From the NCBI GenBank assembly GCA_016934825.1, contig JAFGSB010000017.1:1-36012 (forward strand): a DNA stretch of 36,012 bases. Reading direction: 5' to 3'. This document shows positions 1 through 36,012 of this stretch, one piece after another. This DNA comes from Candidatus Zhuqueibacterota bacterium. Its GTDB lineage: Bacteria > Zhuqueibacterota > Zhuqueibacteria > Residuimicrobiales > Krinioviventaceae. Under the pieces are notes generated by a model. The model ran no database searches, had not been told where the DNA came from, and worked only from the letters and a program-made list of their open reading frames with translations. Within the stretch, counting starts at the first letter, position 1, and each line of letters opens with the position of its first letter. The position numbers and the translations under genes are program-made.

Positions 1-646
1 AACATGTTAATATAGAATATAAGCAAAGATACTTAATTGAGAAAATATTTTTTTGTTAAACAGGATATTATCATTACTGTTTTCCGGGTTCCTGGTATAA
101 ACACCGGTATGTGTCGTTATTCAGCTATTGGTGCTTATAATAATTTCCTGTCTGTATATTAATAAGTAAAAATTTTTCCTGTTAAGCAATCATTTTTTCA
201 GCATCTATATTAAAAGTAAAAATGATAATGTTTGGATTCAATCATTTTTTTATGTCGGAACAAACCTTCTAATCCTGTGGTTGGAAGACTAATTTTAATA
301 AAGAATTTCGTACAATATTATCATACCTTTCATGTATCAATTTAAAACGTGTTGAAACAAAAAATTAATACATAAAAGGTTTTTAATTATTTTAACCGTC
401 AAAAGAATGAATATAATTGGAGATTATTCAACAAAGTATAATAAAAAAATCACTTGACATTGAATTTGAAATATTTTACTTTAAAAAGTTGGGAATTTTG
501 AATATTGTCATTATATAGACTATTTTATAGTCAAAACGTCTACATCTTGTGCACCTGCTAAATTTAAGTAAAAAAGTGATTTTTTATTCAGATTATAGCT
601 GACCAAAAGAATTCTACTATGAACAATTTACATTTTTGAGGGACTA
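1..646. other. AT-rich region without a recognisable gene
   Basis: I find no convincing coding region on either strand. The stretch is very AT-rich with many short poly-A and poly-T runs. The only element I can support is a possible promoter at 454-482 serving the membrane-protein gene that starts at 647. Confidence 0.6.
454..482 (+). promoter_or_regulatory. possible sigma70-type promoter for the 647 gene
   Basis: A perfect -35 box TTGACA (454-459) is followed after 17 bases by TACTTT (477-482), a weak -10. It would give a 5' leader of roughly 160 bases before the start at 647. The -10 match is poor, so this is tentative. Confidence 0.3.
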
Positions 647-1198
647 ATGAATAACTGGTTTAAAGATATTCTATTAGGTGCGATTGGTTCAATTGTTGCA
701 GCAATAATAATATCGTTTGCTCACAAATATTTAAACATTACGTATATTAGCTTTAAAATATTTTTATCATGGTCTTTTTATAAATTTTTGATCTCATTAT
801 CTTTAGGTTTGATTTTATTAAAGCTCATTTATATAATAAAAATTACTCCCTTGTTGAGATATAACGAATTTGATCAGTACCAAAATTTATTGAAATTATC
901 ATGTAACGAATTTTGTTATATTTCCGTAATAATTCTTGTGTTAAAATGGTTGCAACTTGCCATTCACAATGAAAGCATAATTATTTATAACCAGATATTC
1001 AAACACTATTATTTATTAATACCCGTTTTATTTAGTATTTGCATCGGATTTTATAAATATTTTGAACTTATAGAAATAATCAGAGGTTTAAATTTACAGG
1101 AAAATGAGGAGATGTTGATAAAATATCAAAAAAAATCAAATATGATGGGATTATTTTATTTTACATTAGCTACTTTTTTTATTTTAATTATTAATTAG
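647..1198 (+). CDS. hypothetical multi-pass membrane protein
   Basis: I do not recognise this 183-residue protein. The ATG is preceded by GAGGG at four bases spacing, which supports the start. It has about five hydrophobic segments (roughly residues 8-25, 47-68, 89-107, 120-140 and 165-182) separated by short charged loops, and no catalytic motif that I can see. It is much more AT-rich than the housekeeping genes further right, with many TTT, ATT and AAA codons, which fits an accessory or transferred gene. A 47-residue membrane peptide gene follows 15 bases after the stop with its own strong ribosome-binding site, so the two are probably co-transcribed. Function unknown. Confidence 0.6.
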   Translation: MNNWFKDILLGAIGSIVAAIIISFAHKYLNITYISFKIFLSWSFYKFLISLSLGLILLKLIYIIKITPLLRYNEFDQYQNLLKLSCNEFCYISVIILVLKWLQLAIHNESIIIYNQIFKHYYLLIPVLFSICIGFYKYFELIEIIRGLNLQENEEMLIKYQKKSNMMGLFYFTLATFFILIIN

Positions 1199-1213
1199 GG
1201 GGAAGGAGAATTT

Positions 1214-1357
1214 ATGGAATTTTTAATTAACACAATTATTTATGCAATGATTTTATTTTTTACTTTTATTGTAATAAAGAAGAGTGTTAAATCTCATCAA
1301 AATGGTACAAAAAAACTCGAAAAGTTTTTAAAAGATAAATTCATTTCTTCTAAATGA
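1214..1357 (+). CDS. small single-pass membrane protein, 47 aa
   Basis: A short reading frame starts at the ATG at 1214 and stops at TGA 1355-1357. A strong ribosome-binding site (GGAAGGAGAA, ending at 1210) lies 3 bases upstream. The first ~21 residues form one hydrophobic helix (MEFLINTIIYAMILFFTFIV), followed by a basic, Lys-rich tail of about 26 residues with six lysines in the last 16. The expected topology is an N-terminal anchor with a cytoplasmic tail. It lies 15 bases after the larger membrane protein in the same direction and is probably its partner. It could act as a regulator or be a toxin-like peptide, but nothing in the sequence decides that. Confidence 0.5.
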   Translation: MEFLINTIIYAMILFFTFIVIKKSVKSHQNGTKKLEKFLKDKFISSK

Positions 1358-1387
1358 CCATCCTCTACGAACACTCATTAATCATCC

Positions 1388-1416
1388 CACGTTCCAGGGT
1401 TATCCCCTGGAACGTG
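1388..1416. repeat. REP-like perfect palindrome (12-bp arms)
   Basis: The arms CACGTTCCAGGG (1388-1399) and CCCTGGAACGTG (1405-1416) are perfect inverted repeats around a 5-base loop, followed by AAAA. It lies just past the small membrane gene, so it may end that transcript, but there is no T-run on the plus strand. Its outer CGTT.CC motif resembles the palindromes at 4622 and 4729. Confidence 0.6.
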
Positions 1417-1592
1417 AAAAACAATAGAATAGCGATCCCGTACAAACAAATCTTTATAACAACAAATAAAATAAAACCAGATTTTCATACAGTATAGACA
1501 TTTTCATCGGAAGACAGGTCAGGAATTGAAACTCTATACCCCTTGTTTTTACTTAATTTTTATTCGTGGCTATAATATTTAAATGCATCGTA

Positions 1593-1653
1593 ATCCTCCG
1601 CCGAGGCGGACTAATAGTCAGTCTCTCAGGATGATGCGCTAACCAATAACTAT
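1593..1653 (-). pseudogene. decayed tRNA-derived repeat, copy A
   Basis: On the plus strand it carries CCTCCGCC, then GGCGGACT, and ends with ATGCGCTAACCAATAACT. This is the same order of blocks as copies at 6728-6813 and 6859-6945. GCGCTAACC is the complement of the D-arm of the intact tRNA-Pro at 6990. The T-arm and acceptor parts are missing, so it is the most eroded of the four copies. Confidence 0.45.
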
Positions 1654-1688
1654 TAAAAATAAAATTTGGCATTTTTTTCAAAAATCGC

Positions 1689-1717
1689 TTGCATCAGATA
1701 TCTTATTTTGATATAAT
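1689..1717 (+). promoter_or_regulatory. sigma70-type promoter TTGCAT-N17-TATAAT
   Basis: TTGCAT (1689-1694) and a perfect TATAAT (1712-1717) are separated by exactly 17 bases, about 75 bases before the ATG at 1791. The TTGCAT box recurs at three other proposed promoters in the window, which raises confidence. Confidence 0.6.
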
Positions 1718-1790
1718 TATAAAATTTTTCGGATAGATAAACTGTGTTATGTGCCTAAAATATCGCGTACAAAATGGAAAAGCATAAATA

Positions 1791-2438
1791 ATGGAATACT
1801 ATAATCAAAAAACGAAAATAACAGCATCTACATTTGGAGTGCTATTAGGAATTGCAGGTATTATTAATCATGGAATCTTTGAAATTCTTCAGGGCAATAC
1901 CTCAACAAATGGTTTCTTTATTGAAGCAATTGGCGAAGCAAATAGATTCTGGATTTATGGAACTGAGGGTGCTTTTACAATAATTCCCAATTTTCTATTA
2001 ACAGGTATTTGCGTTATTTTAGCAGGATTAGCGATTATTTTATGGTCTCTGAAATATATTCAAGTAAAGCAAGGAACAACAGTTTTCTTTTCATTGCTAA
2101 TTTTACTAGCTTTGGTTGGAGGAGGTATTGGGTTTATGGTATTTTTTTTACCGACCTGGGCTTTTGCAACCAGAATCAACAAATCACTGGCCTGGTGGGA
2201 AAATAAATTACCAACGCAATTGAGAAAAACATTATCTAAACTATGGGCTTTTGGTTTGTTTGCAACATCTGTTTCATGGTTAATAGTAATGGAACTGGGA
2301 ATTTTTGGCTATTTTCCGGGACAAACTGATCCCGATTCGATTCTTAATATTGTTTTTATATTTTTATTTTTGACAGTCTTTTTAGCAAGTTTTACTTTTA
2401 TTTGTGGATTTGCACGGGATATCGAAGAACGAAAATGA
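1791..2438 (+). CDS. hypothetical multi-pass membrane protein, 215 aa
   Basis: I do not recognise the family. The protein has about five membrane segments (roughly residues 12-32, 62-86, 97-126, 152-172 and 184-206), with an unusual W-rich stretch (SLAWWENKLP, about residues 134-143) in the loop after the third. The C terminus ends in a charged DIEERK tail. There is no obvious Shine-Dalgarno sequence before the ATG, but a strong promoter (1689-1717) lies upstream, so the gene is probably expressed on its own. It is followed by a candidate attC site at about 2536-2626, so it could be a former integron cassette or simply an accessory gene. Confidence 0.6.
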   Translation: MEYYNQKTKITASTFGVLLGIAGIINHGIFEILQGNTSTNGFFIEAIGEANRFWIYGTEGAFTIIPNFLLTGICVILAGLAIILWSLKYIQVKQGTTVFFSLLILLALVGGGIGFMVFFLPTWAFATRINKSLAWWENKLPTQLRKTLSKLWAFGLFATSVSWLIVMELGIFGYFPGQTDPDSILNIVFIFLFLTVFLASFTFICGFARDIEERK

Positions 2439-2535
2439 TGGTTAAATAAAACAGGATGTAAAAGATACCGAACAGATTATTATAATCGTTTAAATCTCCG
2501 GGGAAGACCATAATTAGCTTTGAAAATAAAAAACA

Positions 2536-2626
2536 CATAACAAGCGCATCAACACGAACAAAACCGCGTGTCAGGTTTAATTGAATTGGATAGAATCTTT
2601 AGCGGTTTTGTGGGTTATATGTTAGC
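2536..2626. other. possible integron attC-like recombination site
   Basis: Outer inverted blocks TAACA (2538-2542) and TGTTA (2620-2624) enclose a perfect 10-bp inverted repeat, ACAAAACCGC (2558-2567) with GCGGTTTTGT (2602-2611), around a 34-base centre. The left side begins TAACAAGCGCATCAA, which resembles the start of Vibrio-type attC sites. The right core GTTAGCG does not fully match the GTTRRRY consensus, and no integrase is visible. Confidence 0.35.
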
Positions 2627-2693
2627 GGACACACAAAAGCGCCCACCACCGGCCGGTTTTAAAGTGCCCGATGACAAGAAAGGGGAAGATAAT

Positions 2694-2903
2694 ATGAGTA
2701 CAATATCCGTTGCGCCTATCCTGGATGTATCATCTGATAAAAAAGTTGCTTTACAAGAAGTAAACATTGAGGCATGTCTTTATGATCTCTTGGAAAAGAT
2801 TACTATTACCCAGGTTTATAAAAATACAGATACTGTTAATATTGAAACCATATATACATTTCCAATACTGCTTGGGGCTGAACTATTGATATTGAATCTT
2901 TGA
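2694..2903 (+). pseudogene. truncated VIT-domain protein (N-terminal fragment)
   Basis: An ATG at 2694 preceded by AGGGGAAG opens a 69-residue frame. The part VALQEVNIEACLYDLLEKI followed by TQVYKN and IETIYTFPI matches the start of a VIT domain (vault / inter-alpha-trypsin type), where the usual text is VxVxxxLxxL..V.QTYxN...IEAVYTFPLP. The frame then stops at TGA 2901-2903, right where the domain should continue, and none of the three frames resumes it. VIT proteins normally carry a vWA domain and run several hundred residues. I read this as a broken gene. The upstream in-frame extension from 2568 overlaps the attC-like element and is unlikely to be coding. Confidence 0.5.
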
Positions 2904-3233
2904 TTTGGTCAATGTTATGTAAAATTGAAAAAATGATTCTATCGGAATGATTGATTCTGAGACGCTTATTCTTTTTACGTTTTAGAAATTCAATTTCTCT
3001 TATCTACAATGAATTCTCGACAAGTAAAGCCTTTTTAGATTTAAAGATGTGAAAAAGAAGATTGAAAAGAAAGGAGAGTACGCCAAGCATTTGTCCTCCA
3101 AAATGCTGAAAAATATTGATTTTCTGGAAATATATCAATATAATTTAACACGAAAGACAATCATCCCCCCGACGGGATTCAAAGTAATTGTCCAATTTGC
3201 TTCTTTTAGCAGGATAATCATTGGGAAGACACC
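2904..3233. other. degenerate spacer, no supported gene
   Basis: A 62-codon open frame with a GTG start at 3049 (Lys-rich, containing YAKHLSSKMLKNIDFLEIYQ) looks protein-like for its first 35 residues. In another frame the preceding bases read SKAFLDLK, as if a frameshift had broken a longer gene. I cannot assign it to a family, so I treat the stretch as probable gene debris. Confidence 0.3.
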
Positions 3234-4277
3234 ATGAAAAAACATATCGGCGCTATCTATCTCCTCATTCAAATTGGCATATTGTTGCAATGTCAAAGCG
3301 ATAAAAACATCGTTGACAAACAGGTACAACCAAATTATTCGGGTACCTATTGCATCAACATCCAAAGTTTGGAAATGATAATTATACAAACAGGGACAGA
3401 TGTAACTTTCTCACTGAAATCGGTTCTGCTTGCAGATGGAACCGGAACTGTGGCGGGAGATTCCATGCGCCTCTTTGCGGTGACGGAGGATTCAGCGAAC
3501 TTTACCAGCGATCTGGTCTTTTCTGCAGACGGACAGGAATTTATTGGTCCCTTCAAAGTAGTTGATACGAATGGTGAGACCAAAATTTCGGGTATTTTGT
3601 ACGGCAAAAAAGGCGTCTGCAGCAGTTACGATGTTGACAGCAAAGGCTATCCCAAATTTGTTAAATCTGACTTTACAGACCTGAGTAAAATTCATCAAAT
3701 ATCCAAATTCCGTTCCGGTTTTGGTCACAGTTACACGGATGGCACGGAATCTTGCCGAAGCATGAAACATTATTACACACCCTTTGAAAAATACCGAAAG
3801 GATAAGACCGTCGAAATATATTCTCCTGTTGATGGGACAATTGTTGCTGCCTTGCAGGATTTTGAAGCCGGGAGCGATACGCTAAGCAATATGGAAATAC
3901 AGATAGAGCCGGATGCACAACCGGCTTTTATAATAACACTTTTTCATGTGGACGTACTATCGCCTGCTATCAACGTGGGCAAAAAAGTGAAAGCGGGTGA
4001 AATGCTTGGACATGCCAAGATGTACTATGAGCAATGGAAGGAATTTGTCACCAGCTTTGATATTGCAGTATGGGTGAATACGCCCACAGGATCTAGGCTT
4101 GTACCTTTTTTTGAGATACAGGATGATGTGCTTTTTAAAAATTACATTGCGCGGGGTGCTCTGTCAAGACAAAATTTTATCATATCTAAGCAAGTAAGGG
4201 ATGCCAATCCGCTGCAATGCCTTTCGGACGAGTTTGTCGATGGCGGAAATCTTGAAAATTGGGTGACGCTGAAATAA
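3234..4277 (+). CDS. M23-like lipoprotein with a degenerate metallopeptidase fold
   Basis: This 347-residue protein begins with a lipoprotein-type signal (IGILLQC, Cys about residue 20), so it is probably membrane-anchored outside the cytoplasm. GGGAAG before the ATG supports the start. Residues ~30-130 are a beta-rich N-terminal part. From about 160 the sequence resembles M23 (LytM) peptidases: SGFGHSYTDGTESCRSMKH holds the HxxxD metal motif, SPVDGTIVAA the beta-roll start, and HVDVLSP...VGKKVKAGEMLGHA the later strands. At the position of the catalytic HxH motif it reads SFDIAVWVN, so that metal pair is missing. A binding or scaffold role is more likely than peptidoglycan cleavage. It stands alone on the plus strand between broken genes. 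Substrate unknown. Confidence 0.6.
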   Translation: MKKHIGAIYLLIQIGILLQCQSDKNIVDKQVQPNYSGTYCINIQSLEMIIIQTGTDVTFSLKSVLLADGTGTVAGDSMRLFAVTEDSANFTSDLVFSADGQEFIGPFKVVDTNGETKISGILYGKKGVCSSYDVDSKGYPKFVKSDFTDLSKIHQISKFRSGFGHSYTDGTESCRSMKHYYTPFEKYRKDKTVEIYSPVDGTIVAALQDFEAGSDTLSNMEIQIEPDAQPAFIITLFHVDVLSPAINVGKKVKAGEMLGHAKMYYEQWKEFVTSFDIAVWVNTPTGSRLVPFFEIQDDVLFKNYIARGALSRQNFIISKQVRDANPLQCLSDEFVDGGNLENWVTLK

Positions 4278-4376
4278 GGGTGAGGAGCATAAACTTTTCA
4301 ACGTCTACATTCGATCCTGATTTGGTGCTGCCATTGGTTAGCTTTTCATCCACTTTTAGCTGCTTGGCCGCAGCGT

Positions 4377-4592
4377 TCACCACTCCTGTCCGCCCTTCAA
4401 TATCCCGCCTAGCTCGGTAACTAATGCTTTGTGTTCCGTATTGTCGGCGATATTAATATTCTCATCAGGATCTACCTGATGGTCGTACAATTCCCTGGCC
4501 AGCACTTTGCCGTTCTTGTTTTGGGCCCACTCCACATAACGATAGCGATCTGATTTGACCGTAAAGCTGGTGGTTGGGCGCGTGGGGAGGAT
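4377..4592 (-). pseudogene. C-terminal stub of a type I sulfatase gene
   Basis: Read on the minus strand, the frame ending at TGA 4377-4379 gives TVKSDRYRYVEW, GKVLARELYDHQVDP, ENINIAD and ILKGGQEW. This is the characteristic C-terminal segment of arylsulfatase / iduronate-2-sulfatase-like proteins (S.R.DRYRY.EW ... ELYDH..DP.E..N.A). The catalytic N-terminal half with its C-x-P-x-R motif is absent, and the frame runs into a palindrome-rich spacer at about 4593. Only about 70 of the expected 450-500 residues remain, so this is a deleted gene. Confidence 0.65.
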
Positions 4593-4621
4593 AAATCCTA
4601 TCCGAGTACTTATTTTTCACC

Positions 4622-4648
4622 CGTTTCCCAAATTGCATTTGGGAAACG
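4622..4648. repeat. REP-like palindrome 1 of a pair
   Basis: The 12-base arms CGTTTCCCAAAT and ATTTGGGAAACG are perfect inverted repeats around the 3-base loop TGC. Read on the minus strand the core is CCCAAATGCAATTTGGG, the same design as the second palindrome at 4729-4755, which lies in the opposite orientation 80 bases away. Confidence 0.7.
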
Positions 4649-4728
4649 AGTAAATCACCCAGCTTGGCTGTGTCTGGTTAGTAATTCCGATAATTGCCAA
4701 AAACAAAAGCATAGCTTTTTATCCTACT

Positions 4729-4755
4729 TGCGCCCCAAGTGCAACTTGGGGCGCA
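4729..4755. repeat. REP-like palindrome 2 of a pair
   Basis: The 12-base arms TGCGCCCCAAGT and ACTTGGGGCGCA are perfect inverted repeats around the loop GCA. The core CCCAAGTGCAACTTGGG matches palindrome 1 read on the other strand (CCCAARTGCAAYTTGGG). Two inverted copies this close form a BIME-like unit. Confidence 0.7.
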
Positions 4756-4788
4756 GTGGAGAATGTCATTTATCCACCCCACGGGCAC

Positions 4789-4835
4789 AAAAAAAGGCCT
4801 TCAACACCTATTAAAATAAGTTATTACAAGCCTTT
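4789..4835 (-). terminator. decayed terminator-like stem after tRNA copy D
   Basis: On the minus strand AAAGGC (complement of 4830-4835) and GCCTTT (complement of 4793-4798) form the outer stem and a run of T follows. The inner stem is eroded compared with the homologous unit at 6676-6722, which it matches along most of its length. Confidence 0.4.
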
Positions 4836-4839
4836 AAAA

Positions 4840-4916
4840 AGTCGGGGCGAGAGGATTTGAATCTCCGACCCCTTGACCCCCAGTCAATAAAGTATGTGTT
4901 AGTTAAATAATTGTTT
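4840..4916 (-). pseudogene. truncated tRNA-Pro copy D (candidate att site)
   Basis: Bases 4840-4887 match 6988-7035, the 3' part of the intact tRNA-Pro from the anticodon stem to the acceptor end, at 47 of 48 positions. The one difference is a T for C at the T-loop (GATTTGAAT). The same anticodon loop CTGGGGG is kept. Past 4888 the D-arm is eroded, mainly by C-to-T changes (GTATGTGTTAGTTAAATA against GTATGCGCTAACCAAATA in copy C). There is no 5' acceptor strand, so it cannot be a working tRNA. It has the same orientation as the intact gene, as an attachment-site duplication would. Confidence 0.7.
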
Positions 4917-4968
4917 TTTATGTAATCCACATGCCTCTAAGTAGCCCCACAATGCCCTTTTTCACCTG

Positions 4969-4988
4969 TTTGTCCAACATTTGTCCAA
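4969..4988. repeat. tandem TTTGTCCAA boxes
   Basis: TTTGTCCAA occurs at 4969-4977 and again at 4980-4988, an 11-base period or about one helical turn. The pair lies 50-75 bases from tRNA copy D. This spacing would suit arm-type sites bound by an integrase or excisionase, but that is an inference. Confidence 0.35.
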
Positions 4989-5042
4989 AGACTTCCTGTG
5001 GCCACACACCCAACACTCCCAAAACCCTCTTTTTAGCCATTT

Positions 5043-5074
5043 GTCACCTATTTGACACCTGGCAAATAGGTGAC
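5043..5074. repeat. 12-bp inverted repeat
   Basis: GTCACCTATTTG (5043-5054) and CAAATAGGTGAC (5063-5074) are perfect inverted repeats with an 8-base loop. It could be an operator or cruciform. No clear T-run follows on either strand. Confidence 0.5.
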
Positions 5075-5135
5075 GTCATTTTTAAAGTGTATTTTCCCCA
5101 GTATACACCTCTCCATATTCTCAAAGTAGATTAAG

Positions 5136-5249
5136 TTACTCGGGTTTCTGTCCCTTTCTAAGTTTCGATACCTCATCGGTCAGTTCACTTTCGTCCAGCT
5201 CTTGCATAAACACCTGGAATGCTTTTTTCAAAACCCCTTTTTTGCTCAC
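5136..5249 (-). CDS. possible small protein or gene fragment, 37 aa
   Basis: A GTG-initiated frame (5249 down to TAA 5136-5138) encodes a charged, helix-forming peptide with the segment FQVFMQELDESELTDEVSKL and a basic end KGQKPE. The residue pattern looks protein-like, but there is no good Shine-Dalgarno sequence and the start overlaps a hairpin. It may equally be the 3' end of a broken gene. No family recognised. Confidence 0.2.
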   Translation of the reverse strand: MSKKGVLKKAFQVFMQELDESELTDEVSKLRKGQKPE

Positions 5250-5279
5250 CCTGGAATGCAAAATCCAGGGCGTTTTTTT
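5249..5279 (+). terminator. possible intrinsic terminator
   Basis: CCCTGGA (5249-5255) and TCCAGGG (5264-5270) form a 7-bp stem with an 8-base loop, followed by CG and seven T on the plus strand. No intact plus-strand gene lies directly upstream, so it may be left over from a lost gene. Confidence 0.35.
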
Positions 5280-5559
5280 ATTTTTGGGTTTCTAATCCCA
5301 AATAATGGCGCGGTGAATTCTGATAAAGCTGTTATAGAGAGAAAATCCATTTCTAGCGCTGATATTTTCCAAAATTCGAACAACTCCGTATAAAGCTGCG
5401 GGCTGGAATGCCATTTCCCAAACCGGTTCCGGATTTGAAAGTCCATAGCTCGATTAATAATTACAGGACAGGATGTCCTTCTTTATTGTCCGCCCGGGAA
5501 AGGATTTCCAGGGCGAGCAGAGTATTGAAAGAATCATCAGAACAGAAAATATCATTGTA

Positions 5560-6360
5560 TTAATCCAGGTCCGTATTATCAATACGAGCAACGGACATCA
5601 GAAAGTTTTTACTGATCGATGCCAGGTAGCAATAAAGCGCTACAATTTTTTCATCATTGAGTAAAAGTTCGGTGCCGTTCTGCTTTTTTGTAATGCAGGA
5701 ATTTATCCGTTGTTCCAGTGTGATCACCCGATGGTGGTCAAAACTATATTGCGGATAGACGGCGGTTACGCCCTTGAGTGCTGGTGCAATGTGTCCATCG
5801 GTTTTCGATTTGCTACCACTTTGTATATGACATGACTCACAGCTTTTTCCGTTTGTACCGAGTCCGGTATCCTTAAAAAGAAATTTACCGCGCGCGATCC
5901 ATTCATCTCTGATATTATTTGGTCCAGCCATTCTTAACGGTTTTCCGTTGGCAAGAAATTGTACATACAAGGCAATAGCATTTGCATCCTCACTACCCAA
6001 AATCCATGGTTCACCCATGGATTCATTCACCACCGCAAAATTATGCGTTATTGAAATGGTTGCCATAGTTTTCAGGATATGTTTGTAGCGTGGATAACTT
6101 TGCGCGTTGGTCATTTCACCAGCAGGATGGCAGGAGTGACATGAACGGCCATTACTGCCTAGTTCTGTGTTGAAATAAATTTTTCGACCACGTTCGAGCG
6201 CCTTTTTCTCTGCTCTGGCTGCAATTTTTTTTTGCTCCGGTGTCGCGAATCGGCGCGGCAAAGTAGAAGCACAGGAAAAAAATAATATAAATACCACCAA
6301 TACAAGGATGGATATTAATAAAAATAATATTTTTATTTTTCTCTGCCCATTATCGAACAT
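5560..6360 (-). CDS. dihaem c-type cytochrome, predicted lipoprotein
   Basis: The 266-residue protein starts with a hydrophobic segment (about residues 9-29) ending in FFSCAS, so Cys30 is a probable lipid-attachment site and the mature protein is extracytoplasmic. Two CxxCH haem c sites are present, CHSCH (about residues 74-78) and CESCH (about 174-178), each in a domain starting with a GR/GK..F.....G.NGKSC pattern. The C-terminal segment ITLEQRINSCIT resembles the SoxA/TsdA and cytochrome c peroxidase-related dihaem families, where electrons pass between two class I haem domains. The partner and substrate cannot be read from the sequence. The start is supported by GGAG 11 bases upstream. It is the only full-size gene between tRNA copy D and the intact tRNA-Pro. 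After its stop the same frame continues protein-like for about 29 codons (ALEILSRADNKEGHPVL), which hints at some erosion at the 3' end. Confidence 0.7.
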   Translation of the reverse strand: MFDNGQRKIKILFLLISILVLVVFILFFSCASTLPRRFATPEQKKIAARAEKKALERGRKIYFNTELGSNGRSCHSCHPAGEMTNAQSYPRYKHILKTMATISITHNFAVVNESMGEPWILGSEDANAIALYVQFLANGKPLRMAGPNNIRDEWIARGKFLFKDTGLGTNGKSCESCHIQSGSKSKTDGHIAPALKGVTAVYPQYSFDHHRVITLEQRINSCITKKQNGTELLLNDEKIVALYCYLASISKNFLMSVARIDNTDLD

Positions 6361-6675
6361 AATGATGTAATCTCCATAAAGCTGTTAAAATTGCAAAAAT
6401 AAACTTTAACAAGTTCACCGTGAAAAGTAACCAAACCAACCATTCAGGCGGGATCCTTTGACATGCTTTCATCATTAAACACAAAACTTAGTAATCGAAA
6501 AAATAAAAATCAAGAAATTAATAAAACAAGATACCCCAGATTTTGTTAAATGGAAGGCAAACTTTTTATCAAATAATTTATTCCGGATGGACTTTTTCAA
6601 CCCCACGGCCCCCAAAGTGCCATAACAGTTACCAAAACATACCAAGCAGTACCAATAAGTCAGTTTTTTAGCCAC
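6361..6675. other. spacer with TACCAA iterons, no supported gene
   Basis: An open frame of 66 codons on the minus strand (start 6675, beginning MAKKLTYWYC) is too cysteine- and aromatic-rich, and ends in an AT-rich stretch, so I do not accept it as a gene. Three TACCAA boxes at 6630, 6640 and 6650 form a perfect 10-base period close to tRNA remnant B. Confidence 0.4.
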
Positions 6676-6722
6676 AAAAAAAGGCCTGAAACACTTGCCA
6701 GAACAAGTAATTACGAGCCTTT
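6676..6722 (-). terminator. terminator-like stem after tRNA remnant B
   Basis: On the minus strand an outer stem AAAGGC/GCCTTT encloses an inner stem ACTTG/CAAGT, and seven T follow (complement of 6676-6682). It matches the structure next to copy D at 4789-4835 along most of its length, so tail and terminator were copied together. Confidence 0.5.
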
Positions 6723-6727
6723 GAACA

Positions 6728-6813
6728 GTCGGGGGGAGAAGATTTGAAATCCGAAACCTTCCTCCAAAGGCGGTCTTTCAGCCGCCTTAGGAAATGCGCT
6801 AACCAAAAACTAC
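6728..6813 (-). pseudogene. decayed tRNA-derived repeat, copy B
   Basis: Read on the minus strand it contains GGTTAGCGCA (D-arm of tRNA-Pro), then a long hairpin (CCTAAGGCGG, loop CTGAAAG, CCGCCTTTGG) in place of the anticodon arm, then TTTCAAATC and CTCCCCCCGAC from the T-arm and acceptor 3' end. The 5' acceptor strand is missing, so it cannot fold as a tRNA. Confidence 0.55.
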
Positions 6814-6820
6814 GTAAAAT

Positions 6821-6851
6821 AAAAAAGGAACGATATTATATATCGTTCCTT
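6821..6851 (-). terminator. intrinsic terminator after tRNA remnant C
   Basis: AAGGAACGATAT (6825-6836) and ATATCGTTCCTT (6840-6851) form a perfect 12-bp stem with a 3-base loop. On the minus strand it is followed by a T-run (complement of 6821-6826). Confidence 0.7.
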
Positions 6852-6858
6852 AAAAAAT

Positions 6859-6945
6859 TCGGGGAGAGAAAATTTGAAATCCGAAACCTTCCTCCTAAGG
6901 CGGACTTTCAGCCGCCTTAGGCGTATGCGCTAACCAAATACTGTT
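6859..6945 (-). pseudogene. decayed tRNA-derived repeat, copy C
   Basis: It has the same block order as copy B: GGTTAGCGCA, a hairpin with arms CCTAAGGCGG and CCGCCTTAGG around the 7-base loop CTGAAAG, then TTTCAAAT and CTCCCCGA on the minus strand. The outer 5' flank (AACAGTATTT) replaces the acceptor and D-stem. It lies 45 bases from the intact tRNA-Pro. Confidence 0.55.
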
Positions 6946-6950
6946 TACAA

Positions 6951-6979
6951 CAAAAAAGGGATAACCTAAAGGCTATCCC
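6951..6979 (-). terminator. intrinsic terminator of tRNA-Pro
   Basis: On the minus strand GGGATAGCC, loop TTTA, GGTTATCCC forms a 9-bp stem with one G-U pair, followed by TTTTTTG. It lies 11 bases past the tRNA 3' end and closes the long minus-strand cluster. Confidence 0.8.
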
Positions 6980-6987
6980 TTCTTCTT

Positions 6988-7054
<67 letters not shown>

Positions 7055-7064
<10 letters not shown>

Positions 7065-7486
7065 ACATTGTTGTTTAATATATCCAGTATTGCTTTCAGT
7101 TCCGAGTGGATCTCTTCGATCAAATCATCGCGTTTCAATCTTGATAAAGATAACTGACGTTTCGGATCTTTATCCTTTTTCAGTTTTAACAGCCGCTGTT
7201 TTGCGCCTTCTATTGTATACTTGTGCTGATACAACAGCCGTTTGATCAGAAAAATGATCCGTATATCACTTTTTTTGTATATCCGGTTTCCAGCCCTATT
7301 TTTCGCCGGTTTTAGCTCACTAAACTCTGTCTCCCAATACCGGAGCACATAGGGTTTAAGTCCTGTGATATTGCTAACCTCAGCGATGGAATAGTAAAGT
7401 TTTTTGATTGCTTTCTCTTCCATCAGCTCCCTCACATGAGGTTTAAGTCCATTTTCAAGATTAGAAAATAACGATAATTGTGTCAA
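7055..7486 (-). CDS. MerR-family transcriptional regulator
   Basis: The protein (143 residues from a TTG at 7486) has a MerR-type winged helix: YSIAEVSNITGLKPYVLRYW (about residues 32-51), then ETEFSELKP, the AGNRIYKKSDI wing and a helical, basic C-terminal part. It lacks the long effector-binding domain of metal or drug sensors and matches the short MerR-like proteins found next to translation genes in many FCB bacteria. Start choice is open. The TTG has no Shine-Dalgarno, while ATG 7423 (MEEKAIKKLYY) has AGGGAG upstream. The longer form begins TQLSLFSN, which contains QLSLF, the beta-clamp-binding pentapeptide consensus. The 3' end overlaps the tRNA-Pro 5' end by 10 bases. Confidence 0.8.
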
Positions 7487-7502
7487 GAATCAAGATTTTT
7501 TT

Positions 7503-8270
7503 TTAAGACCAACTGTTCTTTTTTACTAAAACAGTGCAATTTGAACAAATATTTAGAATTTTTTGTATATTGTAGTATAACCGCATATTTTGTACATATA
7601 ATTTTTGTCTAAATGAATACAACGTATCGAGCAAATACATCCCAATCCTCGGAATTGTAAAAGCTTCCGGTAAACCCTTATACCCGTTACCCATCAAAAC
7701 CCCTCCCCGGTAACCCAGAGATTTACAGAGATTGATGACCTTTTTGTTTGTATTGCCGAACGGATAGGCAAGAAAATAATTAAAATTTTTAATATTTTTC
7801 TTAAGAAAATCCAGCGAATCACTCAATTCTTTTTCCGCTGCCTGCCGGGACAAACAGGTGAGGTCACAATGATTCATGGTATGAGAACCCACTTCCCAGC
7901 CGGCTTCTGATAATTCCGTTAACTGCCGCCGTTCCATATGCCGGAATTTCAATCCCCCAATATTGACATCCCACGTATTCAGTCTGCCCAGGTAATTGGG
8001 ATTGACAAAGACTGTAGCAGGAATATTATATTTTTTCAGAATTGGATAAGCATTTTGATAAACCGATTCATATCCGTCGTCAAAAGTTATGGCGACCCGG
8101 TTTTGATGAAAATCAGAGTTGTCAAGATATTCCGTAAGAGTATAAAACCTGAAATTATCCTTTAACGCAAATTCAATCTGACTTCTGAACTGTCCGGGTG
8201 TTACCCTTGTCACTCCCCAATCAAATCGGGAATCCACCATATGATATGCTAATATACTCACAGTTGTCAA
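7503..8270 (-). CDS. polysaccharide deacetylase (NodB/CE4 family)
   Basis: The 255-residue protein carries the NodB homology domain. Motif 1 is TFDDGY (about residues 62-67), with the catalytic base and metal Asp. Motif 2 is HTMNH (about 129-133), the metal-binding HxxxH. Motif 3 is YPFG in FLAYPFGNT. The family removes N- or O-acetyl groups from chitin-like, peptidoglycan or exopolysaccharide chains using a divalent metal. I see no signal peptide (the N terminus is MTTVSILAYHMVD), so either it acts inside the cell or export is not sequence-evident. It starts with a 4-base ATGA overlap with the alanine dehydrogenase stop, so the two are translationally coupled. Confidence 0.85.
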   Translation of the reverse strand: MTTVSILAYHMVDSRFDWGVTRVTPGQFRSQIEFALKDNFRFYTLTEYLDNSDFHQNRVAITFDDGYESVYQNAYPILKKYNIPATVFVNPNYLGRLNTWDVNIGGLKFRHMERRQLTELSEAGWEVGSHTMNHCDLTCLSRQAAEKELSDSLDFLKKNIKNFNYFLAYPFGNTNKKVINLCKSLGYRGGVLMGNGYKGLPEAFTIPRIGMYLLDTLYSFRQKLYVQNMRLYYNIQKILNICSNCTVLVKKNSWS

Positions 8271-9400
8271 ACAATAACAGAGTTCAAAGGGTAATAGGGT
8301 AAATTAAAAGCGTCGGCAACACCTTTATAGGTAATTTTTCCGTCGATAATATTAATACCCGTTGCGATCTCCTCGTTGTCTTTTAAAGCCTTTAAAAATT
8401 CCTTACCGGGTAATTTGAATTTATTTGCAATCTCAACCGCGTACGGTAATGTCGCGTTAGTCAGACCCTTTGTGGATGTCATGGGAACAGCGCCGGGCAT
8501 ATTGGCGACACCGTAGTGCATAACACCATCTATAACATAGGTCGGATCCTGATGTGTGGTTGGTTTGATGGTTTCCACACATCCGCCCTGGTCAACCGCA
8601 ACATCGACAATAACCGTACCGGGCTGCATTAATTTTAGCATATCGCGTGTAATCAAATGCGGCGCTTTGGCTCCGGCAATCAATACCGCGCCAATGATCA
8701 GATCGGCATCGGCAACGGCTTCACGAATCGTATACGGGCTGGATTTGATTGTTGTGACATTTTTAGGCATAACATCATCCAGATAGCGTAATCTGTCCAG
8801 GTTAACATCCAGAATTGTTACATTGGCGCCCATACCGGCGGCCATTTTAGCTGCATTCGTACCGACAATTCCGCCTCCCAGAATAACGACGTTTGCCGGG
8901 CGAACACCGGGTATTCCGCCCAATAAAATACCGCGTCCTCCGAAAAATTTTTCCAGGTATTTGGCGCCTTCCTGAACGGCCATTCTGCCCGCAACTTCAC
9001 TCATGGGAATCAACAAGGGTAAATCACCCTCTTTCGTTTCAACGGTTTCGTAAGCAATACAAATCGCTTTACTGGCCATCATCGCGTCCGTCAATTCACG
9101 GGATGCCGCAAAGTGAAAATAGGTAAAAACAACCTGATTTTCACTGATGAGTTTGTACTCCTGTGGTAATGGCTCTTTTACTTTCATGATCATTTCCGCC
9201 TTGGTATAGACCTGAGCGGCAGTCGGGATAACTGTAGCGCCTGCTTTTACATAATCCTGATTGGAAAAACCACTTCCAACACCGCCATTATCTTCAATCA
9301 AAACAGAATGACCGTGTTGCTTCAAAATCTCAACACCTGCCGGAACTACTGCAATCCGGTTCTCGTTTGTCTTAATTTCTTTCGGCACACCAATAATCAT
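8267..9400 (-). CDS. ald: alanine dehydrogenase
   Basis: The 377-residue protein matches alanine dehydrogenase throughout, at typical length: MIIGVPKEIKTNENRIAVVP at the N terminus, VKVKEPLP-type segment (MKVKEPLPQEY), FTYFHFAAS with the catalytic His, and the NAD-binding Rossmann fold VVILGGGIVGTNAAKMAAGMGA. The enzyme interconverts L-alanine with pyruvate and ammonium using NAD, in the cytoplasm. GGAGG with 5 bases spacing supports the ATG. It lies 16 bases after the M16 peptidase gene and overlaps the deacetylase gene by 4 bases, so it belongs to the same transcript. PntA-type transhydrogenase alpha subunits are related, but the length and the ending favour Ald. Confidence 0.93.
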   Translation of the reverse strand: MIIGVPKEIKTNENRIAVVPAGVEILKQHGHSVLIEDNGGVGSGFSNQDYVKAGATVIPTAAQVYTKAEMIMKVKEPLPQEYKLISENQVVFTYFHFAASRELTDAMMASKAICIAYETVETKEGDLPLLIPMSEVAGRMAVQEGAKYLEKFFGGRGILLGGIPGVRPANVVILGGGIVGTNAAKMAAGMGANVTILDVNLDRLRYLDDVMPKNVTTIKSSPYTIREAVADADLIIGAVLIAGAKAPHLITRDMLKLMQPGTVIVDVAVDQGGCVETIKPTTHQDPTYVIDGVMHYGVANMPGAVPMTSTKGLTNATLPYAVEIANKFKLPGKEFLKALKDNEEIATGINIIDGKITYKGVADAFNLPYYPLNSVIV

Positions 9401-9416
9401 ATAAACCTCCGCTTGA

Positions 9417-10682
9417 TTATTTTTTACCTGGCGTTAATATAGTCGTACAAAAATTGGATTCCTGAAACAATTCATTTGCCAGTTCTGTCAGTTGAACAGG
9501 TTTGACATTGTTAATTTTTTCAATTATTGTATCAATCGTATTATGACGTCCCGAATAAATTTCACTTTCCCCTGCTTTACGCATTCTCCGAGCGCTGCTT
9601 TCCAGGCCTAATATAATATTACCCTTGACCTGCGATTTGATCATATCAAGATCACTATTTTTAACTGGTTCGGACTTTAATTTATTAAATTCCAAATTTA
9701 TCAATTCGATAGATTTTTCGATTTTATCTTTTGCGCAAGCCATATAAACACCGAAAACACCGGTCTGAAACATGATATCGGTAAAACTGTACACATTATA
9801 AGCAAAACCATATTTTTCACGTATATTTTGAAACAGTCTCGAACTCATTCCGCCGCCCAATAAAATGTCCAACATGATTAAAGCGTATTTTCGCTCATCG
9901 TTATACCCGAACGTACGCACACCCGTGCAAATGTGGCCCTGATGTATGGATTCAAGTTCAAAAACAGAATGATCAATTTTAGGTGGAGAATCAAATTTGC
10001 AGACAGGAACATTAGGATGATTATTATCTTGCTTAAATGCTTTACTCACCATTTCCACAAACCGGTCATGATGAATGTTGCCGGCCGCGGCAATAACCAT
10101 TCGAGATGGTGTATATTCCGACTCCAGATAATCTCGTAAATCTAAAGTCTCTAAATTTGTCACTATTTCTGGAGTACCGTAAATAAAATAACCCAGGGGA
10201 TGGTTATAAAACAAATTCTGATAAAAATGATCCAGCAAAAGTTCTTCGGGGTCCTCTTTCGCATGATTAATCTCCGCCAAAATCACATGTTTTTCAAGGT
10301 CCAGATCGTCTTTGGCAAGAGTAGAATTTTGTAATATATCCGCCAAAACATCAACGGCAATCTCAATATTTTCATCCAACACATGGGCATTATAAAGGCT
10401 TATTTCCTTGCCTGTTGATGCGTTAATACTGCCCCCCAGAGATTCAAGACTTTGGGCGATTTCCATAGCCGTTCTGGTTTGAGTACCTTTGAACAGCATA
10501 TGTTCCAGAAAATGTGAAATACCATTATTCACGGGCGTCTCATTACTTGAGCCGACCAAAACCCAGGCGCCAACGGATACGGAGCGAACAAATGGCATTC
10601 GTTCGGTAACGACTCGAATGCCATTTTCCAATGTTGTTTTAACTACATGATTATTAATATCAAAACTTTCTAAAACTGCCAT
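9417..10682 (-). CDS. M16 family zinc metallopeptidase (mitochondrial-processing-peptidase-like)
   Basis: The protein has the inverted zinc motif HFLEH (HxxEH, about residues 57-61 from this start) in GISHFLEHMLFKGT, and the distal Glu in EINHAKEDPEE, so it should be an active single-chain M16B peptidase like Bacillus YmxG / PepR. About 420 residues is normal for the family. I start at ATG 10682. An in-frame TTG at 10691 adds three residues, and neither start has a clear Shine-Dalgarno. It sits 24 bases after pnp, a neighbour order (pnp then M16) that is common in bacteria, so it is probably translated from the pnp transcript. Its cellular substrate is not evident. Confidence 0.9.
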   Translation of the reverse strand: MAVLESFDINNHVVKTTLENGIRVVTERMPFVRSVSVGAWVLVGSSNETPVNNGISHFLEHMLFKGTQTRTAMEIAQSLESLGGSINASTGKEISLYNAHVLDENIEIAVDVLADILQNSTLAKDDLDLEKHVILAEINHAKEDPEELLLDHFYQNLFYNHPLGYFIYGTPEIVTNLETLDLRDYLESEYTPSRMVIAAAGNIHHDRFVEMVSKAFKQDNNHPNVPVCKFDSPPKIDHSVFELESIHQGHICTGVRTFGYNDERKYALIMLDILLGGGMSSRLFQNIREKYGFAYNVYSFTDIMFQTGVFGVYMACAKDKIEKSIELINLEFNKLKSEPVKNSDLDMIKSQVKGNIILGLESSARRMRKAGESEIYSGRHNTIDTIIEKINNVKPVQLTELANELFQESNFCTTILTPGKK

Positions 10683-10706
10683 ATTTGACAAGACACTATA
10701 AAAAAC

Positions 10707-12788
10707 TTATTCCTGGTTTAATAATACTTTCCGACTGAGTACCATTTTCCCATCAGATTCAAATCGTAATAATTTGACCTGAACCGGATCACCAACTTTA
10801 AGAACATCTTCAACGCGTTCAACACGTTTGTTATCAATTTGTGAGATATGCAAAAGACCTTCTTTACCGGGTAAAATTTCAATAAATGCACCAAAATTCA
10901 TGATCTTTTTCACTTTGCCATCATAAATTTTGCCGACCTCCGGTTCAGCGGTTAAATTTTTAATCCACTGCAAGGCGTTCTCACCGTTTTCGGCAATAAC
11001 GGATGCGATCGTTATCGTGCCATCATCATCAATATTTATGGTAGCGCCGGTTTTTTCGGTAATTTCCCGTATGGTTTTACCTCCGGGACCAATAACACTG
11101 CCAATTAAATCATTGGAAATCTTGTAGGTTAAAATACGCGGCGCATGTGTGGAAAGTTCTTTTCGCGGTTCCGGGAGCACACTTGCCATTTTATCCAAAA
11201 TAAATAAACGGGCATCAAGTGCACGCGCCAGGGCTTCTCTCATGATTTCCGGGGAGATACCTTTGATTTTTATATCCATCTGACATGCCGTGATACCATC
11301 ACGGGTACCGGCGACTTTAAAATCCATATCGCCCATATGGTCCTCGTCTCCGAGTATGTCGGTTAATATCGCCAATTTATCCTCTTCTTTGACCAATCCC
11401 ATAGCAATTCCCGCAACCGGACTTTTAATGGGAACACCGGCATCCATTAAGGATAATGAACCCGCGCACACAGTGGCCATTGAAGATGATCCGTTGGATT
11501 CCAGCACGTCCGAAACAATTCTGAGCGTATAAGGAAAAGAATTATCATTAGGAATAACCGCTTTGATAGCCCGTTCAGCCAGATTTCCGTGACCAACTTC
11601 CCTCCTGCTGACGCCTCGAATCGGTTTGACTTCTCCGGTACAGAAGGGCGGAAAATTATAGTGTAGCATATAATTCTTCCAAAAATCACCCTCAAGGCCT
11701 TCGATTCGCTGCTCATCGATCTTTGTACCCAATGTCGAAGTGGCAAGCGCCTGTGTTTGTCCCCGCTGAAAAAGCGCGGAACCATGAACCCTCGGCAATA
11801 ATCCGGTTTCAATATAAATTTCGCGTATATCGTTTAAACCCCTGCCGTCCAAACGTTTACCTTCTTCCAGTACCATTGATCTCATTAATTGTTTTTCCAG
11901 GTCATGAAATATCATGGCGATATCCATTTCCTTTTCCGGAAATTCTTCGGCCAGCTGTTCCTGGATACTTTTTACAAGCTCGTCAAGACCCTTGTGGCGC
12001 TGTTCCTTTTCGGGAATGCTGATACATTCAGATAATTTTTCTTTGCTTAATTCGTTCACCTTTGCTTCCAGTTCCGATATATCTTCGGCTTCGGGAAGTT
12101 CCAGTTTGGGTTTTCCAAGTTCGGTAATAAGTTCTTTTTGCAATGAGATAATTGTCTGAATCTGTTCATGACCGAATATCAGCGCATTCAACATATCTTC
12201 TTCCGAAATTTCCTGAGCTTCACCCTCTACCATAAGAATAGAGTCTTCGGAAGCGGCAATAATGAGGTCAATGTCGCTTGAAGCTTTTTGCTCAAAAGTC
12301 GGGTTTAAAACAAATTCTCCGTTAACCCGTCCAATCCGGGCGCCGGCAATCGGCCCTTCAAAAGGGATATCGGATAAACATAAAGCGATCGATGCGCCGG
12401 TTATTCCCAAAACATCCGCGTCGTTAATCCTGTCGGCGGATAAAACGGTAATCATAACTTGAACTTCATTCCTAAACTCTTTGGGAAACAAAGGGCGTAT
12501 CGGGCGGTCAACAAGTCGGGCGTTAAGAATCTCGGAATCTGTCGGTCTTCCCTCTCTCTTTAAAAAACCACCCGGGATTTTGCCGATAGCGTAGGCTTTT
12601 TCCCGGTAATCTACCGATAAAGGGAAAAAATCCTGATTTTCAGCGGCCTCTTTTGCGCAGACAGCCGTAGCCAGCACAATCGTTTCACCAAGCTGAATCC
12701 AGGCAGAACCATTTGCCTGTTTGGCAAGTTTACCGGTTTCAATTATAAATTTTTGTCCGTTTAGTTCACTTTCTTTCCGATGAACCAT
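10707..12788 (-). CDS. pnp: polynucleotide phosphorylase
   Basis: The 693-residue protein shows the full PNPase layout: the first RNase PH domain (about 15-145), the alpha-helical linker, the second RNase PH domain (about 310-540) with the catalytic GDEDHMGDMDFKVAGT segment, a KH domain with GSVIGPGGKTIREI (about 565-580), and an S1 domain with DGKVKKIMNFGAFIEI and GLLHISQI at the C terminus. It degrades RNA 3' to 5' with phosphate and can add tails. GGAGG four bases before the ATG sets the start. In most bacteria pnp directly follows rpsO, but here a four-gene ABC cassette lies between them. Confidence 0.97.
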   Translation of the reverse strand: MVHRKESELNGQKFIIETGKLAKQANGSAWIQLGETIVLATAVCAKEAAENQDFFPLSVDYREKAYAIGKIPGGFLKREGRPTDSEILNARLVDRPIRPLFPKEFRNEVQVMITVLSADRINDADVLGITGASIALCLSDIPFEGPIAGARIGRVNGEFVLNPTFEQKASSDIDLIIAASEDSILMVEGEAQEISEEDMLNALIFGHEQIQTIISLQKELITELGKPKLELPEAEDISELEAKVNELSKEKLSECISIPEKEQRHKGLDELVKSIQEQLAEEFPEKEMDIAMIFHDLEKQLMRSMVLEEGKRLDGRGLNDIREIYIETGLLPRVHGSALFQRGQTQALATSTLGTKIDEQRIEGLEGDFWKNYMLHYNFPPFCTGEVKPIRGVSRREVGHGNLAERAIKAVIPNDNSFPYTLRIVSDVLESNGSSSMATVCAGSLSLMDAGVPIKSPVAGIAMGLVKEEDKLAILTDILGDEDHMGDMDFKVAGTRDGITACQMDIKIKGISPEIMREALARALDARLFILDKMASVLPEPRKELSTHAPRILTYKISNDLIGSVIGPGGKTIREITEKTGATINIDDDGTITIASVIAENGENALQWIKNLTAEPEVGKIYDGKVKKIMNFGAFIEILPGKEGLLHISQIDNKRVERVEDVLKVGDPVQVKLLRFESDGKMVLSRKVLLNQE

Positions 12789-12881
12789 TATACCTCCAAT
12801 TATAAAATAAATTTAACACCCAACTCGATATTTAACAAAAAACCAACAATAGCAACTTTACATTTTAATTTAATTATTCTG

Positions 12882-14249
12882 CTAATTTTCCGTTCCGATT
12901 GATGTTTCTTGCTGTTTTACTTCAAGTATATCTTCAAGCTTCGGTTTGAGTTCTTCTATTATATCTTTTTTAACAAGATAAACTGATTTTACATCAGTAG
13001 TTTTTACATAAATTTTATCGTTCTTTTCTTTTCCTAATAATAACTCTGTTAATAATTGATCATTATTGTAAATTTTACATGTAACTTCAGGTCTTGATAA
13101 TCCATAAGTACCTAATGATCCGGGAGAGTCAGTTACAAACTCTTCCACCTTTAATCCGGATACCTGTCTGATAATCGAGGAAATCTTAAAATTTTGGGCT
13201 TTACCGCTGTCAGGAGCAACAACGAACCAGTTATCAGCCGTATCCTTTTCACAAACAACCGTCATACCGGAATAATTTAATTCCAGACGGTCTGCGCTCG
13301 TCGGCTCAAAATCGGCAACATCTTTATTCCGCAGATCAAAAACAGATATATTGAATATATTGACAAAAGCAGAATCAACCAGAAAAACCGGATTTCGTGA
13401 CTCATCCTTTGCAAAATATTTATCGCCATCAGCTCTGCCGATGAGAAGGGTCTTTTTTGCCTTGTTTTCTCCTAAAAACAGTTCCACTTTGACAGCGGGA
13501 TTCAGCAGGCCATATTTTTGCAAATTAACCGGGGTCTCATCGACAAATTCCTTGACATTCTCGCTGTTCAGGCGGCTGGTTATTTTATTCACTTCAGCAT
13601 TATCCGCCTTATAATCGCCGGGAAAAGTCATATTCCAAACACTTCCGGTTTTGGCAAGATTAATTTTCACCCTTTTCGTGTTTAATAACAATTCTTTTAC
13701 ATCATTTGTTTCAAAAGAAAGAACTTTTTTATTCCGTAAATCAAACAGTTTTTTTTCAATATTTGTCTGCAAAGACGTTGTTGTAACAAAAACATCAGCA
13801 GAACCGCTTCTCCGTGCGAAAACAAAAGAACCGGTGGGATTTTTATCACCAACATAAAGTGTATCGGTCGTGCTGTCACTGGAAATGATCATCTTACCGT
13901 AACCCGGTACAAGTCCAAAATCTGTATAATCAGCCGGATCGGACGATACAACCCGTTCCACTTTTACCCAATCAAACATATTGATTAAACCGTCGATTGA
14001 ACTTTTATCACCTTCCGTTTCAACCGGGGAAACGATTTTCCAGGTTTCTCCATCCTTAACGATATGAATATCTGCCGGTTGTAATTTAATTTCATTAACT
14101 TTATTTTTATCGATATTCAGCAGTTTGCCTTCTATCTCTGTTGTTTCCGCTTTCTTTTCATCACGTTTGTTTACTAATAGTACGGCCGCAAGACCTAAAA
14201 CAAAAATAAGTGCCATAATTATAGTCGTACGGAAATTCATTTTAATCAT
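12882..14249 (-). CDS. DUF4340 domain protein of a Gld-type ABC cassette
   Basis: A single N-terminal membrane helix (about residues 8-25, ALIFVLGLAAVLLVN) anchors a ~430-residue extracytoplasmic part. It consists of repeated DUF4340-like units, visible from the repeated FDLRNK (KKLFDLRNKKVLSFE and VFDLRNKDVADFE) and three copies of a YGL..P pattern (DFGLVPGYG, KYGLLNPAVK, TYGLSRPEV). Proteins of this type follow GldG-like genes in many FCB and other bacteria and probably work with the transporter outside the membrane. No enzymatic motif is seen. AAGGAG lies 1 base before ATG 14249 and 10 bases before ATG 14240, so the true start may be the latter. Confidence 0.75.
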   Translation of the reverse strand: MIKMNFRTTIIMALIFVLGLAAVLLVNKRDEKKAETTEIEGKLLNIDKNKVNEIKLQPADIHIVKDGETWKIVSPVETEGDKSSIDGLINMFDWVKVERVVSSDPADYTDFGLVPGYGKMIISSDSTTDTLYVGDKNPTGSFVFARRSGSADVFVTTTSLQTNIEKKLFDLRNKKVLSFETNDVKELLLNTKRVKINLAKTGSVWNMTFPGDYKADNAEVNKITSRLNSENVKEFVDETPVNLQKYGLLNPAVKVELFLGENKAKKTLLIGRADGDKYFAKDESRNPVFLVDSAFVNIFNISVFDLRNKDVADFEPTSADRLELNYSGMTVVCEKDTADNWFVVAPDSGKAQNFKISSIIRQVSGLKVEEFVTDSPGSLGTYGLSRPEVTCKIYNNDQLLTELLLGKEKNDKIYVKTTDVKSVYLVKKDIIEELKPKLEDILEVKQQETSIGTEN

Positions 14250-14297
14250 ACTCCTTATAATTTCTTGCTGCTACACACTATTTACCATATAAATAAC

Positions 14298-14326
14298 ATC
14301 AGGGCTTTCGAAATGAAAGCCCTGAT
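14298..14326 (-). terminator. strong intergenic hairpin, possible partial terminator
   Basis: ATCAGGGCTTTC and GAAAGCCCTGAT are perfect 12-base inverted repeats with a 5-base loop, 10 bases after the GldG-like stop. The bases after it on the minus strand (GTTATTTATAT) are U-rich but not a clean run. It may reduce read-through into the DUF4340 gene or protect the upstream mRNA 3' end. Confidence 0.5.
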
Positions 14327-14335
14327 TCAATATAC

Positions 14336-15892
14336 TTATTTACGTTTTACATAAACAACAATACCGGTCACGAAGATCAATACCGGGAGGAATAAAACAC
14401 CCAAATACAAAATAATCCTCGATTGTTTCTTTGATAAATTTAGCCTGCGGTCTTCCGGATCACGCGGGCGGACGGAAATCAAATCCTCTTCTTCGGCTAA
14501 CCAGCTTATTGTATTCATGAATAAATCGTTATTGCCCTGAACTTTAATATACGAATTACCGGCAAAATCAGCATCGCCAAAAACAGCCACTCTTGTTTTT
14601 ATCTGCCCGACGCCAAGATCATATTGATCTTCTTTGGTAACCGGATTTGCAGCATCTTTTTCAGCAACCGCAAAAACCGATATCGGCCCCATTTTGTCCA
14701 AACCATCGTTAAAAGTGATTTGTCCGGTAGTTAACGAACTTGTTTCCGCCCAACTGCGGGGACTTGTTTTGGCAATTTCAGTAAAAGTCAGACCAGCCGG
14801 AACATTATCAGATTTAGATACCGATCTTGCTTCCGGGAAAAAAGTCATGACATTAAAATCTTTTGATATCGCGTGAGTCTCATACTGCGAAACAATGGGT
14901 ATTGTCGGTCCTGCGCCAAACAACTGGCCGATACCGGAGGCATCAACAACAATATCATGACCAATATCAAAGCCCCAGTTATTCAGATAATTCACATAAC
15001 TTTCCGGGGTATCTGTATCCAGTAAAAATAATACCTTACCGCCTTTATTCAAATACTTTTCAATTTTTTCCCTTTCAAAATCAAAAAGATCCGATTGGGG
15101 GCCGGCAACGACCAGTACCGAACAATCGGAGGGAATGGAATCCTGCGGATTGGCAAGTAATATTTTATCGATTTCATAGTTTTCATCCGTAATCGATTGT
15201 TTTGCCGTACTATAGCCGCTCTGTTCAGAGTTGTCAATATCTCTTTCCCCATGACCGGTGGTAAAGTAGATTTTTTTAACTCCTTCGCGGGTAACGGAGA
15301 TCAGGGCATTAGTTATATCTTCCTCCGTTGATTTATTGATCTTTTCCTCTTTGCCCTGACATTCCAGCAGAATTGTCCCGTAGGTTTTGATGTTATATTT
15401 TTTTGCCAGGCCCGGCTTTTTGTCCGGATCAACAAATTCATATTTGAATTTGGGGGAATAATGAGAATATTCGTTTAATAACTCACTCACCTGCAATTCT
15501 TCCCCGGTTTTGAAAAAACCGACAAGTTTAACATCTTTATCCAAATTTTTAAGAACCTTGCGGGTTTGTTCGGCCAGACTGAAAACCTTGGCGGATGTTA
15601 AATCCGCTCGATAGGAAAATCTGGAAAAAATAATATTAATCACGACCAGAATACCCAGTAAAAACAGGATCATAAATGTTGCATTGGTACCGAATTTGGT
15701 GGACCTGCTGGACAGACCCGCTTTTATATTATTAAAACGCAACACAATAAAAGCGATGAGCAACAGTACGCCTGCTATAAGAACAATAATTGTTAACGTC
15801 GTTAAAATCAAATTAATTGAATAAATAATAAGACCTAAAAGGACTAAACCCAATCCGGCCCAGCCAAGATATTGTGCGTATTTTTTCATCAT
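14336..15892 (-). CDS. GldG-like ABC transporter auxiliary membrane protein
   Basis: Two or three membrane helices at the N terminus (first ~90 residues, including ATFMILFLLGILVVINIIF) are followed by a large extracytoplasmic domain and a final helix near the C terminus (ILYLGVLFLPVLIFVTGIVVYVKRK). The soluble part has the features of GldG / DUF7088-type proteins: SYRADLTSAKVFSLAEQTRKVL near its start, YEFVDPDKKP, and the TTGHGERD and KVLFLLDTDTP segments. I start at ATG 15892, which forms a 4-base ATGA overlap with the permease stop and has GGAGGGG upstream. ATG 15889 is an equal alternative. In gliding Bacteroidetes GldA/F/G form an ABC complex, but similar cassettes occur in non-gliders, so the transported substrate is unknown. 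Confidence 0.8.
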   Translation of the reverse strand: MMKKYAQYLGWAGLGLVLLGLIIYSINLILTTLTIIVLIAGVLLLIAFIVLRFNNIKAGLSSRSTKFGTNATFMILFLLGILVVINIIFSRFSYRADLTSAKVFSLAEQTRKVLKNLDKDVKLVGFFKTGEELQVSELLNEYSHYSPKFKYEFVDPDKKPGLAKKYNIKTYGTILLECQGKEEKINKSTEEDITNALISVTREGVKKIYFTTGHGERDIDNSEQSGYSTAKQSITDENYEIDKILLANPQDSIPSDCSVLVVAGPQSDLFDFEREKIEKYLNKGGKVLFLLDTDTPESYVNYLNNWGFDIGHDIVVDASGIGQLFGAGPTIPIVSQYETHAISKDFNVMTFFPEARSVSKSDNVPAGLTFTEIAKTSPRSWAETSSLTTGQITFNDGLDKMGPISVFAVAEKDAANPVTKEDQYDLGVGQIKTRVAVFGDADFAGNSYIKVQGNNDLFMNTISWLAEEEDLISVRPRDPEDRRLNLSKKQSRIILYLGVLFLPVLIFVTGIVVYVKRK

Positions 15893-16674
15893 CTGCCCCT
15901 CCATCTTGAAGATTCAATAGAAACAAATGACAGGAATAATCCCATAGTAATAAAACTCAAATAAAAAATGATATGCTTTGTGTCAAGAACACCTTTGGCA
16001 AAATCATCAAAATGTTCGATCAATGAAAAATTTGATAAAACTTTACCGACTGCCGGGCTGACAAAGCCGGACACCCAGCCGATAGCCCAGAAAATAAGGA
16101 TGAATGTGACGGTACTGATTGCGGCAACAATCTGATTGTCCGTCAACGTCGAAAAAAAGACCCCGAATGATATATAAGACAATCCTAATAAAAACAAACC
16201 AAGATAACCCGTCAAAACCGGACCCAATTCCGGGTTGCCATAAATAAATAATAGAATAATATAAATAAACGTGGATGCAAGCATAATCAGGAACAGCAGA
16301 CCGCCAGCCGTAAACTTTCCGAATATACTCTGAAAATTAGTCAAGGGCGACGTTGACAACAATTCAATGGTTCCTGATCTTTTCTCATCGGAATACAAAC
16401 GCATTGTAACCAGGGGCAGGAAAAACAACGCGAATAAACTCATATTATGTAAAATCGGCCGAATTGCCATTAAATTCACATTAAGTTTTGGTGGAGCCAT
16501 ACGATAATATTGGGCCTGCATATCGGCTCGCATACACATTTGTACAAAATTAGAAATGATCAGATAAAAGAATACTCCTGATAATAATAAAAATAATCCA
16601 ATTACGACGTAGGCTATCGGAGAGGAGAAATATGATTTTAGTTCTCGCTCAACTATTGCTAAATAGTTTCTCAT
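15889..16674 (-). CDS. ABC-2 type permease, GldF-like
   Basis: The 261-residue protein has six predicted membrane helices and the typical ABC-2 opening RNYLAIVERELKSYFSSPIAYV, where a cytoplasmic helix precedes the first membrane segment. The motif YSDEKRSGTIELLSTSPLT, in the loop before the third helix, is characteristic of GldF / NosY-like permeases. It should pair with the ATPase encoded directly upstream, with which it shares a 4-base ATGA overlap, and with the GldG-like protein downstream. The substrate cannot be read from the sequence. Confidence 0.87.
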   Translation of the reverse strand: MRNYLAIVERELKSYFSSPIAYVVIGLFLLLSGVFFYLIISNFVQMCMRADMQAQYYRMAPPKLNVNLMAIRPILHNMSLFALFFLPLVTMRLYSDEKRSGTIELLSTSPLTNFQSIFGKFTAGGLLFLIMLASTFIYIILLFIYGNPELGPVLTGYLGLFLLGLSYISFGVFFSTLTDNQIVAAISTVTFILIFWAIGWVSGFVSPAVGKVLSNFSLIEHFDDFAKGVLDTKHIIFYLSFITMGLFLSFVSIESSRWRGR

Positions 16675-17621
16675 TGTACCGGCCCCTCCTCTTTTGTCGT
16701 TAAATGTAAAAAGACATCTTCCAAACTCATGTCTCTTGATTTCATTTCATACAAGGACCATCCTTTCTCTACAATTGCTTTTGCGATGATCGGACGGATT
16801 TCATCCTTACCCTTACTTTCAATAATCAGAGTAGAAGAATCATTATTGACATTTTCTTTAGCCGTAACGGATTCGACACCTTTAATTTTTAACAGATTCT
16901 CCTTAATTTCCTTTACAGGCCCGCCAATGGACAGGGTTAATTGTTGAGAGCCCGATAGGTTTTTGGTTAAATTTTCCGGAGTATCTTCCGCAACCACTTT
17001 ACCCTTATCAATAATGACAACACGCTCACATGTCATACTCACTTCGGGCAAAATATGTGTACTGAGAATAATAGTATGATCTCCGGCCAATCCTTTTATT
17101 AGTTCACGTACTTCAATGATCTGTTTGGGATCAAGCCCCACAGTGGGTTCATCAAGTACCAATACCTCAGGATTATGAACAATAGCCTGAGCAAGCCCTA
17201 CACGCTGCTTATAACCCTTGGACAAGTGTTTAATGACCCGTGTTTTAACATCCGTAATCGCTGTTTTTTCCATGGCCTCGCCCACGGCAGTAGACATATT
17301 TTTTGATTCAATGCCTTTAATCTTAGCCACAAAATTCAAATAATCACGAACCCGCATTTCCTGATACAAAGGGGGATTTTCAGGCAAATAACCAATTCGT
17401 TTCCTTACCTCCATAGACTGTTCGTGCACGTCAAATCCGGCGATGGTTGCGGTACCGGATGTGGCGGGTAAATAGGTTGTTAAAACCCGCATCGTTGTGG
17501 TTTTACCAGCGGCATTAGGGCCTAAAAAGCCTATAATTTCTCCTTTTTCAACTTGAAAAGAGATATCAGTCACCGCAGCAACCTGACCGAAATAGCGGGT
17601 TACCTGCTTCACATCGATCAT
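16671..17621 (-). CDS. ABC transporter ATP-binding protein, GldA-like
   Basis: From ATG 17621 the protein has 316 residues. AGGAGG lies 7 bases before this codon, whereas the in-frame ATG at 17639 has no such site, so I prefer 17621. Motifs in order are Walker A GPNAAGKTT (about 34-42, Ala in place of the usual second Gly), the Q-loop region around YLPENPPLY, the signature LSKGYKQR (about 133-140), Walker B VLVLDEPT (153-160) and the H-loop STH. A C-terminal domain of about 80 residues follows, as in GldA/CcmA-type exporters. It powers the permease encoded next and is the first gene of the cassette. Confidence 0.92.
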   Translation of the reverse strand: MIDVKQVTRYFGQVAAVTDISFQVEKGEIIGFLGPNAAGKTTTMRVLTTYLPATSGTATIAGFDVHEQSMEVRKRIGYLPENPPLYQEMRVRDYLNFVAKIKGIESKNMSTAVGEAMEKTAITDVKTRVIKHLSKGYKQRVGLAQAIVHNPEVLVLDEPTVGLDPKQIIEVRELIKGLAGDHTIILSTHILPEVSMTCERVVIIDKGKVVAEDTPENLTKNLSGSQQLTLSIGGPVKEIKENLLKIKGVESVTAKENVNNDSSTLIIESKGKDEIRPIIAKAIVEKGWSLYEMKSRDMSLEDVFLHLTTKEEGPVQ

Positions 17622-17656
17622 AGCAGATCCTCCTTTCAATTAATCGATTCGATGTA

Positions 17657-17683
17657 ATTCTATCTCGTTAAACATAACTTCAA
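17657..17683 (-). promoter_or_regulatory. weak promoter candidate before the ABC cassette
   Basis: On the minus strand TTGAAG (complement of 17678-17683) and TAGAAT (complement of 17657-17662) are separated by 15 bases, shorter than ideal. It lies in the 85-base gap between rpsO and the ABC ATPase and could give the cassette its own transcription. Confidence 0.25.
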
Positions 17684-17706
17684 CGATAAAGAACAAATAA
17701 AGTTCC

Positions 17707-17976
17707 TTAACGTCTAATGCCAAGTTTTTTAATAAGATTGCGGTATTTTTCTATTTCTTTATTTTTCAAGTAATCCAAAAGTCTTCGCCGTTTACCTACC
17801 ATTTTCAGCAGTCCACGACGAGAATGATGATCTTTTGAATGCGTTTGAAAGTGTTTGGTTAAATCGTTTATTCTTGCAGTTAAAATAGCAATTTGGGCTT
17901 CTGTATTGCCCGTATCAGCGCTATTTTCGCCGAATTCTTCCACCAGTTTTTGTTTCTGCTCTTTGGTAATTGGCAT
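17707..17976 (-). CDS. rpsO: 30S ribosomal protein S15
   Basis: The 89-residue protein is the normal size for S15. It has [16 protein letters not shown] at the start, the [15 protein letters not shown] helix, [19 protein letters not shown] with the rRNA-binding loop, and the basic end [10 protein letters not shown]...[13 protein letters not shown]15 binds 16S rRNA early in assembly of the small-subunit platform. GGAGG with 5 bases spacing precedes the ATG. It follows ribF by about 20 bases and is followed by the ABC cassette rather than by pnp. Confidence 0.98.
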
Positions 17977-17998
17977 TAAATCCTCCGAAATAATTTAA

Positions 17999-18934
17999 TT
18001 ATATTCGATTCAAAATTTTCATTGCGTCATTTTTATCTGATTGTATTTGCGGAACAAGCTCGGATTTTGTTTTAAATTTTTTGTCCTCGCGAATAAAATG
18101 TGTAAAATATAATTCAACCTCTTTATTATAAATTTCTTTATCAAATTTATCTATATGAACTTCGATCACTTTTTGATTTAAATTAAAAGTCGGGCGTGGC
18201 CCAATATAAGTTACCGAATTAAATACTTTGTTATTTATCTTAATTTTGGTGGCGTATACACCCTCTTTGGGAATCAGCTTGTATTGCGAATAAGACCGGA
18301 TGTTGGCGGTCGGGAAACCCAATTCACGGCCGCGGCCGTCGCCTTTAACAACCTGGCCGCGTATAGAATAATTTCTACCGATAATTTCATTCGCTTTTTG
18401 TATTTCACCATTAAACAATAAATTTCTTATTTTGGTACTGCTTACAATTTCATTATTTACACGGATTGGATCGATCGCATCGACTTCAAAATTATACTTC
18501 TTACCCAGTTCTACCAGCAGGTTAAAATCACCCTTCCTGTCTTTACCAAATGAATGATCATGCCCGATCACAATTTGTTTCATATTTAACTTGTTGATTA
18601 AAATATTTTGTACAAATTCCTCCGCCGTCATGGAAGCAAATGAACCGGTGAAATTTGTAATCACCAGTCTTTCCAATCCAATAGATGCCAGGACATCAAT
18701 TTTTTCTTCTATTGTAGTCAGCAAAGCAAGAGGCGTTGGCCCTCTTTTGCCAATTACAAGGCCCGGGTGTGGTTCAAAAGTGACCAATGTGGATTTGGCT
18801 TTACTCTTTTTTACCCGCAGTACAAGTTCTTTAATAATTTCAATATGTCCCAGATGAATACCATCAAACGTGCCGACTGTCAAAATACTATCGGATTTCG
18901 GATATATATTATTAAAATCCCAAAATGTTTCCAA
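17999..18934 (-). CDS. ribF: bifunctional riboflavin kinase / FAD synthetase
   Basis: The N-terminal FAD synthetase domain carries GTFDGIHLGH (residues 21-30), a nucleotidyl-transferase HxGH motif, and later IGHDHSFGKDRKGD and SSTKIRNLL. The C-terminal riboflavin kinase domain (about 185-305) starts at GQVVKGDGRGRELGFPTANI and includes GVYAT. It converts riboflavin to FMN and then FAD. The start is a TTG at 18934. No ATG exists upstream of the essential GTFDG motif, and GGA lies about 10 bases before it. It lies 17 bases after truB, a usual neighbour. Confidence 0.96.
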   Translation of the reverse strand: METFWDFNNIYPKSDSILTVGTFDGIHLGHIEIIKELVLRVKKSKAKSTLVTFEPHPGLVIGKRGPTPLALLTTIEEKIDVLASIGLERLVITNFTGSFASMTAEEFVQNILINKLNMKQIVIGHDHSFGKDRKGDFNLLVELGKKYNFEVDAIDPIRVNNEIVSSTKIRNLLFNGEIQKANEIIGRNYSIRGQVVKGDGRGRELGFPTANIRSYSQYKLIPKEGVYATKIKINNKVFNSVTYIGPRPTFNLNQKVIEVHIDKFDKEIYNKEVELYFTHFIREDKKFKTKSELVPQIQSDKNDAMKILNRI

Positions 18935-18951
18935 AACTATCTATTCCAGTT

Positions 18952-19641
18952 TTAATTTTTTTCAGGTAAAAGATCAAATATTTCATTTATTTCTACTGAT
19001 GATTGAATGTTATAGGAACCGATTCGTAGCCGAGTTAATGTCTGCACATAGCCAACGGTTCCAAGGTTCAACGCAATATCACGCGCCAGGGAACGTATAT
19101 AAGTACCTTTTGAACAAATTACATGTAATGACAGGAAATTTTCGCGTAGAACTTTTAAATCCAATTTGTACAGATTTATTTTTCTCGTTTTTAAATTTAC
19201 CTCTCCGCCTTTTCTGGCTTTGTGATAGGCCCGTATCCCATTATCTTTGAGAGCGGAAAAAGCCGGGGGAATTTGTTCGATTACTCCTGTAAATTTTTCC
19301 TTTATCTTTTTGATATCATTATCAGTTATTATAGGAACATCAGAAGTATTAATAATTTGACCCGGCAAATCCAATGAATCGGTCTCAAAACCCAGTCGAA
19401 TTGTGGCGTTATATTCCTTTTCTTCATTCATTAAATCTGCAACTCTTTTGGTAGCCTTTCCGACACAAACAAGTAAAACACCATCCGCAAATGGGTCCAG
19501 GGTTCCGGCGTGCCCTATTTTTAAACCATGATATCTATGTTTAACAAAACGTATAACATCAAATGATGTCCAGCCAATGGGTTTTCGAATATTGAGTACT
19601 AAATCCGGTCTTTCATTTAATACATCCATTGAAAAATACAC
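18952..19641 (-). CDS. truB: tRNA pseudouridine(55) synthase
   Basis: The catalytic motif GHAGTLDPFADGVL holds the nucleophile Asp (about residue 49). The N-terminal KPIGWTSFDVIRFVK, the central IPPAFSALKDNGIRAYHKAR and the late CSKGTYIRSLARDIALNLG motifs all fit TruB, which makes the T-loop pseudouridine in tRNA. At 229 residues it lacks the C-terminal PUA-type domain of longer TruB proteins. The GTG at 19641 overlaps the last base of the rbfA stop (TAGTG), so translation is probably coupled. An ATG at 19629 is the alternative start. Confidence 0.96.
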   Translation of the reverse strand: MYFSMDVLNERPDLVLNIRKPIGWTSFDVIRFVKHRYHGLKIGHAGTLDPFADGVLLVCVGKATKRVADLMNEEKEYNATIRLGFETDSLDLPGQIINTSDVPIITDNDIKKIKEKFTGVIEQIPPAFSALKDNGIRAYHKARKGGEVNLKTRKINLYKLDLKVLRENFLSLHVICSKGTYIRSLARDIALNLGTVGYVQTLTRLRIGSYNIQSSVEINEIFDLLPEKN

Positions 19642-20006
19642 TAAATCTCTTTAGTTGAATCTTCCTGTTTAATCCTGTGAAGCAACAATTCGATATGTTC
19701 CGCATATTCAGCCGAATCATCATAGAAAAAATCAATGGTCGGAACAAACCTTATTTTGATCCGATGTCCTAATTCGCCGCGAATAAAACCTTTTGCTTTC
19801 TCGAGAGCCTCTTTTACTTTATCTCTTTTCTCGGTATCTCCCAATACGCTATAGTATATTTTCGCGTGGCGAACATCTTCCGATACTCTTACTTTGGTTA
19901 TTGTAATAAAACCGGATTGTGTGACATGTAATTCCTGCAAAATAATCCGGCTGATTTCTTCTTTTAAAAGTGCTGCCACTCTATCGGATCGTTTATAATG
20001 TTTCAT
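19641..20006 (-). CDS. rbfA: ribosome-binding factor A
   Basis: The 121-residue protein fits RbfA: the N-terminal RSDRVAALLKEEISRIIL helix, then TITKVRVSEDVRHAKIYYSVLGD and the KH-like C-terminal part KIRFVPTIDFFYDDS. RbfA helps mature the 16S rRNA 5' end and aids growth in the cold. Its stop overlaps the truB start by one base. No clear Shine-Dalgarno precedes the ATG. Confidence 0.95.
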   Translation of the reverse strand: MKHYKRSDRVAALLKEEISRIILQELHVTQSGFITITKVRVSEDVRHAKIYYSVLGDTEKRDKVKEALEKAKGFIRGELGHRIKIRFVPTIDFFYDDSAEYAEHIELLLHRIKQEDSTKEI

Positions 20007-20014
20007 AGGTTAAC

Positions 20015-20296
20015 TTATATAATTTCAAATTGTTGATCGATTATCTCGACCTCATCGTAATTATCAATAAAATTTAAGATCTTTGTTAATGCCTGTTCTA
20101 AAATTTTTTTTTCATTTGCCACCATTGCCAATCCCAAAGTAGCGCGCTGCCATTTATCATTATTGTCAACCTCGGCGATAGATACATTAAATTTATTTTT
20201 AATACGATCTTTAATACTGTTTAACACAAATCGTTTGGCTTTCAGGGAATCGCTGTGCCCGATAAACAAATCTATTTGTAACAATCCAACAAGCAT
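20015..20296 (-). CDS. DUF503 / YlxP-like small protein
   Basis: This 93-residue protein has the DUF503 pattern: LLQIDLFIGHSDSLKAKR at the start, SIKDRIKNKFNVSIAEVD and the block WQRATLGLAMVA. YlxP-like proteins lie between infB and rbfA in many bacteria, as here, and have been linked to ribosome maturation, but their exact role is not settled. It is 8 bases before rbfA and 19 bases after infB. Confidence 0.9.
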   Translation of the reverse strand: MLVGLLQIDLFIGHSDSLKAKRFVLNSIKDRIKNKFNVSIAEVDNNDKWQRATLGLAMVANEKKILEQALTKILNFIDNYDEVEIIDQQFEII

Positions 20297-20315
20297 AATG
20301 AAAATGACTTTTAAT

Positions 20316-22934
20316 TTACAAAGAACGTTTGGTTTCCTTTAATTCATAAATTTCAATAATATCATTGACTTTAATATCATCATATCCTTCAACACCAATA
20401 CCGCATTCAAATCCGGCATTAACTTCTTTGGTATCTTCCTTAAATCGTTTTAAAGAGGATATTTTGCCGTCATGGACCAATCTGTCATCACGGTATAATT
20501 TAATTTTATTGTTGCGGTTTACTTTACCCGAAACCACATAGCATCCGGCTATGGTGCCAATTTTAGGTACTTTGAAGGTTTGCCTGACTTCAACAGTCCC
20601 GACAATTTCCTCGGTAATAGTCGGTTCGAGGAATCCTTCCAGAGCTGATTTGACATCATCTAATATATCATAAATAACTTCGTAAGATCGAATATCCACT
20701 TTTTCCCTGCCCGCCAGTTCACGCGCTTTGGTAGTTGGCCGAACGTTAAAGCCGATGATAATTGCACCGGAAGCGGAAGCCAACAAGACATCCGATTCGG
20801 AAATCGCGCCGACATTTTTATGAATGACATTAACCGACACTTCATCGGTTGACAGTTTCAATAAAGAATCGGTAATGGCTTCAATCGATCCGTCGACGTC
20901 AGCTTTGATAACAACGGATAACTGCTGAACCTGGCCTTTTTTGATTTGTTTTGAAATTTCATCCAGAGTTCGCGGCCGGTTTCGCCAGTGTTCATGTTCA
21001 CGATTCAATAATTGACGTTTTTGGCTGATTTCTTTGGTATCCTTTTCAGTATCTAACACCAGGAATGAATCACCGGCCTGCGGGAGCCCGTCACAGCCGA
21101 GTACCTGTACGGGAACCGACGGTCCGGCGGATTTCACACGTTTACCCCGCTCATCGAGCATGGATCGAACTTTACCGCTGTAGGAACCGGCAATAAAGGG
21201 ATCACCGGTATGCAGGGTTCCATTTTGTACCAGTACCGAGGATACAACTCCCTTGCCTTTGTCAAGTCTGGATTCGATAACAACTCCCTTGGCTTTACGA
21301 TCGGGATTGGCTTTCAAATCCAGAATTTCGGCCTCCAAGAGGATCATTTCAAGTAATTGATCGACCGCCTGACCGGTTTTGGCAGATATTTCAACACTCT
21401 GATATTTCCCACCCCACTGTTCTACCAGAACATTATGCTCGGACAGTTGTTTTCGAATTATATCAGGATTTGCATTGGGCTTGTCAATTTTATTTATTGC
21501 CACAATTATGGGGACGCCGGCGGCTTTGGCATGACTGATCGCCTCGATTGTCTGCGGCCGCACATTATCATCAGCGGCAACAACAAGGATGACAATATCG
21601 GTAACCTGCGCGCCGCGTGCCCGCATGGCGGTAAATGCTTCGTGACCGGGTGTATCCAGAAATGTAACGGCTTTCCCGTCCAGTTTAACCTCATAGGCGC
21701 CGATATGCTGAGTGATTCCGCCCGATTCTCCGGCAATAATATTACTTTTGCGGAAATAATCCAATAGCGATGTTTTACCATGATCAACATGACCCATGAT
21801 GGTAACAACGGGTGGACGGCTGGATAAACTCTTTTCATCATCTTTTTCATCCATCAGCTCTAATATATCTTCACCGAATTCGGACAGTGCCTCGATCTCA
21901 TATCCGTATTCGGAAGCCAGCAAAGTAATGGAATCCATATCGAGACGTTGGTTAATTGAAACCATCATCCCCTGTTCCATACTTTTCTTAATAACTTCCG
22001 AAGCTTCTATATCCATCAATTTTGCAAGTTCATTTAACGACATAAATTCACTAACGCGGATAACCGGAATTTCTTCAACCATCTCTTCAGAATCGACCTG
22101 CACACGTCGTCTTTTCTTTTTTGAACGCGCTGTATCTTCAATTGAGGCAAGAGTCTGACGAATATTCTCCTGAATTTCCTCTTCATCAAATACCGGTTTG
22201 CGTTTTTTCTTTCTTTTGGATTTTTTCTTAAGAGCAAGACCCTTTTCATCCGATATTTTTTCCTTTTCGGCGCCTTTTAATTTGACGTACTCTTTCCGTT
22301 TTTTCCTTCTATGGGTTTCGGTTTCTTCTCCAAAAACGGCCTTTCCTTCTGCCTTCTCTTTAGTAACCGCTTCTTCAACATGATGCGGTTTCTTCGGTTT
22401 CTCCCTTTTGCGGAATGGTTTGGTCGTCTCCGGTTTGACTTCTTCTTTGGGTTTGGCGCGCGTTTCTGTCGCTTCCGGGGGTATTTCTACAATTCTCAGT
22501 TTTTTTCGCGGACGTTTGGATTTAACCTGTTCCTGTTCGGGAACTACCGGAAGCTGTTCAATTTTCTTTTCTTCAGCAGGTTTCACTTCGGGAGTAACAA
22601 CGGCAGCTCTTTTTTGTTGGAGTTTTGGCTTTTCTTCGGCCAATTCCCGCGCAAAACGAATTCTGCGTTCTAAATTCTCCTTGGCCTCTAATGTCTTCTT
22701 TTGCTCAATTGCCTGTTTATCCCGTAACTTTTTCCTGAATTCATATTCTTCATCCACTTTTTCCGGGACAGACTTTTCCCTGTACTTTTCCTCTGCTTGC
22801 TGATAGGCTTCATCTGTCAGGGGACTCATATGATTTCGAATATCATAATTCAGGCCTGTAAGAAAAGCAATTAAGGCTTCATTTGAAATATTGAATTCTC
22901 TCGCAACCTGAAAAACTCTTTTTTTAACAGCCAA
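20316..22934 (-). CDS. infB: translation initiation factor IF-2
   Basis: The protein has an IF2-N motif near its start ([20 protein letters not shown]), a long charged linker rich in Lys and Glu (about residues 60-290), a second N-terminal module ([20 protein letters not shown]), then the GTPase domain with [16 protein letters not shown] and NKIDKP, and finally the domains that bind initiator tRNA. I place the start at TTG 22934, giving 872 residues, because GGGAG lies 8 bases upstream. An in-frame TTG at 22949 would add five residues but overlaps that site. It follows nusA by about 45 bases, the usual order. Confidence 0.97.
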
Positions 22935-22981
22935 AAAATTAACTCCCAACTTTTTTATGGCAAATAATAATTAATAATTTT

Positions 22982-24238
22982 TTATGAACTTGCATTTTCA
23001 TCAGTGGATATTTCCAGAGATTCCTTGATCTTTTCCGCCGTTTTCTGGCCGATACCAGGCAATTCTACCAATTCTTCAATATCCGCTTCAACAACATCTC
23101 TTATTGTCTCAAAACCTCCTAATAATAATGTATTTTTAAGTTTACCCGAAATACCCTCGGCTTCCGATAAAGGTAAATCAAGACCGCTTTCGGATTCAAT
23201 AATATCCTTATATTCTTCTTCGCGAACAGTTTGAATGTCATAGCCGGTAATTTTTGAAGCAAGACGTCTGTTCTGTCCGCCTTTGCCGATTGCCAATGAA
23301 ATTTGTTCATCACTCAGGACCGCGATAACTTTATGTCCTTCTTCATCAATAATAATACGTTTTGGTTTTGCCGGGCTGAGCGCACGGGTGATGAATATTT
23401 CCGGCTCGCTGCTCCAGTTAATAATGTCAATTTTCTCATTATTCAGTTCCTTGACGATTGCCTGAATTCTCATACCTTTCATACCGACACAAGCGCCAAC
23501 CGCATCAATTCGCTTATCATTGGAATATACGGCTATTTTGGTCCGTTCGCCGGCTTCCCGGTTAATTGCCTTTATCTCGATAATTCCTTCATAAATTTCC
23601 GGTACTTCGAGTTCGAATAATCGGGTCAGGAACATGGCATCGGCTCTGGAAACAATAATTTCAGGGCCACGTGAAGACTTGTTAACAGCTTTAATAACGG
23701 CTCTTATCGATTCGCCGCGGCGATATTTTTCATTGGGTATTTGCTCGGACTTTGGCAGGATCACTTCCGTATTTTCAGCGATTAAAAATATTTCGTCACG
23801 GTTCAGTTGTCTGATCTCGCCGCTCAATACTTCGCCAACACGGTTTTTAAATTCATCGTAAATAAGCTCTTTTTCAACTTCTTTAATGCGTTGGTTCAGA
23901 TTTTGTTTTGCGGAAATGATCAGCCGCCTGCCAAATGTTGACGGGTCAATAATTTCCAGAAATTCATCACCCAGTTCAAGGTCAGGTTCGGCTTTTTGAG
24001 CGGTCTCCAGATCAATTTCAGTGACTTCATCCGTAACCTGCTCGACGATGGTTTTACTTTGATAAATTTCAATTTCACCTTTTTCCATATTTACAAAAAC
24101 ATCAAAGTTATCCGAGGTTCCGAATTTCTTTTTAATCATCGACAGGAAAATTTCTTCCATAATTTTGGTTAAAACTTCCTTTTCAACATTTTTTTCTTTT
24201 ATTAAAGCACCAAAAGCTGTAACAATTTCACTTTTCAT
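22982..24238 (-). CDS. nusA: transcription termination/antitermination factor NusA
   Basis: The 418-residue protein has the N-terminal RNA-polymerase-binding domain, an S1 domain (about 135-200), two KH domains including VGACVGMKGMRIQAIVKELN and ISLAIGKGGQNRRLASKITG, and a C-terminal helix-hairpin-helix (ELVELPGIGQKTAEKIKESL). It binds RNA polymerase and modulates pausing and termination. The C-terminal part is shorter than the two acidic repeats of E. coli NusA. In E. coli NusA regulates its own operon by termination in the leader, which matters here because a terminator-like hairpin lies at the head of this operon. Confidence 0.97.
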   Translation of the reverse strand: MKSEIVTAFGALIKEKNVEKEVLTKIMEEIFLSMIKKKFGTSDNFDVFVNMEKGEIEIYQSKTIVEQVTDEVTEIDLETAQKAEPDLELGDEFLEIIDPSTFGRRLIISAKQNLNQRIKEVEKELIYDEFKNRVGEVLSGEIRQLNRDEIFLIAENTEVILPKSEQIPNEKYRRGESIRAVIKAVNKSSRGPEIIVSRADAMFLTRLFELEVPEIYEGIIEIKAINREAGERTKIAVYSNDKRIDAVGACVGMKGMRIQAIVKELNNEKIDIINWSSEPEIFITRALSPAKPKRIIIDEEGHKVIAVLSDEQISLAIGKGGQNRRLASKITGYDIQTVREEEYKDIIESESGLDLPLSEAEGISGKLKNTLLLGGFETIRDVVEADIEELVELPGIGQKTAEKIKESLEISTDENASS

Positions 24239-24261
24239 GTTTTATACCTGTTAAGTATTGA

Positions 24262-24726
24262 CTAAAATTCAACAAAAATTTTAGCTGATTGTAAATTGAC
24301 AAGTTCAAATGTGATAATTTCCTCATCCTCATTTAGTAAATATATGTTATTTTCTTTGACCTCGTTGATCCTGCCTGTTATTTCTTTCTCCTGTCCCTCA
24401 ATCTTTATAATGGCCTTGACTTTTTCGCCGGTATTCCGCTCAAAATCCCTGGCGGATTTTAAAGGACGATCAAGGCCGGGTGATGATACTTCAAGAGTAT
24501 ATCTACCTGTAATTATGTCATCACGATCAAGTAAATCCGATATCATTCGGCTGACCCTGACACATCGGTCTAATGTTATTCCACCTTCTTCATGTACGTA
24601 TACCCGTAACACTTTTTTCCGGTTATTTCCCTGCAACAAAATATCAACAAGTTCAATTCCCAGTTCATCCAATACGGATAGAACTATTGTTTTTATTTTT
24701 TCTATATCATTCACTTTTATTACCAT
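24262..24726 (-). CDS. rimP: ribosome maturation factor RimP
   Basis: The 154-residue protein shows the RimP blocks: IELVDILLQGNNRKKVLRVYVHEEGGITLDRC, then VSRMISDLLD and the diagnostic EVSSPGLDRPLKSARDF. RimP helps 30S subunit assembly. It is the first gene of the nusA-infB block. There is no Shine-Dalgarno sequence. The start codon is only 7 bases from the T-run of a strong hairpin, and the promoter lies just beyond it, so the mRNA leader is almost nothing but that hairpin. Confidence 0.95.
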   Translation of the reverse strand: MVIKVNDIEKIKTIVLSVLDELGIELVDILLQGNNRKKVLRVYVHEEGGITLDRCVRVSRMISDLLDRDDIITGRYTLEVSSPGLDRPLKSARDFERNTGEKVKAIIKIEGQEKEITGRINEVKENNIYLLNEDEEIITFELVNLQSAKIFVEF

Positions 24727-24733
24727 TTACAAC

Positions 24734-24760
24734 AAAAAAGTGGGCCCATTGGGCCCACTT
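24734..24760 (-). terminator. terminator-like hairpin abutting the rimP start
   Basis: On the minus strand AAGTGGGCCCA and TGGGCCCACTT form a GC-rich 11-base inverted repeat followed by six T (complement of 24734-24739), a textbook intrinsic terminator. It closes the TPR gene 60 bases upstream. The rimP promoter lies before it, so it is also the 5' leader of the rimP transcript and may act as an attenuator. Confidence 0.8.
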
Positions 24761-24768
24761 AATTAAAC

Positions 24769-24797
24769 AATATAGCAAATTAACCAAGAAAATGCAA
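24769..24797 (-). promoter_or_regulatory. promoter TTGCAT-N17-TATATT for the rimP-nusA-infB cluster
   Basis: On the minus strand TTGCAT (complement of 24792-24797) and TATATT (complement of 24769-24774) are 17 bases apart. Transcription would start at about 24762, right at the foot of the hairpin. The two boxes are the same as those of the TPR-gene promoter at 25538-25566. Confidence 0.6.
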
Positions 24798-24820
24798 GAA
24801 TTTTCTATTTTAAATCAGTC

Positions 24821-25489
24821 TTAAATCATGGCTTTTAATAAGATAGCTTCATCTTTTTCTTTAGATTCCGGATATTGCTCAATTATTTTATCCAAAAGCG
24901 CTTTCGCTTTTTCAGAATTTTGGGCCAGGTTATAGCATCGTGCCGCTTTTACCAGATAAGTAGGGGCCTTGAAAGTTTTTGTAAATTTGTCAGCGGTTTT
25001 TTCATACTGATTGGCCGCCTGAATATAATCGCCTTGCTGCTCATAACAGGCCGCAATACCTGCCATAGCCGAAGATTTGATCAATTCATCGCCACTGAAA
25101 CTTGATGAAAATTTTTTAAAATTTTTCAATGCGTTTTCATAGTCACCATTTTTGAAAAAACTGTTTGCCAGGTAATATAGAGCAAGTTTTCCGCTTCTTG
25201 TATTACCATAATTTTCAACGATATCGTTAAGTAATGGCAGCGCTTTTTGTATATCATTTTCCTGAAATGCACTGACTGCCCTGGCTAATTCAACACTGGC
25301 GGCCGATTCGGATTTTATTTTAGAGTTGTTATATAAAAATGCCGCAGCGATTATAATAACTATGGCTGCAGCGCTTATGAATATAGTTTTTGAATTTTCG
25401 TTGATCCACGTTTGCGCTTTAAAATAAAACGTGACCAGCTTATCCTCTTTTAGAGTTTTTTTGGTTATCCGCTTTCTTGGTTTAAGCAT
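24821..25489 (-). CDS. membrane-anchored TPR protein
   Basis: After a basic N terminus, one membrane helix (about residues 35-54, IFISAAAIVIIIAAAFLYNN) anchors a ~165-residue helical domain of tetratricopeptide repeats: KLALYYLANSFFKNGDYENALKNF, AGIAACYEQQGDYIQAANQYEK and KAARCYNLAQNSEKAKALLDK. The layout resembles YfgM and the BamD/YbgF-like helper proteins, so a role in envelope protein handling is plausible but not shown. AGGA five bases before the ATG and a good promoter (25538-25566) support independent expression. A terminator 60 bases downstream separates it from rimP. Confidence 0.8.
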   Translation of the reverse strand: MLKPRKRITKKTLKEDKLVTFYFKAQTWINENSKTIFISAAAIVIIIAAAFLYNNSKIKSESAASVELARAVSAFQENDIQKALPLLNDIVENYGNTRSGKLALYYLANSFFKNGDYENALKNFKKFSSSFSGDELIKSSAMAGIAACYEQQGDYIQAANQYEKTADKFTKTFKAPTYLVKAARCYNLAQNSEKAKALLDKIIEQYPESKEKDEAILLKAMI

Positions 25490-25537
25490 TTCTATCCTTA
25501 GAATTATATGTTAAATTCATTTCGTACATAGGCTAAA

Positions 25538-25566
25538 AATATATTACTTTATTAATAAAAATGCAA
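25538..25566 (-). promoter_or_regulatory. promoter TTGCAT-N17-TATATT for the TPR gene
   Basis: On the minus strand TTGCAT (complement of 25561-25566) and TATATT (complement of 25538-25543) are separated by 17 bases. The start point would be about 40 bases before the TPR start codon. Confidence 0.6.
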
Positions 25567-25595
25567 GCACAAAAAAGAATAAAGAGAGTATATTA

Positions 25596-25964
25596 TTATT
25601 TCGGGGGCCGTGCTTCTCTTGCGGTTACGGTTACGATTTCATATAAATTGGCCGCAATACAAGCGACAAACAACATGACAACAGTAACCACGAAAACTAT
25701 GCCAAAATTACTTTCCATTATCCCCAACCAATGCGCCGCTTTAATCACGAGCGGCATGGAAAAAAAACCGATCAGGAGTGCAAACAAAACACTAAATACA
25801 AGCCGGCTTTTATTTTCTTTCCCACCCGCAAAATAAGAAATAACAAAAATAGAAATCCCCAACGTTAAAGCAATTAATGAAATTGTATTATTCATGTGTA
25901 TCCATTGCAAGCCGGTAACAGCGGATTCGGCAGTTATTGTTGAATCAATTTGTGATATTTCCAT
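25596..25964 (-). CDS. hypothetical small membrane protein, 122 aa
   Basis: Three hydrophobic helices (about residues 28-46, 56-76 and 88-110) with short charged loops are visible, and a polar N terminus of about 25 residues precedes them. There is no family motif I recognise. AGGA 8 bases before the ATG supports the start. It stands between the TPR gene and the end of the his operon, with gaps of about 105 and 180 bases, so it is probably a single-gene unit. Role unknown. Confidence 0.6.
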   Translation of the reverse strand: MEISQIDSTITAESAVTGLQWIHMNNTISLIALTLGISIFVISYFAGGKENKSRLVFSVLFALLIGFFSMPLVIKAAHWLGIMESNFGIVFVVTVVMLFVACIAANLYEIVTVTAREARPPK

Positions 25965-26144
25965 AACAGGAATCCTACAAATTTATCTTTTAAAAAATAA
26001 AATCGTTTATTTAATAATCATTCAAAAGATATAAATCTTAGAGACAGAAATCAGATTTTGAATATTAGAAAAAAGAAGGCGTAATTGCAAGTGGTTTTTA
26101 ATCTTTGAAAGACTTTTAGTATAGATATTGGTCCCCCCGTTCAT

Positions 26145-27032
26145 TTATTCTTCATCAACATTGTGCCAAAAAATATATTTAATAAATGTATACCCGTGAT
26201 AAACCTGCGAATTACCGCTGCGGTCAATAATTATGGGATTCTCTTCGACACGGATATAGAGTTCAGTATCCTTGCGATTTAAACCGGCCGCCCGGGTTGC
26301 GTCCAGATCAAAATCACGCATAGATACATTACCATCCATAGCGGGAATGACCCTGACCCGGCCATATCTGCGCCGGAAAAATGCATGAACTTTTTCAAAA
26401 GAGTTGTCGGTGGCTATGACGAACACTTCTGCATCGGGACCCAATTCTTCTATTTCCAATTGTGCAATATCTTCCCGCAACTCACCTTCATAGGTTAATG
26501 AGCCGGCCTTTGCTTTTAAATCATCAAGTGTACGATTGAAATTTTCAGATGCACCTACGGCCACCGGGTAACTGATGAGAAACAAATCGATACGCGTCGG
26601 CCAAAAATTATTGGCCAAACGGGGATTCTTTACAGGATAGATTTCAATACGACTTGCCGACAACTTGTTTATTTCGGAAAAGGCATAGATAAGGCGGTCA
26701 CCGAGTTTATAAAATCTTTGGCCGCATAAACGGGAGTAATAAGCCACAACCGTTCTCGGATCATCCTCGGTTAAATAACTGACGATATGCATGGTTCTGG
26801 CTTTGGGGAATTTTAATTTTTCCCTTTTTAATAAATAATCGACAAAATCAGTATCCAAAATACCACTCGGGTAATTGAACTCATTAAATGTTGTTTCCCG
26901 AAAGAATATCTGTCCGTTAACAGGTTTATTGAAAAAAAATATTAAAATAACACTATATATAAAAAAATGCAATTTAATGGGGGAAAAGCCGGGAGGTGTA
27001 ATACGATTTTTGACAATATGATTTTCTTTCAT
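26145..27032 (-). CDS. exported protein of unknown function coupled to the his operon
   Basis: I do not recognise this 295-residue protein. A signal peptide is likely: an unusually long polar N-region, then FFIYSVILIFFF and a cleavage-like VNG-Q at about residues 38-41. The mature part contains two similar blocks, EDDPRTVVAYYSRLCGQRF (about 91) and TDNSFEKVHAFFRRRYGRV (about 209), each followed by a beta-rich stretch. This is reminiscent of small duplicated extracytoplasmic domains with a VxxFYxxxxG start. It has no enzymatic signature for histidine synthesis. Its ATG overlaps the hisI stop by four bases (ATGA) and AAAGG precedes it, so it is co-translated with the His enzymes. It may simply have been added at the operon end. 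Confidence 0.65.
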   Translation of the reverse strand: MKENHIVKNRITPPGFSPIKLHFFIYSVILIFFFNKPVNGQIFFRETTFNEFNYPSGILDTDFVDYLLKREKLKFPKARTMHIVSYLTEDDPRTVVAYYSRLCGQRFYKLGDRLIYAFSEINKLSASRIEIYPVKNPRLANNFWPTRIDLFLISYPVAVGASENFNRTLDDLKAKAGSLTYEGELREDIAQLEIEELGPDAEVFVIATDNSFEKVHAFFRRRYGRVRVIPAMDGNVSMRDFDLDATRAAGLNRKDTELYIRVEENPIIIDRSGNSQVYHGYTFIKYIFWHNVDEE

Positions 27033-27394
27033 TTATCTGCCTTTGTGTGTAAAAGTTTCCATGAAAAACAGGAACGTTTTCCCGTATGACATGTCGGACC
27101 TTTGGGTGTTGCTTTTATCAATAATGTATCCGCATCGCAATCGGTATACATACTGACGAGTTCCAGAAAATTCCCGGATGTTTCACCTTTTGTCCAGTAT
27201 TTCTGACGTGATCGGCTCCAAAACGTGACCATCTTTTTTTCAAGGGTCAATTTTAAACTCTCTCTATTCATATATCCGAGCATCAAAACGGTATTGTCTG
27301 CTTTATCCTGAATGACAGCGGGGATTAATCCTTTTTCATCATATTTTAATTTGGCGATAAAATCTTCTAAACCGACATTTTCAATTTCTGACAT
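27029..27394 (-). CDS. hisI: phosphoribosyl-AMP cyclohydrolase
   Basis: I start at ATG 27394 ([12 protein letters not shown]), which has AAAGGA upstream, giving 121 residues. The open frame extends 32 codons further into hisF, but that part is out-of-frame hisF sequence. Key residues are the Mg-binding DCDAD cluster in [10 protein letters not shown] and three Zn cysteines (DCD, PTCH and RSCF). W and K residues in [20 protein letters not shown] are typical. It hydrolyses the purine ring of phosphoribosyl-AMP, the third step of histidine synthesis. There is no fused HisE domain and no separate hisE in the window. It overlaps hisF by 14 bases. Confidence 0.95.
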
Positions 27395-28139
27395 GAATAT
27401 TCCTTTCCAGTAAATAATCCTTAACTTCCCGTATCGAGTTTTCCCTGTAGTGAAATATGGAAGCGGCAAGAGCGGCGTCCGCGTATCCATCTGTAAAAAC
27501 CTGACTAAAATGTTTCAATTCACCGCAACCGCCCGAAGCGATGACCGGAATGGACACTGCTCTGGAAATCGTTCGGGTTAAATCAATGTCAAAACCGATT
27601 TTGGTCCCGTCCCTGTCCATCGATGTTAGCAGGATTTCCCCGGCTCCGATCTCTTCGGCTTCCTGCGCCCATTCGAGGGCGTCGCGGTCGACCGGTTTTC
27701 TGCCGCCATAAACATATACCTGCCATGAGCGGTCATCTTTTTTTTTGGCATCTATCGCGAGTACGGTCGCCTGGCTGCCGAAACGGTCGGCGCATTCTTT
27801 AATTAAATCCGGATTAAAAACAGCGGCCGTGTTCATTGTCACTTTATCGGCGCCGCTTTTCAATAACAACTGCGCATCCTCAGCGGTTCTTACTCCGCCG
27901 CCTACCGTTAACGGCATAAATACCTGTTCGGCAGTCCGGCGGACAACATCCAGCATAATTTCACGGTTATCGGATGACGCCGTTATATCCAAAAAGACAA
28001 GTTCATCCGCTCCATGCTCGTCATAATAACGGGCCTGTTCCACAGGATCGCCCGCGTCGACAAGATTTAAAAAATTTATTCCTTTTACAACTCGTCCCTC
28101 GGTAACATCAAGACAAGGTATTATTCTTTTAGCCAGCAT
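27381..28139 (-). CDS. hisF: imidazole glycerol phosphate synthase, cyclase subunit
   Basis: This 252-residue TIM-barrel protein has the two catalytic Asp residues at D11 (IIPCLDV) and D130 (VLAIDAK). Phosphate-binding loops are TVGGGVRT and IASGGCGEL. HisF uses ammonia from HisH to form imidazole glycerol phosphate and AICAR from PRFAR. Length is typical. It lies 16 bases after hisA and overlaps hisI. Confidence 0.97.
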
Positions 28140-28155
28140 ATTATTTTTATTCTCT

Positions 28156-28881
28156 TTAATGAAATAATCTGTTCAATTGTTCCAGGTCCAGTTTATTTTC
28201 ATATAATGCCTTACCGACAATTGCGCCTTCAATAAATTCACTCCGGGCATCGGACAGGGCCTGGAAATCCTCGAGCCGCGAAAATCCGCCGGATGCAATG
28301 ATCCGACAGCGGCACTGATTTGCCAGTTTTATCGTATTTTCAATATTCGGACCTGACAACCGACCGTCACGGTGAACGTCCGTATATATTATTCTTTCAA
28401 TACCAATCTGTTTCATCTCTTTGGCAAATGAAAAAACGTCTTTATTGGTTTGCTTTTCCCACCCTTCAATGGCGACTTTATCCTGCCTGGCGTCGATTCC
28501 GACAATAACTTTATCGGCGCCAAATTCGTTTACGGACTGAACGATTATTTCCGGTGATGTAATTGCCACCGTGCCGAAAATAACCCGCGATACACCCAAA
28601 TTTAACCAGTTTTCCGCGTCCTCAAAAGAACGGATTCCGCCACCCAGTTCAACCGGAATAGTTATAGTTGATAAAATATCCTTAATGACCCGCACGTTTT
28701 TTAGTTCACGGCCAAAGGCGCCGTCAAGGTTAACCAGGTGAATGATTTGCGAACCCATTTCCTGCCATTTTAACGCCATCGCCGCCGGTTCGCTGCTGTA
28801 AATTTTGGCCGTTTTTTCAGCGCCCTGCAGTAGACGGACACACTGGCCGTTCAATAAATCTATTGCCGGTAATACGATCAA
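28156..28881 (-). CDS. hisA: ProFAR isomerase
   Basis: The 241-residue TIM-barrel protein has the catalytic Asp at D8 ([14 protein letters not shown]) and D130 ([17 protein letters not shown]), with phosphate loops ELGGGIRS and IASGGFSRL. It isomerises ProFAR to PRFAR, and its half-barrels resemble the neighbouring HisF, as the family predicts. [14 protein letters not shown] is the HisA-specific segment. It lies 11 bases after hisH. Confidence 0.97.
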
Positions 28882-28892
28882 TTTTACTCCAT

Positions 28893-29492
28893 TTATATGT
28901 TAAGAAAATTTTTTAGTACCTGTAAACCAAATTTTTGTGATTTTTCGGGATGGAACTGCAATCCATACAGGTTATTTTTCTGCACGGCCACCGGAAAATG
29001 TGATCCGTAATCACTTTCACCAATGATGATATCTGTTTCTACCGGTGATATGTAGTAGGAATGCGCAAAGTAAAAATAACTGTTCGCCGGTATACCCTCC
29101 CACAATGTACTGTTCGATTTCCTGATCAATACGTTCCATCCCAGGTGGGGTACTTTTAAATCCCCGGAGAACCGCTTTACGGACCCTTTTAACACGGCCA
29201 GTCCGGGTATACCGGGATTCTCCTCGCTGTTCTCGAATAAAAGCTGTAAACCCAGACAAATACCCAAAAACGGCTTACCCGTTTCAATAAAGCGGATCAG
29301 GGGAGTTCGAAGTTCCAGGGCGTCGATTTTTTCTATGGCTTTACCGAAAGCGCCGACTCCGGGAAAAATAATCTTGTCCGCTTTATCAATATCATCCGGA
29401 TTGGATGTGAACTGTGCGTCATTTCCGTTATATTCAACCGCTTTCTGTACGCTTCTTAAATTACCTGCACCGTAATCCACAATATAGATCAT
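28893..29492 (-). CDS. hisH: imidazole glycerol phosphate synthase, glutaminase subunit
   Basis: The 199-residue class I glutamine amidotransferase has its catalytic triad at C79 (FLGICLGLQLLFE), H181 and E183 (LQFHPEKSQ). The N-terminal IVDYGAGNLRSVQKA is HisH-specific. It supplies ammonia to HisF. Its ATG overlaps the hisB stop by one base (TAATG), so translation is coupled. Confidence 0.97.
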   Translation of the reverse strand: MIYIVDYGAGNLRSVQKAVEYNGNDAQFTSNPDDIDKADKIIFPGVGAFGKAIEKIDALELRTPLIRFIETGKPFLGICLGLQLLFENSEENPGIPGLAVLKGSVKRFSGDLKVPHLGWNVLIRKSNSTLWEGIPANSYFYFAHSYYISPVETDIIIGESDYGSHFPVAVQKNNLYGLQFHPEKSQKFGLQVLKNFLNI

Positions 29493-30079
29493 TACAGCAC
29501 TCCTTTAGTCGAGGGTATACCGGACAGCTCATTATCAATCGTTACGGCCATTCGCAACGCCCTGGCAACGGCCTTGATCATCGCTTCCATCGAATGATGT
29601 TGATTTTCCCCGTACAGCAATGTCACATGCAGGGTGATTTTGGCGTTTATGGCAAACGCGCGTAAAAATTCCCGGAACAGTTCACCGTCAAATTGCCCGA
29701 CTTTTTCCGTTTTAACGGGATTCTCAAAATGCAGGAAACCCCTGCCGCTAATATCAACAACAGCGCGGGCCAGGGCTTCATCAAGGGGACAAAAAGCATG
29801 ACCGAAGCGGGTAATCCCGGAACAATCGCCCAAGGCCCCTGCAAATGCCTGGCCGAATATAATGCCGGTATCTTCCACGGTATGGTGAGCGTCAATGTGC
29901 AGATCTCCAATAGCGCTGATATCCATATCAAACTGTCCGTGTTTGCGCAGCGCGTCCAAAAGATGATCAAAAAAACCAACACCGGTGGATATTTTACCTT
30001 CCCCTTTTCCGTCAATGTCTAATTTGACGGATATGTCGGTCTCATTGGTTTTTCTATTTAGCTGTGATTTACGGCTCAT
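29492..30079 (-). CDS. hisB: imidazoleglycerol-phosphate dehydratase
   Basis: The 195-residue protein is the dehydratase alone. It has the metal-binding DLHIDAHHTVEDTGI, the FGHAFCPLDEALARAVVD block and the late HHSMEAMIKAVARALR. There is no N-terminal phosphatase domain as in E. coli HisB, so histidinol-phosphate must be dephosphorylated by a protein encoded elsewhere. It overlaps the end of hisC by four bases (ATGA). Confidence 0.97.
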   Translation of the reverse strand: MSRKSQLNRKTNETDISVKLDIDGKGEGKISTGVGFFDHLLDALRKHGQFDMDISAIGDLHIDAHHTVEDTGIIFGQAFAGALGDCSGITRFGHAFCPLDEALARAVVDISGRGFLHFENPVKTEKVGQFDGELFREFLRAFAINAKITLHVTLLYGENQHHSMEAMIKAVARALRMAVTIDNELSGIPSTKGVL

Positions 30080-31143
30080 ATTTGGTCCTCAAATATGTCT
30101 GTTAACTTATGCAAAAACAAATTATTTTCCTCATAACTACCGATACTGACGCGAAGAAAACCGTCCAGCAGGTCATAACCGCTTACATCACGGACAAGAA
30201 TTCCGCGATTTTTCAGTTCCATAAACAAATTAGTACCATCCGTACTTTTAAACAATAAAAAATTTGCGGCGGACGGAAAAACTTTGATCCCTTCTATTGC
30301 CGTCATTTGGTTATACAGTCGTTCCCTTTCATTTTTAATATAAGCGACATGCTTTTCCATAAACGAAAGATTTTGTAACAGCCTTATGGCGACCATTTCC
30401 GTAAACAGGTTTATATTATATGGAATATTGATCTTGACGAGCTGAGCAATGATATCCTCACGCGCCAAAAAATAACCGAATCTTAAGCCGGCCAGACTAA
30501 ATGCTTTGGAAAAAGTCCTGGATATAATAAGCTGCCGGTATTTATCCAGTAAATATTTCGCGGACTGGTCGCTGAATTCTCCGTATGCTTCATCCCAAAA
30601 AACAAGCCCGGGCGCGGTCTTACAAACTCTTTCCAGGTCTTGTAATTCCATTTCAAAACCGGTCGGATTATTGGGTGAACATAACAATATAATCTTGGGA
30701 TTATGTTGTTCCACAGCCTGTAAAAGTTCATTTATCGGGAATTTCCCGCCGGGCGCATGGTGTACTTTAATCAATTCGCCGCCGTACACGTCCGTGTATA
30801 AATCAAATAACGAAAATGTGGGCGGGCAATAGATAACTTTATCACCCGGTTCGATTACCGCCGAAAGCAATGTCTGCAAAATCTGGTTAGAGCCGCTGCC
30901 CAGTAAAATTTGCGTTTCCCTGACATGGTGCCATTCAGCCAATTGGTTTCTTAATTCCGGCGACGTATTAACCGGGTACCGGTTCCAGGACAGTTTTTCC
31001 GCTTCTTTGCACAATTCTGCTTTTATTTCCTGGGGAACATCAAAGGGATTTTCATTCTGGTTCAGCTTTGCCAGATATTCCTTCTGCGGCGGAGAGATAT
31101 AACCATCCAGTTTTAAAACCGATTTTTTAAAATAGTTTTCCAT
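30076..31143 (-). CDS. hisC: histidinol-phosphate aminotransferase
   Basis: The 355-residue fold-type I PLP enzyme has the Schiff-base lysine at K213 (SRTFSKAFSLAGLRFGY), D184 and Y187 (DEAYGEF), the NPTG segment at 159-162 (SPNNPTGFE), and Arg in the final LRVSIGS. It transfers an amino group from glutamate to imidazole acetol phosphate. Its ATG follows the hisD stop with no gap. Confidence 0.96.
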   Translation of the reverse strand: MENYFKKSVLKLDGYISPPQKEYLAKLNQNENPFDVPQEIKAELCKEAEKLSWNRYPVNTSPELRNQLAEWHHVRETQILLGSGSNQILQTLLSAVIEPGDKVIYCPPTFSLFDLYTDVYGGELIKVHHAPGGKFPINELLQAVEQHNPKIILLCSPNNPTGFEMELQDLERVCKTAPGLVFWDEAYGEFSDQSAKYLLDKYRQLIISRTFSKAFSLAGLRFGYFLAREDIIAQLVKINIPYNINLFTEMVAIRLLQNLSFMEKHVAYIKNERERLYNQMTAIEGIKVFPSAANFLLFKSTDGTNLFMELKNRGILVRDVSGYDLLDGFLRVSIGSYEENNLFLHKLTDIFEDQI

Positions 31144-32430
31144 TTAATCACTCATTCTCACTTTAATTGCATTGGCGTGTGCGGTTAATTCTTCACTGTT
31201 TGCAAAGCTAATGATCTTTTGACCATGTTTCCGTAATGCCTGTTTACTGTAGGAGACGATACTGCTTGTTTTGGTAAAATCCTCTGTTCGTAACGGGCTG
31301 AAAAATCTCGCCGAACCGTTTGTCGGTAATACATGGTTTGGTCCGGCCCAGTAATCACCCACGGCTTCGGGAGAAAATGAACCCAAAAATATCGCGCCGG
31401 CATTTGTAATCGAACCCAGAACATCCCAGGGATTTTCGACATGCAAACCAAGATGCTCCGGAGCGAGATAATTTGAATATTCAATACATTCCGGTAAAGA
31501 ATTGGCAAGAACAATTGCTCCATAGTCCTGTAACGATTGATTGATAATATTTTTACGTTCAAGTGATTTTGTTTGCCGGGTGACACGTTCCTGCACCTGT
31601 AGAGCCGTTTTTTCCGAATCGGTGATGAGTATCGAGGAGGCCAGCGGATCATGTTCCGCCTGGGCAAGCAGATCGGCAGCAGCGTATTCCGGATTGGCCG
31701 AGTTATCCGCAATGATCACGACTTCACTGGGACCCGCGACCATATCAATTCCGCATTGTCCGTAAAGCTGCTTTTTGGCCGTAGCGACATATATATTACC
31801 CGGTCCGACAATCTTATCTACCCGGGGTACAGTGTCCGTTCCATAAGCCATGGCGGCAACGGCCTGGGCGCCGCCTATGCGGAACACTTTTGCTATACCT
31901 AATTCAAATGCTGCGGCCAGTATCGTGTTGTTTACTTTTCCTGCGGAATTGGCCGGGGTTGTGATAATGATTTCTTTTACTCCGGCAACCTGCGCGGGAA
32001 CGACTCCCATCAACAACGACGAAGGATAAGCCGCTCTGCCGCCGGGTACATATACCCCGACACGTTCAAGAGGCAGAACGCGTTGTCCCATTACGACGCC
32101 GTCATCTTCCCATGTTAACCAGGATTGAGATTTGGCTTTTTCATGGAATTTTTGAATATTGTTTCGGGAGTCCCGTAATACCGATAATAAACCGGGATTT
32201 AGTTGTTTATAGGCCTGTTCAAGCTCGCCGGCCGGAATTTGCAGTCCGAATTGAGTCAAATCCGTTTTGTCGAACTGTAACGTATATTCATACAACGCTT
32301 TATCGCCAGTCTGACGAACTTTTTCAAGTATTTGAGAAACCGCGGTTTCAACGTCCTTTGAAACCATAATGCGGCGGGTTTCGAATTTCTCAATAAATGA
32401 TTTTATCTCGTTGTCTTTATAAATTTTCAT
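31144..32430 (-). CDS. hisD: histidinol dehydrogenase
   Basis: The 428-residue zinc enzyme shows the HisD signature region from [15 protein letters not shown] through [13 protein letters not shown], and the catalytic Glu-His pair in [30 protein letters not shown] is the NAD-domain motif. It carries out the last two oxidations from histidinol to histidine. It lies 11 bases after hisG. Confidence 0.97.
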
Positions 32431-32441
32431 AATTTTAGCCG

Positions 32442-33338
32442 TTAAAAGATCACCTTGTTTAATGGATATTCGATGATATCCTGCGCACCGGCGCGTTTCA
32501 ACGTCGGAATCAAATCCTTGACTGATTTTTCATTAACAATTATTTCAACAGCAACCCAATCTTCTCCGTATAATGTAGAAATTGTGGGTTTCTTCATTGC
32601 AGGTAACACTTTAATTAATTCTTCTATCTTGTTGTTTGGCAAGTTCATTTTTAAACCGACTTTGCCTTCTGCTTGAATGGCGCTTTGCAGTAACATATTC
32701 AAATCTTCGATTTTTTGACGTTTTTCGGGGTCTTTCCAGCTTTCTTTGTTGGCGATGATCATCGTTCGCGATTCAAGAATAACATCCACAATGCGCAGAT
32801 TGTTGGCCCGTAAGGAACTGCCTGTTTCTGTAACTTCAACAATCGCATCGACCAGGGTCGGGGCTTTGACTTCCGTAGCCCCCCATGAAAATTCCACCTC
32901 GGCTTTAACTCCGTTTTTTTTCAGGTAATCCTGGGTTAAATTAACAATTTCAGTAGCTATACGTTTCCCCTGTAAATCCTGAACACTTTGAATATCGGAA
33001 TCATTTGGCACGGCCAGCACCCATTTTACAGGCCGCATTGTTAGTTTTGCATAGGTCAATTCACCCACTTCAATGACATCGGCCCTGTTTTCAAGGACCC
33101 AGTCTTTGCCCGTCAAACCGATATCGAAAACGCCGTCCTCGACATACTTGGCGATTTCCTGGGCCCTGATCAGTATTGCCTGGATTTCGTCATCATCTAT
33201 TGAAGGGAAATATGAGCGTTCACTTACAGAGAAATAATATCCGGCTTTTTCCAGTAATCTGAATGTCGATTCCTGTAAACTTCCTTTGGGCAGGCCGACT
33301 CTTAAAACACGGTTATCCAGACCGTTCAAATTCATCAT
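32442..33338 (-). CDS. hisG: ATP phosphoribosyltransferase, long form
   Basis: The 298-residue protein is the long form. An N-terminal periplasmic-binding-like catalytic part holds [23 protein letters not shown] and [20 protein letters not shown]-type segments, and a C-terminal ACT-like regulatory domain (about 225-298) includes [18 protein letters not shown]. Long-form HisG works without HisZ and is feedback-inhibited by histidine. It catalyses the first, committed step of histidine synthesis. GAGGTG sits before tandem ATG codons at 33338 and 33335. It is preceded by a His-rich leader and attenuator. Confidence 0.96.
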
Positions 33339-33441
33339 AAATTCACCTCTATAAAAATATATTTGCCGCTTGTATCCAACAATCGGATACCAGTAAAAAA
33401 AATAATAAATATTTGTCGGGAAAATGGTCTTAATTAATACT

Positions 33442-33475
33442 AAAAAAAAAGCCCACCGATATTCCAGTGGGCTTT
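33442..33475 (-). terminator. attenuator terminator of the his operon
   Basis: On the minus strand AAAGCCCACTG, loop GAATAT, CGGTGGGCTTT forms an 11-bp stem with one G-U pair, followed by a run of nine T (33450 down to 33442). It lies 43 bases after the leader-peptide stop and about 100 bases before hisG. No gene stop needs termination at this place, which fits transcription attenuation. Confidence 0.85.
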
Positions 33476-33518
33476 AATACTTTATGATAATAGTCATGAT
33501 ATGCACATCACCCAACCG

Positions 33519-33578
33519 CTATTCGGAATTATAAATACCGTGAGTATGGTGAAAATGATGTTCTGCATATCTGATCAT
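33519..33578 (-). CDS. hisL: his operon leader peptide
   Basis: An ATG at 33578 opens a 19-codon frame ending in TAG (33519-33521): MIRYAEHHFHHTHGIYNSE. Five of the seven residues 7-13 are histidine (CAT CAT TTT CAC CAT ACT CAC). ACGGAAAA upstream is a possible ribosome-binding site. The peptide sits between a promoter-like sequence and an intrinsic terminator ahead of hisG, as in proteobacterial his leaders. When charged tRNA-His is scarce a ribosome would stall in the His run and favour the antiterminated form. Candidate alternative pairings exist, for example ATTCC at codons 17-18 with GGAAT in the terminator loop, but they are short and not proven. Confidence 0.8.
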   Translation of the reverse strand: MIRYAEHHFHHTHGIYNSE

Positions 33579-33606
33579 AATATTTTCCGTATTCTTTAAT
33601 TTTTAT

Positions 33607-33635
33607 AATTTAATACTGAGCAAGTTAAAATGCAA
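33607..33635 (-). promoter_or_regulatory. probable his operon promoter TTGCAT-N17-TAAATT
   Basis: On the minus strand TTGCAT (complement of 33630-33635) and TAAATT (complement of 33607-33612) are separated by 17 bases. The transcript would begin about 20-25 bases before the leader-peptide ATG. The -35 box matches other proposed promoters in the window. Confidence 0.45.
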
Positions 33636-33669
33636 GGTAAATTTTATTATTACGGGATTACGGTTAAAA

Positions 33670-34863
33670 TTATTTTAATTGTAATAATTCCTGTACTTCA
33701 CGGGCAACGACAAGTTCCTCGTTCGTCGGTATAACAACAACTTTAACTTTTGAATCACCGCTTGATATAACGGCTTCATCGCTGACACTTTCATTTAATG
33801 ACGGATCAATTTTGATACCCAAACAATCCAGTCCGCCGGTAATTTTCTCTCTGAACGGCGCGCCTTTTTCGCCGATGCCCCCCGTAAAAACAAGCAGATC
33901 ACAGCCGCCAAGCACAGCAAAATAGGCACCAATATAAAGTTTAACCCGGTAACAAAAAGTATTCACTGCAAGCATGGCGCGTTTTTCTCCGCTTTGGGCA
34001 TCTTTTTCAATCTGTTTCACATCTTTTAATTCCCCGGCAATACCGGCCATACCGCTTTTTGATTGCAGCAGGTCTGCAACTTCATCGACGGACATTTTTT
34101 CAACCTTTTGCAGATACAATGGGATGAAAGGATCGAGATCACCACAGCGATTCGCGTTTAACAAACCGCTTTGCGGTGAAAAGGACATGCTGGTATCAAT
34201 TGATTGACCATTTTTGATTGCACAAATCGATGAACTGCCGCCCAGATGACAGGAAATTAATCGGACATGTTTCGGATCAAAACCGGCAAATTCCGGGGCC
34301 CTCTCGGAGATATATCTGTGCGATGCCCCATGAAATCCGTATTTTCGGATTCCATGTTTTTCAGCCAGTTCAAGAGGTAAACCGGAGGTATAGGCGTAAT
34401 CCGGTATTGTTTTATGAAATGCCGGCTCAAACAGTCCAACAGCCGGAATTCCGGGTATCAATTTTTTAAAAATTCGGATCGCCTGGATATAAGGCGGATT
34501 ATGAGCCGGAGCCAGAAAATTATATTCCTCCATAGCATTCAGAATATAATTTTCCAAAATCCTGCATTCACGCATATTTTTACCATGCACCGTTTTAAAA
34601 CCGACGGCGCTTAATTCGTTCAATGACTTTAAAACTCCTTTATTGTCCGCAATGATAAAGTCAATACAATCACTGATCGCGCTTTCATAATTTTCATATC
34701 GTTTGCTGCCGGTTTTTTCGTTGTTTAGCGAATTTAGCTGATACGATGATTCTCCATACCCTATATTTTCTATTTTCCCGTAAGCCAGGATAGATTCATC
34801 CGACATATCGTAAAGCTTGAACTTGAAGGAAGTACTGCCCACGTTGGCAACAAGGATCTTCAT
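33670..34863 (-). CDS. acetate-kinase-family protein, divergent active site
   Basis: From ATG 34863 the protein has 397 residues, normal for AckA. Conserved parts are VANVGSTSFKF (N7), KYGFHGASHRYI, CGDLDP, TGGIGEKG and IPTNEELVVAREV. Compared with Methanosarcina AckA (residue numbers from that enzyme), R91 of HRVVHGG is Lys (FKTVHGK), D148 of FDTAFH is Glu (FEPAFH) and N211-G212 of HLGNGSS are Gly-Ser (HLGGSSS), and MGTR reads NANR. R241 (NANRCGD) and E384 (PTNEEL) are kept. It is clearly in the ASKHA acetate/propionate kinase family, but changed residues at the carboxylate and phosphate sites make the substrate doubtful. It overlaps the ROK gene stop by one base (TGATG) and has AGGCGG upstream. 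The TTG at 34866 is a less likely start. Confidence 0.85.
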   Translation of the reverse strand: MKILVANVGSTSFKFKLYDMSDESILAYGKIENIGYGESSYQLNSLNNEKTGSKRYENYESAISDCIDFIIADNKGVLKSLNELSAVGFKTVHGKNMRECRILENYILNAMEEYNFLAPAHNPPYIQAIRIFKKLIPGIPAVGLFEPAFHKTIPDYAYTSGLPLELAEKHGIRKYGFHGASHRYISERAPEFAGFDPKHVRLISCHLGGSSSICAIKNGQSIDTSMSFSPQSGLLNANRCGDLDPFIPLYLQKVEKMSVDEVADLLQSKSGMAGIAGELKDVKQIEKDAQSGEKRAMLAVNTFCYRVKLYIGAYFAVLGGCDLLVFTGGIGEKGAPFREKITGGLDCLGIKIDPSLNESVSDEAVISSGDSKVKVVVIPTNEELVVAREVQELLQLK

Positions 34864-35831
34864 CAAACCGCCTTGTTTGTTGTATAAGATTTTTTATACA
34901 TTTCAGCGGCCATACAAATAGCCCCGACCATCCCGGCTTTATTATCCAGTTTAGCCTTGACCAGTTCAAGATTCCTTAATGCCGGCCCCATTGCCCTTGC
35001 CTGCACCGCTTTTTTTATCTTTTCGATAAATCCGTCTCCGGCTTCGGCAACACCGCCACCTATAACAATGATTTCAGGGTTAAACATATTCACCATACTT
35101 GCCAGAGCCGCTCCCAGACAATTACATGTTTCTTCTATCGTTTGAACGGCTTCCGGTTCGCCTTCCCTGGCTCTTTCAAATATCAGTTCGGTATTTACAT
35201 TTTTTTTATCAATATTTTTCTTAGCGCAATAATTCTGCACCATTCCGGTTGCAGAAGCATATCTTTCAATGCATCCTCGACCTCCGCAATTACATTGCGG
35301 GCCGTTAAAATCGATCGATACATGCCCGAGTTCAGCGCCGGCATAATTGGCGCCCCGGAATATTTCATTATTGAGCAGGATACCGCCACCGATTCCGGTA
35401 CCGAGAGTAAGAGCGATCAAATATTTATATCCCCTGGCAGCGCCCATTCGGGATTCAGCAAATGCCATAACATTTGCGTCATTATCGGCCCATACAGGGA
35501 TATTATATCTGTTCTCAATTTCGCCGCGAATGTCCGAATCGATCCATTGAGGTAAATTGGGTGTTTCTCCGATTTGTGTGCCGGTTTCAAAATTAATGGC
35601 GCCGGGACTTCCAAAACCAATGGCAATTACTTTACCGCCCAAAACTTTTGCTTTTTCAAGTAATTCATCAATAGCTTTAAATATAACACCGAAAATTTCT
35701 TCTTTGGCCTCATGCCCTTTACTGGACCTTTTTTTGGTTACTAAAAGATTTCCTTCAGGTGTACCCAGAGCATATTTTAAAAATGTACCACCCAGATCCA
35801 AACCAATTACGAACTCTTTGTCACTTGACAT
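34863..35831 (-). CDS. ROK-family sugar kinase
   Basis: The 322-residue protein has the ATP-binding GLDLGGTFLKYALG at the N terminus, DNDANVMAFAE and TLGTGIGGGIL in the middle, and the ROK zinc motif GHVSIDFNGPQCNCGGRGCIE (H and three Cys). No N-terminal helix-turn-helix is present, so it is an enzyme rather than a repressor. The most likely reaction is ATP-dependent phosphorylation of glucose or another hexose. AAGGAG lies 6 bases before the ATG. It is the first gene of a two-gene unit with the acetate-kinase-like gene. Confidence 0.88.
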   Translation of the reverse strand: MSSDKEFVIGLDLGGTFLKYALGTPEGNLLVTKKRSSKGHEAKEEIFGVIFKAIDELLEKAKVLGGKVIAIGFGSPGAINFETGTQIGETPNLPQWIDSDIRGEIENRYNIPVWADNDANVMAFAESRMGAARGYKYLIALTLGTGIGGGILLNNEIFRGANYAGAELGHVSIDFNGPQCNCGGRGCIERYASATGMVQNYCAKKNIDKKNVNTELIFERAREGEPEAVQTIEETCNCLGAALASMVNMFNPEIIVIGGGVAEAGDGFIEKIKKAVQARAMGPALRNLELVKAKLDNKAGMVGAICMAAEMYKKSYTTNKAV

Positions 35832-35952
35832 GTTTGCTCCTTGTGATAATTGGAAAAGATTTGTAAATACAATTGTAAATCACCGGTGTCCGGTAAGCGG
35901 CCACCGCAACCTGAACCGGTTTAAAAGTTCGATAAAATTAATTAATATAATT

Positions 35953-35981
35953 AATACAATTTAATTTCTACTACAAGTCAA
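35953..35981 (-). promoter_or_regulatory. possible promoter for the ROK/AckA-like pair
   Basis: On the minus strand TTGACT (complement of 35976-35981) and TGTATT (complement of 35953-35958) are separated by 17 bases. It would give a leader of about 115 bases. The -10 is weak. Otherwise 35832-36012 holds nothing that I recognise. Confidence 0.35.
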
Positions 35982-36012
35982 ATAATGATTTTAGATGAAA
36001 AAAAACTTAAAT

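Follow-up and report, generated by a model that had tools for sequence, protein, structure and literature searches.

In Escherichia coli, hisG is the first gene of the his operon. The leader peptide of this operon has 18 amino acids with seven consecutive histidines (PMC3896937). Leader-peptide attenuation had been described as confined to Proteobacteria and Actinobacteria before its extension to Firmicutes (PMC2965389), and a comparative survey predicts his attenuators in the Bacillus cereus group, Peptostreptococcaceae and Erysipelotrichales (PMC9413887). For Flavobacterium psychrophilum, a member of the Bacteroidota, one report describes 'strong clues' for leader-peptide attenuation at amino-acid operons, as well as a structured and conserved 5' element upstream of hisG (PMC9723704). 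Here, we analyzed a stretch of 36,012 nucleotides, hereafter the window, in which the region ahead of hisG very probably controls the his operon as a ribosome-mediated transcription attenuator. One relative, G014 (L013), belongs to GTDB class UBA2214 of phylum KSB1; its letters occur unchanged within DCUM01000204.1, from bacterium UBA2214. This phylum consisted of the single class UBA2214 (PMC9386943), and it has been renamed Zhuqueibacterota, within the FCB superphylum (PMC11683472). The initial annotation had suggested an uncultured lineage other than the usual groups, and this agrees with the candidate phylum KSB1/Zhuqueibacterota, to which the window most likely belongs.

The his genes of the window form an eight-gene operon with the order hisG-D-C-B-H-A-F-I (Table 1). 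The listed hisI frame starts at 27490 and shares 110 nt with the end of hisF (27381), and the true hisI start is probably an internal ATG. When HisG was searched in plasmids, only distant homologues were found. Directly upstream of the operon lies a short His-rich frame, with histidine at codons 7, 8, 10, 11 and 13, i.e., five in seven codons (33560-33540). Clusters of at least five His in eight codons, no more than 330 nt upstream of hisG, appeared in only 1 of 3000 dinucleotide shuffles of the window's own region. Between this frame and the first structural gene there is an intrinsic terminator with the stem AAAGCCCACTGG-AATA-TCGGTGGGCTTT (33475-33448, minus strand); its T tail had been reported correctly, and the 11 bp assigned to its stem became 12 counted pairs, a trivial difference. 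The whole leader folded at -42.2 kcal/mol, against -25.7 ± 3.7 kcal/mol for shuffles (z -4.5). The 19-codon frame with its five His in seven codons and the terminator that follows were thus found on the minus strand where the initial annotation had placed them, directly upstream of hisG, and these elements, the rarity of the His cluster in shuffles and the fold z-score together indicate that the observation was correct.

Table 1. Features of the his leader and operon in the window, and the Trp leader of the same genome.
Feature	Position	Strand	Description
His leader promoter-like site	TTGCAT 33635-33630; TAAATT 33612-33607	minus	17-nt spacer; chosen on conservation
His leader peptide frame	33578-33519	minus	MIRYAEHHFHHTHGIYNSE; ATG 33578 to TAG 33519, 19 codons
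Region 1	33579-33545	minus	Leader codons including His codons; predicted, if ribosome-free, to pair with region 2 plus downstream flank (33518-33481)
Region 2	33518-33510	minus	CGGUUGGGU (also given as GGUUGGGU); directly after leader stop; predicted antiterminator 5' strand
Region 3	33475-33464	minus	AAAGCCCACTGG; terminator 5' arm, common to the predicted antiterminator
Region 4	33459-33442	minus	TCGGTGGGCTTT (33459-33448) and T run (to 33442)
hisG	33338-32442	minus	TIGR00070 and TIGR03455; long form, regulatory C-terminal domain; first operon gene
hisD, hisC, hisB, hisH, hisA, hisF, hisI	32430-27029	minus	Rest of operon
Trp leader, window's own genome	G000:C160, locus L139; ~370-230 nt upstream of trpE domain start		MKEYKLNSALLWWWWYQVREVYHR

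The promoter-like sequence claimed ahead of the frame was also recovered, as TTGCAT and TAAATT at 33635-33607, and relatives share its layout: a -35-like element of the TTGCAT/TTGCTT/TTGACA type, exactly 17 nt and a TA...T -10 element were present at 19 of 26 loci, when 0.9 were expected from mononucleotide shuffles. RNA made from this conserved site would have its 5' end some 20 nt ahead of the leader ATG. The best score in a simple scan fell on another promoter-like site, inside the leader frame (33555-33528); this is probably a chance match, and the conserved site was preferred. The position of the promoter bears on a plain explanation of the locus, in which the terminator merely ends the transcript of ackA (acetate kinase) and the His-rich frame is accidental. 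This gene ends at 33670 on the same strand, about 200 nt upstream, as such an explanation would have it, but the sequence that separates ackA from the leader frame contains the promoter with its 17-nt spacer.

The closest whole genomes form one order of 22 species within a class of 63, and hisG upstream DNA was compared from nearly every matching member of the class. In this order, 19 genomes, among them that of the window, had sufficient DNA ahead of hisG, and a short frame with at least three His, followed by a T-tailed terminator, was found in 18 of them; G007 is counted among the 18 although its contig cuts the frame start, and G009, G012 and G003 were left out because of contig ends or a lack of hisG. 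The sister species (L002) has the leader MIRYTVHHHHHAHITDNSL at the same place, other relatives have, for example, MQNHHTKNHHHLKYSCTGGW, MYCHHHSHHHHSKILSGGG, MYYCRIHHHHHHHTYVT and MNNTIQKHHHHSHHHAEAPLS, and some leaders contain three His only. In the three further families of the class, all eight checked members had the His frame and the terminator (three of three in f7, all four with hisG in f10, where L025 was weak, and the one with sequence in f13). Two further named MAGs, L032 and L033, showed weaker His frames with terminators. The T-tailed stem upstream of hisG was kept in nearly all relatives checked across the class. Families with a divergent HisG (39-42% identity or the short form) had no His frame with terminator upstream, and neither had G051, where hisG comes after hisI. 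Outside these lineages, a comparable frame and terminator were found in only 1 of 77 hisG upstream regions, that of L042, which may represent another unrecorded lineage with his attenuation. This locus (664-814 of JAKUSY010000444.1, a MAG labelled Planctomycetota and outside the KSB1 set) carries a separate His-rich leader, MTKTLHVFHHPIHHHLRHSPRRGSQVC, and the terminator CCCGTAAC-CGTG-GTTACGGG-T8 upstream of hisG.

Peptide sequence, terminator and spacing drift between the relatives, the leader stop standing 19-48 nt from the terminator, and the constant feature is the run of His codons. When residues were ranked by their maximum count per 8-codon window, His came first, with at least five in 14 of 24 regions, and the Ile and Ser runs that followed were other frames of the CAT repeats. 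The sole exception within the order, G008 (L019), has a terminator and the antiterminator segment TCGGGAGG with no His frame, which may reflect natural decay or a change of sensing; its elements sit 160-40 nt upstream of hisG. The patterns that the initial annotation had named as contrary to its own reading, i.e., a terminator kept without the His run or His codons that are not conserved, were looked for in the relatives and, with the single exception of G008, were not found, because His frame and terminator are retained jointly and compensating changes preserve the alternative pairings. A terminator without a His frame, as in G008, is what a stop signal for ackA alone would leave; however, the joint retention of both elements elsewhere, the His enrichment and the co-variation described below make it very unlikely that the terminator serves only ackA. 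Since the arrangement is kept in nearly all relatives, textbook E. coli-type control would be standard equipment in this little-known phylum.

The leader RNA was then considered as three alternative pairings, 1:2, 2:3 and 3:4. The coding region of the leader pairs with region 2 in the predicted 1:2 hairpin, which beat shuffles with a mean z of -2.05 and partly involves His codons (CAUCACC with GGUGAUG). In the window, this duplex reached -25.4 kcal/mol against -14.4 kcal/mol for shuffles (z -3.5), and the minimum free energy fold also showed region 1 paired with region 2 and its flank. In stalled-ribosome folds, region 2 paired instead with the segment GCCCACUG of the terminator 5' arm. For this 2:3 pairing, the RNA that stays accessible when a ribosome stalls at the first His was paired with the terminator 5' arm and compared with shuffles at 27 loci, giving a mean z of -2.23. 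Moreover, native partners averaged -14.4 kcal/mol at 26 loci, between-genome swaps -12.05 ± 0.48 kcal/mol, and 0 of 20,000 permutations were as good; these statistics overstate independence and the p-values are optimistic, because the genomes and loci are related. An exclusive antiterminator that uses the terminator 5' arm and would be freed by stalling is therefore predicted by the energy models across the set, and it is weak in the window alone, where the helix (CGGU-U-GGGU with GCCCACUG) had -10.4 kcal/mol and p = 0.20 against shuffles. In the sister species, which shares this layout, p was 0.012. In family f2, five of the six tested loci (L008, L010, L012, L013 and L014) had a 2:3 pairing no better than shuffles, and L005 was the only one that surpassed them.

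Regions 2 and 3 change together between genomes. CGGGAGG faces CCTTCCG in L003, L009 and L011, CCGGTGGG faces CCCACCGG in L022-L024, CAGATGGTGGG faces CCCACTATCTG in L026, and GAAGTGGG faces CCCACTTTC in L112. The leader's own end, GGU GGG UGA (Gly-Gly-stop), constitutes region 2 in many relatives, and a ribosome that has reached the stop codon would therefore cover it. Folds of the window and three relatives gave the 1:2 hairpin and the terminator for free RNA, the antiterminator with a stalled ribosome, and the terminator once the leader was completed. From these states, we infer stalling, read-through and a response to histidine as follows. Transcription would start about 20 nt ahead of the short His-rich frame. 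With His-tRNA charged, the ribosome would reach the leader stop and cover region 2, allowing the 3:4 terminator to form and transcription to end before hisG. With charged His-tRNA scarce, the ribosome would stall on the His codons and occupy region 1, leaving region 2 to pair with the terminator 5' arm, and transcription would proceed into hisGDCBHAFI. If no ribosome were present, region 1 would hold region 2 in the 1:2 hairpin and the terminator would again form.

Another possibility is that a T-box, a histidine riboswitch or a regulatory protein, and not a stalled ribosome, is what senses histidine supply at the leader. No Rfam match was obtained at gathering score for the locus and 14 relatives, so the leader stands outside every described RNA family at that threshold. 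The His_leader covariance model (RF00514) was not matched at gathering score and was absent from the sub-threshold matches too, and the T-box model gave no match upstream of the operon in the window and 14 relatives, the sub-threshold list included. The sub-threshold matches themselves were at chance level and mostly to terminator-tailed sRNA families. T-boxes do regulate his genes of certain Firmicutes and Actinobacteria (PMC9413887), and a role for DnaA at the E. coli his attenuator has been proposed (PMC10989985); but what stays constant here is the run of His codons, with no conserved RNA aptamer, and a reader other than the ribosome is thus highly improbable. Translational versions of such attenuators are described (PMC9413887), but it is hardly credible that stalling here works chiefly through translation, via reinitiation or exposure of the hisG ribosome site: the strong hairpin, the long T run, the spacing of 109 nt from terminator to hisG in the window and the retention of the T-tailed stem across the class argue for termination.

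Support for an attenuator read by the ribosome came from the trp genes of the order. A Trp leader carrying WWW or WWWW, with T-tailed hairpins after it, was present upstream of trpE in all eight same-order genomes with upstream DNA, namely the window's own genome (Table 1) and loci L136-L138 and L140-L143. The hairpins are strongly conserved and stand two in tandem in most of these genomes, the first being GCCGTGGATGCA...TGCATTCACGGC and the next GGCGCTGTGAA.... From its sequence, GGTGCACCAC, near the Trp leader stop, looks complementary to both the Trp codons and the first hairpin. The Trp leader had no Rfam match. Within 1.5 kb upstream of leuA (Leu, Ile or Val runs) and of the prephenate dehydratase gene (Phe runs), nothing convincing was found in the same order. 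The presence of a Trp attenuator in the order indicates that leader-peptide control is a habit of the lineage, in support of the his leader reading, and suggests that the phylum controls more than one amino acid by leader peptides.

The initial annotation had considered that this control, established in proteobacteria, might be undescribed in the lineage of the window. This novelty has to be moderated, since leader-peptide attenuation has been reported in Actinobacteria and Firmicutes, with clues in Bacteroidota; the occurrence of his leader attenuation in KSB1, however, appears to be undescribed, as no description of it was found in the open-access literature. The mechanism is ordinary, with the same logic as the classical his attenuator, and the known principle is unchanged. 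Its reach into an uncultured candidate phylum implies that transcription and translation are coupled or nearly so in this phylum, and the 27 loci provide diverse natural variants whose sequences drift while the logic of the switch is retained. We suggest only tentatively that the his attenuator and the parallel trp attenuator of KSB1 represent a use of leader-peptide control within the FCB superphylum that is either independent or very ancient. Its layout would be compact: in many members, the antiterminator strand consists of the last leader codons and the stop codon themselves, and a terminating ribosome would mask region 2 directly.

Among the systems compared, the Flavobacterium psychrophilum case shares with the KSB1 leader the FCB superphylum, an inferred leader-peptide attenuation and a structured element upstream of hisG; the likeness is one of description, and the available part of that report does not give a His-leader anatomy (PMC9723704). 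The his attenuators of Firmicutes, as presented in the accessible part of the survey, likewise combine a His-rich leader with terminator and antiterminator hairpins and were recognized by comparative genomics, but they belong to a different phylum, and KSB1 is apparently absent from that part (PMC9413887). There is also a resemblance in plan to hisL of E. coli and Salmonella, where a short leader bears a run of His codons, alternative hairpins can form, an intrinsic terminator precedes the his genes and hisG stands in first place. Unlike hisL, the leader of the window has fewer and interrupted His, in a distant lineage. There are fewer predicted hairpins (1:2, 2:3 and 3:4), and region 2 lies at or overlaps the leader stop, within the last Gly-Gly-stop in many relatives.
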